From NCBI RefSeq assembly GCF_900111255.1, contig NZ_FOGP01000003.1, forward strand, positions 1 through 64,000: 64,000 bases of DNA. The letters are read 5' to 3'. The DNA is from Parafannyhessea umbonata (GTDB taxonomy: Bacteria > Actinomycetota > Coriobacteriia > Coriobacteriales > Atopobiaceae). Shown here one piece after another: positions 1-64,000 of this stretch; position 1 is the first letter of the stretch; each line of letters begins with the position of its first letter. A program made the position numbers and the translations under genes. Under the pieces are notes generated by a model that saw only the letters and a list, made by a program, of their open reading frames with translations, was not told where the DNA came from and made no database searches.

Positions 1-1
1 C

Positions 2-316
2 GACGGCGCCAGCCCGATACTGCACTCGGACATGGGCTGGCAGTACCAGCAGGCCGGGTGGTGCAACAGGCTGAAGGAGGCGGGCGTCGTGCAGAGCATG
101 TCCCGGAAGGGCAACTGCATCGACAACGGGGCGACCGAGCAGGTGTTCGGCCACCTGAAGGACGAGTTCTTCCGTGACCAGACATGGCCGAGCTTCGACG
201 CGTTCAAGAGGGACCTCGACGCCTACGTCGTCCACTGGAACACGAGGAGGCGTCAGGTTAAGCTGAAGGGACTGACCCCGGAGGAGTTCCGGAATCAGTC
301 CCTGCATGCGGCCTAG
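2..316 (+). CDS. IS3-family transposase orfB, C-terminal part (5' end cut by the window edge)
   Basis: The frame is open from the first bases. It begins with residues ending LHSDMGWQYQ, the IS3-family block that holds the second catalytic Asp of the DDE triad. SRKGNCIDN and EQVFGHLKDEFF follow, carrying the conserved Asn/Glu region, and then the typical C-terminal YVVHWNTRRRQ...LTPEEFR tail. The stop lies inside a GCGGCC/GGCCGC palindrome followed by T-rich sequence. Family members are about 280 aa; about 104 aa are visible. In the complete element it would act with an upstream orfA through programmed frameshifting, which cannot be checked here. Confidence 0.9.
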   Translation, partial: DGASPILHSDMGWQYQQAGWCNRLKEAGVVQSMSRKGNCIDNGATEQVFGHLKDEFFRDQTWPSFDAFKRDLDAYVVHWNTRRRQVKLKGLTPEEFRNQSLHAA

Positions 317-332
317 GCCGCTTTATTTGCCC

Positions 333-356
333 GTCCAAGAACTGGGGCGCAGTTCA
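333..356 (+). repeat. Probable right terminal inverted repeat of the IS element
   Basis: The sequence runs GTCCAAGAACTGGGG then CGCAGTTCA, starting 17 bases after the transposase stop. It resembles right ends of IS150-group elements, which finish in a GCAGTTCA- or GCAGTACA-like terminus. The matching left repeat is outside the window. Confidence 0.55.
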
Positions 357-447
357 CACCTTGGATGGGGGCCGCCTCACCTTGGTCGCGCCCGTGGCCC
401 CTTGCGTTCCTTGCTTGCAAGCGCCTTTTGCCCGCGGTTCCCTGGCC

Positions 448-1368
448 CTACTCGTTCTGCTCGAGGAAGCCCTCCACGACGGCGCCAAAACGTTCCTGCT
501 GCTCGCCGTGGACCCAGTGAGTGCCGTCCTTGAAGAGCTCCCAGCGCGCGCCGGGGATGCCGTCGGCGATCTGCTTTGCGATGATCGGCGTGCACTCGTC
601 GGCCGCACCCGAGGTGACCAGGGTCGGGACGTCAATCTGCCCCAGCTGGTCGACCACGCTCCAGTGCGAGAGCGCGCCCGTGACGACGAACTCGCTCATG
701 CCCTGCATGAAGTGGTAGCACTGGTCGCCCACTGGGTCTGGCGGCGTGACGTCCTCGGGACGAAGCGCCTCGCTGGGGTTGAGCGAGACGTGGCGGCGAT
801 AGTACTCCGCGGCCGCGGCCTTGACTTCGGGCCGCTCGTAGTCACCGTCGACATCCGCCTGCTCGAGCGCCTCCCTCATCTGCTGGGGAAGGTAGCTCCT
901 CAGACGGATCGCCTCGCTGAGCCAGAGGTCCATGTCAGCCGGGGAGCTCGAGACCGTCATCGAGGCGAGGCCCTCGTGGCCGAAGCCGTGCCACGGCTCG
1001 CCAATGGCGTACATCATCGCCAGCATGCCGCCCCAGCTCTGCCCGAGGGCGTGCAGGCGGTCCCATCCATAGTGCTCCGCAAGGTACGAGCGGACGCAGC
1101 TGAGCTCCTCCAGGAAGAACGAGCAGCCCCACTTGTCGGGAAGAGACGGCGTCTTCGAGTTGCCGCACGAGAGCTGGTCGTAGTAGACGACGGCACGCCC
1201 GTACTTTTGCGCGATTATGTCGAGCGGCCGCAGGTAGTAATGCGAGGCGCCCGGGCCGCCGTGGATCACCAGGAGCGGGAGCCTTCCCGGCTCGCACTCC
1301 CCCACGACGCGGTAGTACGTCTGGTATCCCGCAAACGGGATGTAGCCTTCTTCTATCTTCATGGGCAT
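448..1368 (-). CDS. pip: Proline iminopeptidase (alpha/beta hydrolase, S33 family)
   Basis: Cytoplasmic exopeptidase that removes N-terminal proline from peptides. The 306-residue protein carries the oxyanion block HGGPG (about residues 36-40) and the nucleophile elbow GQSWGG (Ser about 111). A later TSGAADECTP supplies the likely catalytic Asp, and DGTHWVHGE supplies the His. This is the arrangement of the Bacillus coagulans-type proline-specific peptidases. The ATG at 1368 is chosen over an in-frame GTG nine bases upstream and an ATG six bases downstream; the choice is not firm. It is monocistronic on the minus strand and fits the many peptidases elsewhere in the window. Exact peptide specificity cannot be read from sequence. 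Confidence 0.85.
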   Translation of the reverse strand: MPMKIEEGYIPFAGYQTYYRVVGECEPGRLPLLVIHGGPGASHYYLRPLDIIAQKYGRAVVYYDQLSCGNSKTPSLPDKWGCSFFLEELSCVRSYLAEHYGWDRLHALGQSWGGMLAMMYAIGEPWHGFGHEGLASMTVSSSPADMDLWLSEAIRLRSYLPQQMREALEQADVDGDYERPEVKAAAAEYYRRHVSLNPSEALRPEDVTPPDPVGDQCYHFMQGMSEFVVTGALSHWSVVDQLGQIDVPTLVTSGAADECTPIIAKQIADGIPGARWELFKDGTHWVHGEQQERFGAVVEGFLEQNE

Positions 1369-1492
1369 GTTCCCCACGTGTCGAGACGGTTACGTTCTTC
1401 TTATCATAACGCGAGGTAGATGCCCTTATTTATAGCCCTATCCGAACTGTCGCTATCACGTAACGCAAACGCGCGACAACACGTTTTGCGGC

Positions 1493-1503
1493 CGAGAAGT
1501 ACC
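1493..1503 (-). repeat. 3' motif copy 1 (GGTACTTCTCG) at the hisI stop
   Basis: On the coding strand the motif GGTACTTCTCG starts on the last base of the hisI stop codon. It is one of six copies of GGYACTTCTYG or a close variant found just downstream of genes, each in the orientation of the gene it follows. Confidence 0.5.
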
Positions 1504-1898
1504 TAGCCCTCGCGCCTGATGGCGCGGAACATGCAGCTGCGGTGCCCGGTGTGGCAGGCGGGACCCGGCGAGTCGACGACAGCCAGCAGCGTGTCGCCGT
1601 CGCAGTCGACCAGGAGCGCCTTAAGCTGCTGCACGTTGCCCGAGGTGGCACCCTTGTTCCAGAGCTCCGAGCGGCTGCGCGACCAGAACCAGGTCGTGCC
1701 CGTCTGAAGCGTCAGGCGCAGCGACTCCTGGTTCATCCACGCAACCATGAGCACCTCGCCGGTGCCGTGCTGCTGGACCACGCAGGGCACAAGCCCCCTT
1801 TGGTCGAACTTGATGCCCGCGGCGTCGAGGTCGACCAGCTCGAGCGGCTCTCCCGCGTAGCACAGCTTCGCATCCGATGGCAAAGTCTCGTCTGACAT
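1503..1898 (-). CDS. hisI: Phosphoribosyl-AMP cyclohydrolase
   Basis: Hydrolyses the adenine ring of PR-AMP, the third step of histidine synthesis. The 131-aa protein shows the metal-binding DCDGD and the [13 protein letters not shown] block with its conserved Cys and His. It has only the cyclohydrolase domain: no phosphoribosyl-ATP pyrophosphatase (HisE) domain is attached and no separate hisE lies in the window. It is the last gene of the his operon, 26 bases after hisF, with AGAGAAGGG six bases before the ATG. Confidence 0.95.
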
Positions 1899-1924
1899 GG
1901 CATGCCCTTCTCTCTAGAAGCCTC

Positions 1925-2692
1925 TTAGAAGTCCAGGCGCACGGGAATGCCCTGTGACGCCATGTACTCCTTGACTTGGCGGATCGAGAACGTGCCGAAG
2001 TGGAAGACCGATGCGGCCAGGACCGCGTCCGCCTCGCCCTCGATGATGCCCTCGGCAAAGTGCTCGAGCGTGCCGACGCCACCCGAGGCGATGACGGGGA
2101 TGGGGACGGCGCGGGCCACGGCGCGCGTCAGGGCGAGGTCGAAACCCTCCTTGGTGCCATCACGGTCCATGCTAGTCAGCAGGATCTCGCCAGCGCCGCG
2201 ACGCGCGGCCTCCGTGGCCCATTCGACGGCGTCGATGCCGGTGGCAACACGACCGCCCGCCAGGTAGACCTCCCACTTGTCGACCGTACCCTGGCGCTTT
2301 GCGTCGATCGCGCAGATGACCGCCTGGCTGCCGAAGGCCGTGGCGGCCGCGGTAATGAGCGCGGGGTCCTTGATGGCCGCGGAGTTGACGGACACCTTGT
2401 CCGCACCGACCGAGATCATCTTGCGCATGCCCGCGACGTCGCGAAAGCCACCTCCCACGGTGTAGGGAATGCGCAGCTCCTGGGCTGCGCGGCTGGCAAG
2501 GTCAATGGTCGTCCTGCGATCGTCCGAGGTCGCCGTGATGTCGAGGAAGACGACCTCGTCAGCGCCCTCCCGGTCGTAGACGCGCGCGAGCTCGACGGGG
2601 TCGCCGGCATCGCGCAGGTCGACGAAGTTGACGCCCTTGACGACGCGACCGTCCTTCACGTCCAGGCAGGGTATGACTCGCTTGGTAAGCAT
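1925..2692 (-). CDS. hisF: Imidazole glycerol phosphate synthase, cyclase subunit
   Basis: Partner of HisH. It closes the imidazole ring, using ammonia delivered from HisH, to give IGP and AICAR. The 255-aa TIM barrel begins [20 protein letters not shown], carrying the catalytic Asp of the CLDV motif. It holds the phosphate-binding VGGGFRD and [11 protein letters not shown] segments and the second catalytic Asp in LLTSMDRDG. The start is supported by AAGGAG four bases upstream. It follows hisA by 11 bases. Confidence 0.97.
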
Positions 2693-2703
2693 GTGGCTCC
2701 TTC

Positions 2704-3441
2704 CTACAGGGCCGCCGCGAGGGCATCCTCGAGCGTGAAGTTCCCCTCGTAGAGTGCGCGGCCGGTGATGGCCCCCTCGATCACGTCGTTGCCGGCGGCG
2801 GCACAGGCGCGGATGTCGTCCAGGCTCGCAATGCCGCCCGAGGCGACCACCGGGAAGCCCGCGACGCGCGAGATGCGCCGGTACGCCTCGACGTCGATGC
2901 CCGTCTGCATGCCGTCACGGGCGATGTCGGTATAGACGAGGTGCCTGAAGCCCTGGTCGCGCAGGTCTGCGACGAGGGTCTCGGCCGAGACGCCTTCGCC
3001 CTCGCGCCAGCCGTCGACGCGCACCTCGCCGTCGCGGGCGGCGACATCGGCCACCACGTAGTCGGCGAAGTCGCGGGCGGCAGCCTCGCTGAAGGCGGGG
3101 TCGCGCACGAGCGCCGTGCCGATGGCGATGCGCTTGGCGCCGGCGTCGACCAGACGCTCGATTGCCGCCATGTCACGCACGCCGCCGCCGGTGTCCACAC
3201 TTATCCCCTCGACGGAGCAGATTGCGGCAATGGCGCGCGCATTCTTCTGCCTCGCGTCGGCGTCCTCGCGAAAGGCCGCCGAAAGGTCGACGACGTGGAC
3301 CCAGTGGGCACCGCGCGCCGCGAAGTCGCGCGCGACGGCCACCGGGTCGTCGGAGTAAACGTCCATCTTCGAGCGGTCGCCGCGCTGCAGGCGCACCACC
3401 TGGCCGGCAACCAGGTCGATTGCGGGAAAGAGAATCACCAC
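2704..3441 (-). CDS. hisA: ProFAR isomerase (HisA)
   Basis: Amadori-type isomerisation of ProFAR to PRFAR, the substrate of HisHF. The 245-aa TIM barrel starts [18 protein letters not shown] with catalytic Asp in AIDL. It shows [20 protein letters not shown] (second catalytic Asp) and [13 protein letters not shown]. Translation starts at a GTG whose first base is the last base of the hisH TAG stop, so the two genes are coupled. Other actinobacteria use a bifunctional HisA/TrpF (PriA); whether this protein also has TrpF activity cannot be told from sequence alone. Confidence 0.95.
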
Positions 3442-4118
3442 TACCCCCTGACGACGTTAACGAAGTTGTGCAGGATGACCTTGCCCGTACGCGAGGACTT
3501 CTCGGGATGGAACTGCACTCCAAAGACGTTGTCGGCCCACACGCCAGACGCGAAGCTGCGCGCGTAGTGCGTGACGGTCGCGACGATGCCGGGGTCGACG
3601 TCGTCGTCAAGCGCGTAGGAGTGCGTGAAGTAGAGGTTGGCGCCCTCGGGAACGTCCACGAACAGCGGGCAGCGATGGCCGTGGTCGGTCATGTGCGCCT
3701 GGTCCCAGCCCACGTGGGGCACTTTGAGTCGCGTCGACTCCAGGCGCGTTGCCGAGCCCTTAAGCAGACCCAGGCCACTCACCCACTGGTCGTCACCCGC
3801 CGCCTTGTCCGCGTCCCCGGATTCGGCCGAGCGCTCGTTGCCACGCTCGAACAGCAAGTGAAGTCCCAGGCAGATGCCCAGGAAGGGTTTGCCGGCCCGC
3901 ACGGCCTCGACCACGGCGTCGGCCTGGCCGGACTCGCGCATGTAGGCCATCGCGTCCTCGAAGGCACCGACGCCCGGCAGGATGACGGCGCGCGCGGCAG
4001 CGATGTCGACGGGGTCGTCAGACACGCAGACGCTGCCACCCACCTCGTCGACCGCGCGGGCGACGCTCTGCAGGTTTCCCTTGTGGTAGTCGACCACCAC
4101 GATGTCGCCGCTCAGCAT
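3441..4118 (-). CDS. hisH: Imidazole glycerol phosphate synthase, glutamine amidotransferase subunit
   Basis: Class I glutaminase that feeds ammonia to HisF. The 225-aa protein carries the nucleophile in FLGICLGLHLLFE and the His/Glu pair in GVQFHPEKSS. The sequence starts [15 protein letters not shown], typical for HisH. The ATG overlaps the hisB TAA stop by one base (TAATG) and the stop overlaps the hisA GTG by one base. A loop of about 10 residues rich in Asp, Glu and Ser (around residues 95-110) is slightly longer than usual. Confidence 0.97.
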   Translation of the reverse strand: MLSGDIVVVDYHKGNLQSVARAVDEVGGSVCVSDDPVDIAAARAVILPGVGAFEDAMAYMRESGQADAVVEAVRAGKPFLGICLGLHLLFERGNERSAESGDADKAAGDDQWVSGLGLLKGSATRLESTRLKVPHVGWDQAHMTDHGHRCPLFVDVPEGANLYFTHSYALDDDVDPGIVATVTHYARSFASGVWADNVFGVQFHPEKSSRTGKVILHNFVNVVRG

Positions 4119-4705
4119 TAGAGGCTCCCCTTGGTCGACGGGATGTCATCGTTTCTTGGATCGAACTCGACGGCGGCGCGCAGCGCACGGGCAACCGCCT
4201 TGAAGGCGCACTCGAGCGTGTGGTGCGCGTTCTGCCCGGCAATCTTGCGCACGTGCAGGGTGATGCCCGCGTCGCGTGCGAAGCCCGCGAAGAACTCGTG
4301 GCCGAGCTCGGTGTCGAAGTTGCCCACCTTCTGAGCTTCGATGGGAACGTCCCAGTAGAGCTCACCGCGGCCGCTGATATCGATGGCCGCAAGCACCAGC
4401 GCCTCGTCCATGGGAACCGTCGCATCCGAGAAGCGCTTGATGCCGCGCTTGTCGCCCAGGGCCTGGGCCACGGCCTGTCCCAGCACGATGCCCACGTCCT
4501 CCACGGTATGGTGGTCGTCCACCCAGGTGTCGCCCTCGGCGCGGACGCTCAGGTCACACAGCGAGTGGCGACCCAGTGCGTTGAGCATGTGGTCGAAGAA
4601 GCCCACTCCCGTCTGGATGTCGCAGCTCCCGCTGCCGTCCAGGTCGATCGTGACCGTGATGTCGGTCTCCCCCGTCGTGCGGGAGACGGTTGCGATGCGA
4701 TCCAT
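4118..4705 (-). CDS. hisB: Imidazoleglycerol-phosphate dehydratase
   Basis: Mn-dependent dehydration of IGP to imidazole acetol phosphate. The 195-aa monofunctional form has the two metal-binding repeats [11 protein letters not shown] and [12 protein letters not shown], plus GVGFFDHML. There is no N-terminal histidinol-phosphatase domain, so that enzyme must be encoded elsewhere. The frame stays open 28 codons upstream, but the ATG in TAATG, overlapping the hisC stop, gives the family-like N-terminus [15 protein letters not shown] and is chosen. Confidence 0.96.
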
Positions 4706-5805
4706 TAGCGCTCCTCTCCAACAAGCGTCGACAGTGCGTCGAGCACGGCGTCGTTTTCCTCCGGCGTGCCCACGGTGATGCGCAGGCACCCCTCAAGACC
4801 CGGCGCGGACGAGAAGTCCCTCACCAGGATAGAGAACTCGTCCCTTAGGCGGCGGCGCACCCGAGCCGCATCGGGCACACGCACCAGCATGAAGTTGGCC
4901 TCGCTGGGCCACACGCGCACGCCACGGGAGGCCAGCTGGCCCAGCCCCTGGGCAAGACGTTCGCGCTCCTCGCGGATCTTCTGGATCGTGGGCTCGAACG
5001 ACGCGCGGCCGCGCACCGCCGCGAGCGCCGCGGCCTGCGAGTACACGTTGACCGAATAGGGCTGGCGCACCGCGGCCAGCGCGCCGGAAATGGAGGGGCT
5101 GCACAGCAGGTAGCCAATGCGCGCGCCCGCCAGGCAAAACGCCTTCGACAGCGTGTGCAGGACGGCAAGGTTCTCGAACTCGCCCAGAAGCGGCGCGGCG
5201 CTCGAGCCCTCGGGGGCAAACTCCATGTAGGCCTCGTCCAACAGGACGATGCCGGGGCACGCCTGGCAGAGCCGGCGCGCGTCCTCGACAGAGAACAGGT
5301 CGCCCGTGGGGTTGTTGGGCGAGGTGACTATCACCAGGCTCGCCGTGCGCGCCGCCTCGACCAGAGCGTCAACGTCGATCGCGAACGTGTCGCTGTCACG
5401 CGGGACGTCGACCACCTGGGTCTCGACCAACTCTGCGTACAGGCGGTAGACCGTAAACGTCGGCGGCACGTTGGCCAGCACGTGACCTTGCCCGCCAAAG
5501 GCAAGAAACAGGTTAAAGAGCAGCTCGTCGCCACCGTTGCCCACGATCACCTGCGATGGGGCAACACCGTGCCACGCAGCGAGCTCAGCGCGCAGCTCGT
5601 CCGAGAGCGGCTGCGGGTAGCGGTTGGCGCTCACCGCGCACAGCGCCTCGTTCACCTTTGCGCGCACGTCATCGGGCATTCCATAGGTGTTCTCGTTGGC
5701 CGAAAGGTTGATGCGCGACGGCGTGAACGCAGGGTCGTATGGCTCGAGGGCCGCCGCACTCGGGCGCATGGCCGCGCGGATGCTGTCTGATATTGCTTGG
5801 GACAT
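4705..5805 (-). CDS. hisC: Histidinol-phosphate aminotransferase
   Basis: PLP-dependent transamination of imidazole acetol phosphate with glutamate. The 366-aa protein shows the fold-type I landmarks [26 protein letters not shown] and the Schiff-base Lys in [16 protein letters not shown]. The start [17 protein letters not shown] is set by a near-perfect AGGAGGTCACCACAG leader. The frame is also open for 27 codons upstream to a GTG, with a composition unlike the family, so this extension is rejected. It lies 96 bases after hisD and overlaps hisB by one base. Confidence 0.96.
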
Positions 5806-5874
5806 CTGTGGTGACCTCCTTGTGGGCGTCTGGTCGCATCGTGGGCTCCCTCGCCGCATCCCCTCGACCTTCGC

Positions 5875-5885
5875 CGAGAAGTGCA
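5875..5885 (-). repeat. 3' motif copy 2 (TGCACTTCTCG) after hisD
   Basis: It lies 16 bases past the hisD stop, inside the only long gap of the his operon (hisD-hisC), and is oriented with the operon. It differs from the commonest form at the first base. Confidence 0.45.
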
Positions 5886-5901
5886 CGCGGCCGTCGTCGT
5901 C

Positions 5902-7287
5902 CTACAGCCTGGGCACGCCCGGTTCGTCGAGCTTGCGGGGCCAGGCGCACTCCATGGCACCCTCACAGGCCTTGGCGGAGTCCGCGAACGCCTGACCGCC
6001 CTCGTCAAGCAACCTCATGCGCATGCCGACGGAGAGCGCGTGCGCCCAGAGCCCCTCGGCCTGAGCCATCGCCTGGACGGCGGGACCGTCGGCGCGCAGT
6101 CCCTCGGGACTGTAGCTGATGACGCTCGAGCGCTTGGTGAAGTCATACACGCCCAGGGGGCTCGAGAACCTGGCCGTGCCACCGGTGGGCAGCGTGTGGT
6201 TGGGACCGGCAACGTAGTCGCCCAGGGGCTCAGAGCTCCAGGCGCCCACGAAGATCGCGCCTGCGTTGCGCACCTTGCCCACGAGCGAAAACGCATCCGC
6301 GCAGTGAAGCTCGAGGTGCTCGGGCGCGACGACGTTCATCGCGTCGATGGCCTCGTCGAGCGTGTCGCACACCACGATCAGACCGTTGTCGTCGAGCGAG
6401 GCGCGCGTGATCTTCTCGCGCGGGCTCTGCGAGACCAGCGCCTCGACCGCCTGGAGCACGCGGCCGGGAAGCTCCTCGTCGCAGGTCACCAGGTAGCAGG
6501 CTGCCATGGGGTCGTGCTCTGCCTGCGCCATGAGGTCGGCCGCAACCACCGCGGGGTCGGCCGTGGCATCGGCGAGGATGCCGACCTCGGAGGGGCCGGC
6601 AACCATGTCGATCCCGACGTCTCCGGACACGTAGCGCTTGGCGGCGGCGACGAACGCGTTGCCGGGACCCACGATCTTCTCGACCGCAGGAATGGATTCG
6701 GTGCCATAGGCGGCCGCGGCGATTGCCTGGGCACCCCCCACCGCGTAGACCTCGTCGACGCCAGCGACGGCCGCGGCGGCGAGGGTGTAGGCGGAAAGCG
6801 AGCCGTCGCGCTGGCGCGGGGTCAGCATGACCACGCGCTCGACGCCGGCGACCTTGGCGGGGATGGAGTCCATGAGGACCGTGGACGGGTACTGGGCGCG
6901 CCCGCCGGGAACGTAGAGCGCCGCCGAGGCGACGGGGGTCACCTTGACGCCCAGGACGGTCCCGTTGGGGCGCGTCATGAACCAGGACTCCTCACGCTCG
7001 CGCTGGTGGAACTCCTCGATCTGCGCGGCGGCCTTCTTGAGCGCCGCGAGGAACTCGGGGTCGACCATGTCGAGCGCACCCTGGATGACAGACTCGTCGA
7101 CGCGGAAGCTCTGGGGGCAGGCCCCGTCGAACTTCAGACAATAGTCGCGCACCGCCTGGTCGCCGCCCTCGCGCACGGCATCCACGATGGCCTGGGCGGA
7201 CTCCATGACCTCGCGGGGCAGGGCACCCTCGCGACGGAGCTCGTCCTTGGTAAGCTGCTGGCCGGCAGAAAGCCTAACGGTCCTCAT
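5902..7287 (-). CDS. hisD: Histidinol dehydrogenase
   Basis: Zn- and NAD-dependent four-electron oxidation of histidinol to histidine, the last two steps of the pathway. The 461-aa protein carries YVPGGRAQYPSTVLM, VGPGNAFVAAAKR, GPSEVGILAD and the substrate/metal block DYVAGPNHTLPTGGTARF. It is about 30 residues longer than many homologues, the excess being a C-terminal tail (ECAWPRKLDEPGVPRL). The ATG, with AGGGGAG upstream, lies 14 bases inside the end of the fused hisZG gene, implying translational coupling. Confidence 0.96.
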   Translation of the reverse strand: MRTVRLSAGQQLTKDELRREGALPREVMESAQAIVDAVREGGDQAVRDYCLKFDGACPQSFRVDESVIQGALDMVDPEFLAALKKAAAQIEEFHQREREESWFMTRPNGTVLGVKVTPVASAALYVPGGRAQYPSTVLMDSIPAKVAGVERVVMLTPRQRDGSLSAYTLAAAAVAGVDEVYAVGGAQAIAAAAYGTESIPAVEKIVGPGNAFVAAAKRYVSGDVGIDMVAGPSEVGILADATADPAVVAADLMAQAEHDPMAACYLVTCDEELPGRVLQAVEALVSQSPREKITRASLDDNGLIVVCDTLDEAIDAMNVVAPEHLELHCADAFSLVGKVRNAGAIFVGAWSSEPLGDYVAGPNHTLPTGGTARFSSPLGVYDFTKRSSVISYSPEGLRADGPAVQAMAQAEGLWAHALSVGMRMRLLDEGGQAFADSAKACEGAMECAWPRKLDEPGVPRL

Positions 7288-8953
7288 TGCTGCTCCCCTC
7301 TTGCGCGCAGGCGCGCTGGAGCCTCTGGGCCAGGTCGCGGATGCGCTCGTCGGAGCGATAGGCCGCCGGACCTGCGAAGAAGCGTGCGGTACATTCCATT
7401 ACCTCGTCGACGACGACGAGGTCGTTCTCCCTGAGCGTGGTCCCCGTGGCGGTGATGTCCACCAGGCGGTCCGTCATGCCGACGATGGGGCCAAGCTCGA
7501 TGTTTCCGTGCAGCTGGACGATGTCGACCTGCTGTCCGATGGAGTCGTAGTAGTTCTGGGTGATGCGCGGGTACTTGGTCGCCACGCGCACGCTGCCACG
7601 CCACGCCGCCGCGGCGTCGGCGTCGCCGGCCTTGCTCGCGGGCTCTGCCACGACGAAACGGCAGGCGCCAAAGTGCAGGTCGACCAGCTGGAGCACGTCG
7701 ATGCCGGCCTCGATGATGGAGTCGTTGCCGCAGATGCCGCAGTCGGCGCCGCCGTGGCCCACGAAGACCGGAGCGTCCTGGGCGCGCACGATGACATACT
7801 CGACGCCCTCGGCGGGAATGATCAGCCTACGACCGGGGTCGCGCAGCTCGTCGACGGGAAGGCCCGCCCGCTCGAGCAGGCGCACGGCGTCCTTGAAGAG
7901 GCCGCCCTTGGGAACCGCGATGCGCAGCGGGCGCTCGGCGTTTCGGGCGCGCGCCGAGACGACGCCAGACTCGCCCTGCTCGCCCAGGACCTCCTGCATG
8001 CATTCGAGCGAGAGCGCAAAGCCGCAGGACGCCACGTCGGGACGGCCCAAGTTCGCCAGGACCGCGTCATAGCGCCCGCCCGAGGCGATGGAGGCAGTCG
8101 TGGCCTCGGAGTACGCCTTGAACACGACGCCCGTGTAGTAGTCGAACGAGTTGATGATCGAGAAGTCAAAGGTCAGACGCTGCTTGGCCCTGGCATCGAG
8201 GCCGGCCACGAGCTCGCGAAGCTCGCGCGTGCCGCGCTCTTCCTCTGCGACGCCCGCCCGGCCCAGCAGCTCGTCGATCTGGTCGAGCACGTCGGCGTCG
8301 CCCGCCAGGCGGCAGATGCCGTGCAGGGCGCTCGCGGCGACGGGAGCCAAGCTCCCCGCCGCGTCAATCAGCTCGTCGAGGCCCACCAGGTCGGAGCCGT
8401 GTACAAGCTCCATCGCCCGGGCTCGGAACTCCTCGCTGGGAGCCGTCGCATCGAGCAGCGCCTTGAGCGGCGTCACCGAGCCGCAGACGATCTTCCACGC
8501 GGGAACCCTCAGGGCAGCAAGCGTCTCGGCCAGAAGGGAGATGACCTCGACCTCGGGGGCAATCCCCTCTCCGCCAAAGAGCTCGACGCCCAGCTGCGTG
8601 AACTGGCGCGGCTGACCCTTGAGCGTGGACTCCTCGCGCACCACCGGCGCGGCGTAACGCAGGCGAACCGGGAGCGACCCGTCCGAGAAGCGCGTGGACA
8701 CCATGCGCGCGATGGGCAGTGTCAGGTCGGGGCGCAGCACCAGCAGGCTGCCGTCGACGTCGAAGAGCTGGAACGGGGTGTTCTGCAGACGGCCGCCACG
8801 GTCGAGCACGGCACGGTCCTCCAGCAGCGGCGTCTCGACGGGAAGGTACCCATGGGACGAGAAGCACGACCTCACGGTCTGCGTGATTCGTTCGCGTGCA
8901 AGGGCCTCGGTGGGAAGGATGTCCCTAAAGCCCCTGGGAGTCCTGGCTAGCAA
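7274..8953 (-). CDS. hisZG: Fused HisZ-HisG: ATP phosphoribosyltransferase, regulatory plus catalytic subunits
   Basis: First enzyme of histidine synthesis (ATP + PRPP to PR-ATP). In one 559-aa frame, a HisRS-like regulatory HisZ domain occupies about residues 3-323 (TPRGFRDILPTEA, LRPDLTLPIARM, REESTLKGQPRQFTQLGVE, FDYYTGVVF, IASGGRYDAVL). After a linker of about 18 residues comes a short-form HisG domain at about 342-553 (LRIAVPKGGLFKDAV, VGHGGADCGICGNDSI, DITATGTTLRENDL). Short-form HisG lacks its own histidine-binding domain and needs HisZ, so the fusion joins obligate partners. The TTG start at 8953 is preferred: it has AGAGGAG six bases upstream and gives a family-like N-terminus. An in-frame GTG at 9019 has poor spacing. 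It heads the operon and overlaps hisD by 14 bases. Confidence 0.93.
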   Translation of the reverse strand: MLARTPRGFRDILPTEALARERITQTVRSCFSSHGYLPVETPLLEDRAVLDRGGRLQNTPFQLFDVDGSLLVLRPDLTLPIARMVSTRFSDGSLPVRLRYAAPVVREESTLKGQPRQFTQLGVELFGGEGIAPEVEVISLLAETLAALRVPAWKIVCGSVTPLKALLDATAPSEEFRARAMELVHGSDLVGLDELIDAAGSLAPVAASALHGICRLAGDADVLDQIDELLGRAGVAEEERGTRELRELVAGLDARAKQRLTFDFSIINSFDYYTGVVFKAYSEATTASIASGGRYDAVLANLGRPDVASCGFALSLECMQEVLGEQGESGVVSARARNAERPLRIAVPKGGLFKDAVRLLERAGLPVDELRDPGRRLIIPAEGVEYVIVRAQDAPVFVGHGGADCGICGNDSIIEAGIDVLQLVDLHFGACRFVVAEPASKAGDADAAAAWRGSVRVATKYPRITQNYYDSIGQQVDIVQLHGNIELGPIVGMTDRLVDITATGTTLRENDLVVVDEVMECTARFFAGPAAYRSDERIRDLAQRLQRACAQEGSSNEDR

Positions 8954-9035
8954 GAGCGTCTCCTCTCGTCCGCCTTGTGAAGTCGCAGGCAGAAGGCTTG
9001 TTGCGAGGTCGTTCCCCACAGCCTCCCGCCCGCTT

Positions 9036-9055
9036 CACTTTAGCGTGCTACAGTG
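9036..9055. promoter_or_regulatory. Imperfect palindrome upstream of the his operon (operator candidate 1)
   Basis: CACTTTAG-CGTG-CTACAGTG: eight-base arms with one mismatch and a four-base centre. It shares ACTTTAGYGTG with the perfect palindrome about 33 bp farther upstream, so the two look like a tandem pair of binding sites for one dimeric regulator, roughly three helical turns apart. Confidence 0.5.
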
Positions 9056-9066
9056 CTTGTGATGGA

Positions 9067-9090
9067 GGTACTTTATCACACTAAAGTACC
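9067..9090. promoter_or_regulatory. Perfect palindrome upstream of the his operon (operator candidate 2)
   Basis: GGTACTTTA and TAAAGTACC form perfect nine-base arms around a six-base centre. A possible -10 hexamer TATATT (minus strand) lies about 20 bases upstream. The position, before the first his gene, suggests a histidine- or tryptophan-repressor-like operator. The regulator is not in the window. Confidence 0.6.
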
Positions 9091-9239
9091 CGGCAGTGCA
9101 CCTGATTGAAGAATATACGAGCAGGAAACAAAGGAATGGAAGCGTTACCTGTTTGCCACGTTGAGCCGCGTTTTCTCCGCCAGCGGCGGTCGGCGCCGAA
9201 GTCCGACGCGCTTCGGGGGGCGGGCCCGGGCGACGAGCC

Positions 9240-9736
9240 CTAGCGGCAGATGTCGGCGAACTGGGCGCCGATGAAATCCGCAAGCTCCTCGGGGTTGAGG
9301 CGAAGCGAGATGCCACGCCTGCCACCCGAGATGCCAATCTGGTCGAACAGCTGGGCGGTCTCGTCAATAAGTGTGGGGAACTGCTTCTTCATGCCCACGG
9401 GCGTGCAGCCGCCGCGAACGTAGCCGGTGGTGGGCTCGAGGTCCTTCATGTGCATCATCGAGAGGCTCTTCTCGCCCGCCGCCGCAGCCGCCTTCTTCAG
9501 GTCGAGCTCCTCGGCCACCGGGACGCAGCACACGACGTGCCCGCCGGAGGGCGTGACGGTCACCAGGGTCTTGAACGCGGATTCGGGGTCCTCCCCCAGC
9601 ATCTCCGAGATGCGCACGCCAACGCCAGTCGAAAGGTCCTCGTTGTCGGCGTCGTAGCTCTGGAGCTCGTACGAGATGCCCCCGCGCTCCAGCTCTCGCA
9701 TCGCGTTGGTCTTCTGGACCTTCTCCTTCTTCGCCA

Positions 9737-9737
<1 letters not shown>
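9240..9737 (-). CDS. ybaK: Cys-tRNA(Pro)/Cys-tRNA(Cys) deacylase, YbaK/EbsC family
   Basis: Trans-editing hydrolase that clears mischarged Cys-tRNA(Pro). The 165-aa protein has the family signature stretches KTNAMRELERGGISYELQSY, SAFKTLVT, CVPVAEELDLKKAAAA and GYVRGGCTPVGMKK, the last containing the conserved Lys/Gly/Cys pocket. It starts at a GTG that overlaps the uvrA TAG stop by one base, so it is translationally coupled to uvrA, an unusual pairing with a repair gene. Confidence 0.9.
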
Positions 9738-12625
<2,888 letters not shown>

Positions 12626-12780
12626 GCTCTTCTCCAACCCTCTTGCCAAAATCCCGGCAGCCGCTCGGCCCGGAGGGCTCCGGGTCACGCTGGCTGCCCA
12701 CACGGTTTCTTCCCTCTGATTCTAGCGGCTGCGTGGCGGCGGCTCCGCAAGTGCTGGCGTGGCTGCATCATTTTCGTATA

Positions 12781-12792
12781 GAACACATGTTT
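12781..12792. promoter_or_regulatory. LexA (SOS) box upstream of uvrA
   Basis: GAACACATGTTT fits the GAAC-N4-GTTC actinobacterial/Gram-positive SOS box with one mismatch in the last base. It sits 156 bases before the uvrA start. On the uvrA strand it reads into GTTCTATACGA, so a TATAC -10-like element abuts it. The same GTTCTATACGA is found before uvrB. It lies between the divergent uvrA and mrp genes and could affect both. Confidence 0.7.
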
Positions 12793-12915
12793 GGTGCTCG
12801 GGCGAGCGGCGGGTGGCGTATGCGACGGGGCGCGTTGGGTAGAATCAAGGGGCTGAAGATTTGTAAGGTTCATGCGGGCCGCGCGCGTCCGGCGCCCGCT
12901 GAAGGAAGGAAGCGC

Positions 12916-13752
12916 ATGGCAGAGTTTGACGAGGAGGCCGTCCGCAGCGACGTCGAGGCCGTTTTCGGCCACAGGTCCAAGCATGAGGGTCCCGAGAAGT
13001 ACCAGGTAAACGACAAGTCGAGCATCAAGCACGTGGTTGGTGTCATCTCGGGAAAGGGCGGCGTCGGCAAGTCGCTTGTCACGGGAATCCTCGCCACAGA
13101 GCTCACGCGCAAGGGTCACAAGGTCGGCATTCTTGACGCGGACATCACCGGCCCCTCCATCCCCAAGATGTTCGGGCTTTCAGGCCAGCACGTCCTGGGC
13201 CAGGACGACAAGATCGTTCCCGCCGAGTCCAAGGGTGGCGTGAAGATCATCAGCACCAACCTGATCCTGCAGAACGAGAACGACCCCGTGCTCTGGCGCG
13301 GCCCCATGCTCATGGGCGCCCTGAAGCAGTTCTACGAGGACACCCTCTGGGGCGACATTGACTACCTGCTGGTCGACATGCCGCCGGGAACGGGTGACGT
13401 AGCGCTGACCGTCTTCCAGTCGCTCCCCATCGAGGGCGTCGTGATCGTCAGCTCGCCACAGGACCTGGTGCAGGTCATCGTGGGCAAGGCCGTCAAAATG
13501 GCTGCCATGATGGACGTGCCCGTGCTCGGCGTGGTCGAGAACATGAGCTACATGGAGTGTCCCGACTGCGGAAAGAGGCTCGAGCCGTTCGGGCCCAGCC
13601 ACCTGGACGAGATCGTGGGCGAGTTCAACGTCAGGGACCTGGGGCGCATCCCCATCGACCCCAGGGTCGCCGCAGCCTGCGACGCCGGCACCTTCGAGAG
13701 CGAGCTCCCCTCCGGACTCATTCCGGACGCCGTCGAGACGGTCGAGGGATAG
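12916..13752 (+). CDS. mrp: Mrp/NBP35-family iron-sulfur cluster carrier ATPase
   Basis: Cytoplasmic P-loop ATPase of the Mrp/ApbC family, thought to bind and transfer Fe-S clusters to apoproteins. The 278-aa protein shows the deviant Walker A GKGGVGKS, the LDADITGPSIPKMFG block, VDMPPGTGDVALT, and a C-terminal CPDC pair that would hold a bridging cluster. There is no N-terminal DUF59 domain. The start is set by GAAGGAAGG before the ATG. It is followed after two bases by a flavoprotein gene, so the two are probably co-transcribed. Confidence 0.92.
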   Translation: MAEFDEEAVRSDVEAVFGHRSKHEGPEKYQVNDKSSIKHVVGVISGKGGVGKSLVTGILATELTRKGHKVGILDADITGPSIPKMFGLSGQHVLGQDDKIVPAESKGGVKIISTNLILQNENDPVLWRGPMLMGALKQFYEDTLWGDIDYLLVDMPPGTGDVALTVFQSLPIEGVVIVSSPQDLVQVIVGKAVKMAAMMDVPVLGVVENMSYMECPDCGKRLEPFGPSHLDEIVGEFNVRDLGRIPIDPRVAAACDAGTFESELPSGLIPDAVETVEG

Positions 13753-13754
13753 CC

Positions 13755-15050
13755 GTGGCGCGAGTTGGCTCGCATGCGGGCAAGGCGCGTTCGGGCAAGA
13801 GGCCCTCGCGCGCGCAGGAGAGGGAGCGCCTGCTGGCACGGGCTGCCGAGGTCACGGTCGACGAGCGCTACGACGTCGCCGTCATAGGCGGTGGCGCAGC
13901 TGGCCTCGCGGCGGCCATCAGCTCCGCCGAGGCAGGGGCCAAGACGCTCGTGCTCGAGTCCGCTCCCGAGTGCGGTCGCAGCATCCTCGCCACCGGCAAC
14001 GGGCGCTGTAACTTCTCGACCGTCGAACTCGGCGCTGAGCGCTTCAACGACCCGGAATTCGTGGGCCAGGCCTTCGGCGACGACCCGCTGGGCGACATCC
14101 TGAACTTCTTCCGTGACTCCAACATGCGCTGGGCGCTTGAGGATGGGCGCCTCTACCCGCTCTCGCGCAGGGCGGCATCGGTCAGGAACGTCCTGCTGCA
14201 TCGCGCGCGTGAGGCCGGGGCCACGTTGGCGCCCGCACGCCCGGTGACGTCCGTCGAGCGGGACGGCAAGTCCTTCTCGCTAGCGTTTGAGCAGCTCTTT
14301 GACGAGGGACGCAAGACAAGGACGCGTGCCGGCCGCGTGGTCGTCGCCACCGGCGGCGGTACGGCGGAGGCGCTCGGCCCGCTGGGACTCGAGGTCACGG
14401 AGACGAGGAAGGTGCTCTGCCCCATCGCCTGCGAGGACTCCCCGCTGGCCGCGCTCGACGGCTGCCGCGCCCAGGTGCGCGCGCAGCTGAGTCACGGGAT
14501 GTTCCCGTGCTGGAGCGAGCGCGGCGAGGTCCTGTTCCGCAGTTATGGGCTTTCGGGCATCGTCATCTTCAACATGTCACGCGAGGTGCTTGCGGGCGAC
14601 CTGGTCGCGATTGACCTCGTGCCCGACGTGAATGCCTCCGAGCTTCGCCAGATGATTGACCCCCTCATGCACGGGGACTTCGAGGACGGTTGCGTCGACG
14701 GTGTGGTCGATCCCAAGATCGCGAGCGTACTCGGGAGCCTCGCGCGATCTGGGTGGCAGGGGCCGAGCGCCGAAGACCCCACGGACGAGAGCGCCTCGGA
14801 ACGGCTCATCGGCCTGCTGAAGGGACTGCCCTTCCGAACCCTGGGAACCACGGACGCCAGCAGCGCACAGGTGACGCGCGGCGGGCTCAAAAACGACCAG
14901 TTCGACGCCACGACGCTAGAGGCCCTTCGGATTCCGGGACTGTTCGCCTGCGGCGAGACGCTCGACGTCGACGGAGCCTGCGGAGGGTACAACCTGTCGT
15001 GGGCATGGAAGAGCGGCATGGTTGCGGGAAGCGCGGCCGCGCAGGCCTAG
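13755..15050 (+). CDS. NAD(P)/FAD-dependent oxidoreductase, HI0933/BaiN family
   Basis: Flavoprotein of unknown substrate (HI0933-like; relatives include BaiN). In 431 aa it shows the FAD Rossmann motif YDVAVIGGGAAGLAAAISSA, the ATGNGRCNFST block typical of the family, and the C-terminal FAD-binding CGETLDVDGACGGYNLSWAW. The GTG start, two bases after the mrp stop, has GAGGG six bases upstream. The first roughly 35 residues are basic and precede the FAD domain. A terminator hairpin follows. Confidence 0.85.
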   Translation: MARVGSHAGKARSGKRPSRAQERERLLARAAEVTVDERYDVAVIGGGAAGLAAAISSAEAGAKTLVLESAPECGRSILATGNGRCNFSTVELGAERFNDPEFVGQAFGDDPLGDILNFFRDSNMRWALEDGRLYPLSRRAASVRNVLLHRAREAGATLAPARPVTSVERDGKSFSLAFEQLFDEGRKTRTRAGRVVVATGGGTAEALGPLGLEVTETRKVLCPIACEDSPLAALDGCRAQVRAQLSHGMFPCWSERGEVLFRSYGLSGIVIFNMSREVLAGDLVAIDLVPDVNASELRQMIDPLMHGDFEDGCVDGVVDPKIASVLGSLARSGWQGPSAEDPTDESASERLIGLLKGLPFRTLGTTDASSAQVTRGGLKNDQFDATTLEALRIPGLFACGETLDVDGACGGYNLSWAWKSGMVAGSAAAQA

Positions 15051-15065
15051 CAAGCAGATAGAATT

Positions 15066-15098
15066 GAGGGGCCGAGCCAGATGGCTTGGCCCTCTTTT
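15066..15098 (+). terminator. Rho-independent terminator after the HI0933-family gene
   Basis: A GAGGGGCCGAGCC arm pairs with GGCTTGGCCCTC across an AGAT loop, followed by TTTT. It separates the mrp pair from the next flavoprotein gene. Confidence 0.75.
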
Positions 15099-15135
15099 CC
15101 CACCGGTACCCGCCAGCGTCTTGTCAGGAGTAGAC

Positions 15136-16806
15136 GTGCTCGACATTTCCAACATCCGCATTCCGGTCGACCAGCTTGACGGCACGGAGCGTACCGAGGA
15201 GCTCGCTCTTCGCAAGGCCGTCCTGCGAAAGCTGCACGTCACCCCCGACGACCTGCTCTCTGTCGAGCCGCGCAAGCGTTCGATCGACGCGCGCAAGAAG
15301 AACGACGTGCACTTCACCTACAGCGTCCGCGTCATCCTGCGCGGCCGGGCCAACGCCGAGCGCGACCTCATGGCCAAGCTCAAGCGCCGCCACGGCGACG
15401 GAAGCGTCCGGATAGCAGAGCCCAAGCCCTTCTCGCTCCCCGGGTACCTGGGCACCGAGCGCGTCGGGCGCCCGGTCGTCGTAGGTGCGGGATGCGCCGG
15501 CCTCTTTTGTGCGCTCGCGCTGGCCGAGGCGGGACTCGAACCGCTCCTGATCGAGCGTGGCCAGGACGCCACGAGGCGCACTGCGGCAATCGAGCACTTC
15601 AACGAGACCGGCGAGCTAAACCCCGAGTCGAACATCCAGTTTGGCCTGGGCGGCGCCGGAACGTTCAGCGACGGCAAGCTCGCAACGGGGACGAAGAGTC
15701 GCGCGCATCGCTACATATTGGAGACCCTCGTCGAGGCCGGGGCCCAGCGCGAGATCCTGTGGGACGCCAAGCCCCACGTGGGCAGCGACGTCCTCCCTCA
15801 GGTGGTCACGCACATCCTCAACCAGATCGAGGAGCTCGGCGGCGAGGTGCGCCTGTCGTGCCGCATGACCGAGATCGAGATCGCGGACACGCCCTCGCCC
15901 CACGTGACCTCGGTGACCCTCGAGCAGCACGACCCACAGACCGGGCTCGTCATCAGCCAGAAGGCTGCGGCCTCCAACGTCGTGATCGCCTGCGGTCACT
16001 CGGCGCGCGACGTGTTCGAGCTTCTTCGCGAGCGCGGCGTCGCCATGGAACGCAAGACCTTCGCCATGGGCGTGCGCATCGAGCACCTGCAGTCGATGGT
16101 CGACCGCTCGCAGTACGGCGCCTTCGCAGGGCACCCCGCCCTGGGAGCCGCCCCGTACAAGCTGGTCGCGCACCTGGACAACAAACGCAGCGCGTTCTCG
16201 TTCTGCATGTGCCCCGGCGGCTACGTAGTCGCCGCCGCAAGCGAGCCCGGAGGGGTCGTCACCAATGGCATGAGCCTCTCGGACCGCGCAGGAACCAATG
16301 CGAACTCGGGATTCCTCGCGAACGTCTTCCCCGGTGACCTTCCCGGCAACGACGTCCTAGCCGGCGTCGAGCTCCAGCGCCAGTGCGAGAAGGCCGCCTT
16401 TGCGGCAGGTGGAGGCGGATACGTCGCTCCCGCCCAGCTGGTTTCCGACTTCCTCCAGGGAACGCCCTCCTCTGCGGGTGGCAGCATCGAGCCAACCTAT
16501 CCACGCGGGGTTGCCTGGGGTGACGTGAGCCAGTGCCTTCCCGGCTACGTGAGTGACACCCTGCGCGGCGCCATCCCTAGGATGGACCGTCAGCTTCATG
16601 GGTTCAACACCGCCGATGCCGTGCTCACGGGAGTGGAGACGCGCTCGAGCTCGCCCGTTCGTGTGACCCGCGACAAGGGCTGCCAGTCAATCTCGACCGC
16701 CGGACTCTGGCCCTGCGGCGAGGGCGCCGGCTATGCCGGCGGCATCATGAGCGCTGCGACCGACGGCCTGCGCGTGGCGGCAGCGCTCGTCGAGTCACTG
16801 GGATAG
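15136..16806 (+). CDS. FAD-dependent dehydrogenase, COG2509-type
   Basis: Large uncharacterised FAD-dependent oxidoreductase (556 aa). An N-terminal domain of about 95 residues (LRKAVLRKLHVTPDDLLSVE, SIDARKKNDVHFTYSV) precedes the Rossmann motif VVVGAGCAGLFCALALAEAG. SNIQFGLGGAGTFSDGKL, VIACGHSARDVFELL and a C-terminal GEGAGYAGGIMSAATDGLRVA follow. This N-terminal layout matches the family annotated as NAD(P)/FAD-dependent oxidoreductase next to many actinobacterial and clostridial housekeeping genes. The GTG start with AGGAG five bases upstream is chosen over an upstream in-frame ATG. Substrate unknown. Confidence 0.85.
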   Translation: MLDISNIRIPVDQLDGTERTEELALRKAVLRKLHVTPDDLLSVEPRKRSIDARKKNDVHFTYSVRVILRGRANAERDLMAKLKRRHGDGSVRIAEPKPFSLPGYLGTERVGRPVVVGAGCAGLFCALALAEAGLEPLLIERGQDATRRTAAIEHFNETGELNPESNIQFGLGGAGTFSDGKLATGTKSRAHRYILETLVEAGAQREILWDAKPHVGSDVLPQVVTHILNQIEELGGEVRLSCRMTEIEIADTPSPHVTSVTLEQHDPQTGLVISQKAAASNVVIACGHSARDVFELLRERGVAMERKTFAMGVRIEHLQSMVDRSQYGAFAGHPALGAAPYKLVAHLDNKRSAFSFCMCPGGYVVAAASEPGGVVTNGMSLSDRAGTNANSGFLANVFPGDLPGNDVLAGVELQRQCEKAAFAAGGGGYVAPAQLVSDFLQGTPSSAGGSIEPTYPRGVAWGDVSQCLPGYVSDTLRGAIPRMDRQLHGFNTADAVLTGVETRSSSPVRVTRDKGCQSISTAGLWPCGEGAGYAGGIMSAATDGLRVAAALVESLG

Positions 16807-16902
16807 GCCCGCGGCCACCCAAATCGGCTGTCGGAAGCTCGCGTTCAGCAATATCTCACGCTTGTGGTGGACCGTTGCATCACGAGCGTGCTTCCCCTTG
16901 CG

Positions 16903-17906
16903 TCAGCGCTCGCCTTTCGACAAGCCATGTCCAGCGGCAGCGATAACGCTTTCGATGAGATCATCGCTCGAGTCGAGCCTCGCAAGGTCAGCGTAGGTCA
17001 CGGGCATCACGGAATACCCGTTCAGGCTGTAGTTTCTCCAGCGACTGCGATCCAAAACGCAAGAGTCCTCAAAGCCGTGGAACGCACGGCCGTCGCACTC
17101 GCTGACCATTTTCATGTCCGGGAACAGTATGTCTGGGATCACCTCAATGCGACCTCCACCCATGCCGGAAGGTCCGTCCAGGTAAAGAGACGGGTTATTC
17201 TCGGGGGCGGGAAAGCTGATTCCGCCGTATCGGGGAGGCAGCGCCAGAATGGCATAGGTCGCCACCTCAAGAGGTGACGCAAACCTCTCCTTCGCAAGCG
17301 GAAGAATGCGCCGTGCCATGTCGACTCCCGAGTCGGCGGGGCTTTCCCAAGGTAGCTGGCCAAGCTTTCAACAGAAAGCGCGGAGCAAGGTCATACTGCG
17401 AAGTCAGTTTGCATGCGTTCTGAGGTTCCCTGCCATACGTACCCATGAGTTCCGACAAGAGAGCAAACAGCTTGGCAAACTGCAACTGGAGCCTGTCGTC
17501 TCCGTTACCAAAAGCGGTGGCAAGAGCTGCGGGCGCACACGACGTAGCGCTCCGGAGGTCCAGAAACGCCCTCGTTCCGGCTGGTAGCCCAGCATGAGCA
17601 AGCTGAACCGAAGAGACCACGAGCTCCCTGTACGCCCTTGGTCCCAAGTCGCATGCATGGCGCGAAACGGCGCAGTCGTTGGTCCGCACCCGATGAGGAG
17701 ACCCAGACACCAGCACGCCAATGCCGTGCACGTCAGGATCTCCCCAAGGAACGGCACGATCGGCCTCAGGACGCCTTTCAGCATCGCCACGGGACAGGAA
17801 CCGGAGCCTTCATTGACTCTGTACATGTCCACAGTTCTGGACCTCTTCCCAGACGAGAAGAGCGCAAAATCGCAAGTGCCTGGTTTCCTGTAATGAAGAC
17901 ATCCAT
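16903..17906 (-). pseudogene. Frameshifted remnant of a Coriobacteriia hypothetical protein (DUF559-like C-terminus)
   Basis: Three consecutive stretches in different frames read as one protein of about 330 aa: MDVFITGNQALAILRSSRLG from 17906; a middle part with VHGIGVLVSGSPHRV through LLSELMGTYGREPQNACKLTS; and a C-terminal part RRILPLAKERFASPLEVATY, LALPPRYGG and VSECDGRAFHG to the stop at 16903. The order and motifs recall a hypothetical family that I know from Coriobacteriia genomes, with a restriction-endonuclease-like tail (SECDG...FH). The breaks fall near 17780-17800 and 17320-17390. No intact copy is in the window and the function is unknown. Confidence 0.65.
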
Positions 17907-17939
17907 GCTCCCAGTGATACCAGGCACCACTGGGAGCAT
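17905..17939. repeat. Perfect 12-bp inverted repeat over the pseudogene start
   Basis: ATGCTCCCAGTG and CACTGGGAGCAT flank an 11-base loop. It lies 41 bases after the frlD stop and covers the ATG of the broken gene downstream. It could be the transcription terminator of the frl-type operon, although no clear T-run follows on that strand, or a structure masking the start codon. Confidence 0.55.
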
Positions 17940-17980
17940 TTCTAACAAATCTAGGCAGTTGTCTGCAGAAAGAGACTGAC

Positions 17981-18847
17981 CTAGTACTTCAGGCCGTGCC
18001 CCCAGCTACCGTCCTGGGCACAGCACACGTCCGAGGCGAACTCCGCCGCATAGGCCAGGCCCGCCTTGTACGACTCCTCGTCCGACGCGCCCTTCTTACG
18101 GGTATCGATGCTCTTGACCAGGAAACTCGTCAGAAACGAGTCGCCCGCGCCCATGGCGTCGCGCATGTCCAAGACGGGCTTCGCCTCCTGTCGATAGAAC
18201 CTCTCGCCGTCAAAGGCGAAGCATCCCTCGGCGCCACGCGTGGCCGAGACCCACTTCGGACCCAGCTCGTGAACCTTCCGCAGGCGCTCATTCGTCTCGT
18301 CGACGGAAAGGTCAGACGCCGAAAAGAACGCATAGGTCACGCTCGGAGCAACCTCCTGGTAGTAGTCCCAGCTGGAGTCGTCCGAAAAATCGAACGAGAG
18401 CTCGACTCCCGCGTCATGAATCTTGTGCAGCTGACGCTCGGTGAAGCAGTAATTGCCCGAGTGGACGATGTCAAACTGCCGCAGGTACTCGATGTCGAAG
18501 CGATCGAGCACGTAACGGGACTCTCCGCGGATGCCCCCTTGGTTGTAGTCGCCCCAGATGCGGTCGCCGTCCTCGGCTATCGAGACGCAGCTGTAGCCAT
18601 TCTCGCCAATGAGCTGCTTGCACTTGACGAGCTCGATGCCCTCATCGTAGAGGCTCTCGATCACGTGCTCGGCACGGTCGTCGTTTCCGAAGTAACCCAT
18701 GTACGCGGCGCGCCTGACGCCGGCCTTCTTCGCGTAGACCGCAAAGTTGACGGCGTTGCCGCCGGGATACATGGTCCTGACGTGCTCGTAGATGTCGACC
18801 ACGTTGTCGCCGAAGCCACAGACGCTGACATCAAGATCTTGCTGCAT
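17981..18847 (-). CDS. frlD: PfkB-family sugar kinase, fructoselysine 6-kinase-like
   Basis: Predicted to phosphorylate an Amadori compound (fructoselysine or a related fructosamine) at C6. The 288-aa protein starts with the FrlD-like CGFGDNVVDIY and MYPGGNAVNFAVYAKKAG and ends with the PfkB signature containing DAMGAGDSFLTSFL, whose Asp is the catalytic base. Immediate association with a deglycase-like SIS protein supports the assignment over a generic ribokinase. The frame is open 49 codons upstream, but the ATG with AAAGGAAG before it gives the family N-terminus. There is a 156-base gap to the preceding gene. The exact substrate is inferred. Confidence 0.82.
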   Translation of the reverse strand: MQQDLDVSVCGFGDNVVDIYEHVRTMYPGGNAVNFAVYAKKAGVRRAAYMGYFGNDDRAEHVIESLYDEGIELVKCKQLIGENGYSCVSIAEDGDRIWGDYNQGGIRGESRYVLDRFDIEYLRQFDIVHSGNYCFTERQLHKIHDAGVELSFDFSDDSSWDYYQEVAPSVTYAFFSASDLSVDETNERLRKVHELGPKWVSATRGAEGCFAFDGERFYRQEAKPVLDMRDAMGAGDSFLTSFLVKSIDTRKKGASDEESYKAGLAYAAEFASDVCCAQDGSWGHGLKY

Positions 18848-19003
18848 GTCCGCTTCCTTTCTCCACTTTAATGCCGCACGCGAAGCTTTGGTGCCAACAC
18901 GATCGGCTCGGCTGCCCTTCAGGAGGCTCGCCCTGCAAGGGGCACTCACCTCGCACGAGGCGATTTCGGCACCGGGTGCCAGGGGGTAGCCCAAGCGCGA
19001 TTC

Positions 19004-19972
19004 CTAGTAGTCGACGACACCCATGTAGCGGCGGATGTCGGGGTCGTGGTCAAACGCCTTGCCGCGAACGCCGCGCAGGCTCACGTTCATCTCGTAGAAA
19101 AAGACTGGGTCAAGGTAGCTGCGCACCGACTCGTCCACCTCCTCCATGCCATAGCTTGCGGAGTCGAGGACCATCAGCGTGTCGGTGTGCCCCACCAGGA
19201 AGCGCTCGGCGCGCTCGTCGATGGCACGGTTAGCGCCGGAACCCTTCTGGAGGAAGTAGAACACACCTTTCTCGGTGCACTCGAACGGACCGTGGAAATA
19301 CTCGGCCGAGCTCACGTACGAGCAGTGCTGCCACTGCATCTCCATCAACGAGCAAATCGCAAAGCCGTAGGTCTGGCAGAAGGTGGGGCCAGAGCCCATC
19401 ACATAGAAGAAGTCGTGCTGGCGGCACAGCTCAGCAAAGCGCGGGCCAAGCTCGGATTCGACGCGCGGCTTGGCTGCCGCGATAATGCCGTCGAGCTGGT
19501 CGATTCCCGCAGAGAGAGCTTCAACCTTGTCGTATCCGTCCTGCGCGGCCATCAGCTCTGCGGCAAGCCTGAGCGAGAAGCCCGCGGGACGATCGGCCTG
19601 CGGCGTGTCATCCTCCCAGGCATACACCCAGCAGGGCCACGACCCGCCGTCGATCTTGGATTCCACCCTGTTGGTCATCGCAAGCACGTAGGCACCGCGG
19701 GACTTGCCAAGCTCGCTGGCCTCGACGGTCTCGGCCGTGCCGCCGGAATGGCTGCACGTGACGACCAGCGAGTCAGGGCCGAGCTTGGCGGGAGGAAACG
19801 CGTTGAACTCGGCAGCGGTAAAGATGGCGCTCTCGATCGAGACGCTCGACGCGTTGATCAGGCAGTGGGCGGGATAGAGGTCGATAACCGAGCCGCCGCA
19901 GGCGACCCAGTAGACCTGCTTGACCATCTTCCTCTCCGCAAGAATCTGTTCCGCGTAGTCGACTGCGTTCAT
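19004..19972 (-). CDS. frlB: SIS-domain deglycase, fructoselysine-6-phosphate (FrlB) type
   Basis: Predicted to split the 6-phosphorylated Amadori product into glucose 6-phosphate and a free amine or amino acid. The 322-aa protein has two SIS halves. It carries VYWVACGGSVIDLYPAHCLI, VVTCSHSGGTAETVEA, the central CSLMEMQWQH...AEYFHGPFE with the family Glu/His, and the characteristic end RRYMGVVDY, close to Bacillus FrlB. The ATG at 19972 has GGAG six bases upstream, whereas an ATG 11 codons earlier has no ribosome-binding site. It is co-directional with frlD downstream and the amidohydrolase upstream. Confidence 0.85.
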   Translation of the reverse strand: MNAVDYAEQILAERKMVKQVYWVACGGSVIDLYPAHCLINASSVSIESAIFTAAEFNAFPPAKLGPDSLVVTCSHSGGTAETVEASELGKSRGAYVLAMTNRVESKIDGGSWPCWVYAWEDDTPQADRPAGFSLRLAAELMAAQDGYDKVEALSAGIDQLDGIIAAAKPRVESELGPRFAELCRQHDFFYVMGSGPTFCQTYGFAICSLMEMQWQHCSYVSSAEYFHGPFECTEKGVFYFLQKGSGANRAIDERAERFLVGHTDTLMVLDSASYGMEEVDESVRSYLDPVFFYEMNVSLRGVRGKAFDHDPDIRRYMGVVDY

Positions 19973-20022
19973 CCAAAACTCCAATCTGTTGACACCATTG
20001 TGCATTTTTCTGTCAGTGGTCC

Positions 20023-21591
20023 CTAGCCCATCCGGTCGAACACCACGCGGCCGTCGCTCACAGTCAGAACGGCATTCACGTCGCGAACGGTTGCCGGGTC
20101 CGCGTGGAGGACGTCCCTCTCCAAGACCACGATGTCGGCAAGCTTGCCAGGCTCGAGCGTTCCCAGGCGGTCTTCCGAGCAGCAGTCGTAGGCGCCGTTG
20201 GCCGTCCAGGAGAGCAGCATCTCCGGGACGGTGAGCATATTCTCAAGCCGCGCGGTGTCGCCGTCGTCAAAATGACCGCCGCAGCCGCAATAGATGGACT
20301 CGCCAATGGACGGCAGCATCAGCGGCAGGTCGGTGTCGCCCACCACGACGCAGCCGGCGTCCCACATCTGGCGACGCTGCCAGTAGTGCCCGAAGCGCTC
20401 GAGGCCGACCTTCCGCTCGACCATCTCGAGCAGGTCGGCCTTGCGGTCGAGCGACTGAATCTGCGGGTACACCTCGCAGATGCCACCCAGCTCGCCAAGG
20501 CGCACGAGGTCTTTGGGGTCCGAGAGCTCGACGTCTGTAATGGCATGCCGCCGCAGCAGGCGGCCGTCGGAGCCGCGAGCGCAGCGCTCGTACAGGCCGA
20601 CCACGTGCGCCACGGCCGCATCCCCCTGGCAGTGCAGGGAATAGCGAAAACCCTCGCGGTCGGCCTCCATGAGCTCCGACTCGATCAAATCCCACTCGAC
20701 GGGCTCGCCACAGCAGCAGTTGGGTCGGTCGAGGTAGGGCTCCTTGAGTTCGGCCATGCCCGACGCAATGGAACGGTCAGTCATGCGGTTGAAGCCGCCG
20801 AAGCTCAAGAACGGCCCCTGCAGGCGCTCGCTCATTCGACGCCCGTGCTCGAGGTCCATCGGCCGGCCGACGGGCTGGCTCATCATCGAGACGCGAACGG
20901 TGAGCTCATCGCTTTTCTCCATGGCCTCCATCACGTCGACGAAGCCGTAGTAGTCGTCGAAGGCCATCTCTTTGATCTGCGTGATGCCGCGCGAGTTCAG
21001 CATGCGCATGTACAGGCGGTACAGGCTGCGCATTCTGGGGTCCGCAAGGTAGTCGCGCATCATGCGCCAGATCTTCTCGGCATAGCACTCCTGAGGCGTG
21101 AAACCGTAGCGCTCGCGCGCAGCCCGATTCATCCAGCAGCAATCGCGCCCGTCCGAGAACGCCACAACCGGTCGGTCAGGAAACGTCGCGTCCAGAATCG
21201 CGTCCTCGTCGAAGGAGTCGTCCGCCAAGAATGACTCGGCATTCCAGCCGTGGGCAAAGAGGGGCTGGCCGTCGTCAAGCGTGCGCTCGTAGGCGAGAAG
21301 GGCCGCCAGTGCGCTCGACACGTCGTGCTCGCGCGAGAGGTCGCAGCCGAGCGAGAGCAGGGCCCAGCCGGTAAAGAAGGTGTGGTTGTCGGTCATGCCC
21401 GGAAGCACCGTGCGCTTGCCCGCGTCGAAAACGCGCGTGGCCGAGGAGACGTACGGGTCGGCGTCCTTACGCGGGCCAACCGCCACGATGCGGTTGGCCC
21501 GCGTCGCGACGAACCCATCAAAGGAGTCCGTGCCCGTTGCGGGGAAGACGTTGCGCGAAAGGATAACCAGGCTGTCTGGTCTGTCTTGCAT
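20023..21591 (-). CDS. YtcJ-type metal-dependent amidohydrolase
   Basis: Amidohydrolase-superfamily enzyme (522 aa) of the YtcJ/COG1574 branch. It has the N-terminal beta-sandwich strand, the metal-binding VLPGMTDNHTFFTGW (His in a DNH rather than the usual HxH context), a long TIM barrel with LHCQGDAAVAHVV, GDTDLPLM, and the C-terminal LGTLEPGKLADIVVLERD. Family substrates include N-acyl and formamide compounds; none can be assigned here. Its place between carrier and deglycase suggests that it trims an amide or acyl group from the imported Amadori compound, which is an inference. GAGGTGCACAG precedes the ATG. Confidence 0.8.
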   Translation of the reverse strand: MQDRPDSLVILSRNVFPATGTDSFDGFVATRANRIVAVGPRKDADPYVSSATRVFDAGKRTVLPGMTDNHTFFTGWALLSLGCDLSREHDVSSALAALLAYERTLDDGQPLFAHGWNAESFLADDSFDEDAILDATFPDRPVVAFSDGRDCCWMNRAARERYGFTPQECYAEKIWRMMRDYLADPRMRSLYRLYMRMLNSRGITQIKEMAFDDYYGFVDVMEAMEKSDELTVRVSMMSQPVGRPMDLEHGRRMSERLQGPFLSFGGFNRMTDRSIASGMAELKEPYLDRPNCCCGEPVEWDLIESELMEADREGFRYSLHCQGDAAVAHVVGLYERCARGSDGRLLRRHAITDVELSDPKDLVRLGELGGICEVYPQIQSLDRKADLLEMVERKVGLERFGHYWQRRQMWDAGCVVVGDTDLPLMLPSIGESIYCGCGGHFDDGDTARLENMLTVPEMLLSWTANGAYDCCSEDRLGTLEPGKLADIVVLERDVLHADPATVRDVNAVLTVSDGRVVFDRMG

Positions 21592-21621
21592 CTGTGCACC
21601 TCAATCGGGAATACGTGACCG

Positions 21622-23076
21622 CTATGCCGGGAGCATGCCCGAGATTGCCGTCACGGCGATTCCCAACGCGGCAATCAGGAGGACGAACTTCCAGCAGGTC
21701 TTCCACCACTGTCCGAAGCTGATCTTGCAGACGGCCAGGCCGGCAACGGTCATGCCCGCCGTGGGACTAATGGTATTCATGGTCTGGTTGGCCAGGCAGA
21801 GAGCCGTGACCGCCGCCTCGGGATTGACGCCGATGAGCTGCGTCAGGGGCCCAAGGATGGGCATCGTGAGCGCGGCGAGACCGGACGAGCTGGGGACCAA
21901 GAGCGAAAGCAGGCCCAGCACGACGTAAAGCAGCGTGGTGTAGATAGGGGTTGGGACGCCCGCCAGGCCGCCGGCCATCGCGTTCAGGATAGTGTCGATG
22001 ATCATGCCGTCCTCGGCGATGACCAGGATGGAGCGGGCAAGGCCGATGATGATGGCGGCATAGGCGAAGTCGGCGATGCCGTGAACGAACTCCTCGGCCA
22101 TCTCGCGCTCGCCCATGCCCGAGACGATGCCCGACAGGACGCCCATGCCAAAGAAGACTGCGCTGATCTCGTCCATGTACCACTGCTGAGTGACGAGGCC
22201 CCACACGATCAGGCCCATGCCGGCTGCGAAGATGGCAAGCACGCCCTTCTGGCGAGCAGTGAATGGCTGCTCGATGCTGTCATTCTGGACCGAGAACTCG
22301 ACGCGCTTCTGGATGTCGTCCTGATAGGTGATGGAGCTCTCGGGGTCGCGCTTGACCTTGGCCGCATAGCGCATGACCCAGACGACGGCCATCACGGTGA
22401 AGACGACCCACACGATCGCGCGCAGCCACAGCTGGGGATTGCCCTCGATGCCCGTGATTCCCTGGGCGATCAGAACGTTGAAGGGATTGACGGTCGAGGC
22501 GATGTAGCCGATGTTGGGACCCATGAAGCAGATGAGAAACGCGGTCATCGAGTCGTAGCCCAGGGCCATGATGACGGGGATGAAAATCGCGTAGAACGGC
22601 AGCGCCTCCTCGGACATGCCAAAGGTCGTTCCGCAGATGGAGAGAAGCACCATCACTATCGGGATAATCATGATGTCGCGTTTCTTGAACCTTCCGATGA
22701 CGTGGCTCAGTCCGGCGTTGATGGCGTTGGTCTTGGTGATGATTGCGAAGGAGCCGCCAATCAGGAGGACGAACGCAACGACGTCAGCCGCAGCCTGGAT
22801 ACCACGGGTAGGCGCCTGCATGAGCTGCATGAGGTTGCAGCGCAGATCGGTCGTCTCTCCGGTCTCCTCGTCGACAGAGACCTTCTCCTGGGACGAATAG
22901 GTTCCGGCAACGGCCACTTCCTTCTCGCCCGCGGCAGTCTCGATGACCTGTCGCTCATACGAACCGGACGGGACAATCCAGGTCAGGGCCGCGAACACTA
23001 TCATCAGCAAGAAGACGATCGTATACACGTGCGGCAGGTGGAATCTTCTTTTCTTTTCCGAGCCTTCTTCTGTCAT
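21622..23076 (-). CDS. YfcC-family membrane carrier (arginine/ornithine-antiporter-like)
   Basis: Integral membrane transporter (484 aa) of the YfcC/DcuC-related family. It has a cytoplasmic basic N-terminus, a first helix VYTIVFLLMIVFAALTWIVPSGSYERQV, and about 12 membrane segments. Two re-entrant conserved loops follow: ISPTAGMTVAGLA and PSSSGLAALTMP. The ATG at 23076 has GGGAGG seven bases upstream and is preferred to one five codons earlier. It is the first gene of the operon, taking the position that FrlA (APC permease) or an ABC importer holds in known fructoselysine loci. Substrate inferred from context only. Confidence 0.85.
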   Translation of the reverse strand: MTEEGSEKKRRFHLPHVYTIVFLLMIVFAALTWIVPSGSYERQVIETAAGEKEVAVAGTYSSQEKVSVDEETGETTDLRCNLMQLMQAPTRGIQAAADVVAFVLLIGGSFAIITKTNAINAGLSHVIGRFKKRDIMIIPIVMVLLSICGTTFGMSEEALPFYAIFIPVIMALGYDSMTAFLICFMGPNIGYIASTVNPFNVLIAQGITGIEGNPQLWLRAIVWVVFTVMAVVWVMRYAAKVKRDPESSITYQDDIQKRVEFSVQNDSIEQPFTARQKGVLAIFAAGMGLIVWGLVTQQWYMDEISAVFFGMGVLSGIVSGMGEREMAEEFVHGIADFAYAAIIIGLARSILVIAEDGMIIDTILNAMAGGLAGVPTPIYTTLLYVVLGLLSLLVPSSSGLAALTMPILGPLTQLIGVNPEAAVTALCLANQTMNTISPTAGMTVAGLAVCKISFGQWWKTCWKFVLLIAALGIAVTAISGMLPA

Positions 23077-23167
23077 GCCAATGCCTCCCATGCGCTTCGC
23101 TTTCAGGTGCCAATCAAGAAGAGTCGAGCAGACGCGCCTCCCTCGACTTCTTGTACGTATAGGTTAT

Positions 23168-23184
23168 ATGACGTTGTATGACGT
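23168..23184. promoter_or_regulatory. GntR operator candidate before the YfcC operon
   Basis: ATGACGTTGTATGACGT, two ATGACGT units ten bases apart (one helical turn). It is nearly identical to the 17-mer before the GntR gene at 24170. It lies about 90 bases upstream of the carrier start and overlaps AT-rich promoter-like sequence (TATAAC and TATACG on the minus strand). Confidence 0.65.
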
Positions 23185-23347
23185 TTCGTAGTTAGTAAAA
23201 TCCCCTTAGCGCGTTCGAAACCTATGGGCTCCGCAAGCGGCATGAAAAACCGGCCAGGCGGTCGCCTAGCCCGAGAGGGCTCATCGCACGTGTAAGGGCT
23301 CGTTCGCGCGGCGACGATCGCCAGAACGAGCAATCGGCGCGAGCGAG

Positions 23348-24076
23348 CTAGATGTCAAAGACGTAGAGGCTTCCCACGATGCGCTGCTTGCCCACGAAGA
23401 AGGGCTTCCCCTCCTGATCGGTGAAGAACACCGTCTCGAGGAAGAGCGGCTCGCCCATGGTCACGCCCAAATCCGCGGCCTCCCTGGAGCCAGCATGGAC
23501 GATCTCGAGGGTACAGCGCTCATCGCCCTCAGGCCTGCGTCCACTCTCCTGCTCGACGAACTTGAAGATCGATTTGTCCTCAAGGTCCGCGCAGAGCAGG
23601 AATGCAAACTCGCGCAGTGGATAGTAGTTGTTCTCGATCATGATGGGAACGCCGTCGGCCGTACGCAATCGTCTGACATGCACCAGACGCTCGCCCTCGG
23701 CAAGTCCCAGAAACGCCGCCACACTCGCATGCGCCTCGACCAGCTCAACGCCCAAGACCTTGGCACCGGGCACGCGATTGCCCTCGGCGCAGGTATCCGA
23801 GAAGCTCTGGACCTCGCTGGTCTGGCAGATCTTGCGCTCGAGCTTGGGACGGCTCACAAAGGTCCCCTTGCCGCGCATCTTGGTGAGGTAGCCGCGATCA
23901 ACCAATTCGGAGACGGCTCGGCGAACCGTGATCCTGCTGACGGAATAGATCTGGGACAGCTCGCCCTCGGAGGGAATCCGCTGTCCCGTTTGGTACTTGC
24001 CGCTGTCGACATCGTCCTTGATGCTATCCATCACCTGCTGGTACAGCGGGGTAAGTGACGCCTCCACTAACCTCAT
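23348..24076 (-). CDS. frlR: GntR/HutC-family transcriptional regulator of the frl-type operon
   Basis: DNA-binding regulator with an N-terminal winged helix (LYQQVMDSIKDDVDSGKYQTGQRIPSEGELSQIY, VSRITVRRAVSEL, GYLTKMRGKGTFV) and a UTRA effector domain from about residue 95 (LVHVRRLRTADGVPIMIENNYYP). HutC members usually sense phosphorylated sugars or amino-acid derivatives, so a phosphorylated Amadori compound is a plausible effector. The 242-aa gene has its own promoter region upstream, and matching 17-bp sites before it and before the operon suggest autoregulation. The ATG has GAGGGA five bases upstream. The symbol is given by context. Confidence 0.82.
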   Translation of the reverse strand: MRLVEASLTPLYQQVMDSIKDDVDSGKYQTGQRIPSEGELSQIYSVSRITVRRAVSELVDRGYLTKMRGKGTFVSRPKLERKICQTSEVQSFSDTCAEGNRVPGAKVLGVELVEAHASVAAFLGLAEGERLVHVRRLRTADGVPIMIENNYYPLREFAFLLCADLEDKSIFKFVEQESGRRPEGDERCTLEIVHAGSREAADLGVTMGEPLFLETVFFTDQEGKPFFVGKQRIVGSLYVFDI

Positions 24077-24169
24077 CCCAATCCCTCAGACGGCGAGAAG
24101 GGACAGACCCCCCCTCGCGCCATACGGCTGCCGGCAAAGCGTCCGGGCCATACGGGCACATAACAAGTC

Positions 24170-24186
24170 ATGACATTGTATGACAT
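24170..24186. promoter_or_regulatory. GntR operator candidate before its own gene
   Basis: ATGACATTGTATGACAT. It differs from the site at 23168 only at the sixth base of each half-site (A for G), so the change is symmetrical across the two repeats. It is 94 bases upstream of the regulator start. Confidence 0.65.
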
Positions 24187-24297
24187 GTTCCAGTCGCATC
24201 GGATGACGGACTCGTCGACCGCCTGGCAGAAACACCCGAAGCCAGGCGGAACGGGGAATTCGAAAGATTTGGACTTGCCCCACGAGGCAGTTTCCTC

Positions 24298-24328
24298 AAA
24301 AAAGAGGTCCAGCCTACGAGAGGACCTC
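24298..24328 (-). terminator. Rho-independent terminator overlapping the EIIB stop codon
   Basis: On the minus strand GAGGTCC, an 11-base loop that includes the TAG stop, GGACCTC and then TTTTTT. Translation to the stop would disrupt the stem, so termination may respond to ribosome position. Confidence 0.8.
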
Positions 24329-24592
24329 CACGAGCCGGTCGAGCTCGTCCTCCTGGCCCATACCCGTCAGAAAGGCGACGCCGTTGATAGTCGGTACGTC
24401 GTAGTCCTTCTCGGTCTTGACAACGGGCACGTAAGCCACAGCACCCTCGAGGGCCTCGTCGAGGTCCTTCACCTCTGCCGCCTGAACGTCAGCCTCTACG
24501 TCGCGCTCCTCAAGGAGCTTCGTGATCTTCTGGGCGACCATCTTTGAGGTGGCGATGCCGGAGCCGCACGCCACGATGACCTTTTTCGACAT
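24314..24592 (-). CDS. Orphan PTS EIIB component, galactitol (GatB) type
   Basis: Small cytoplasmic phosphocarrier (92 aa). It begins KKVIVACGSGIATSKMVAQK, with phosphorylatable Cys9 in the CGSGIATS loop typical of galactitol-family IIB proteins. No IIA or IIC is encoded nearby: it sits alone between the frl-type locus and uvrB and ends in its own terminator. It may pair with a IIC elsewhere, act as a regulatory phosphocarrier, or be what remains of a lost operon. AAAGGAACTCC precedes the ATG. Confidence 0.85.
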   Translation of the reverse strand: MSKKVIVACGSGIATSKMVAQKITKLLEERDVEADVQAAEVKDLDEALEGAVAYVPVVKTEKDYDVPTINGVAFLTGMGQEDELDRLVEVLS

Positions 24593-24724
24593 GGAGTTCC
24601 TTTCTCTCGGCAGGTTTCAGTCTACCAGCGAAAACGGAGGGGTTCGCAACTTGTCACACAGTTGTGAGGTTTGGCAGCTCATCCCGAAGCCGCCGACCGG
24701 GTCACACTCCGCCCCTGCGTCCTC

Positions 24725-27016
24725 CTAGTGCTTCTTGCGGAAGCGGCGGCGCGTGGCATGGGCCGAACCCTTGCGCGCACCGGCCTTGAGGCGGTTCATC
24801 ACGTCGTCGGCCGAAGTGCCCTCAAGATGGCTTCGCAGCTCGACCACCTGGTCACGCAGACGCGCGGCACGCTCGAAGTCCATGTCGGCAGAGGCCTGGA
24901 CCATCTCGTCCTCGAGGGCACCAAGAATCTGCGCGACCTCCTGCTTGGGCAGCGCGGAGAGCTCATCGGCAACCGACGAAATGGTGCGCTCGTGCTCGCA
25001 CCCCTCCCTGTCCGGAAGGTCCTCGTCGCCCTTGGCGGTAAAGAACTCGCCGCCGACGCGCGACTTGGTGCCCAGGGTCTTCTCGGCCTCCACGATGAAG
25101 CTCGTGACGTCGGTGATCGACTTGCTGATGGTCTTGGGTACGATGCCGTGCTCCTCGTTGAAGGCCATCTGGATCTTGCGGCGGCGGGCGGTCTCGCCCA
25201 TGGCCTCGCGCATGGAGTCCGTAATCGTGTCGGCATACATGACGACCTCACCCTGGGCGTTTCGCGCAGCGCGGCCCATGGTCTGGATGAGCGAGCGGCG
25301 ATTGCGCAGGAAGCCCTCCTTATCCGCGTCGAGGATCGCGACGAGCGAGACCTCGGGGATGTCGAGGCCCTCGCGCAGAAGGTTGATGCCTACCAGGACG
25401 TCGATCTTGCCCAGGCGCAGGTCGCGAATGATGTCGATGCGGTCGAGCGTGGCGGTGTCAGAGTGCATGTAGTTGACGCGCACGCCCTCGTCCAGAAGGT
25501 GGTCGGTCAGGTCCTCGGCCATGCGCTTGGTGAGGGTTGTGACCAGCACGCGCTCCTTCTTGGCGACGCGGGTCTTGATCTCGTCCATCAGGTCGTCAAT
25601 CTGGCCGCGCACAGGGCGCACCTCGACCTTGGGGTCGAGCAGGCCCGTCGGTCGAATGACCTGCTCGACCTCCTGCTCAGAAACCGCTTCCTCGTAGTCG
25701 CCCGGCGTCGCAGAGACGTAGACGAACTGCGGGATGCGCGCCTCGAACTCGTCGAAGCGCAAAGGGCGGTTGTCGAGTGCCGAGGGCAGGCGGAAGCCGT
25801 GGTCGATCAGCGTGACCTTGCGGGAGCGGTCGCCCTCGTACATGCCGCGAATCTGGGGCACCGTGACGTGGGACTCGTCAATGATGCAGAGCATGTCCTT
25901 GGGGAAGTAGTCGATCAGCGTGTAGGGAGGCTCGCCGGGACGGCGGCCGTCCATGTGGCGCGAGTAGTTCTCGATGCCGGAGCAGTAGCCCATGGTCTCG
26001 AGCATCTCGACGTCGTAGCCGGTGCGCTGCGACAGGCGCTGTGCCTCGAGGATCATGTCGTTGTCCTTCAGCTCCTTCACGCGGCCCTCGAGCTCCTCCT
26101 CGATGGTCTTGATGGCGTGGTTCACCTTGGGACGCTCGGTAACGTAGTGGGAGGCGGGCCAGATGGGAATTGCGTCGTACTCGCGGACAATCTCGCCCGT
26201 CACGCCGTCGATCTCTGCGATGAGCTCGACCTCGTCGCCGAAGAAGCTAATGCGCAGGGGGTTCTCCGCGTAGGGCGGAAACACGTCGACGGTGTCGCCG
26301 CGCACGCGAAACATACCGCGCTGCAGCTCATAATCGTTGCGGTCGTACTGAATGTCGATGAGCTCCTTGATGAGGTCGTCGCGTTCCAGGGGAACTGACT
26401 TGTCGACGTTGGGGGCAAGGCCAGCGTAGTCCTGGGGCGAGCCAATGCCGTAGATGCACGAGACCGACGCGACCACGATGACGTCTCGCCGGGAGAGCAG
26501 ACTCGAGGTGGCCTGGTGACGGAGCTTCTCGACCTCCTCGTTGATGGAGGCGTCCTTCTCGATGTAGGTGTCCGTCTGCGGGACGTAGGCCTCGGGCTGG
26601 TAGTAGTCGTAGTAGCTGACGAAATAGACGACCGCGTTGTTGGGGAACATCTCCTTCATCTCGCTGGCGACCTGTGCCGCAAGCGTCTTGTTGGGCTCCA
26701 TGATGAGCGTGGGCTTCTGGACGGCCTCGATGGTCTTGGCCATCGAGAAGGTCTTGCCCGACCCTGTGACGCCCAGCAGCGTCTGGTAGCGCAGTCCCGC
26801 CTTGATGCCCTCGGAGAGCTTCTTGATGGCGTTCGGCTGGTCGCCGGCCGGCTCGAAGGGAGAGACGACCTCAAGCCGCTCGTCACCGTGCTCGAGCCCG
26901 AAGCGCTTGAGCTCTGCCCCGACGCGCTCGCGCGCCTCTGCCGTGCCCGCAAGGGGCTCGTAGGTAATGGTCTGGCCCGTTTCGCTCACGAACGAGCGCT
27001 CCCGCGTCTGTGACAC
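24725..27016 (-). CDS. uvrB: Excinuclease ABC subunit B
   Basis: Helicase-like core of nucleotide excision repair that loads on damage with UvrA and recruits UvrC. The 763-aa protein has Walker A GVTGSGKT (about 82-89), the beta-hairpin region [12 protein letters not shown], the DESH box, [14 protein letters not shown], and a C-terminal UVR motif ([17 protein letters not shown]) for UvrC contact. Walker A lies about 44 residues later than in E. coli, so there is an N-terminal extension. The GTG start is backed by AAGGAGG four bases upstream. The tail after the UVR motif is basic ([18 protein letters not shown]). Confidence 0.97.
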
Positions 27017-27040
27017 CCTGCCTCCTTAGGTCCTCGTATA

Positions 27041-27052
27041 GAACAAGTGTAC
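27041..27052. promoter_or_regulatory. Probable LexA (SOS) box upstream of uvrB
   Basis: GAACAAGTGTAC, one base off the GAAC-N4-GTTC pattern, 25 bases before the uvrB start. On the uvrB strand the context is TTGCGC, 18 bases, TATACG, so the box would occupy the promoter spacer. The flank GTTCTATACGA is shared with the uvrA site. Confidence 0.6.
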
Positions 27053-27123
27053 CCATGTGCGCAAGGACTATGCCAGAAGCGCCCGCGGTCGCGGCGGGTG
27101 CGGCATTGCGGCACCCGGAACCT

Positions 27124-27723
27124 CTAGAAGAGCGAGCCTGAGTTCTCGATGCCGTCGGGATACAGCTGGCGGTAGCGTCCCTGCGCATCGTTCACGCGCA
27201 CCAGGTACGAGGCCGTCTCGGCGAACTGAACCGTCTCGTTCACGTTACCGCCGTTGGCGGTCCACTGCGAGACCGAGCCCAGACCGGCGTTGTAGGCGGC
27301 GATGACCTCGTCCTGCGACTTGAGGTTGCGCTGCAGGTAGGCCAGGTAGGCGGTGCCGTACTCGATGTTGGTCGCCGGATCGGTCAGGTCATTGGGGTTG
27401 TAGGTGCGGCTGTCGACCAAGCCCAGGCGCGCCACCTCGGCCGAGGTCGAGGGCATCATCTGCATCAGGCCGACCGCGCCAGCCGAAGAGGTGACGTTGG
27501 GATCCCAGTTCGACTCGCACTTGACCACGGCGCAGACCAGGTACTCGTCCACCCCGTAGCGCTGCGAGGCGCTCTTGATGATCTCGGCGTACCTGACGGG
27601 ATACAGGACCTTCCTGACGACCTTGGCAGGGGCAATGCCGATGCCGGCCGTAACAACGCACAGGGCAAGCATCACCATGATGGGAATCGTTCTGAACCAC
27701 CTGAAGAAGCGCGTGTCGCTCAT
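27124..27723 (-). CDS. Membrane-anchored lytic transglycosylase (SLT domain)
   Basis: Cell-wall lytic enzyme that cleaves peptidoglycan glycan strands to anhydro-muropeptides. The 199-aa protein has an N-terminal hydrophobic anchor (residues about 10-31) without a clear cleavage site, then an SLT domain. That domain has the catalytic Glu in VVKCESNWDPNV, GAVGLMQMMPSTSAEVA, NIEYGTAYLAYLQ and VIAAYNAGLGSV. It is likely co-transcribed after coaE, whose stop lies 57 bases upstream. The role may be general wall remodelling. Confidence 0.9.
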   Translation of the reverse strand: MSDTRFFRWFRTIPIMVMLALCVVTAGIGIAPAKVVRKVLYPVRYAEIIKSASQRYGVDEYLVCAVVKCESNWDPNVTSSAGAVGLMQMMPSTSAEVARLGLVDSRTYNPNDLTDPATNIEYGTAYLAYLQRNLKSQDEVIAAYNAGLGSVSQWTANGGNVNETVQFAETASYLVRVNDAQGRYRQLYPDGIENSGSLF

Positions 27724-27780
27724 GGCAGCCCCCCTCTCAGTCAGTAAGTAGTCTTTCGCTTGGTTCCGCGGGGCGGGCGG

Positions 27781-28446
27781 CTAGCGGGCACGCGTCGGCC
27801 AGCCCATGCGCTCACGCGCGGCCCACCAGGCGCGGACCTTATCCAGCAGCTCGTCGAGCGAGCCGTCGTTGGCAAGCTCGGTGTCACATGCGCGACGCAG
27901 GTAGTCGTCGTCCGGCTGGCCGGCCAGACGGCGCCTGAAGTCCTCCTCCGCAACGCCGCGCCCCAAAGCGTGGCGCAGACGCACTTCGGGAGAGCATGTG
28001 ACGCACACGAGCTCGTCGGCAAAGTCCAACTGGCCCTCCATGCGGTCGAGCAGTGGGACCTCGACCACACGCACCCGGGCGTCCTCGGCAGGCCCCGCAC
28101 CATCCCCCGCCCCGGTGTCATCGTCAGGCGAGTAGAGCTCGCGCTCCAGCTCGCGTTGGATGTAGGGAAGCTCGATCTTCTCTAGAAGGGCCGACCGTTC
28201 GGGCGTCGAGAAGGCCCTCTGCGCAATCAGGCCACGGTTCAGCTCGCCCGTGGCCTGATTGACGATGTCATCTCCAAAGGCACGCGCGAGCCCGTCGACG
28301 CAGGGGCTGCCCGGCCTCATGACGAGGCGCGAGATCGCATCGAGGTCGATGCGACGGGCACCCAAGCGCTCAAGCTCGCGCGCAACGGTCGACTTGCCGG
28401 ACGCAATGGAGCCGGTGAGCACCACCGTGTAGGGTCGTTGCGCCAT
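27781..28446 (-). CDS. coaE: Dephospho-CoA kinase
   Basis: Last step of coenzyme A synthesis (3'-phosphorylation of dephospho-CoA). The 221-aa protein starts MAQRPYTVVLTGSIASGKST with the P-loop GSIASGKS, followed by LGARRIDLDAISR (catalytic Asp) and VVEVPLLDRMEGQLDFADELVCV. An acidic low-complexity insert (DDDTGAGDGAGPAEDA, about residues 110-126) is not usual for the family. The ATG lies five bases after the zinc-ribbon gene's stop, so both belong to one unit. The frame is open far upstream but in the shadow of that gene. Confidence 0.93.
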   Translation of the reverse strand: MAQRPYTVVLTGSIASGKSTVARELERLGARRIDLDAISRLVMRPGSPCVDGLARAFGDDIVNQATGELNRGLIAQRAFSTPERSALLEKIELPYIQRELERELYSPDDDTGAGDGAGPAEDARVRVVEVPLLDRMEGQLDFADELVCVTCSPEVRLRHALGRGVAEEDFRRRLAGQPDDDYLRRACDTELANDGSLDELLDKVRAWWAARERMGWPTRAR

Positions 28447-28451
28447 GCGTG

Positions 28452-28856
28452 CTACGACTTGCTGTCGAACTTCTGCTTGCAGCGCGGGCAGGTGATCCTG
28501 ATGTGGCCCTTGCCACGCGGCACGCGCACCTTCTGGTGGCAGTTGGGGCAGGTCGCGTGTTTGTAGGCACGCGCGTCCTTGACGGCGGCCACGGGGTTGG
28601 TGATGAAGGGGCGCACGGGGCCGGCAAACTCGGCGAAGGCCATGCTCTCCTTGCGGCGCTGGTTGATGTCGGTCGAGACCACGCGGAAGATCGCGTAGGC
28701 GAGAAGCGCCAGCATCAGCAGGCTGATGACGAGGTTGTTCGCGAAGATGTTGATGATGGCCAGGATGACCATTAGTTCGATGCAGGCAAGGCTCAGCTCG
28801 TCGGCACCGTTGCGGCCGCGCATGAAGTCCTGGACCTTGTTCATGAAGTCGTTCAT
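28452..28856 (-). CDS. Membrane protein with C-terminal zinc ribbon
   Basis: Hypothetical protein of 134 aa. Two adjacent hydrophobic helices (about residues 24-65: LACIELMVILAIINIFANNL, VISLLMLALLAYAIF) form a hairpin. The C-terminal zinc ribbon CPNC...CPRC follows, with basic residues between. The domain order suggests a membrane-tethered nucleic-acid- or protein-binding module, but no function is known to me. The ATG at 28856 has GAGAGG eight bases upstream; an ATG two codons earlier is too close to it. First gene of the unit with coaE and the lytic transglycosylase. Confidence 0.8.
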   Translation of the reverse strand: MNDFMNKVQDFMRGRNGADELSLACIELMVILAIINIFANNLVISLLMLALLAYAIFRVVSTDINQRRKESMAFAEFAGPVRPFITNPVAAVKDARAYKHATCPNCHQKVRVPRGKGHIRITCPRCKQKFDSKS

Positions 28857-28985
28857 TGCCATTGCCTCTCAGACCACGGGTTAGTGAAGTGCCTTGCGGC
28901 CGATGCCCTGCCCCTGCGGGCATGTGCGTCGGCCACGACTCGCCTACCCATTATGACAGTTTCGCGGTGCGCCTCAAGAAGCCGC

Positions 28986-29017
28986 AAAAAACCTCTTGCC
29001 CGCAAGGGGCAAGAGGT
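28986..29017 (-). terminator. Rho-independent terminator after the M42 peptidase
   Basis: ACCTCTTGCCC and GGGCAAGAGGT form a perfect 11-bp stem with a five-base loop, followed by a T-run on the minus strand, 43 bases past the stop of the M42 gene. Confidence 0.9.
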
Positions 29018-29060
29018 CGCAGCTGCAGTTGCGTGGGGTGCGCCGGAAGCCAGCCGGTCG

Positions 29061-30116
29061 CTAGGCCTGGCACTCGCCCATCACGTAGGCGCGCGCGAGC
29101 TTCTCGGTCTCGACGATGGCGTCGACGTGGCAGCGCTCGCGGCCGTGGGAGTTCATACAGGCCATGCCAAAGGCTGCGTGACGAATGTCGTGGTCCAGGT
29201 GCGAGGCGGCGTTCGCGTCGGTCGAGTAGTGGAAGCACACCTGGGTGTCCCACTTGTCGGCGTCGCAGTGCTCCTGGGCACAGCGGATGAGCTGGTTGGT
29301 GAGGTCCCAGTCGTAGGGACCCTTGGCGTCGGAGGCGATGACGCCCACGTGGTGCTCGTTGGAGTCATAGTCGGGCCCGATGAGCGTGATGTCGACGGCG
29401 ACGTACTCGCTCACGTCAGCGGGAACGAAGGCGCCACCGTGGCCGATCTCCTCGTACATGGGGAAGGCGAACAGCGTGTCGTAGGCAGGCTTCTCGCCAG
29501 ACTCCTTGAACCACTTGAGGATGTCGATCAAAGCGGCAACGGCGGCCTTGTCGTCGATGTGGCGCGAGACGATGTAGCCGTTGTCGAAGGACTCGAAGTG
29601 CGGGTCGATTGAGATGATGGCGCCCTCGGTGATGCCCAGCGCGCGGGCGTCGGCGGGACTGTAGACGTCGCCGATGACGCTGACGCTCATGTTGTTCTCG
29701 TCGCGGTCGGCCTGACGGCAGTCCTCGAACACGTGGACGGAGTGCTTGTTGCAGATGACCTGCGCGTTCACGACGCGACCGTCACGACAGTGGATGTAGC
29801 AGGTCTCGCCCTCGATGGCATGGTAGTTGATGCCGCCGAGCATGCGGACGCGCAGGGTGCCATCGTCGTTGAAGCCACGCACGATCAGGCCGATGGTGTC
29901 CAGGTGGGCACCCAGGCAGACGGACTTGCTGGAGTCCTTGCCAGGCACGCGCACGTAGGCTGTAGCCTTGTTGTCGACGGTCATCTCGTAGCCCAGCTCG
30001 GCGAACTTGGAGCGCAGGTAGGCATGAATGTCGGCGTAGTAGCCCACGGGACTGTCGACCTTGACGAGCTCCTCGAGGGTGTCGGTCAGGTACCGGGCGT
30101 CAATCTGATAGGACAT
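29061..30116 (-). CDS. M42-family metallo-aminopeptidase
   Basis: Cytosolic di-zinc aminopeptidase (351 aa) that trims peptides. Metal ligands and catalytic residues are in CLGAHLDTIG, SRHIDDKAAVAAL, MYEEIGHGG, AVDITLIGPDY and a late His in NSHGRERCH. Homologues assemble into large TET-type dodecamers. AGAGGAG lies six bases before the ATG. It follows pepT by 87 bases on the same strand and ends at a strong terminator. Confidence 0.9.
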   Translation of the reverse strand: MSYQIDARYLTDTLEELVKVDSPVGYYADIHAYLRSKFAELGYEMTVDNKATAYVRVPGKDSSKSVCLGAHLDTIGLIVRGFNDDGTLRVRMLGGINYHAIEGETCYIHCRDGRVVNAQVICNKHSVHVFEDCRQADRDENNMSVSVIGDVYSPADARALGITEGAIISIDPHFESFDNGYIVSRHIDDKAAVAALIDILKWFKESGEKPAYDTLFAFPMYEEIGHGGAFVPADVSEYVAVDITLIGPDYDSNEHHVGVIASDAKGPYDWDLTNQLIRCAQEHCDADKWDTQVCFHYSTDANAASHLDHDIRHAAFGMACMNSHGRERCHVDAIVETEKLARAYVMGECQA

Positions 30117-30178
30117 GCATTTCTCCTCTGGTGATCTGGAGGCGGTTGGGTCTGTGGTGCAAACGCGTGCGGTTTGGG

Positions 30179-30189
30179 CAAGAAGTGCC
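30179..30189 (-). repeat. 3' motif copy 3 (GGCACTTCTTG) after pepT
   Basis: It lies 14 bases past the pepT stop, oriented with pepT, in the pepT-M42 gap. Confidence 0.5.
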
Positions 30190-30203
30190 TGCGCCCTTGG
30201 CCG

Positions 30204-31463
30204 CTACCCTGCGGAAACCTGCGGCTTGGCATAGAGGGCCACGAGCTCCTGAAGCATGTCGACCATGGCCTCGAGCTCGGGCACGGGCACGAACTCGCGC
30301 ACGCCGTGGGCGTTGTAGTAGCACGCCGAGAGATTGCCGCAGGCGAAGCCACGGAAGCTCAGCTGCGAGCCGTCGGTGCCGCCGCGCATGGGGATGCAGG
30401 TCATCTCCTGGCCAATCTTGGCGTAGGCGGCGCGCGCGTTCTCGATCAGGTGGCTGTACTCGGGCTTGGTCACGACGTCAGCCAGGTTGTGGTACTGGTC
30501 GTGGATCTCGATGGTTAGGACCTCCTGGCCGAACGTCTGGTTGACGAAGTCGACGGCCTTGCGCATGGTCTCCTTGCGAGCCTCGACCTTGGCCTGGTCG
30601 TGGTCGCGAATGATGTAGTCGGCCAGGGCCTCCTCGCAGTCGCCCTGGACGCGCTCGAGGTAGTAGAAGCCGTCATAGTTCTCGGTGTACTCGGGACGCT
30701 CCTGGGGCGGCACGAGCGCGTGGAACTTCATGATGGCCTCGCAGGCGTTGACCATGATGCCCTTGGCGGTGCCGGTGTGGACCGAGAGGCCCTTGGCGCG
30801 GACCTTGGCCTCGGCCGCGTTGAAGGTCTCGTAGCAGAACTCGCCCAGGGGACCGCCGTCGATGGTGTAGCCAAAGGTCGCGCCGAACTCGTCGAGGTCC
30901 AGGAGGGCGGCGCCGTGGCCAATCTCCTCGTCGGGCACGAAGCTCACGGCCAGGCGCGGGTGAGGAAGGCTCGGGTCGTCCTTCAGGCGGGCCAGAAGGG
31001 AGACGACCATCGCGTCGCCGGCCTTGTCGTCGCCGCCCAGAAGCGAGGTGCCGTCAGCGGTGACGAGGTCCCAGCCCACCATGCGCTCGAGGCAGGCGTT
31101 GGTCTCGGGGCTGATGAAGACCTCCTTGCCGTCGCGGCCGGTGCCGATGGTCAGCTTGCCGCCCTCGTAGCGCTTGATCTGTGGGTGGACAGGGTCGCCG
31201 TAGGACTGCCAGGCAGTGTCGATGTGGCAGCAGAAGCCCAGGGTGGGCAGGTCCTCGCAACCCTCGCTGGCGGGCCAGTGGGCGGTCACGTAGGCGTTCT
31301 CGGTGACGACGACGTCCTCGGCGCCCAGCTCGCGCAGGTCGTCGGCGATGACCTTGGCAATGTCGAACTGCGACTCGGTAGAGGGGACTCTGTCAGCCGT
31401 CAGGGGGTTGGACTGAGACGGCACGGCACAGTACTTGATGAAGCGATCTACTACGTCACTCAT
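30204..31463 (-). CDS. pepT: Peptidase T (tripeptide aminopeptidase, M20 family)
   Basis: Removes N-terminal residues from tripeptides. The 419-aa M20 enzyme shows FCCHIDTAWQ, LLGGDDKAGDAMVV, FVPDEEIGHGAALLDL, YTIDGGPLGEFCYETFN and RGGTDGSQLSFRGFACGNLS, matching PepT throughout. The frame stays open 70 codons upstream, but the ATG giving MSDVVDRFIKYCAV fits the family. The ribosome-binding site (AAAGGAA, more than ten bases away) is weak. A 127-base gap separates it from the C26 hydrolase gene upstream. Confidence 0.95.
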   Translation of the reverse strand: MSDVVDRFIKYCAVPSQSNPLTADRVPSTESQFDIAKVIADDLRELGAEDVVVTENAYVTAHWPASEGCEDLPTLGFCCHIDTAWQSYGDPVHPQIKRYEGGKLTIGTGRDGKEVFISPETNACLERMVGWDLVTADGTSLLGGDDKAGDAMVVSLLARLKDDPSLPHPRLAVSFVPDEEIGHGAALLDLDEFGATFGYTIDGGPLGEFCYETFNAAEAKVRAKGLSVHTGTAKGIMVNACEAIMKFHALVPPQERPEYTENYDGFYYLERVQGDCEEALADYIIRDHDQAKVEARKETMRKAVDFVNQTFGQEVLTIEIHDQYHNLADVVTKPEYSHLIENARAAYAKIGQEMTCIPMRGGTDGSQLSFRGFACGNLSACYYNAHGVREFVPVPELEAMVDMLQELVALYAKPQVSAG

Positions 31464-31590
31464 GCTTGGCGGGTTCCTTTCCTCGCGCCCCGCGGAAGGC
31501 GGGACAGACACTTTTTTTGCACCAGGCCATTGTGCGCTGCGGCGCAAGCACAACACACATTCTTGTAACACTCGTACGCGCCTTGAAACA

Positions 31591-32361
31591 TTAGGCCTGA
31601 GGGTCGCGCTCCCTGCGGGCGCGGGCCGCGGCGACGAGGCCGTCCCAGATGCCGCGATCGCTCGAGAGCGCATGCCACATGTACTCGGGATGCCACTGGA
31701 CGCCCAGGCAGAAGGTCTGCGAGCGGACCTCGATCGCCTCGGGGATGCCGTCGGTGGCGTATCCCACGACGTCGACGTCCTCCCCCGGCTCGAGCACGCA
31801 GCAGTGGTGTGAGGAGTTCACCTGGATGAGCTCACGCTCCCCCACGCATCCGTAGAGCGTCGTTCCGGGTCGCACCTCGACGGGATGCGTGGGCTCCTTC
31901 AGGACGACGGAGTGGTGCCACAGCGCCATGCCGGGACGCGGCGTCATCCTGTTGATGTCCATGCAGATGCTGCCGCCCCTCACGACGTTGAGCATCTGCA
32001 TGCCGCGACACGTCGCCAGAAGGGGCTTGTCCCGCTCGAGGACCTTCTTGATCAGCAGGAACTCGTACTCGTCACGCTCGGGGCAGACCTCCTCGGGAAT
32101 GGGCTCGTCGCTTCCCCAGAACTGCGGGTTGATGTCCTGCCCGCCCGGGATCGAGAAGCCGTCGCACATGTCGACGTAGGCCTCGATGAGTTCGGCGTCG
32201 TTCGTGATCGGCATCATCATGGGCATGCCGCCGGCGGCCAGGATGGCGTCCAGGTAGCAGTCACCCAGCGACTCGGAGGCGCACAGGGCGCCCTCGGCCG
32301 GGAACCACCTGGGCGCAACGCCGATCAGCGGCCTGTATAAGGCGTTCTTCTCCACTGTCAT
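31591..32361 (-). CDS. Class I glutamine amidotransferase-like gamma-glutamyl hydrolase (peptidase C26)
   Basis: PuuD-like hydrolase (256 aa) expected to cleave gamma-glutamyl bonds in small molecules. It has the oxyanion/substrate motif DGFSIPGGQDINP, the nucleophile Cys in LATCRGMQMLNVVRGG and the His/Glu of GVQWHPEYMW. It sits between the opp operon and pepT in a peptide-use block, so gamma-glutamyl peptides are plausible substrates. The ATG at 32361 has GAGGG six bases upstream and is preferred to an ATG two codons earlier. Confidence 0.85.
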   Translation of the reverse strand: MTVEKNALYRPLIGVAPRWFPAEGALCASESLGDCYLDAILAAGGMPMMMPITNDAELIEAYVDMCDGFSIPGGQDINPQFWGSDEPIPEEVCPERDEYEFLLIKKVLERDKPLLATCRGMQMLNVVRGGSICMDINRMTPRPGMALWHHSVVLKEPTHPVEVRPGTTLYGCVGERELIQVNSSHHCCVLEPGEDVDVVGYATDGIPEAIEVRSQTFCLGVQWHPEYMWHALSSDRGIWDGLVAAARARRERDPQA

Positions 32362-32401
32362 TACCATCCCTCGCTAGTCGTCTGGGTCGCGCACAGGCAG
32401 G

Positions 32402-32412
32402 CGAGAAGTGCC
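32402..32412 (-). repeat. 3' motif copy 4 (GGCACTTCTCG) downstream of oppF
   Basis: It lies 17 bases beyond the GC-rich hairpin that follows oppF, oriented with the operon. Confidence 0.5.
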
Positions 32413-32429
32413 TCTTCCCTTGCACGCGC

Positions 32430-32457
32430 AGGGGCCCGACCATGCGGCCGGGCCCCT
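32430..32457 (-). terminator. GC-rich hairpin after oppF
   Basis: AGGGGCCCG pairs with CGGGCCCCT over a ten-base loop, 25 bases past the oppF stop. No T-run follows, so it may stabilise the 3' end or work with another factor rather than being a classical intrinsic terminator. Confidence 0.5.
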
Positions 32458-32481
32458 GATATCAATCATATCCCTGCGGCA

Positions 32482-33537
<1,056 letters not shown>

Positions 33538-33540
33538 GGG

Positions 33541-34638
33541 TTACTCACCCCATCCCTTCCTGTACTTCCAGCACGCAACCAGGTGGTTCTCGTCCCCATC
33601 GACGGGAAGCATCTCCGGCGCCTGCTTGCAGCAGATGTCCTTGGCAAACGGGCAGCGCGGATGGAAGGGGCAGCCCTTCGGCATCTCGGAGAGCATGGGC
33701 ACGTTGCCGGGAATCGCGTAGAGTGTATCGACCGCATTGTCGAGCGACGGGATGGAGTCGATGAGGCCCCTGGAGTACGGGTGGAGCGGGTTGGTGAAGA
33801 GCTCCGGTGCAAGCGTGTACTCGACCTTGTGGCCGGCATACATGACCAGGACCCAGTCGGCCATCTCGGAGACGACGCCCATGTCGTGCGTGATCAGCAT
33901 GACGGCGGTGCCGAGCTTGTCTCGCATGCGGTCGATCAGCTGCAGGATCTGCGCCTGGATCGTGACGTCAAGCGCCGTGGTGGGCTCATCGCAGATGAGC
34001 AGCGAGGGCTGGCAGGCAAGGGCCATGGCGATCATGATGCGCTGGCGCATGCCGCCCGAGAGCTCATGCGGGTAGCTCTTGAAGACCTTCTCGGGAGCGG
34101 GGATGCCGACGAGCTTGATCATCTCGAGCGCGCGGGCGTCCGCTTCCTTCTTGCTCATCTTGGGGTTGTGCACCAGGATGCCCTCGCGAATCTGCTTGCC
34201 CGCGGTCATGACCGGGTTGAGCGAGGTCATGGGCTCCTGGAAGATCATGCCGATCTTGTTGCCGCGATAGTGGCGCATCTCCTCGTTGGAGAGCTTGACC
34301 ATGTCGACGCCGGACAGTTCGATGGAGCCGTTGGTGACCTTGGCAGGCGGGGTCGGCAGAAGGCCCATGATGGACAGGGCGGTCATCGACTTTCCGCAGC
34401 CGGACTCACCGACGACGGCAAGCGTTTCTCCCTTGCGCATCTCGAAGCTGAGGCTCGTGATTGCGGGCAGGGCGCCATCCTCGGTGAAGAGGGTGACGTT
34501 GAGGTCCTTAACGCGGAGAAGCACCTCACGCCTGGCGTTAGTGTCCAAACGCTCCTGGGTCAGCTCCTTGCCCCTCTCCTGGAGCTCCTCGCTGACGACC
34601 TCGGTGGTGGTGCGACCGCGCCTTTCTTCTTCAGCCAT
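33541..34638 (-). CDS. oppD: Oligopeptide ABC transporter, ATP-binding protein
   Basis: Second Opp ATPase (365 aa). A charged N-terminal extension of about 40 residues ([20 protein letters not shown]) precedes the ABC domain with [37 protein letters not shown] and [12 protein letters not shown]. The C-terminal [17 protein letters not shown] is the cluster motif. It lies 12 bases after oppC. The extension is longer than in typical OppD proteins. Confidence 0.95.
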
Positions 34639-34650
34639 AGTCTCCCCTCC

Positions 34651-35604
34651 CTACGAGCGCATCTTGGGGTCGAGCGCGTCACGAAGCGCGTCGCCAAGAA
34701 GGTTGAAGGCCATTACCGTGATGATGATTGCGATGCCCGGGACGATCGAGTAGTTCGTGTTCGACTGGATGTAGGGCTGGGAGGCCGAGATCATCTGGCC
34801 CCAGCTTGCCATGGGAGGCTGAACGCCCAGGCCCAGGAACGAGAGGGACGCCTCGGAGAGAATCGCGTTGGGGATGCCCAGGGTCGAGACGACGATGAGC
34901 GTCGAGATGCAGTTGGGAAGCAGGTGCTTCATGATGATGCGCCAGCTCTTGCCGCCCGACAGGACGCAGGACTGGATGTACTCCGAGTTCTTCAGGCGCA
35001 TGACGTCGCCGCGCACCAGGCGCGCCGTCGAGGTCCACATGAGCAGGCCCAGCGCGACGTAGAGGTTCACGAGGCCGGGGCCCATGACGAACATGACGAC
35101 GATTGCGAACAGCAGGAACGGGAAGGACGAGAACACCTGGATCACGAAGGAGATCACGGCGTCGACCTTGCCGCCGAAGTAGCCAGCGAAGACGCCCGCA
35201 AGGAAGCCTATGACCAGTGCGATAATCTGGGAGACGATGCCGACCGACAGCGAGATGCGGCAGCCGTAGATGACACGCGAGAGGATGTCGCGGCCGAACT
35301 CGTCGGTGCCGAAGACGTGGGCACCGCCCGGTGCCGCCAGCATGTTGGAGAGTTCCTGGGCGTCGGGGTCGAAGGGCGCGAGCACGGGGGCCAGGATCGC
35401 CACGAGCACCAACAGGCCCACGACAAACAGGCAGGCCATGCCCAGCTTGTTCTTCTTGAAGATGTTCCAGCTAACCGCCCAGTAGCTCTGCGCGCGCTTC
35501 TTGCCGCCCGCACGCTCGGCCGTCTGGGCCTTGGCAGCATCGGCCGCGATGCGCTCGGCCTCGCGCACCTTCTTGTCGTCCTTGTCACTGTTGAGAAGTG
35601 CCAT
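34651..35604 (-). CDS. oppC: Oligopeptide ABC transporter, permease
   Basis: Inner-membrane permease of 317 aa. A basic cytoplasmic N-terminus of about 45 residues rich in Lys, Ala and Asp precedes six membrane segments, starting with MACLFVVGLLVLVAILAPVL. The HVFGTDEFGRDILSRVIYG segment is diagnostic for OppC/DppC. The coupling EAA-like loop is DALRDALDPKMR-terminal to LSEASLSFLGLGVQPP. The ATG overlaps the oppB TAA by one base (TAATG). Confidence 0.95.
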   Translation of the reverse strand: MALLNSDKDDKKVREAERIAADAAKAQTAERAGGKKRAQSYWAVSWNIFKKNKLGMACLFVVGLLVLVAILAPVLAPFDPDAQELSNMLAAPGGAHVFGTDEFGRDILSRVIYGCRISLSVGIVSQIIALVIGFLAGVFAGYFGGKVDAVISFVIQVFSSFPFLLFAIVVMFVMGPGLVNLYVALGLLMWTSTARLVRGDVMRLKNSEYIQSCVLSGGKSWRIIMKHLLPNCISTLIVVSTLGIPNAILSEASLSFLGLGVQPPMASWGQMISASQPYIQSNTNYSIVPGIAIIITVMAFNLLGDALRDALDPKMRS

Positions 35605-36539
35605 TATTCCGCTGCCTCCCCTCCGAGTCGAATGCGCGGGTCGACGACGGCGTAGAGGATGTCGACGACGAGGTAGACCACGACGCAAATGATTGCGATG
35701 TACATGACGCCGCCCTCGATGAGCGGGAGGTCACGTGCGTTGATGGCGTCAAGCAGGAGCTTGCCCATGCCGGGAATCGCGAAGACGGATTCGATGAGGA
35801 TAGAACCGGTGAAGATCTCTCCCAGCTGGGTACCGGCGATGGTGATGATGGGAATCAGGGCGTTGCGCAGGCCGTGGACCAGAATGATGGCCGAGGTCTT
35901 GAGGCCCTTGGCCTCAGCGGTCCTCATGAAGTCCTGGTTGAGCACGTCCATCATCGAGGTACGCGTGACGCGGGCGATGCTTGCGGCGTAGCGCGTACCC
36001 AAAGCGATGGTCGGCAGGACGAAGGCCGCGGCGGTCTTGACGCCCGAGAGCGGGAACCACTTGAGGTTGAGCGCAAAGACGATCTGGACCAGGATGGCCA
36101 CCCAGAACGCCGGCGCCGATATGCCGAAGATCGAGAGCGCCATCAAGAGTCGGTCCACCCACTTGCCGTGGTACACCGCAGAGACGACGCCGACGACCAG
36201 TCCGAATACGAGCGCGAACAGGTAGGCGAAGCCCGCGAGCTTGGCCGTCACGGCAAAGGCCGTTCCCATCAGGACCGTAACGCTCTTGTTCTGCGTGTAC
36301 GAAGTGCCAAAGTTACCCTGGACCATGTTGCCGAACCAGTTGACGTACTGCTCGGTGACCGGCCTGTCGAGGCCCATGTTGTGCCTCACCTGCTCGATGG
36401 TCTGCTCATCAGCCATGTCACCCATCATGACGCGAACCGGGTCTCCCGGGACGACGTTGAGGATGAAGAACGTGATGGCAGAAATGCAGATGACGACACC
36501 AACGGCCTGCAGGACTCTCTTGATAAGGAAGTCCCTCAT
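35604..36539 (-). CDS. oppB: Oligopeptide ABC transporter, permease
   Basis: Inner-membrane permease of 311 aa, beginning MRDFLIKRVLQAVGVVICIS. It has the OppB/DppB-type periplasmic stretch VVPGDPVRVMMGDMADEQT and the coupling loop TRTSMMDVLNQDFMRTAEAKG. AAAGGAGGGGGCCAG precedes the ATG, chosen over one 14 codons upstream. It follows oppA after a terminator-like hairpin, so permease and ATPase genes would be read at lower level than the binding protein. Confidence 0.95.
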   Translation of the reverse strand: MRDFLIKRVLQAVGVVICISAITFFILNVVPGDPVRVMMGDMADEQTIEQVRHNMGLDRPVTEQYVNWFGNMVQGNFGTSYTQNKSVTVLMGTAFAVTAKLAGFAYLFALVFGLVVGVVSAVYHGKWVDRLLMALSIFGISAPAFWVAILVQIVFALNLKWFPLSGVKTAAAFVLPTIALGTRYAASIARVTRTSMMDVLNQDFMRTAEAKGLKTSAIILVHGLRNALIPIITIAGTQLGEIFTGSILIESVFAIPGMGKLLLDAINARDLPLIEGGVMYIAIICVVVYLVVDILYAVVDPRIRLGGEAAE

Positions 36540-36614
36540 CTGGCCCCCTCCTTTCGTGCCTAACATATAAGAATCTGACATAAGAATCTGTTATGCCTGG
36601 AACACTTTAGCCGT

Positions 36615-36648
36615 AAAAAGGGACGACGCTTCAAAAGCGCCGCCCCTT
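36615..36648 (-). terminator. Hairpin terminator between oppA and oppB
   Basis: AAGGGGCGGCGCTT pairs with AAGCGTCGTCCCTT (two G-U pairs) over a three-base loop and is followed by TTTTT on the minus strand. It probably reduces read-through from oppA into oppBCDF. Confidence 0.85.
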
Positions 36649-36697
36649 GAAACACGATGGTTAGATATCAATCATTCCATCTTCGCAATTGGTCAAA

Positions 36698-38329
36698 CTA
36701 GCCGGCGTAGTCTTCCTTGGTGGTGTCGATGTCGACATCGTTCATGTGGTAGACCAGGTTGCCAACCTTGGCGTTCTTGACGTAGTCCTTGGCAACGAAC
36801 TGGTTCTTGGGGTAGTACAGGGGAATCGTCGCGTAGTCCTGGCGGGTCAGGATGTCGTCGGCCTGCTTGTAGAGGTCAGCGCGCTTGTCCTGGTCCTGCT
36901 CGATGCGAGCCTGGGAGACGAGGTCGTCGAACTCGGGGTTGTTGTAGAACGAGCTCTTTGCCTTCGCGTTCTCGCTGTAGAAGTACGTGTACATGTGGTT
37001 GTCCGCGTCAGCATACAGGGGGAACCAGCCCAGAGCGGTGATCTCGAGGTTGCCGTCAGCCCAGTCCTGAGCCCAGACGCCATTGTCCTCGGTCTCGACG
37101 GTCAGCTTGACGCCGATCTTGTCCCAGTAGTCCTGGACGGCAACGAGCTGCTTCTGGTTGATGTTGGCGCGAACCTTGGCGGAGAGCTCAAGGTTGGAGA
37201 CGCCAGCCTCGGCGAGAAGGGCCTTGGCCTTCTCGGGGTCGTACTCGAACGTAGGAGCGCTGTCATCGTGGCCCGGGGTCTGGGGAGCGAGCCAGCCGGA
37301 GGGAGCGATGCCCGCGCCGCCGGCAATGGACTGGATGAGCTCATCGCGGTTGATCGCGAGGGAGAGGGCCTTGCGGACCCTGACGTCCTGGAGCTTCTCG
37401 GAGCTGAGGTTCAGGTTGACGAACTGGACACCGAGGGTCTGGTACTGGGTGATGAGGTCCTTGACGTCGGGATCGCCCTGGTACTGCTGGAGCTGGGAGG
37501 CGTCGAGGTCGCAGTAGTCGATGTCGCCGTTCTTGAAGGACATCATCTTGGTGTTGAGATCGTCGATGAAGGTGAAGTGAATCTCGTCGAGGGCGGGGGT
37601 GCCGTCGTGGTAGTCCTCGAACTTCTCGAGAACGACCTCGGTGGTGTCGTCGTTGGAGACGACCTTGTACTTGCCGGTGCCGATGACGTTGGTGCCGGTG
37701 CCCCAGGCGTCGCCAGCCTTCTCGCAGGCATCCTTGGGGAAGATGTCAGCGTAGTCGATGCCGAGGTTGTTAACGAAGGTGATCATGGGGTCGGTGAGGA
37801 CGAAGGTGAAGTGCGTGTCATCCTCGACCGTGAGGCCCTCGAGCTCGGTAGCGGTTCCGGCGAGCATCTCCTTGGCGCCCTTGATCTTGTCGTACATGTA
37901 GGTGGACTTGGCACCGGTCTCAGGCTTGAACATACGCTCGAAGGAGTACTTGACGTCATCGGCGGTCAGCGTGGAGCCGTCGTGGAACTTGATGCCCTCC
38001 TTGAGCTCGCAATGCAGGGTGACGCCGTCGGCCTCGAAGGTCGGGATCTCCTTAAGGAGGCAGGGGACGAGCTCGTTGTCCTCGGTCCAGAGAAGGGGTG
38101 CCTCGAAGATGGAGTCGGCGATGGAGGAAGAGCCAGAGTTGGTCGACTTCTGCATGTCCAGGCCCTGCTTGGCGTTAGCCTGACCGAACTTCAGGATCTT
38201 CTTCTTGCTGCCATCGGCAGAGGCATCGGAGCCACCGCAGGCGGCAAGCATCGAGGAGGCCGCAGCACCACCGGCGGTAACTGCGGAGGCCTTGAGGAAG
38301 CTGCGACGGCTAAGGGACTTCTCCATCAT
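36698..38329 (-). CDS. oppA: Oligopeptide-binding lipoprotein of the Opp transporter
   Basis: Extracellular substrate-binding lipoprotein (SBP family 5, 543 aa). The signal MMEKSLSRRSFLKASAVTAG has a twin-arginine-like SRRSFLK and a lipobox SMLAAC with lipidated Cys at about residue 31, followed by a short Gly/Ser/Asp linker. Family 5 hallmarks include VTLHCELKEGIKFHDGSTLTADDVKYS-type sequence and QFVNLNLSSEKLQDVRVRKALSLAI. The ATG with GAAAGG seven bases upstream is chosen over a TTG five codons earlier. It is the first gene of the opp operon; the AT-rich 158 bases before it should hold the promoter. Confidence 0.95.
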   Translation of the reverse strand: MMEKSLSRRSFLKASAVTAGGAAASSMLAACGGSDASADGSKKKILKFGQANAKQGLDMQKSTNSGSSSIADSIFEAPLLWTEDNELVPCLLKEIPTFEADGVTLHCELKEGIKFHDGSTLTADDVKYSFERMFKPETGAKSTYMYDKIKGAKEMLAGTATELEGLTVEDDTHFTFVLTDPMITFVNNLGIDYADIFPKDACEKAGDAWGTGTNVIGTGKYKVVSNDDTTEVVLEKFEDYHDGTPALDEIHFTFIDDLNTKMMSFKNGDIDYCDLDASQLQQYQGDPDVKDLITQYQTLGVQFVNLNLSSEKLQDVRVRKALSLAINRDELIQSIAGGAGIAPSGWLAPQTPGHDDSAPTFEYDPEKAKALLAEAGVSNLELSAKVRANINQKQLVAVQDYWDKIGVKLTVETEDNGVWAQDWADGNLEITALGWFPLYADADNHMYTYFYSENAKAKSSFYNNPEFDDLVSQARIEQDQDKRADLYKQADDILTRQDYATIPLYYPKNQFVAKDYVKNAKVGNLVYHMNDVDIDTTKEDYAG

Positions 38330-38487
38330 TTTCGTACCTTTCAACGTGGGACGTAGATCCGAGGGAACGTTTCCCCCTCATTGTCAGTGGGACTACTATG
38401 CACCACGCTGAAAGCAAAAATGATGAATTAGATTTTGCAGAAATGCACCCTTAACAATGAAAGTTGCCCAATGTTTCAGGAGCGTAA

Positions 38488-39096
38488 CTAGGCCAAACTG
38501 GTTATCAATATTGAATACAAGCCAGCAGAAGACAGCTCGCTGGAAAGCGAGGCGCGCTCGGGTTTACTTACCGTTTGAATCGGCGTGTAGGGGACGTGCG
38601 CGAAGCCCGCAGGGATCTTCAGACCGCACGACCTGACCGCGTGCAGAACGCGGTACATGACTTGATTGCAGACGTAGAGCCCAGCGGTGTCGGAGACCTT
38701 GGAGGGAACGCCTGCGGCGCTCATGGCCGAGACGGCGTCGTCGAGCGGCAGAGTCGAGAGGTAGGCGTCAGGTCCGCCCTCGACGACTGGGTCACCCTGG
38801 GGCTGCGCGCCGTCGTTGTCGGGAATGCGGGCGACCATGCGGTTGACGGCAACGCGCTCCGGCGTGACGCAGGTGCGCCCGCCCGCCTCGCCCACGCTGA
38901 GGACCACGGCGGGCTCGAGCTCGCGGATGGCAGCCTCTACGATGTCGCCCGACGCGCCGAAGACCACGGGCAGCTTGATCTTGTGGATGGGATGTCCCTC
39001 GACCTCATCGGGAAGAAGGCGCACTGCCTCCCACGACGCGTTGCTCTTCTCTCCCCCGAAGGGCTCGAAGCCCGTGACGATAACCGGACGTGCCAT
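38488..39096 (-). CDS. pcp: Pyrrolidone-carboxylate peptidase (pyroglutamyl peptidase I)
   Basis: Cytosolic cysteine peptidase (202 aa) that removes N-terminal pyroglutamate. The conserved GFEPFGGEKSNAS, catalytic Glu in LSVGEAGGRT, Cys in GLYVCNQVMYRVLH and His in AGFAHVPYTP are all present. The last roughly 25 residues (ERASLSSELSSAGLYSILITSLA) diverge from the usual end and fall in more AT-rich DNA, and the protein is about 10 residues short, so the 3' end may have been altered. GGGAGG lies four bases before the ATG. Confidence 0.88.
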   Translation of the reverse strand: MARPVIVTGFEPFGGEKSNASWEAVRLLPDEVEGHPIHKIKLPVVFGASGDIVEAAIRELEPAVVLSVGEAGGRTCVTPERVAVNRMVARIPDNDGAQPQGDPVVEGGPDAYLSTLPLDDAVSAMSAAGVPSKVSDTAGLYVCNQVMYRVLHAVRSCGLKIPAGFAHVPYTPIQTVSKPERASLSSELSSAGLYSILITSLA

Positions 39097-39189
39097 GGAT
39101 CCTCCCGATGTCTCATGCGGGTGGACGCCCACCCGTCTCGAACGTAGTAGAGCATAGCGATACGAAGGCCTCGAGTCTCGCTCGACAGC

Positions 39190-39219
39190 AAAAAAGGGGA
39201 GCCGCCGAAGCGACTCCCC
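39190..39219 (-). terminator. Rho-independent terminator after rpsA
   Basis: GGGGAGTCGC, TTCG loop, GCGGCTCCCC and TTTTTT on the minus strand, 24 bases past the stop. Confidence 0.92.
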
Positions 39220-39243
39220 CTTCGAGTTCAATAAGCGCGAAGC

Positions 39244-40434
39244 TTACTCCTCGGTGGCCTCGGTGGCCTCCTCGGCAGCCTCAGCGGTCTCGCCCTCGGG
39301 CTCGTCCATGGGCTTGACCTCAACCTCGACGCCCAACGTCTCGGCAGCGGCCTTCATGGAGAGGGAGATGCGACGACGATCGAGGTCGATCTCCATGACC
39401 TTCACCTGGACGGTGTCGCCAACGGTGCAGACCTGCGCGGGAGCGTCGACGTGCTGCTTGGCCATCTCGGAGATGTGGACCAGACCCTCAACGCCATCAC
39501 CGAGGTCGACGAAGGCTCCGAAGGTGACGAGCTTGGTGACGGAACCCTCGACGATAGCGCCGACAGGGTACTTCTTGACGAGGGTTCTCCAGGGATCCTC
39601 GGTGGTCTGCTTGAGACCGAGGGAGATGCGCTCGCGGTTGAGATCCACGTCGAGAACCTGAACCTCGACCTCCTGGCCGACCTTGACGACCTCGGAGGGA
39701 TGGTTGACGTGGTTCCAAGAGAGCTCGGAGATGTGGATGAGGCCGTCGATGCCACCGAGGTCGACGAAGGCGCCGAAGTCGACGATGGAAGAGACGGTGC
39801 CCTTGAGGCGCATGCCGCTCTGGAGCTTGGAGAGAATCTCGGAACGCTCGGCCTTGCGAGCCTCCTCGAGAACGACGCGACGGGAGAGGACAACGTTGTT
39901 GCGGTTGCGGTCCATCTCGATGACGCGGGCCTCGATGCGGGTGCCCATGTAGGCGTTGAGGTCCTTGACCCTGCGGAGGTCAACGAGGGAGGCAGGCAGG
40001 AAGCCACGGAGGCCGATGTCGAGGATAAGACCACCCTTGACGACCTCGATAACCTCACCCTCGACGTTCTGGCCGGCGTTGAACTTCTCCTCGACGGCGT
40101 TCCAGGCACGCTCGTACTCGGCACGCTTCTTGGAGAGAATCAGACGACCCTCCTTGTCCTCCTTCTGGAGAACGAGAGCCTCGATGGTGTCGCCCAGGTT
40201 GACGATCTCCTCGGGGTTGACGTCCTTGCGGATGGAGAGCTCACGGGAGGGGATGACGCCCTCAGACTTGAAGCCGATGTCCAGCAGAACCTCATCGTGC
40301 TCAATCTTGACGACGGTGCCCGTCACAAGATCGCCCTCATCAAAGTCGGTAATGGTACCGTCGATGAGGCTGTTCATCTCCTCGTCGGAAACGTCATCCA
40401 GGGAGAAGATGGACGAGTTTTGAATCTCACTCAA
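39244..40434 (-). CDS. rpsA: 30S ribosomal protein S1
   Basis: RNA-binding ribosomal protein that helps recruit mRNAs. The 396-aa form has four S1/OB repeats starting near residues 35, 119, 206 and 291 (GDLVTGTVVKIEHDEVLLDIG, EGEVIEVVKGGLILDIG, KGTVSSIVDFGAFVDLGG, EGSVTKLVTFGAFVDLGDG), as in other Gram-positive S1 proteins, plus an acidic C-terminal tail. Translation starts at TTG with AAAGGGG seven bases upstream. It is monocistronic with its own promoter and terminator. The codon use is visibly more biased than in its neighbours, fitting high expression. Confidence 0.95.
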   Translation of the reverse strand: MSEIQNSSIFSLDDVSDEEMNSLIDGTITDFDEGDLVTGTVVKIEHDEVLLDIGFKSEGVIPSRELSIRKDVNPEEIVNLGDTIEALVLQKEDKEGRLILSKKRAEYERAWNAVEEKFNAGQNVEGEVIEVVKGGLILDIGLRGFLPASLVDLRRVKDLNAYMGTRIEARVIEMDRNRNNVVLSRRVVLEEARKAERSEILSKLQSGMRLKGTVSSIVDFGAFVDLGGIDGLIHISELSWNHVNHPSEVVKVGQEVEVQVLDVDLNRERISLGLKQTTEDPWRTLVKKYPVGAIVEGSVTKLVTFGAFVDLGDGVEGLVHISEMAKQHVDAPAQVCTVGDTVQVKVMEIDLDRRRISLSMKAAAETLGVEVEVKPMDEPEGETAEAAEEATEATEE

Positions 40435-40578
40435 AGGTGGACCCCTTTCGAAAACGGGGCCCCGATCTACATGATCGCTGCCTAGGGCGCTCGGCTGACG
40501 CGTTGCGCAATTGGAAACTTACATGCTCTCGGGGGCCAACAGATACAGGTGTACGAGCATTTTGCCCATACGTTAGGT

Positions 40579-40608
40579 AGATTAGCGTTATTGGGGTGCA
40601 AATTTCAA
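40579..40608 (-). promoter_or_regulatory. Candidate rpsA promoter
   Basis: On the minus strand TTGAAA, an 18-base spacer and TAATCT, about 145 bases before the rpsA start. The opposite strand carries a weaker pair for the divergent HAD gene (TTGCAG at 40613-40618 and TACTAT at 40638-40643, 19-base spacer). Confidence 0.5.
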
Positions 40609-40731
40609 GTTCTTGCAGTGCCAAAGCCAAATTTCACTACTATCCCAAATTTTTCTAGACGTTTGGGTACCTTATGTGGTAATCGATGTAGCCGCATCGA
40701 ACGACTCGAACGCACCTTGGAAGGGGGTCTC

Positions 40732-41484
40732 ATGATTCGCGCAATTCTGTTCGACCTTGACGACACCCTCCTCGACATCAACCTGACGGCGTTCATCACG
40801 CGCTACGTCACCCAGAAGGCCCGCATCGTCGGGCGCATTACGCGAACGCCCTCCGCCCTGGTCATGGCCCACATGGCCAAGGGCTACCTCGACGTCTCCG
40901 ACCCAAAGCGCGAGGACGGCATGACCAACCTCGAGCTCTTCAACAGCTCCTACCTGCGTCGCACGGGCATCCCCCTGGACGACCCCATCATCGCGGACGT
41001 GCTCGACTATTACGAGAAGAACTGCCTTTGGGGCATGAAGGGCTCTATGGTGCAGGCGCGTCCGCGCGAGGGTGCACGACGCACCATCGAGCGCGCGCAG
41101 GAGCTCGGGCTGACGGTAGCCCTTGCCACCAACCCGACCTTCACGCTTGACTGCGACCGGGTGCGCATGGAGTGGGCAGAGGTTGCCGACATTGGCTTCG
41201 CTCGCATTTCTCACATTGCGAACTCTACGCGAAGCAAGCCCGATGCCCGCTACTACCAGGAGTTCATCTCGAAGCTCGGGTTCACGCCCCAAGAGTGCCT
41301 GATGGTGGGAAACGACGCCCGCCGCGACTTCCCGCGCCCCGACATCGCACTGCGCACCGCCTACGTGGGACACGCCTGGCCCAGGCGCGCCATCTGGCGA
41401 GGGTCCATCGGCGCCCTGGGCGACGCCCTCCCCCAGGTCATCAGCCTTCTCGACGCAAGCGAGGGTGGCACGACGAACCCGTAG
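40732..41484 (+). CDS. HAD-superfamily hydrolase
   Basis: Predicted small-molecule phosphatase of 250 aa. HAD motif I FDLDDTLLDI holds the Asp nucleophile, motif II ATNPTF replaces the usual S/T context, and the C-terminal motif KPDARYYQEF...CLMVGNDARRDF gives the metal-binding acids. A helical cap domain lies between. The substrate cannot be assigned. The frame is open 61 codons upstream, but AAGGGGGTCTC before the ATG sets the start. Transcribed away from rpsA. Confidence 0.85.
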   Translation: MIRAILFDLDDTLLDINLTAFITRYVTQKARIVGRITRTPSALVMAHMAKGYLDVSDPKREDGMTNLELFNSSYLRRTGIPLDDPIIADVLDYYEKNCLWGMKGSMVQARPREGARRTIERAQELGLTVALATNPTFTLDCDRVRMEWAEVADIGFARISHIANSTRSKPDARYYQEFISKLGFTPQECLMVGNDARRDFPRPDIALRTAYVGHAWPRRAIWRGSIGALGDALPQVISLLDASEGGTTNP

Positions 41485-41635
41485 CGTGCGGCTCGCCTGC
41501 GGCGCGGCTCCATGCGTGAATTAGCCGCGAATAATGGGCACCTCGGCTCAGAAGGCCACCATACCTGAGAAAATGCACCTATCGAATGACCAATCCCTTC
41601 TCGCCCAGCGCGAGAGAACGACCGATGGAGTCCCC

Positions 41636-42940
41636 ATGGACAGCACCAGCTACGCGAATCACATCGCCATCCTGAACGAGGAGCTCGTCTGTGCGCTCGG
41701 CTGCACGGAGCCCATCGCCGTGGCCTATGCCGCGGCCCTGGCGAAGGCCGCACTGCGTCAGAACCCCACGCACCTCGAGGTTGCCTGCAGCGGCAACATC
41801 ATCAAGAACGTCAAGAGCGTCACCGTCCCCAACTCCGGCGGCATGCGCGGCATCGAGGCCGCAGCCACCCTGGGCGCGCTGGGCGGCGACCCGCTGCGCG
41901 AGCTGGAGGTGCTCCAGGCTGTGGGCCCCGAGGACATCTCGAGGACCCGCGAGTTCGTCGAGGCTGGCTTCTGCGACGTAGAGCTCGCCGAGGGCGTGCC
42001 CAACCTGTACGTGCGCGTGGTCGCCCAGTGCGAGGGGCACAGGGCCGTCGCCTGCATCGAGGAGCGCCACACGAACGTGGTCGAACTCACGCTCGACGGC
42101 GAGCCCACCGTGGCCGCCGGGAAGACCGCGGTGTCCGCAGGGCTGCAGGAGGACGGCTCTTCGGCCGACCGCTCCAAGCTCTCGCTCCAGTCCATCTGGG
42201 ACTTCGCCCACGAGCTCAAGATCGAGGACGTGGACGAGCTCATCACCAGGCAGATCGAGACCAACCAGGCAATCTCAAACGAGGGCCTGACCAACCGCTG
42301 GGGCGCCAACATCGGAAGCACCCTGCTCAAGAGCCGCTCCCAGGACATCAGCTGCAAGGCGCGCGCCGCGGCCGCCGCCGGCTCGGACGCCCGCATGAGC
42401 GGCTGCGCCATGCCCGTCGTCATCAACTGCGGCAGCGGCAACCAGGGCATCACCTGCTCGCAGCCCGTGCTCGAGTACGCGCACGAGCTCTGGAGCAGCC
42501 ACGAGGACCTGGTGCGCGCCGTCGTGCTGTCGGACCTGACGGCCGTGCACGTGAAGTACTTCATCGGCGAGCTCTCCGCGTTCTGCGGCGCCGTCTCGGC
42601 CGGCTGCGGCGCGGGCGCAGGCATCTGCATGCTGCGCGGCGGCTCGTTCGCCCAGTTCGAGGCCACCATCGTCAACACCCTCGCCAACGTCGGCGGCATC
42701 GTGTGCGACGGCGCCAAGCCCAGCTGCGCCGCCAAGATCTGCGCCGCCGTCGACGCCGCGATTCTGGGCTGCGACATGGCGCTCGCCGACGACAACTTCC
42801 TCGCCGGCGACGGCCTCGTGGGCCAGAACGCAGAGGAGACCATCCGCTCGATGGGCTACGTCGGCCGCGTCGGCATGCACCCGACCGACGTCGAGATCCT
42901 GAACATCATGATCGGAAAGACGAACGTGAGCCAGGGGTAG
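41636..42940 (+). CDS. cyuA: L-cysteine desulfidase-family protein (CyuA/YhaM, UPF0597)
   Basis: Fe-S-dependent lyase related to serine dehydratase alpha chains. Characterised members convert L-cysteine to pyruvate, ammonia and H2S. In 434 aa the likely cluster ligands are the Cys residues in CALGCTEPIAVAYAAA, INCGSGNQGITCSQP and SAGCGAGAGICML. GNIIKNVKSVTVPNSGG is conserved in the family. The start MDSTSYANHIAILNEEL has GGAG five bases upstream; a 34-codon upstream extension lacks similarity. No cysteine transporter is adjacent. Family members are easily misnamed serine dehydratase. Confidence 0.85.
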   Translation: MDSTSYANHIAILNEELVCALGCTEPIAVAYAAALAKAALRQNPTHLEVACSGNIIKNVKSVTVPNSGGMRGIEAAATLGALGGDPLRELEVLQAVGPEDISRTREFVEAGFCDVELAEGVPNLYVRVVAQCEGHRAVACIEERHTNVVELTLDGEPTVAAGKTAVSAGLQEDGSSADRSKLSLQSIWDFAHELKIEDVDELITRQIETNQAISNEGLTNRWGANIGSTLLKSRSQDISCKARAAAAAGSDARMSGCAMPVVINCGSGNQGITCSQPVLEYAHELWSSHEDLVRAVVLSDLTAVHVKYFIGELSAFCGAVSAGCGAGAGICMLRGGSFAQFEATIVNTLANVGGIVCDGAKPSCAAKICAAVDAAILGCDMALADDNFLAGDGLVGQNAEETIRSMGYVGRVGMHPTDVEILNIMIGKTNVSQG

Positions 42941-42974
42941 GCACCCGAAGGCACCTCATTCTTCCACCTAGCAG

Positions 42975-43004
42975 AAGGCCGGCCCCATCGGAGCCGGCCT
43001 TTTT
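42975..43004 (+). terminator. Rho-independent terminator after cyuA
   Basis: AAGGCCGGC and GCCGGCCTT form a perfect stem over a nine-base loop and run into TTTTT. Confidence 0.9.
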
Positions 43005-43020
43005 GGCACCCATTTTTCCT

Positions 43021-43031
43021 AGCACTTCTCG
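43021..43031 (+). repeat. 3' motif copy 5 (AGCACTTCTCG) after cyuA
   Basis: The only plus-strand copy, following the only plus-strand gene in the set. It lies 16 bases after the terminator T-run. Confidence 0.45.
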
Positions 43032-43081
43032 ATGCCGAGAAGGGATAGTGCGACTCGGCGGCATCCGCGACGCGAGCGCGA

Positions 43082-44521
43082 CTAGAAGCTCAGGTAGTAC
43101 GTGGTCGGATTGGTCCCGCACAGCATGTTGGTGACCGACAGCTCGCAAAGCACGTGGTTGCCGTCCAGACGCATCACCACATTGCAGCGCCGGGTCGAGT
43201 CGAGCTCAACGGAGCGAAGCGCCAACGTCGAAGGCGACATCCAGGCGTAGCAGCCATAGGTAACATGCGCGATGTCGTCTGGTCGCTCCACAATCTGGGC
43301 CGACTCCGTCGCAAAGGGAAAGAGCTCCCCCATGCCGCGCTCGCCGGCACACGTGGGCGCCCACCAGCCATGTCCCGCAACCAAGACGTGACTCTTGCCG
43401 ACGCGCTCGAGGCAAAGTCTCAGCACGCGGTCGCCATCAGCAGAAGTGACCATGCGCAGGTCGATCGAGCCGAAGCCAAAGCGGTTCTCGTCGCAGGCGT
43501 GGCGGCCCAAAACGCGCTCGGCATGGGGCGCGGTGGCAGAGCCCTCCAGAACGGGAAGCGCGTCGAAACCGTAGGCCCCTGCATCGGCGAGCGACGCCCC
43601 CTTGTCCGACGAGGTCCTCCAAAGCACCTGGTAGAGGGGGTCAAGCAGGGACTTGCTCCCGTTGGTCGAGCTCGACGCGGCGACAACCAGCTGCTCCTTG
43701 GGGAGCACGTAGCAGATCTGACCCCAAAGCCCCGCGGCGCGAAAGCCGCCGCCGGCGCACATCCAGAACTGGTAGCCATAGCCGTTGCGGTCCTCCGTCG
43801 CCTCTGGCGCGTAGGCCGCGCGGGTCTCGACCTGCTTATGCGTGGCCTCGGCGACCCAGCGCTCGGGAAGCACCCTTTGCCCCTCCCAGACGCCCCCATC
43901 AAGAAGGCACTGGCCAAAGCGGGCAAGGTCCGGCGTGGAGAGGTGCAGCCCAAAGCCGCCCACCGAGTTGCCGCGGGAGTCCTTCTCCCACCACCAGCGC
44001 CCACAGCCGAGCGGTCCAAAGAGTCGCTCTTGCAACAGCTCAGACTCGTCCCTTCCACTCACGCGCCTAACCAGCAGGGCAAGCAGATGGGAGCAGAGCG
44101 AGTTGTAGAAGAAGGCCTCACCCGGCTCGTGCGCGAGGTCCTTCCCCACCACGGCGCGGACCCAGTCGTCGGAGCCCACAAGATAGGGCTCGCCGTCCTG
44201 TCCGAGCGTCATCGTCAGCAGATTGCGCACGCTCACACGCAGGAAGCGCTCGTCGACCACAAACTCGCGGTACTCGGGGAACCAAGAGATCCATGGCCGG
44301 TCGATGTCAATCAGACCATCTTCAACCAGTAGGCCGACAGCACAGGACGTGAACGACTTGGTGACCGAATAGAGCGGGTGAGGAAGTTCTGGCGAGAAGG
44401 GCCTCGCGCTGTGCTGGAACACCACCCTGCCAGCCTGACGGACGACCAGCACACGCAGCTGGACCCCCTCTTGTCGCAGGAGGGCAAGGTACTTCCGACC
44501 GCAGGCGTCATCAAAAACCAT
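43082..44521 (-). CDS. Beta-lactamase-superfamily serine hydrolase (PF00144 type)
   Basis: Class C-like serine hydrolase or esterase of 479 aa, without a signal peptide, so probably cytoplasmic. The nucleophile is in YSVTKSFTS (SxxK, Ser about 52) and the general-base Tyr in FFYNSLCS (YxN, about 139). GGFGLHLSTPDLARFGQCLL is typical of the family. The last roughly 140 residues form an extra beta-rich domain. The ATG at 44521 is chosen because a TTG 21 codons earlier lies inside a large hairpin and no other site is better; the start is uncertain. It is third behind the GH4 and PTS genes, so perhaps it removes an acyl group from an imported glycoside. Substrate unknown. Confidence 0.78.
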   Translation of the reverse strand: MVFDDACGRKYLALLRQEGVQLRVLVVRQAGRVVFQHSARPFSPELPHPLYSVTKSFTSCAVGLLVEDGLIDIDRPWISWFPEYREFVVDERFLRVSVRNLLTMTLGQDGEPYLVGSDDWVRAVVGKDLAHEPGEAFFYNSLCSHLLALLVRRVSGRDESELLQERLFGPLGCGRWWWEKDSRGNSVGGFGLHLSTPDLARFGQCLLDGGVWEGQRVLPERWVAEATHKQVETRAAYAPEATEDRNGYGYQFWMCAGGGFRAAGLWGQICYVLPKEQLVVAASSSTNGSKSLLDPLYQVLWRTSSDKGASLADAGAYGFDALPVLEGSATAPHAERVLGRHACDENRFGFGSIDLRMVTSADGDRVLRLCLERVGKSHVLVAGHGWWAPTCAGERGMGELFPFATESAQIVERPDDIAHVTYGCYAWMSPSTLALRSVELDSTRRCNVVMRLDGNHVLCELSVTNMLCGTNPTTYYLSF

Positions 44522-44574
44522 ACTCAACACTTTCGTGACAGGTCGCCTCGCGCGAACGCGAGACGACGAACGAC

Positions 44575-44605
44575 CCTCCGACAAGGCGCGCCGCCTTGCC
44601 GGAGG
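44575..44605 (-). terminator. Long hairpin between the PTS gene and the serine hydrolase
   Basis: CCTCCGGCAAGGCG pairs with CGCCTTGTCGGAGG (one G-U) over a GCG loop. No T-run follows, so it may attenuate or mark a processing site rather than fully terminate. Confidence 0.6.
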
Positions 44606-44620
44606 TGAAACTCTTGGGAA

Positions 44621-46072
44621 CTAGCGACCCTCGGGAACGGCGTCCTCGTCGCGATATAGCGCGTAGGTCGCCACGAAGGAGATGACGCTCGAGATGGCAA
44701 TGCCGATGAGAACGTAGATGAGACAGCTGACGCCCATTGCGCCCGTCGGGTCGACAAAGCCGGGAAGAGCGCAGAAAGCACCGCCGGTGAACTCGAACAT
44801 GCGCGTCCCCATCAGACCGATAAAGAGGCCACCAGGAACGGAGGCGACGCAGCTGATCCAGAACGGTTTCTTCCTGGGAAGCGTAACGCCATAGATGCAG
44901 GGCTCGGTGATGCCGAAGAAGAATCCCGTGATGAAGGCGGGCCAGCCGAGCTCCTTGAGCTTGGTGTCCCTGGTCTTCAGGAGCATGGCGAGAACGGCGA
45001 ACACCTGGGCGAACGAGCAAACCATATAGGGGGCCATGATTACGTCCCAGCCCTGGCCCGCGATGTTCATGAGCATAAGGGCGATGACGCTCCAGTGGAA
45101 CCCGAACACAACCATGGGCTGCCAGATGGCCGTGAGAACCGCACCACCGATGGCGCCGCCGATTACCGGGATGCTGTAAAGCGAGTTGAACATGAGGCTC
45201 AGGGCATCGGTGATGATCGTCGCGATGGGGCCGATGACCAGATACGTCAGCGGAACCGTGACGGCAAGCACGACGAACGGTACGAAGAAGAACTTGACGT
45301 ACTCGTTAAAATACTCGCGGCAGAACCTCTCGAGCTTCGAAGCGACCCAGACGGAGAGGATGATGGGGATGACGGAGCTGGTGTAGCCAGATGTGGGCAT
45401 AATGATGGGAATGCCCGCAAACGACGCGTAGAAGTTCATGGCAAAGGGCGTATTGGCGAGCACCGTGCCAAGCACTTCTCCCGAGGTGATGTTGACCATC
45501 GCCGGATACGTGAGGGCGATGCCCAGCGTCATTCCGATGAACTCCGAGCAGCCGAACTTCTTTGCGGAGGTGTAGCCCAAGATAATGGGCAAGAAGTAGA
45601 AGAAGCCATCGCCAGCCGCATAGAGCACCTGGTAGACGCCATCCGTAGGCGCAAGCCAGCCCAGGAAGGTGGCGATGCTCAGGATGCCCTTGATCATGCC
45701 GGCGGCGCAAAGCACCGCAAGAATCGGCGCGATGATGCCCGAGATCAGGTCGATCACGACCGCAACCGGATTGCGCTTGCCCACGGGCACGCCGTCTTCG
45801 GTCACCTCGCCCAAGCCCTCGATGTCGGTCACGTTCTGGACCGCATCGTAGAGGTCCTCGATGACGTTGATGCCCACGACCACCTGGTACTGGCCGTTGG
45901 CGTTGATCACCTGAACGACCTTGGGCAGGCCCTCAATCTCCTCGGTCTTGGGCAACGTGTCGTCCTTCAACTTGAAGCGAAGCCTCGTCATGCAGTGGGA
46001 GATGCACAGGACGTTGTCACTTCCGCCAACCAGGTCCACGACCTGTTTGGCCATATCGTCGTACTTTGCCAT
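44621..46072 (-). CDS. PTS EIIBC, glucose superfamily, alpha-glucoside type
   Basis: Membrane permease that imports and phosphorylates a glucoside. The 483-aa protein has a IIB domain (phospho-Cys in CISHCMTRLRF, about residue 28) joined to a ten-helix IIC domain with the substrate signature GFFFGITEPCIYGVTLP. It has no IIA domain, so it must borrow a soluble or foreign EIIA. The partner GH4 gene resembles 6-phospho-alpha-glucosidases, so maltose, sucrose isomers or related alpha-glucosides are likely. GAGGAG precedes the ATG. It lies 77 bases after the GH4 gene. Confidence 0.88.
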   Translation of the reverse strand: MAKYDDMAKQVVDLVGGSDNVLCISHCMTRLRFKLKDDTLPKTEEIEGLPKVVQVINANGQYQVVVGINVIEDLYDAVQNVTDIEGLGEVTEDGVPVGKRNPVAVVIDLISGIIAPILAVLCAAGMIKGILSIATFLGWLAPTDGVYQVLYAAGDGFFYFLPIILGYTSAKKFGCSEFIGMTLGIALTYPAMVNITSGEVLGTVLANTPFAMNFYASFAGIPIIMPTSGYTSSVIPIILSVWVASKLERFCREYFNEYVKFFFVPFVVLAVTVPLTYLVIGPIATIITDALSLMFNSLYSIPVIGGAIGGAVLTAIWQPMVVFGFHWSVIALMLMNIAGQGWDVIMAPYMVCSFAQVFAVLAMLLKTRDTKLKELGWPAFITGFFFGITEPCIYGVTLPRKKPFWISCVASVPGGLFIGLMGTRMFEFTGGAFCALPGFVDPTGAMGVSCLIYVLIGIAISSVISFVATYALYRDEDAVPEGR

Positions 46073-46117
46073 TGCTCCTCTTTTCCTCGATGGCAAGTTG
46101 TCGGACTACCTTCGTAC

Positions 46118-46138
46118 CGGCGGCCCCTTGGGCCACCG
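46118..46138 (-). other. Hairpin in the GH4-PTS spacer
   Basis: CGGTGGCCC and GGGCCGCCG form a nine-bp stem (one G-U) with a three-base loop and no T-run. It probably affects mRNA stability or relative expression of the two genes. Confidence 0.45.
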
Positions 46139-46149
46139 ACAGTTCTTCG

Positions 46150-47499
<1,350 letters not shown>

Positions 47500-47506
47500 T
47501 CACCTA

Positions 47507-47569
47507 TAACTTATCTAGACATGTTTTCACGTCCGAGCGATAGATTACTCAACATGTCTAGATAAGTTA
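47507..47569. promoter_or_regulatory. Perfect 19-bp inverted repeat between the GH4 operon and its regulator
   Basis: TAACTTATCTAGACATGTT and its exact reverse complement are separated by 25 bases, their centres being about 44 bp (four turns) apart. Each arm holds an ATCTAGAC core close to the GTCTAGAC-type sites bound by HutC/TreR-like GntR proteins. The near arm is 26 bases from the GH4 start and the far arm about 120 bases from the regulator gene. Confidence 0.75.
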
Positions 47570-47689
47570 GAAGACAGACGCGAGCGGTAGCTTCAACGTC
47601 GCAGACGGCATGTGCGACGACGCCTGGCAATGCGATAAAGTGATACGACGAGAGCCGGCAAGACTCCGTAAAGAAGCAGGGGTAGCCTC

Positions 47690-48430
47690 ATGGGCAGAGC
47701 AATTTACCAGGACATATATCACGATCTTCGAGAGGCGATCGTTTCGGGCGACATCAAGCCAAGCGCGTTTCTACCCTCGGAGGCTGAGCTGGTCGCTCGT
47801 TACTCGTGCTCGCGCATGACGATCCGCAAGGCGGTCTCGCTCCTCGCGAACGAGGGCGTCGTGCAGCCCATACGCGGCCGCGGCGTCCGCGTGATCTCTC
47901 ACCCCAGCGATGCCATCAACAAGGAGGACGCCTTTAGAGTGAATGGCCTGAGCTCCTTCACCGAGTCGGCCCGCGTAATCGGGGCAAAGCCGGCGTCCAA
48001 GCTCTTCCTGCTGGACAGCGTGACCTGCGACGAAAAGACGGCGGGACGGTCAGGCTTCAGCGAGGGAGAAGAGCTCACGCGCGTCGGGCTGGTGCGCAGC
48101 CTGGACGGGCACATCATGGCGATAGACAGGCACCTCTTCCCCGCCGTGCGCATCCCGGGAATCGACGAGGCCATCGCGACCTCGTCGCTCTTCCGCTACA
48201 TCGAGGACGAGCTGAAGATCACGATCTCGCTCAGCAACCGCGAGATCACCGTCGAGAAGCCCTCACCCGAAGACAGCAAGCTCATGGGACTCGACAAGCC
48301 CATGTATCTCGCGGTAATACGCAGCCACACCTTCGACTCGAACGGAACCCAGTTCGAATACGTCGAGAGCAAGTACCTGCCCAGCTGTTTCCACTTCTTC
48401 GATTCGGCAACGCGCACGCCCCTGCCCTAG
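47690..48430 (+). CDS. GntR/HutC-family regulator of the alpha-glucoside operon
   Basis: Probable repressor of 246 aa, with a winged helix (YQDIYHDLREAIVSGDIKPS, SRMTIRKAVSLLANEGVVQ, GRGVRVI) and a C-terminal UTRA domain similar to TreR/MalR-type sensors of phosphorylated disaccharides (EELTRVGLVRSLDGHIMAIDRHLFP). It is divergent from the GH4-PTS operon with the inverted repeat between them. The Shine-Dalgarno AGGGG is eight bases from the ATG. Confidence 0.88.
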   Translation: MGRAIYQDIYHDLREAIVSGDIKPSAFLPSEAELVARYSCSRMTIRKAVSLLANEGVVQPIRGRGVRVISHPSDAINKEDAFRVNGLSSFTESARVIGAKPASKLFLLDSVTCDEKTAGRSGFSEGEELTRVGLVRSLDGHIMAIDRHLFPAVRIPGIDEAIATSSLFRYIEDELKITISLSNREITVEKPSPEDSKLMGLDKPMYLAVIRSHTFDSNGTQFEYVESKYLPSCFHFFDSATRTPLP

Positions 48431-48465
48431 GCCCCAGACGGGAAATCGAGCCAAGGGGCCACGTC

Positions 48466-49017
48466 CTACCCTACAAAGCCACGGTCCTCGAGCAGGGGGC
48501 CCAGCAGGCCGTCGGCCGACTGCGTGGCAAGCTCGTCGCAGCGCTCGTTGAGTTCGGTGCCGGCGTGTCCCTTGACCCAGACGAAGCTCACCTCATGGGG
48601 CTTCTTTGCGGCAAGCAGCCGCTTCCACAGGTCGGAATTCTTGACCGGCTGCTTGCTCGCGTTCTTCCAACCCTTCTTGAGCCAGCCCCAGATCCACCCC
48701 TTGTTGAAGGCGTTCACCACGTACTGGGAGTCGGAATGGACCTCCACCACGCACGGGCGCTTGAGCGCCTCGAGCGCGGCGACGACGCCCAGGATCTCCA
48801 TGCGGTTGTTTGTCGTGGTCTTGTAGCCCTGGCTGAGCTCGCGACGATGCTCGACGCCATTCGCATCGGTGAACAGGAGCACGGCGCCGTAGCCGCCGGG
48901 ACCGGGGTTGCCGCGCGACGAGCCGTCCGTCCAGACGGTCACGCGCATGCGGTTGTCAACGGGCACCTCGTGCAGCGCGCCGGGGTGCTCGGACATAAAC
49001 TGATCGAAACTCGCCAT
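48466..49017 (-). CDS. rnhA: Ribonuclease HI
   Basis: Cuts RNA in RNA-DNA hybrids. In 183 aa, the catalytic acids are in VWTDGSSRGNPGPGGYG (Asp), NNRMEILGVVAAL (Glu), EVHSDSQYVV (Asp) and ERCDELA (Asp). WGWLKKGWKNASKQPVKNSDLW is the basic handle, and a 23-residue N-terminal extension precedes the domain. The ATG overlaps the polA TAA by one base, coupling the two replication and repair nucleases. Confidence 0.93.
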   Translation of the reverse strand: MASFDQFMSEHPGALHEVPVDNRMRVTVWTDGSSRGNPGPGGYGAVLLFTDANGVEHRRELSQGYKTTTNNRMEILGVVAALEALKRPCVVEVHSDSQYVVNAFNKGWIWGWLKKGWKNASKQPVKNSDLWKRLLAAKKPHEVSFVWVKGHAGTELNERCDELATQSADGLLGPLLEDRGFVG

Positions 49018-51752
49018 TACTTAGCCTCCGCCCAGTTGGAGCCGTAGCTCACGTCCGCCAGCAGCGGAACGCGCAGGTCCGCGACGCCCTCCATCGTCTC
49101 GCGCACGAGCTCGGAGAGGGTCTCGACCTCGTCGACGGGGACCTCGAAGTCGAGCTCGTCGTGAATCTGCAGGACGAGCTTGCTCCTGAGCCCCTCCTCG
49201 CGCAGGCGGTCGGCCACGCGGATCATCGCGATCTTGATGATGTCGGCCGCGGTGCCCTGCATGGGGTGGTTCATGGCGGTTCGCTCGGCAAAGCTGCGCA
49301 GCTGGAAGTTGCTCGCCTTGATGTCCTTGATCTGGCGGCGACGGCCGTACATGGTGATGGCAAAGCCCGTCTTGCGCGCGAACTCGATGCTCGCGTCGAG
49401 GAACTGCCTGACGCCGGGGTACGCCTCGAAGTAGCGGTCGATCATCCCCTGGGCCTCCGCCCTGCCGATCTTGAGCGAGGTGGCCAGGCCATAGGCCTGC
49501 TGGCCGTAGACGATGCCGAAGTTGACCGCCTTGGCGCGGCTGCGCAGCTGCGGGGTAACCTCCTCGACCGGCACGCCAAAGACGCGTGCCGCGGTGGCCG
49601 CGTGGAAGTCGGCGCCCTCGTTGAAGGCGGCAACCAGGTGCTCGTCTCCCGAAAGGTGCGCGAGCAGGCGCAGCTCGATCTGGGAGTAGTCGCAGGCCAG
49701 AAAGACGCTGCCTTCGGGCACGGTGAAGGCGGTCCTCACGCGATGGCCCAGCTGGGAGCGGGTCGGGATGTTCTGGAGGTTGGGCTCGGAGCTCGACAGG
49801 CGCCCCGTTGCGGCGACGGTCTGGTTGAGCGTGGTGTGGACGCGGTGGTCGCTGCGGATAAGCGCCGGAAGCGCATCGAGGTAGGTGCTCTTGATCTTTG
49901 CGCGCTCGCGGTACTCCAGCACCTGCTGGACCACCTCATAGTCGCGCGCAAGGTCGCCAAGAATCTTGGCATTGGTCGAGTAGAAGCCCTTCTTGGTCTT
50001 CTTGAGCCCCTGCGTCGGCAGGCCCATCACGTCGAACAGCACGTGCGAAAGCTGCTGCGGCGAGTCAAGGTTGAACTTCTCGCCCGCCTGCTCGTGAATG
50101 GAGCTGACCATGCCCTCGATCTCGGTCCCGAGCTCGGCAGACTGCTCGGCCATCTTGGCGGCGTCGGCGTACAGGCCGCAGCGCTCCATCTGGAGCAGCA
50201 CCACCAGAAGCGGCATCTCGACGTTGCGGAAGAGGTCCTTGGCGCCCTCGGCCTCTAGGCGCCTGGAGAGGGGCTCCACCAGCTGCAGCGCAGCGCATAC
50301 GTCGAGCGCCGCCGCGGGCAGCTCGTCGGTTGCCTCGGGCATGACGCCCGCGCACAGGGTGGGATTCGCGTAGAGCTCGGCCACGCTGAAGGCGCCGGAG
50401 TCGGAGTCGAGCAGGTAGCCGGCAATTGCCACGTCGAACAGGCGCGCGGGGTCGAGCTCGGTCGCCTCGACCTTCGCAGGCTGCGCGGAGTCCATCGGGA
50501 AGAGCTCGTGGAGAAGCGCCTTCACGTCGCCGCCGACGAGCAGACCCTCGCGAACAAGGAGTGCCAGGGCCGCATCCACGGCCTCGTCTCCGACCAGGCG
50601 CATGAGCTTCTGGCCCGAGGCAAGCCACAGCACGCGGGGAGGCTCCTCGTCGAAGAGCGACTGCTGCCCCTTCTTCTTTTGGGGCTTCTGGAGCTCGGCC
50701 GCAACCCACTGCTTCGACAAGACGGCCTCGCCGAGCGCCGCCTGGGCCGCGTCGCCCTCGAGCGGCTCGGGAACCTCGAGCTGGTTGGTCGCCTGGCGCG
50801 CGGAGGCGGGCATCTCGGCGCCGCCCAGCCGCACCAGGCGCCGGGTCATGCCCGTGAAGCCCAGGGCCGAAAACGCCTCGACCACGGCCTCGGGGTCGAA
50901 GGTGGGGAACTTGGCGTCGGAAAGCTCGAGCTCGATGGGGGCGTTGGTGAGGATGGTCGCGACCTTGCGGCTCAGCAGGGCGTCGTCGATGTGGGCGCGA
51001 AGGTTCTCGCCCATCTTGCCCTTGACCTCGTCGGCGTGCGCGATGACCTCGTCCAGGTTGCCGTACTGGACGATGAGCGCAGCAGCCTTCTTGGGACCGA
51101 TGCCTGGGACGCCGGGGATGTTGTCGGAGCTGTCGCCCTTGAGACCGTAGAAGTCCGGCACGAGTTCGGGGGTGATGCCGTGGTAGAGGTCGTCGACGCT
51201 CTCGGGGGTCATGATGCTGACGTCAGACACGCCCTTCTTGGTGGCGACAATCTTGACGCGCTCGGTCGCCAGCTGGTACATGTCGCGGTCTCCAGTGAAG
51301 AGCAGCATATCGTAGCCGGCCGCCTCGCCGCGACGCGCAAGGGTGCCCAGGATGTCGTCGCCCTCCCAGCCGGGGCACTCGACCACGGGCACGTCGAGCG
51401 CGCGGAGCAGGTCCTTCACCATGGGGAACTGCTCGTGGAGGGCAGGGTCCATGGGCGGGCGCTGCGCCTTGTACTGCGGGAGCATGTCGATGCGCACCTG
51501 GGGCTTGCCCTTGTCGAACGCGCAGATGACGCCGTCGGGATCGAACGACTCGACCAGCTTTATGAACATGTTGAAGAAGCCGAACAGCGCGTTGGTGGCA
51601 CGACCGTCCGGCGCGTTCATGGGCTGCCTGATCGCGTGAAACGCCCTGTGCATGAGCGAGTTGCCGTCGATGACGGCGATGGTCCTTCTGCGCGCGGCTG
51701 CCCGCGAGTCCGCCTGGGCCTCGCCCTGGGCGTCAATCTGAGAGTCTGCCAT
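49017..51752 (-). CDS. polA: DNA polymerase I
   Basis: Repair and Okazaki-fragment polymerase of 911 aa. An N-terminal 5'-3' nuclease domain (TIAVIDGNSLMHRAFHAI, LLFTGDRDMYQL, YGLKGDSSDNIPGVPGIGPKKA) is followed by a middle domain and the polymerase domain. Motif A is ACDYSQIELRLLAHLSGD, motif B RSRAKAVNFGIVYG and motif C QIHDELDFEV. The middle domain lacks the DxE and later acids of an active 3'-5' exonuclease (WVAAELQ stands where FDTET is expected), so proofreading is probably absent, as in several Gram-positive and actinobacterial Pol I enzymes. Confidence 0.96.
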   Translation of the reverse strand: MADSQIDAQGEAQADSRAAARRRTIAVIDGNSLMHRAFHAIRQPMNAPDGRATNALFGFFNMFIKLVESFDPDGVICAFDKGKPQVRIDMLPQYKAQRPPMDPALHEQFPMVKDLLRALDVPVVECPGWEGDDILGTLARRGEAAGYDMLLFTGDRDMYQLATERVKIVATKKGVSDVSIMTPESVDDLYHGITPELVPDFYGLKGDSSDNIPGVPGIGPKKAAALIVQYGNLDEVIAHADEVKGKMGENLRAHIDDALLSRKVATILTNAPIELELSDAKFPTFDPEAVVEAFSALGFTGMTRRLVRLGGAEMPASARQATNQLEVPEPLEGDAAQAALGEAVLSKQWVAAELQKPQKKKGQQSLFDEEPPRVLWLASGQKLMRLVGDEAVDAALALLVREGLLVGGDVKALLHELFPMDSAQPAKVEATELDPARLFDVAIAGYLLDSDSGAFSVAELYANPTLCAGVMPEATDELPAAALDVCAALQLVEPLSRRLEAEGAKDLFRNVEMPLLVVLLQMERCGLYADAAKMAEQSAELGTEIEGMVSSIHEQAGEKFNLDSPQQLSHVLFDVMGLPTQGLKKTKKGFYSTNAKILGDLARDYEVVQQVLEYRERAKIKSTYLDALPALIRSDHRVHTTLNQTVAATGRLSSSEPNLQNIPTRSQLGHRVRTAFTVPEGSVFLACDYSQIELRLLAHLSGDEHLVAAFNEGADFHAATAARVFGVPVEEVTPQLRSRAKAVNFGIVYGQQAYGLATSLKIGRAEAQGMIDRYFEAYPGVRQFLDASIEFARKTGFAITMYGRRRQIKDIKASNFQLRSFAERTAMNHPMQGTAADIIKIAMIRVADRLREEGLRSKLVLQIHDELDFEVPVDEVETLSELVRETMEGVADLRVPLLADVSYGSNWAEAK

Positions 51753-51924
51753 GAGCTAGTCTCCTTGGAGTTGTGTGTGTCCTTAGATTGTAGCGGGCGC
51801 ACGCGACGGAATCGGACGCTGCACCAAAAGGGCTCAGTGCAAGAGAGGCGCAAGGCTGCCGCGAGCAGGGCAAGAGGAGCGTGCGAGGCAAGCGGCTTGC
51901 AAACAGCCGACAGACGGCTGGCGG

Positions 51925-51965
51925 ACAGAAAGAGGCCACCGCAACCGGATCGGTCACGGTGGCCT
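51925..51965 (-). terminator. Terminator after gltD
   Basis: AGGCCACCGTGACC pairs along all 14 bases (two G-U) with GGTTGCGGTGGCCT over a five-base loop, then CTTTCT on the minus strand. It closes the gltBD operon. Confidence 0.75.
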
Positions 51966-51997
51966 AAAGTTCCAGCTCACGCGAGCGTACGCACAGG

Positions 51998-52008
51998 CAA
52001 GAAGTACC
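51998..52008 (-). repeat. 3' motif copy 6 (GGTACTTCTTG) after gltD
   Basis: It lies 33 bases past the gltD stop and 32 bases before the terminator stem, oriented with the gene. Confidence 0.5.
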
Positions 52009-52041
52009 CGCCTGCCAAAGCCGCGACTCGTTGCGCGACGC

Positions 52042-53535
52042 CTAGGCGAGGGAGGCCGCAACCTCCGCCGCGCAGGCAAGGCCGTCGGCGATGGCGTTGA
52101 CCACCAGCGAGGAGCCGTTGCGCGCGTCGCCCGCGGCGTACACGGGCACCTTGCCCTGGGTGCTCACGAGGTGCTCGTCGGCAGCGGCAAGCTGCGGACG
52201 AACGCCGTCGCGGAAGGGCACGGTCTTGCAGCCGAGCGCCTCGAAGACGGAGGCGCAGGGACCGCTGAATCCCATGGCGATGAGGACCAGCTGCGCCGGG
52301 ATGGTGCGCTCGGTGCCCTCGATGGGCTCGGGCTTGCCGTGGCTCCAGTCGAGCGAGACGACGCGCAGGCCGGCAACGGAGCCGCCCTTCTCGCCCTCGC
52401 CTGCCTCCTGCTCGAGGACCTCGAGGGTGTTTGTGGCCCACAGGCGCGGGTCCTCGCCCTGGATGGCGATGGCCTCGAGCTGACCGTAGTCGGTCTTCTT
52501 GAGGGTCGCCCACTCGGGCCAGGGGTTGCCCTCCGCACGCTTCTCGGGAGGAGCGGGCAGGAACTCGAGCTGGGTCACGCTCTTGGCGCCCTGGCGAAGC
52601 GCAGTGGCCACGCAGTCGGTACCGGTGTCGCCGCCACCGACGACCACGACGTCCAGGCCGGCCGCGCTGATGGCGGGGTCGGAGCCACTCACGACGGACT
52701 TGGTCGAGCTCGTCAGGTAGTCGACCGCGAGGGTCACGCCGTCGAGGTCGGCACCGGGGCAGCGCAGCGTGCGGGCGGCGCCGGCACCGGCAGAGACGAC
52801 CACGGCGTCAAACTCGCCGCCGGTCAGGCGCTTTGCGACGGCAGGGTCGCCCGCGTCGGCAGAGCACTCGAAGGCGATGCCGCTCTTGCGCATCAGCTCG
52901 ATGCGGCGGGCGACGACGTCCTTGGGGAGCTTCATGTTGGGGATGCCGTACATCAGCAGGCCACCAGGGGCGTCGCTCTTCTCGAACACCGTGACCGAAA
53001 GGCCGCGGCGCGCAAGCTCCCAGGCGGTGGCAAGGCCGGCGGGGCCAGAGCCCACCACGGCGACCTTGGCGGCGCCCGTGGCGGCCGCGGGCAGAGGCGC
53101 CACGGAAGCGGAGCCTGTGGCCCAGGCATGGTCGCTGATGGCGCGCTCGTTGTCGCGGATCGTGGTCGGCTCGTCGTGCAGGCCCAGGTTGCACGCGGTC
53201 TCGCACAGGGCGGGGCACACGCGGCCCGTAAACTCGGGGAACGGGTTGGTGAGCGAGAGGCGGCCGGCCGCGGAGTCCCAAAGGCCGCGGTAGAGCAGGT
53301 CGTTCCACTCGGGGATCAGGTTGTGCAGCGGACAGCCAGAGGTGCGCGCCTTGCCGAAGGCGATGCCGCTCTGGCAGTAGGCGACGCCGCACATCATGCA
53401 GCGCGATGCCTGCAGCTGCTGGAGCTCCTCGCTCAGCGGCTGGGCGAACTCCTCGAAGTCCGCTACGGTCTGACTCTTGTCACGCTCCGCGTGTGCGACG
53501 CGCTTGACGTCAAGAAATGCTCCGGGCTTACCCAT
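52042..53535 (-). CDS. gltD: Glutamate synthase, small subunit
   Basis: NADPH-oxidising flavoprotein subunit that feeds electrons to GltB. The 497-aa protein starts with the Cys-rich Fe-S region (SRCMMCGVAYCQSG, TSGCPLHNLIPEWN, RVCPALCETACNLG). The FAD Rossmann VAVVGSGPAGLATAWELARRG, the NADPH fold VVVVGGGDTGTDCVATALRQG and VYAAGDARNGSSLVVNAI follow. It begins two bases after the gltB stop. Confidence 0.96.
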   Translation of the reverse strand: MGKPGAFLDVKRVAHAERDKSQTVADFEEFAQPLSEELQQLQASRCMMCGVAYCQSGIAFGKARTSGCPLHNLIPEWNDLLYRGLWDSAAGRLSLTNPFPEFTGRVCPALCETACNLGLHDEPTTIRDNERAISDHAWATGSASVAPLPAAATGAAKVAVVGSGPAGLATAWELARRGLSVTVFEKSDAPGGLLMYGIPNMKLPKDVVARRIELMRKSGIAFECSADAGDPAVAKRLTGGEFDAVVVSAGAGAARTLRCPGADLDGVTLAVDYLTSSTKSVVSGSDPAISAAGLDVVVVGGGDTGTDCVATALRQGAKSVTQLEFLPAPPEKRAEGNPWPEWATLKKTDYGQLEAIAIQGEDPRLWATNTLEVLEQEAGEGEKGGSVAGLRVVSLDWSHGKPEPIEGTERTIPAQLVLIAMGFSGPCASVFEALGCKTVPFRDGVRPQLAAADEHLVSTQGKVPVYAAGDARNGSSLVVNAIADGLACAAEVAASLA

Positions 53536-53537
53536 GA

Positions 53538-56500
53538 CTACATCTCTCCCCTCATGAGCTCAAACGCGCGCTCGACTGCCTCGTCGTGGGTCGCGCCCTT
53601 CTCCATCTCTTGCTCCACGCGCACCATGATCTTGTGGTACTCCGTGGGAATGACCTTCACAAAGTGCTTCTTCAGAACGCTGAAGCGGAAGAGCATCTTG
53701 ATGCCACGCGGACTGCGCGTGCGGCGCACGTGCTCCTCAATGAGGGCGCGGATCTGCTCGAGCTCGTGCGCGGTGGGCTCCATGAGCTCGACCATGTCGT
53801 GGTTGCAGTTGGCATCGAGCGTGCCGAACTCGTCGAACACGTAGGCCACGCCGCCGCTCATGCCGGCCGCAAAGTTCTGGCCGACCTCGCCCAGGATCAG
53901 GGCGACGCCGCCGGTCATGTACTCGCAGCCGTGGTTGCCCACGCCCTCGGCGACCAGGGTGGCGCCAGAGTTGCGCACGCCGAAGCGCTGGCCGGCAAGG
54001 CCGTTGACGAAGCCCTTGCCCGAGGTCGCACCGTAGAACGCGACGTTGCCCACGCAGACGTTCTCGTCAAACTTGAAGCTGGCATCGGGGTGCGGCGCCA
54101 CCGCGAGGATGCCGCCGGAAAGGCCCTTGCCGAAGTAGTCGTTGGCGTCACCGGAGATGTTGATCGTCACGCCAGCAGGCAGGAAGGCGCCGAAGCTCTG
54201 GCCGCCAGAGCCCTCGCAGTCGATGGTGACGGAGCCCTCGGGCAGGCCCTCGGGGTGCGCGGTGGTGATGGCTGAGCCCAGCATGGTGCCCACGCAGCGG
54301 TTGACGTTGGCGATGTCGGCGCGGAAGCGAATCGGCTCCAGGTGGCGACGGGCGTGCTTGGTGTAGGGCACGAACAGCGTGGCGTCGAGCGTGGAGCCAA
54401 GCTGCGCGTCGAATGCCATGCTCGGCAGGTAGTGCCTGCAGTCAGCGCCCTCGATGCTGGTGCCGAAGACGGTCTTGGGCTGGACGAGAAGGGCGCTCAG
54501 GTCGCACTTGTTGGCCTTCTCGTTTCCGGGGACCTCGACCTGCTTGAGGCACTCGGGGTGGCCGACCATGTCTTCCACGGTGCGGAAGCCCAGCTGGGCC
54601 ATGATCTCGCGCAGCTCCTGCGCGACGAAGCGCATAAAGTTGACGACGTGCTCGGGCTTGCCGGCAAAGCGGCCGCGCAGGCGGGCGTTCTGCGTGCAGA
54701 TGCCCACGGGGCAGGTGTCCTGCTGGCAGTCGCGCTGCATCAGGCAGCCCATGGCCAGAAGCGGGGCGGTTGCGAAGCCGAACTCCTCGGCACCCATGAG
54801 CGCCGCGACGGCGACGTCGCGGCCGTCCATAAGCTTGCCGTCGGCCTCGAGGACGATGCGCGAGCGCAGGCCGTTGGCGACCAGCGTCTGCTGGGCCTCG
54901 GCCAGACCGAGCTCCAGGGGCAGGCCGGCGTGGTAGACGGAGTCGCGCGGAGCCGCGCCCGTGCCGCCGTTGGCACCAGAGATCGTGATCTTGCCCGCGC
55001 CGCCCTTGGCGACGCCCGTGGCGATGGTGCCGACGCCGGCCTCGGAGACCAGCTTGACCGAGATGCGCGCCTGCGGGTTGGCGTTCTGCAGGTCGAAGAT
55101 GAGCTCGGCCAGGTCCTCGATCGAGTAGATGTCGTGGTGAGGCGGAGGCGAGATCAGGCCGACGCCCGGGGTGGAGCGGCGCACGCGGGCGACCCACGGC
55201 CACACCTTGCGGCCGGGAAGGTGACCGCCCTCGCCGGGCTTGGCGCCCTGGGCCATCTTGATCTGAATCTCGTTCGCGCTCGACAGGTAGCGGCTCGTGA
55301 CGCCAAAGCGGCCGGAGGCGACCTGCTTGATGGCGGAGTTCATAGAGTCACCGTTGGGAAGCGGGGTCTCGCGACGCGGGTCCTCGCCGCCCTCGCCGGT
55401 GTTGGAGCGACCGCCCAGGCGGTTCATGGCGATGGCCAGGCACTCGTGCGCCTCCTGCGAGATGGCGCCGAAGCTCATGGCACCCGCGTTGAAGCGACGC
55501 ACGATGGAGTCGACGGACTCGACCTCGTCCAGGGGGACGGGACCGGACTCCAGCGGTACGAGCTCGAGCAGGTCGCGCAGGACGATGGCGCGGCCGGCGC
55601 GGTGCAGGCGCTCGCTGTAGGAGCGGAACAGGTCGAAGTCACCCTTGCGGACCGACTGCTGCAGGTAGTAGATGGTCTCGGGGTCGATCATGTGCTCTTC
55701 TCCGCCAAGCGGGCGCCACTTGGTGAGGCCGGAGCTGGAGAGCTGGTCGGGAGCCGGGGTCTGGAGGAGCGACAGGGCCTCGTCATAGCGGCGCTCGGCC
55801 TCGCGCTGGACGTCGTCGACGTCCAGGCCGCCGATGCGGCTGGCCGTGCCGGCGAAGTTCTTGCGCACGAAGGAGTCGGCGAATCCGACGATCTCGAAGA
55901 TCTGCGCGCCGTGGTAGCCCTGGAGCGTCGAGATGCCCATCTTGGACATGATCGAGACGATGCCAGCGGTCAGGGCCTTGTCGTAGTTGGCGACGGCGCC
56001 GTCCACGCTCTGCTTGAGGGCGCCGATCTCGACCAGATGGGCGATGCACTCGTGCGCCGCGTAGGGGTAGATGCCCGACGCGGAGTAGCCGACCAGGGTC
56101 GCGAAGTCATGCGGGGTGATGGCGTCGCCGCACTCCAGGATGATGTCGGCATTCATGCGCACGCCGGCGCGAATCAGATGGTTGTGCACGCAGCCCAAGG
56201 CCAAAAGCGAGGGGATGGGCACTTCTCCGTCGGCCGCGCGGTCGCTGATGGCGACGATGTTGCAGCCCGCCTTGACGGCAGCCTCGACGTCGTTTGCCAG
56301 CTTGTCGAGGGCGCGCTCGAGCGCGCCGGCACCCTCGTCGCGGACGTAGGTGGCCGAGAAGCGCGCGGCATGGAAGCTCGTGCGGTTGACGTGAGCGATG
56401 CGCTCATACTGCTCGCGGGAGAGGATGGGGCCGCCGAGGCGGATCAGGCGGCAGCTGTCACGGGCGTCCTCCAGGATGTTGCCGTGGTTGCCCAGGTAGA

Positions 56501-58154
56501 GCACGTTGGAGGTGACGACCTTCTCGCGCAGGGCGTCGATGGGCGGGTTGGTGACCTGGGCGAAGAGCTGGTTGAAGTAGTTGAAGAAGGACTGCGGGCG
56601 CTTGGAGAGCACGGGCAGGGGCACGTCGGCGCCCATGGAGGTGAGGGGCGCCTTGCCCGTCTGGGCCATGGGGCGCACGGACTCGTCCACGTCGTCGTAG
56701 TGGTAGCCCAGCTTGGCGAGGCGCACCGTCAGGTCGAGGCCGGCGTCGCGCGGCGCCTCGACGTCGGTCGGGGCGGCCAGGTCGGACACGTCAAGCGTCT
56801 CGGCGGCCAGCCAGTCGCGGTAGGGCTTCTGGGCGGCGAGGCCGTCGCGGATCTCGTCGTTCCACAGGACGCGACCCTGGCTCGGGTCGACCAGGAGCAT
56901 CTCGCCGGGACCGAGGCAGCCGGTCTGCAGGATGTTGCCGGGCTCGATGTCGAGCGGGCCGACCTCGGAGGCGAGGATCATGCGGTCGTCGCGCGTGAGG
57001 TAGAAGCGGGCGGGGCGCAGGCCGTTGCGGTCGAGCACGGCGCCCAGCTTGCGGCCATCGGTGAAGGCGACGGCGGCAGGACCGTCCCAGGGCTCCATCA
57101 GCATGGACTGGTAGGCGTCGAAGGCGCGGCGCTTGTCGGAGAGCTGCGGGTTGTGGTCCCACGGCTCGGGGATCATCAGCGAGACGGCGCGCTCGAGGCT
57201 CCTGCCGTTCATCGTGAGGAACTCGAGCACGTTGTCGAGGATCGCAGAGTCGGAGCCCTCGCGGTTGATGATGGGGACGACCTTGCTGAGGTCGCGGCCG
57301 AGCTGGGGCGAGTACAGGTTCGGCTCGCGCGAGCGGATCCAGTTGACGTTGCCGCGCAGGGTGTTGATCTCGCCGTTGTGGATGATCATGCGGTTGGGGT
57401 GCGCGCGCTCCCAGCTGGGCGTGGTGTTGGTGGAGTAGCGCGAGTGCACCAGGGCGATGGCCGACTCGACCGCGGCGTCGTTGAGGTCGAGGAAGAAGCG
57501 GCGCATCTGCGTGGCGACAAGCATGCCCTTATAGACAATGGTGCGGCTGGACATCGAGCACACGTAGAAGATCTTGCCCTCGAGGGCGTGCTCGGCGTCC
57601 GCACGCCGCTCGATGGTGCGACGGCACACGTAGAGCCTGCGCTCGAAGTCGTCGCCAGGCTCGACGTCGTCGGGGCGCGCGATGAAGGCCTGAACAATGG
57701 TCGGCATGCAGGCACGAGCGGTCTCGCCCAGGTCGTGCGCGTCGGTGGGAACGTCACGCCAGAACAGGAGCTTGAGGCCCTCGGCCATACAGCCGTCCTC
57801 GAACACGCGCTTGGCGGCCTGGATGCCGTCCTCGTCGCGCGGCAGGAACAGCATGGCCACGGCGTAGTCGCCCTCGTCGGGCAGGATCTGACCATAGCGC
57901 TGCGAGACCTTGCGGAAGAAGCGGTGCGGCAGCTGGAAGAGGATGCCGGCGCCATCGCCGGTGTTGCTCTCGAGGCCCTTGCCACCACGGTGCTCAAGGT
58001 TGACCAGGATGGACAGGGCGTCGTCGACCGTCTGGTGCGAGCGAATGCCATGAAGGTGGGCGATGGCTCCGATGCCGCAGGCATCGTGGTCGAACGACGG
58101 GTCGTACAGACCGTTGCTCCACCTGCCCAGATTGTCTGTGTTCTCGTGTTCCAT
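53538..58154 (-). CDS. gltB: Glutamate synthase, large subunit
   Basis: Makes two glutamates from glutamine and 2-oxoglutarate. The 1538-aa protein has a 25-residue propeptide ahead of the nucleophile Cys in HDACGIGAIAHLHG, and an N-terminal glutaminase domain (HSRYSTNTTPSWERAHPNRM, HNGEINTLRGN). Next are the central domain, the FMN/synthase domain (AQGAKPGEGGHLPG, ISPPPHHDIYSIEDLAELI, the 3Fe-4S Cys run CQQDTCPVGICTQ) and the C-terminal beta-helix of Gly-rich repeats. It is the first gene of gltBD, divergent from the glutamine synthetase gene. Confidence 0.97.
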   Translation of the reverse strand: MEHENTDNLGRWSNGLYDPSFDHDACGIGAIAHLHGIRSHQTVDDALSILVNLEHRGGKGLESNTGDGAGILFQLPHRFFRKVSQRYGQILPDEGDYAVAMLFLPRDEDGIQAAKRVFEDGCMAEGLKLLFWRDVPTDAHDLGETARACMPTIVQAFIARPDDVEPGDDFERRLYVCRRTIERRADAEHALEGKIFYVCSMSSRTIVYKGMLVATQMRRFFLDLNDAAVESAIALVHSRYSTNTTPSWERAHPNRMIIHNGEINTLRGNVNWIRSREPNLYSPQLGRDLSKVVPIINREGSDSAILDNVLEFLTMNGRSLERAVSLMIPEPWDHNPQLSDKRRAFDAYQSMLMEPWDGPAAVAFTDGRKLGAVLDRNGLRPARFYLTRDDRMILASEVGPLDIEPGNILQTGCLGPGEMLLVDPSQGRVLWNDEIRDGLAAQKPYRDWLAAETLDVSDLAAPTDVEAPRDAGLDLTVRLAKLGYHYDDVDESVRPMAQTGKAPLTSMGADVPLPVLSKRPQSFFNYFNQLFAQVTNPPIDALREKVVTSNVLYLGNHGNILEDARDSCRLIRLGGPILSREQYERIAHVNRTSFHAARFSATYVRDEGAGALERALDKLANDVEAAVKAGCNIVAISDRAADGEVPIPSLLALGCVHNHLIRAGVRMNADIILECGDAITPHDFATLVGYSASGIYPYAAHECIAHLVEIGALKQSVDGAVANYDKALTAGIVSIMSKMGISTLQGYHGAQIFEIVGFADSFVRKNFAGTASRIGGLDVDDVQREAERRYDEALSLLQTPAPDQLSSSGLTKWRPLGGEEHMIDPETIYYLQQSVRKGDFDLFRSYSERLHRAGRAIVLRDLLELVPLESGPVPLDEVESVDSIVRRFNAGAMSFGAISQEAHECLAIAMNRLGGRSNTGEGGEDPRRETPLPNGDSMNSAIKQVASGRFGVTSRYLSSANEIQIKMAQGAKPGEGGHLPGRKVWPWVARVRRSTPGVGLISPPPHHDIYSIEDLAELIFDLQNANPQARISVKLVSEAGVGTIATGVAKGGAGKITISGANGGTGAAPRDSVYHAGLPLELGLAEAQQTLVANGLRSRIVLEADGKLMDGRDVAVAALMGAEEFGFATAPLLAMGCLMQRDCQQDTCPVGICTQNARLRGRFAGKPEHVVNFMRFVAQELREIMAQLGFRTVEDMVGHPECLKQVEVPGNEKANKCDLSALLVQPKTVFGTSIEGADCRHYLPSMAFDAQLGSTLDATLFVPYTKHARRHLEPIRFRADIANVNRCVGTMLGSAITTAHPEGLPEGSVTIDCEGSGGQSFGAFLPAGVTINISGDANDYFGKGLSGGILAVAPHPDASFKFDENVCVGNVAFYGATSGKGFVNGLAGQRFGVRNSGATLVAEGVGNHGCEYMTGGVALILGEVGQNFAAGMSGGVAYVFDEFGTLDANCNHDMVELMEPTAHELEQIRALIEEHVRRTRSPRGIKMLFRFSVLKKHFVKVIPTEYHKIMVRVEQEMEKGATHDEAVERAFELMRGEM

Positions 58155-58564
58155 AATTATGTGCTTCCCCTTCCCCTCTCGCCCGCGAGCGCGACGGCTT
58201 GCGTTTCTCGCTGCCCCATGCCGCGCAATTCTCTTCGCGCGAATGGCTTCCGTGAGTCACGTTGCGTGTAGCGAATCTTTCTAAGAATCGCCTGTGCGCA
58301 CTCTAATGCAACCGGACGAAATTCAGACGTTGCAGCTAGTTAACAAACTTGTGCGTGTTGTTGGCGTGGTTGTTGAGAAATGCCCAGTTGGATGACGTAT
58401 CATGGCCCAGGTAATTCATTTCATCGCTATTTTGTGTATCAACAGAATCGCTCAAAATGCGTCACATGCGCGAAACGCTACGCGAGTAGGCTCAGTCGCG
58501 TATTGAATTGGACCTGTGCGCCCCACGGCACAGGACATCACCGATCCCCCAAGGAGGGACGTTC
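58155..58564. other. Divergent control region between gltB and the glutamine synthetase gene
   Basis: 410 bases with no plausible gene and clearly more AT-rich than the flanks. It contains two dyads. One is CGAATCTT-TCT-AAGAATCG with one mismatch (58272-58290), about 118 bases before gltB. The other is TGCAAC...GTTGCA with a 16-base gap (58307-58334). A TTGAGA...TATCAT pair with a long 19-base spacer (about 58373-58403) could serve the plus-strand gene. I recognise no known GlnR, AmtR or riboswitch consensus. Confidence 0.5.
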
Positions 58565-60655
58565 ATGGCAAGTGATAAGGTCTCAGAGGAGTACGGCAGT
58601 CTTGTCTTCACCGACGCTGACATGCGTCAGCGCCTACCCAAGCCGACGTACAAGGAACTCCGACGCGTTATCGACGAGGGCAAGGACATCAACCTCAACA
58701 TCGCCAACGAGGTTGCCCACGCAATGAAGGAGTGGGCTCTCGAGAAGGGTGCCACGCACTTCACGCACTGGTTCCAGCCCCTCACCGGCATCACCTCGGA
58801 GAAGCACGACAGCTTCATAAATCCCAATGGCGACGGCACGGTCCTGATGGCGTTCTCCGGCAAGGAACTCGTCCAGGGCGAGCCGGACGCCTCGTCCTTC
58901 CCCAGCGGCGGCCTGCGCGCGACCTTCGAGGCCCGCGGCTACACCGTGTGGGACCCCATGAGCCCCGTCTTCATCAAGGACGAGGTCCTCTGTATCCCCA
59001 CCGCCTTCATCAGCTACACCGGCGAGGCCCTCGACAAGAAGACCCCGCTCCTTCGCTCCGAGGCGGCTGTCGAGCGCGAGGCCAAGCGCGTCCTCGCCCT
59101 CTTCGGCAAGCAGCCCAAGCGCGTCTTCACCACCTGTGGTCCCGAGCAGGAGTACTTCCTGATCCAGGAGGACGACTACAAGGCCCGCCCGGACCTCATC
59201 CTCACCGGCCGCACCCTCTTTGGCTGCGAGCCCGCCAAGGGCCAGGAGCTCGAGGAGCACTACTTTGGCGCCATCCGTCCCTCCGTCAACGCCTTCATGA
59301 AGGAGGTTGACGACGAGCTCTGGAAGCTGGGCATCCCCGCTCGCACCAAGCACAACGAGGTCGCCCCCTGCCAGCACGAGCTCGCCCCCATCTTCGAGCA
59401 GGGCTCCGTTGCCATCGACAACAACCTGCTGACCATGGAGAAGCTCAAGCTCATGGCCACCCACTACGGCCTCGCCTGCCTCGAGCACGAGAAGCCCTTC
59501 GAGTACGTGAACGGCTCCGGCAAGCACGACAACTGGTCGCTCTCCGCTGACTCCGAGAACCTCCTCGAGCCTGGCGACAACCCCGAGGACAACCTGCAGT
59601 TCCTGGTCTTCCTCGCCTGCCTGGTCGCAGCCGTCGACGAGCACGCCGACCTGCTGCGCGCAGCCGTCGCCTCCGCCGGCAACGATCACCGTCTGGGCGC
59701 CAACGAGGCTCCTCCCGCGATTGTCTCCATCTTCCTGGGCGACGCCCTCACCCCAGTCGTCGACGCCCTCATCAAGAAGGAGCACGCCGAGTCCCACGGC
59801 CGTGAGCGCGTTGACCTGGGCGTCCCCGCTCTGCCCAACATCCTGCGCGACAATACCGACCGCAACCGCACCAGCCCGTTCGCCTTCACGGGCAACAAGT
59901 TCGAGTTCCGCATGTGCGGCAGCCAGCAGAACCTCTCCGACTGCAACGTCGCGCTCAACGCCGCCGTCGCCGAGCAGTGCGAGCGCTTCTGCGACTACAT
60001 CGCAGCCCACGAGGACCTGGACTTCATGGCCGCGGCCATGCGCTTCGTCCGCCACACCTTCCGTGACCACCAGCGCATCCTGTTCGACGGCAACGGCTAC
60101 TCCGAGGACTGGGAGAAGGAGGCCGAGAAGCGCGGCCTGCTGAACAACAAGACCACGCCCGACGCCCTCCCCTGCCTGGTCGAGCAGAAGAACATCGAGT
60201 TCTTCGAGAAGTTCAACGTCCTCTCCGAGGCCGAGTCTCGCGCCCGCTACGTCGCCGCGGCCGAGCAGTACAGCAAGCTGCTCAACATCGAGGCCAACAC
60301 CATGGTCACCATGGCCCGCAACCTCTACATGCCCGCAATCTCGCAGTACTCCGGCGACCTGGCCTCCAGCGTCGCGACGAAGGCCGAGATCGGCGTCGCA
60401 AGCAAGACCGAGAAGGACCTCGTCGCGACGCTGACCCAGGGCCTCGAGGACATCCGCGTCGCAGCCGACGAGCTCGAGGAGAAGAACGTCGCCGCCCGCT
60501 CCGCAGAGGACGTCCAGAAGCAGGACGACGCCTACCGCGACGACGTCGTTCCCGCGATGGCCAAGCTCCGCGCGGCCGTCGACGGCATGGAGAAGATCTG
60601 CGCCAAGGACTACTGGCCGGTTCCCTCCTACAATGACATGCTGTTCTACGTCTAA
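58565..60655 (+). CDS. glnN: Glutamine synthetase type III
   Basis: ATP-dependent synthesis of glutamine from glutamate and ammonia by the large dodecameric GSIII family. The 696-aa protein lacks the adenylylation loop of GSI. It shows the GSIII-type FTHWFQPLTGITSEKHDSFI-like catalytic entry, TTCGPEQEYFLI, ARTKHNEVAPCQHELAPIFE, GNDHRLGANEAPPAI and NRTSPFAFTGNKFEFRM. AAGGAGGGACGTTC before the ATG fixes the start. It is divergent from gltB, giving a complete GS-GOGAT module. No GSI is in the window. Confidence 0.96.
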   Translation: MASDKVSEEYGSLVFTDADMRQRLPKPTYKELRRVIDEGKDINLNIANEVAHAMKEWALEKGATHFTHWFQPLTGITSEKHDSFINPNGDGTVLMAFSGKELVQGEPDASSFPSGGLRATFEARGYTVWDPMSPVFIKDEVLCIPTAFISYTGEALDKKTPLLRSEAAVEREAKRVLALFGKQPKRVFTTCGPEQEYFLIQEDDYKARPDLILTGRTLFGCEPAKGQELEEHYFGAIRPSVNAFMKEVDDELWKLGIPARTKHNEVAPCQHELAPIFEQGSVAIDNNLLTMEKLKLMATHYGLACLEHEKPFEYVNGSGKHDNWSLSADSENLLEPGDNPEDNLQFLVFLACLVAAVDEHADLLRAAVASAGNDHRLGANEAPPAIVSIFLGDALTPVVDALIKKEHAESHGRERVDLGVPALPNILRDNTDRNRTSPFAFTGNKFEFRMCGSQQNLSDCNVALNAAVAEQCERFCDYIAAHEDLDFMAAAMRFVRHTFRDHQRILFDGNGYSEDWEKEAEKRGLLNNKTTPDALPCLVEQKNIEFFEKFNVLSEAESRARYVAAAEQYSKLLNIEANTMVTMARNLYMPAISQYSGDLASSVATKAEIGVASKTEKDLVATLTQGLEDIRVAADELEEKNVAARSAEDVQKQDDAYRDDVVPAMAKLRAAVDGMEKICAKDYWPVPSYNDMLFYV

Positions 60656-60690
60656 GGACGGGGCACGGAGTCACACATAGGCTCAGGTCA

Positions 60691-60724
60691 AGGGACCTCC
60701 GGCACGCGTCGGAGGTCCCTTTTC
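60691..60724 (+). terminator. Rho-independent terminator after glnN
   Basis: AGGGACCTCCG and CGGAGGTCCCT form an 11-bp perfect stem with an eight-base loop followed by TTTT. Confidence 0.9.
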
Positions 60725-60810
60725 GTTCCTATGCGCACCATCCCGCGCCCACGGGCTATCATGTGAGCCAAGAAGGCGTCAGCACGCCTCGCCATCGAAC
60801 GGGAGGACAC

Positions 60811-61842
60811 ATGAGCGAGATCGCGACCAAGCCCCTCAGAATATTCGACCTGCACTGCGACACGCTCGATGCGCTCTGCATGAACGACGCGAGTGCGTTC
60901 GTCTCGCTCCCATCGATCCCAGCTGGCTCAGACATGGTCGGCAATCCCCTGCAGCTGGCAGCCGAGCGTATGGCCACCGCGGGACAGTGGTGCCAGTGCT
61001 ACGCCATCTGGGTCCCCGACGACCTCGCGGGCACGGGACTGACGGCGCACGAGTTCTACGACAGGGTGGCCGCCTACTATCATGGCCAGCTGGCCGCACA
61101 CCCCTCAGAGCTCCATGGCATCCGCGACGGCCGCACCATCGAAGGGGCGCTCGCACAGGGCGGAGTCGGCTGCATGCTCACCGTCGAGAACGGATCTCCC
61201 CTGGAAGACGGCATGGAGGTTCTGGACCAGATGCACGCCGACGGCGTCAAGATGATGACCCTGGTCTGGAACGGTCAAAACCGCATTGCCTCGGGCAACG
61301 ACACCCAGGACGGCATGTCCGCCTTCGGGCGCTCGGTTGTGCGCCACATGGAGAGGCTCAAGATGGTCGTCGACGTTTCGCACCTGAACGATGCCGGCTT
61401 CAAGGACCTCCTGGCCTGCTCCGAGCGTCCCTTCGTGGCAACCCACTCCAACAGCAGGGCCATCTGCGCACACCCGCGCAACCTGACCGACTACCAGTTC
61501 AGGGCGATTGCGGACCGCGGTGGCCTGGTGGGGATCAACTACTACCGCGCCTTCGTGAGCGAGCGCTTCGACCTCGACCACAGCGAGCCCGGGCCCGGCC
61601 GGCCAGAGGTGAGCTTCGACGACCTGTCATACCACATCGACCATATGCTCGAACTCGACGGTCAGGGCACCATCGCACTGGGCAGCGACTTCGACGGCAG
61701 CGAGACGCCCTCGTGGCTCTCGGGCGCACAGGACCTGCCCCGTTTCTACGAGCTGATCGCAGGGCGCTTTGGCGCAGACGTGGCCGACGACATGTTCTTC
61801 AACAACGCGGCGCGCTTCTTCGCACGCAACGAGGAGCTGTAG
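60811..61842 (+). CDS. Membrane dipeptidase family (M19) zinc dipeptidase
   Basis: Zinc dipeptidase of 343 aa, no signal peptide, so cytosolic. Ligands are in FDLHCDTLDAL (HxD), MLTVENGSPL (bridging Glu), VVDVSHLNDAGF (His), FVATHSNSRAICAHPRNLTD (His) and ALGSDFDGSE (Asp), the complete renal-dipeptidase set. GGGAGGACAC precedes the ATG; an earlier in-frame ATG has no site. It fits the peptide catabolism seen around 29-39 kb. It ends nine bases from the convergent HdeD-like gene. Confidence 0.92.
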   Translation: MSEIATKPLRIFDLHCDTLDALCMNDASAFVSLPSIPAGSDMVGNPLQLAAERMATAGQWCQCYAIWVPDDLAGTGLTAHEFYDRVAAYYHGQLAAHPSELHGIRDGRTIEGALAQGGVGCMLTVENGSPLEDGMEVLDQMHADGVKMMTLVWNGQNRIASGNDTQDGMSAFGRSVVRHMERLKMVVDVSHLNDAGFKDLLACSERPFVATHSNSRAICAHPRNLTDYQFRAIADRGGLVGINYYRAFVSERFDLDHSEPGPGRPEVSFDDLSYHIDHMLELDGQGTIALGSDFDGSETPSWLSGAQDLPRFYELIAGRFGADVADDMFFNNAARFFARNEEL

Positions 61843-61851
61843 CCCAATAGG

Positions 61852-62388
61852 CTACGCTTGCTCGTGACCGCGGCCGAAGCCCTCGGATATCTTGGTAATG
61901 CCACCAAACACCAGGGCGCCTCCAGCGAGCACTACGGCAAAGTCGGCAACCATGAAGGGCGCCGCCGCGACGATAAGCCCCAACAGAATGACGATGCTGC
62001 TGGCGATCACGCGCGGCGTGAAGATGGGCATGCCGGTTCCCGCGCGCAGCAGGGACGCGACCTGAAGCGACGTGATGCCCGAAAGCACGATGCCGAAGCC
62101 CAGAATCACAAAGAGCCACACCACAAACATGCCGGGCATGCTGATGAGCAGAAGGCCGAACAGGAACTCAATCACGCCGACGTAGAAGTCCGCCTGCGCG
62201 AAGAGCGCGCTAAATCGCCGGAATGAGCTCAGCAACGTCAGGACGCCCATGATCACCACGACCCAGCCGATGACGCCGATTGCGAAAGTCGTGACGCCGG
62301 CGGGATTCATGAGCATATAGAGTCCCAGGATAACCGCCGCGAAGCCCTCGATAAGCATGCCGGCCCTGGAGCGCTCGTACGTGTTCAT
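61852..62388 (-). CDS. HdeD/DUF308-family membrane protein
   Basis: Small integral membrane protein of 178 aa with six predicted helices in three pairs (AGMLIEGFAAVILGLYMLM, FAIGVIGWVVVIMGVLTLL, FYVGVIEFLFGLLLISMPG, WLFVILGFGIVLSGI, SIVILLGLIVAAAPF, FAVVLAGGALVFGGI). This matches the HdeD acid-resistance family in length and pattern. The molecular function is unknown. GGGGAGG lies five bases before the ATG. Transcribed convergently to the dipeptidase and divergently from the MATE gene. Confidence 0.85.
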   Translation of the reverse strand: MNTYERSRAGMLIEGFAAVILGLYMLMNPAGVTTFAIGVIGWVVVIMGVLTLLSSFRRFSALFAQADFYVGVIEFLFGLLLISMPGMFVVWLFVILGFGIVLSGITSLQVASLLRAGTGMPIFTPRVIASSIVILLGLIVAAAPFMVADFAVVLAGGALVFGGITKISEGFGRGHEQA

Positions 62389-62606
62389 GTTGACCTCCCC
62401 ACAGAAGCGCCCGGCCTGGCACCCCGGAGCGCGTTGCATTTGTCATCACAAAACCATCATAAAACTACGGCACGCCCCGACAGGTATGAATATCTCTCGA
62501 GTGCCTCTTTTTCTGGCCAAACGCGCACCACACGCGCGTAGACTATGCAACTTGCAAAGCCCCGCATCCAATGGAGCAACCCCCGAACCAAGAAGTGGAG
62601 AAGAGC

Positions 62607-63986
62607 GTGGCAAAGGCAGCTTCAAGGTCTCTCGACGTCACCCAGGGTGTCATCTGGAAGCAGCTGCTCAAGCTGTGTCTGCCCGTGTTCTTCTCGTCCT
62701 TCTTCCAGCAGGCATACTCGCTGATCAACGTGTTCGTGGTGGGGCACTCCTCCGGCAGCACCACCGCCGTCGCCGCGGTCCAGGCAACCTCGGCTCTCAC
62801 CGACCTCGTGGTGGGATTCTCGGTGGGAATGGGCGTGGGCTTCAGCATCGTCGTCGCGCAGTACTTCGGTGCCCACGAGCAGCACAAGCTCTCGGTGGGC
62901 ATGCACACGGCCATGGGCATCGCGCTTGCGTTCGGGGCCCTCTGCTCGGTCGCGGGCGTGCTGCTGTGCGGCAGCATCCTCTCGTGGATGGGGACGCCCC
63001 AGGACATCTTTGCCGAAGCCCAGGACTTCGCCCGCGTCTACCTGGGCGCCATGATCTTCTCGGTCACCTTCAACACGGGCTCTGCCCTGCAGCGCGCCGT
63101 AGGAGACACCCGCACGCCGGCCATCATCGTCGCCTCGTCGTGCGTGGTGAACGTGCTGATGGACCTGCTGTTCGTCCTCTACCTGGACCTGGGCGCACGC
63201 GGATGCGGCATCGCGACCGCCTGCTCGCTGGCCTTTGGCTCCCTGGCGACCCTCTGGCAGCTCACGCACGTCGAAGGCGCCTGGCGCATCCGCCTGCGCG
63301 ACCTTCGCATCGACCCCAAGATGGCCCGTGTCATGGTCAAGACCGGACTGCCCCTTGCCCTGCAGTCGTCGGCCTACACCGTCTCGAACATCATCGTGCA
63401 GTCCGCCATCAACAGCTTCGGAACCAGCCACATCGCGGCTTGGGGCCTCTCCGGCAGGCTCGACTCGCCCGTCTGGACCGTGTCTGAGGCGCTGGGCTCC
63501 TCGGTCACCACGTTCTCGGCGCAGAACTTCGGCGCCCGCAACCACGAGCGCATGCGCAAGGGGCTGCATACCTCGCTGCTCATGACCGTCGTCGTCATCG
63601 GTGGTCTGGCAAGCACCGTCATGGCGCTCGCGCACCCGCTTTCGATTTTCTTCCTGCAGGACGAGCGGGTCGCCAACCTAACGACGCAAGTCATCATGAC
63701 CCTGGGGCCGTTCTACCTGTGCTACTCCGTGATGGCGAACTTCGCTGGCACCATCCGCGGCTCGGGCGAGAGCCTGCGTCCCATGCTGCTGACGCTCTTC
63801 GGCACCTGCCTGCTGCGCGTCGTCTGGCTGCTGGTGTTCATCCCACGGCACCACGACTTCACACTGGTGCTCATGAGCTACCCCGCAACCTGGATCATCA
63901 CCGCGGTCCTGTTCGCGCTGTACTACCGCTACGGGCACTGGATGCGCCACGCCGCCGACCACGAGGCCGAGCGCATGGCGCTCTAG
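62607..63986 (+). CDS. MATE-family efflux transporter
   Basis: Cation-coupled multidrug/toxin exporter of 459 aa with 12 membrane helices in two similar halves. It begins LDVTQGVIWKQLLKLCLPVFF, has NVFVVGHSSGSTTAVAAVQATSAL-type helix 2, SALQRAVGDTRTPA in the first half and GTIRGSGESLRPML in the second, as in DinF/NorM-like proteins. The GTG at 62607 with GGAGAAG five bases upstream is preferred to an ATG 12 codons earlier with no ribosome-binding site. Substrate unknown. Confidence 0.9.
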   Translation: MAKAASRSLDVTQGVIWKQLLKLCLPVFFSSFFQQAYSLINVFVVGHSSGSTTAVAAVQATSALTDLVVGFSVGMGVGFSIVVAQYFGAHEQHKLSVGMHTAMGIALAFGALCSVAGVLLCGSILSWMGTPQDIFAEAQDFARVYLGAMIFSVTFNTGSALQRAVGDTRTPAIIVASSCVVNVLMDLLFVLYLDLGARGCGIATACSLAFGSLATLWQLTHVEGAWRIRLRDLRIDPKMARVMVKTGLPLALQSSAYTVSNIIVQSAINSFGTSHIAAWGLSGRLDSPVWTVSEALGSSVTTFSAQNFGARNHERMRKGLHTSLLMTVVVIGGLASTVMALAHPLSIFFLQDERVANLTTQVIMTLGPFYLCYSVMANFAGTIRGSGESLRPMLLTLFGTCLLRVVWLLVFIPRHHDFTLVLMSYPATWIITAVLFALYYRYGHWMRHAADHEAERMAL

Positions 63987-64000
63987 GGGAGCAAGAAGTC

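Follow-up and report, generated by a model that had tools for sequence, protein, structure and literature searches.

A minus-strand histidine biosynthesis operon lies within the DNA that we analysed, a 64-kb stretch referred to below as the window. The first gene of the operon is hisZG, and two palindromes, A and B, are found upstream of it. The features of the locus are as follows.

1503–7287, minus strand: hisD, hisC, hisB, hisH, hisA, hisF and hisI, open reading frames in operon order
7274–8953, minus strand: hisZG, with Pfam tRNA-synt_His (HisZ-like) and HisG domains
9036–9055, minus strand: palindrome B, candidate second HisR operator, matrix score 27.4, without an extended −10 TG in the orientation of the genes
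9067–9090, minus strand: palindrome A, candidate primary HisR operator, with a 20-bp core at 9069–9088; the top motif match in the window
9070–9078, minus strand: candidate extended −10 element, TGATAAAGT, within palindrome A, at its putative position
9112–9117, minus strand: TATATT, an earlier −10 candidate, matching TATAAT at 5 of 6 positions; weakly conserved

The his operon and its upstream palindromes

The likely start of hisZG is the TTG at 8953, which is preceded by GAGGAG, and the proteins of relatives align from about this TTG. The Pfam check was applied to hisZG; the his genes that follow were named by eye from their translations. No hisE gene, for phosphoribosyl-ATP pyrophosphatase, was found in the whole genome with TIGR03188 or PF01503. 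A MazG-family frame with two matches (contig C5, 26045–26647) is a candidate hisE stand-in. Directly upstream of the operon, also on the minus strand, a gene at 9240–9737 encodes an aminoacyl-tRNA editing domain (PF04073).

Both palindromes reported in the initial annotation are present with the arm and gap lengths given there. Palindrome A, GGTACTTTATCACACTAAAGTACC, checked in the window, is a perfect 9+6+9 inverted repeat; palindrome B, CACTTTAG-CGTG-CTACAGTG, is an 8+4+8 repeat with one mismatched pair. Their centres, at 9078.5 and 9045.5, are 33 bp apart. The sequence ACTTTAGYGTG, said to be common to the two, is indeed found in each, on opposite strands: the minus strand in A and the plus strand in B.

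Bare palindromes are common in this DNA. That is, the window holds nine perfect matches with 9-bp arms and gaps of 3 to 8, some of them nested. The specific sequence is rare, as follows. The pattern ACTTTA-N6-TAAAGT has one exact match in the 2.06-Mb genome, which is A, and one match with a single mismatch, which is B. A loose form of the motif allowing three mismatches was discarded as noise, with 121 genome matches against 161 for a reversed control.

HisR and the conservation of its operator

Ashniev et al. reported in 2022 that HisR, a TrpR-family regulator of the YerC type, has the operator consensus cacTTTAnnnnnnTAAAgtg in Coriobacteriales and Eggerthellales (PMC9413887); HisR is also named in PMC3828012. 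As described in the former, HisR occurs in 22 Actinobacteria genomes of these orders, 20 of which have the his operon, hisXYZ* and hisR as targets, and histidine-dependent operator binding is reported for the HisR of Ruminococcus gnavus (PMC9413887). Palindrome A matches the consensus at 8/8 of its upper-case positions and B at 7/8, which places both within the published motif.

The whole genome contains a single TrpR-family gene over the Pfam cut-off, on contig C3 (PF01371, 73 bits). Its product passes the YerC/YecD model TIGR02531 (82.3 against a cut-off of 42.2) and fails the TrpR equivalog model TIGR01321 (26 bits against 67.25); related solved structures are 3frw, 3kor and 3g1c. The TrpR motif, TGTAcTnGTnnACnAgTACA, differs from the HisR operator (PMC9413887).

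For scoring, we used a symmetric matrix derived from 60 upstream sites, the window's excluded. The site threshold of 9.8 was set from simulated 300-nt upstreams, as the 99.9% quantile of their best scores. In the window, A scores 33.1 and B 27.4, ranking first and second, and the third-best match scores 5.4. The hisR gene of this genome has an operator of its own, TGCTTTAATACGGTAAAGCG, which starts 74 nt before the ATG and scores 18.1; a motif search before a TrpR/HisR-like gene, as the initial annotation had proposed, thus finds a site. Operators are present in 23 of 30 hisR upstreams, this genome's included (45 hisR places in 44 genomes yielded these 30 loci). A weaker site, scoring 10.3, precedes a hisX-like gene; searched with the operator-linked hisX of a relative, the genome gives this gene as its best match (64–67% identical).

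Phylogenetic footprinting, another of the proposed checks, bears out the primary operator: a site at or above the threshold is found in 65 of 79 hisZG upstreams, window included, although for the non-window loci the scoring is partly circular, since 60 of the 79 upstreams supplied the matrix. The same comparison gives a second spaced site in only 9 of the 65. The 79 upstreams comprise 79 of 80 named loci and the window's, minus one duplicate (L127), with L144 excluded for a match beginning at query residue 21. The 80 named loci were those ranked best among 82, and could lack some near relatives of the window; by title most come from Olsenella and other Atopobiaceae. Many of these relatives are close kin, so the upstream counts are not independent. 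A scan of 101 genomes of the family, with that of the window among them, found the exact core pattern 93 times, spread over 56 genomes; the reversed control turned up five times, in five genomes.

The site also goes together with the regulator. Among hisZG genomes of the family, it is present in 25 of 26 with HisR and in none of four without. In all 45 hisZG genomes considered (46 minus G050, overlapping in part with the 79 upstreams), with 450 nt searched, 35 of 37 with HisR carry the site, as do three of eight without a detected HisR; these three are all order-level relatives, and two are less than 90% complete. Fourteen named loci are site-less, eight of them in HisR-encoding genomes. In two of these eight the site lies at a greater distance upstream (L134 at −386 and L146 at −564), and in the other six none was found within about 1.5 kb. 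Three HisR-encoding loci without an operator within about 1.5 kb of hisZG (L103, L115 and L116) share an upstream stretch, TTTTGAAAGCAGACTGTAACGGCTTG.

Because they match the published consensus, because sites precede hisR, and because site and HisR co-occur, A and B are very probably HisR operators, here as candidates from sequence comparison. HisR, its operator and its three-target regulon are already known, and the operator consensus, the regulator family and the three targets of the regulon in PMC9413887 are the same as those in this genome; A and B accordingly read as an ordinary pair of HisR operators. Names can now be given to the regulator and motif that were left unnamed in the initial annotation, and the window is tied to a published regulon.

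The expectation of a DNA-binding repressor instead of a T-box agrees with the presence of a HisR gene, the operator match and the conserved sites. T-boxes control his operons in other Gram-positive bacteria (PMC9413887). In the window, no Rfam family, T-box included, scores at or above its gathering cut-off, in keeping with the initial annotation, and no T-box was found at that level in the loci of the 14 site-less relatives, where Rfam, run there and on two other loci, returned one tRNA only. The palindromes, as inverted repeats near an operon, could nevertheless be thought to act as RNA hairpins in the leader of the operon, for attenuation or termination. Such a role is scarcely credible in view of the Rfam result for the window, of a conservation that extends to the sequence itself beyond its pairing, of related motifs before hisR and hisX, and of the co-occurrence of the site with a TrpR-family gene. 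It is also very unlikely that another palindrome-binding regulator, not HisR, reads the sites: the six HisR-encoding relatives without a site before hisZG would fit this idea, and it is opposed by the match to the published HisR motif, the sites before hisR and the pairing of site and HisR across genomes.

The promoter and the proposed mode of repression

Within the operator, an element of the type TGnTAAAGT is found in the orientation of the genes in 60 of the 65 primary hisZG sites, and the mirror-image CA form in one. Since the matrix is symmetric, this orientation bias does not derive from the search. The TG is at the same place in 11 of 13 order-level his sites and in only one of 23 hisR-upstream sites. 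It is therefore probably not a requirement of HisR but a feature of the promoter, and the contrast between his and hisR operators suggests that his repression probably proceeds by promoter occlusion. An operator-embedded −10 would be a concrete, testable mode of repression.

Likeness to a −35 element, taken over spacers wholly outside the operator, peaks at a spacer of 16 bp, with a mean of 1.97 of 6 and the next value at 1.77, a modest signal. In the window, neither candidate −10 has a −35 of at least four matches at normal spacing, so that the his transcript start, which we place near 9063, is a position by inference. From that start, B would extend from about +9 to +28. In the site-less upstreams, TGnTAnnnT persists in 6 of 14, whereas 200 simulated rounds gave a mean of 1.05 and a maximum of 4; since these loci are related to one another, a real residual element is suggestive only.

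Two sites are present in 10 of the 65 upstreams, nine with a spacing of 27–34 bp and one at 8 bp. At the 0.1% threshold, well under one second spaced site is expected by chance. The nine spaced pairs have no helical phasing (Rayleigh p about 0.71, n = 9). The distance of about three helical turns in the initial annotation is thus not supported as a meaningful spacing. B does not hold up as a conserved partner of A, since only those 9 of the 65 upstreams have a second spaced site, and in neither of the two same-genus genomes does one rise above the threshold. In the nine pairs the TG is present in the upstream site in eight cases and in the downstream site in none, which is consistent with a promoter operator followed by a downstream accessory operator. 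L039, which is outside the nine-pair set, has TG in both sites.

For the his operon of the window, we consider it highly likely from these comparisons that A and B are HisR operators, with histidine-bound HisR on A blocking the promoter and B as an accessory. The following is our inference for HisR binding and its histidine dependence in this organism, for where transcription starts and for what B does. When histidine is plentiful, histidine-bound HisR, encoded on contig C3, would occupy A. As A contains the putative extended −10 of the his promoter, RNA polymerase would be blocked. B, just 3′ of the presumed start, would act as an accessory operator, probably by making repression tighter or by blocking early transcription.

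The alternatives to this arrangement concern where the promoter is and what B does. TATATT (9117–9112), which the initial annotation had taken as the −10, is indeed upstream of both palindromes, and a promoter there would start near 9105, leaving A and B in the leader with HisR as a roadblock to elongation. With 5 of 6 matches to TATAAT, the hexamer is better than TAAAGT with 4 of 6; in the relative L021 this offset is occupied by TTTATT; and the average likeness to TATAAT shows a slight rise there, to 1.67 (1.68 two bases further up, and about 1.0–1.4 at most other offsets). However, a hexamer of at least four matches to TATAAT occurs at this offset in only 4 of 60 anchored upstreams, window's included, TATATT has no −35 of at least four matches at normal spacing, and there would be no explanation for the oriented TG of the his operators, which 22 of 23 hisR operators lack. 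A TATATT promoter is therefore unlikely. There is a somewhat better case, though still a minority one, for A as the sole operator and B as a functionless chance occurrence or decaying copy: B-like sites are missing in most relatives, and the spacings are without helical phase. On the other hand, the B score of 27.4 is far above the null, and second spaced sites are seen well beyond the chance expectation. We retain the reading in which B is an accessory operator to the promoter operator A.

Operator layouts and other candidate targets

A different double arrangement is found in more distant relatives. In 9 of 13 site-bearing order-level relatives, a second frame with a score above 0 lies exactly 8 bp upstream of the first, and shifts of 5, 6, 7, 9, 10 and 11 give 0 of 13. 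In the family of the window, the shift of 8 is found in 0 of 25. Overlapping operators of this kind upstream of hisZG were noted in L053, L055–L058 and L061–L064, and also in L146 and in the Slackia/Eggerthellaceae loci L140, L141 and L143, being weak in two of these last three. In the clearest overlaps, the two sites join into an extended palindrome with the pattern CACTTTAGCA-N8-TGCTAAAGTG.

The step of tandem TrpR binding is 8 bp, unlike the window's pair, which lies 33 bp apart. E. coli TrpR belongs to the same protein family as HisR and follows the same end-product co-repressor logic (PMC8745587). On synthetic operators, TrpR dimers can sit in tandem pairs (PMC8745587), and the 8-bp overlap in the distant relatives resembles this arrangement. 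The HisR sites of PMC9413887 are described as 20-bp palindromes, whereas the window has a spaced pair. We did not find HisR sites that overlap or come in pairs, or an embedded −10, mentioned in the main text of that paper, and its supplementary lists may have them; the double site and the −10 inside the operator are, in our view, modest additions.

It is tempting to propose, although we hold this at somewhat less than even chances, that his regulation in Coriobacteriia centres on a promoter-operator with the −10 inside the palindrome, which may have been repeatedly rebuilt: as two repressor dimers stacked on overlapping sites with an 8-bp offset in Eggerthellaceae-like genomes, as one site alone in most Atopobiaceae, and as a spaced pair, with a promoter site and an accessory site downstream of it, in the window and a few others. 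If true, the layouts would be a natural series for the change of a TrpR-family protein from stacked to spaced binding. Three operator layouts in one bacterial class would allow a comparison of how amino-acid repressors tune their binding.

Some further sites were seen outside the his operon. In L179 (genome G019), two exact mirror-image cores 29 bp apart lie at about 1500–1550 before a hisX-like gene; a spaced-pair layout is thus also found before a transporter gene. A site scoring 15.5 before a TrpP-like transporter gene (contig C4, 48230–48772) was set aside as due to chance or private to this genome, since just 2 of 21 loci, from 17 genomes, have a site, and both are the genome's own (L231–L234 re-read a gene already counted). 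Two sites near an ABC-transporter gene (contig C3, 168583 and 168670) were rejected for their low scores, 2.6 and −4.5. Also on contig C3, a HisR-like site scoring 17.1, at 150991–151008 (L008), is located just before a gene for a FeoA-domain protein.
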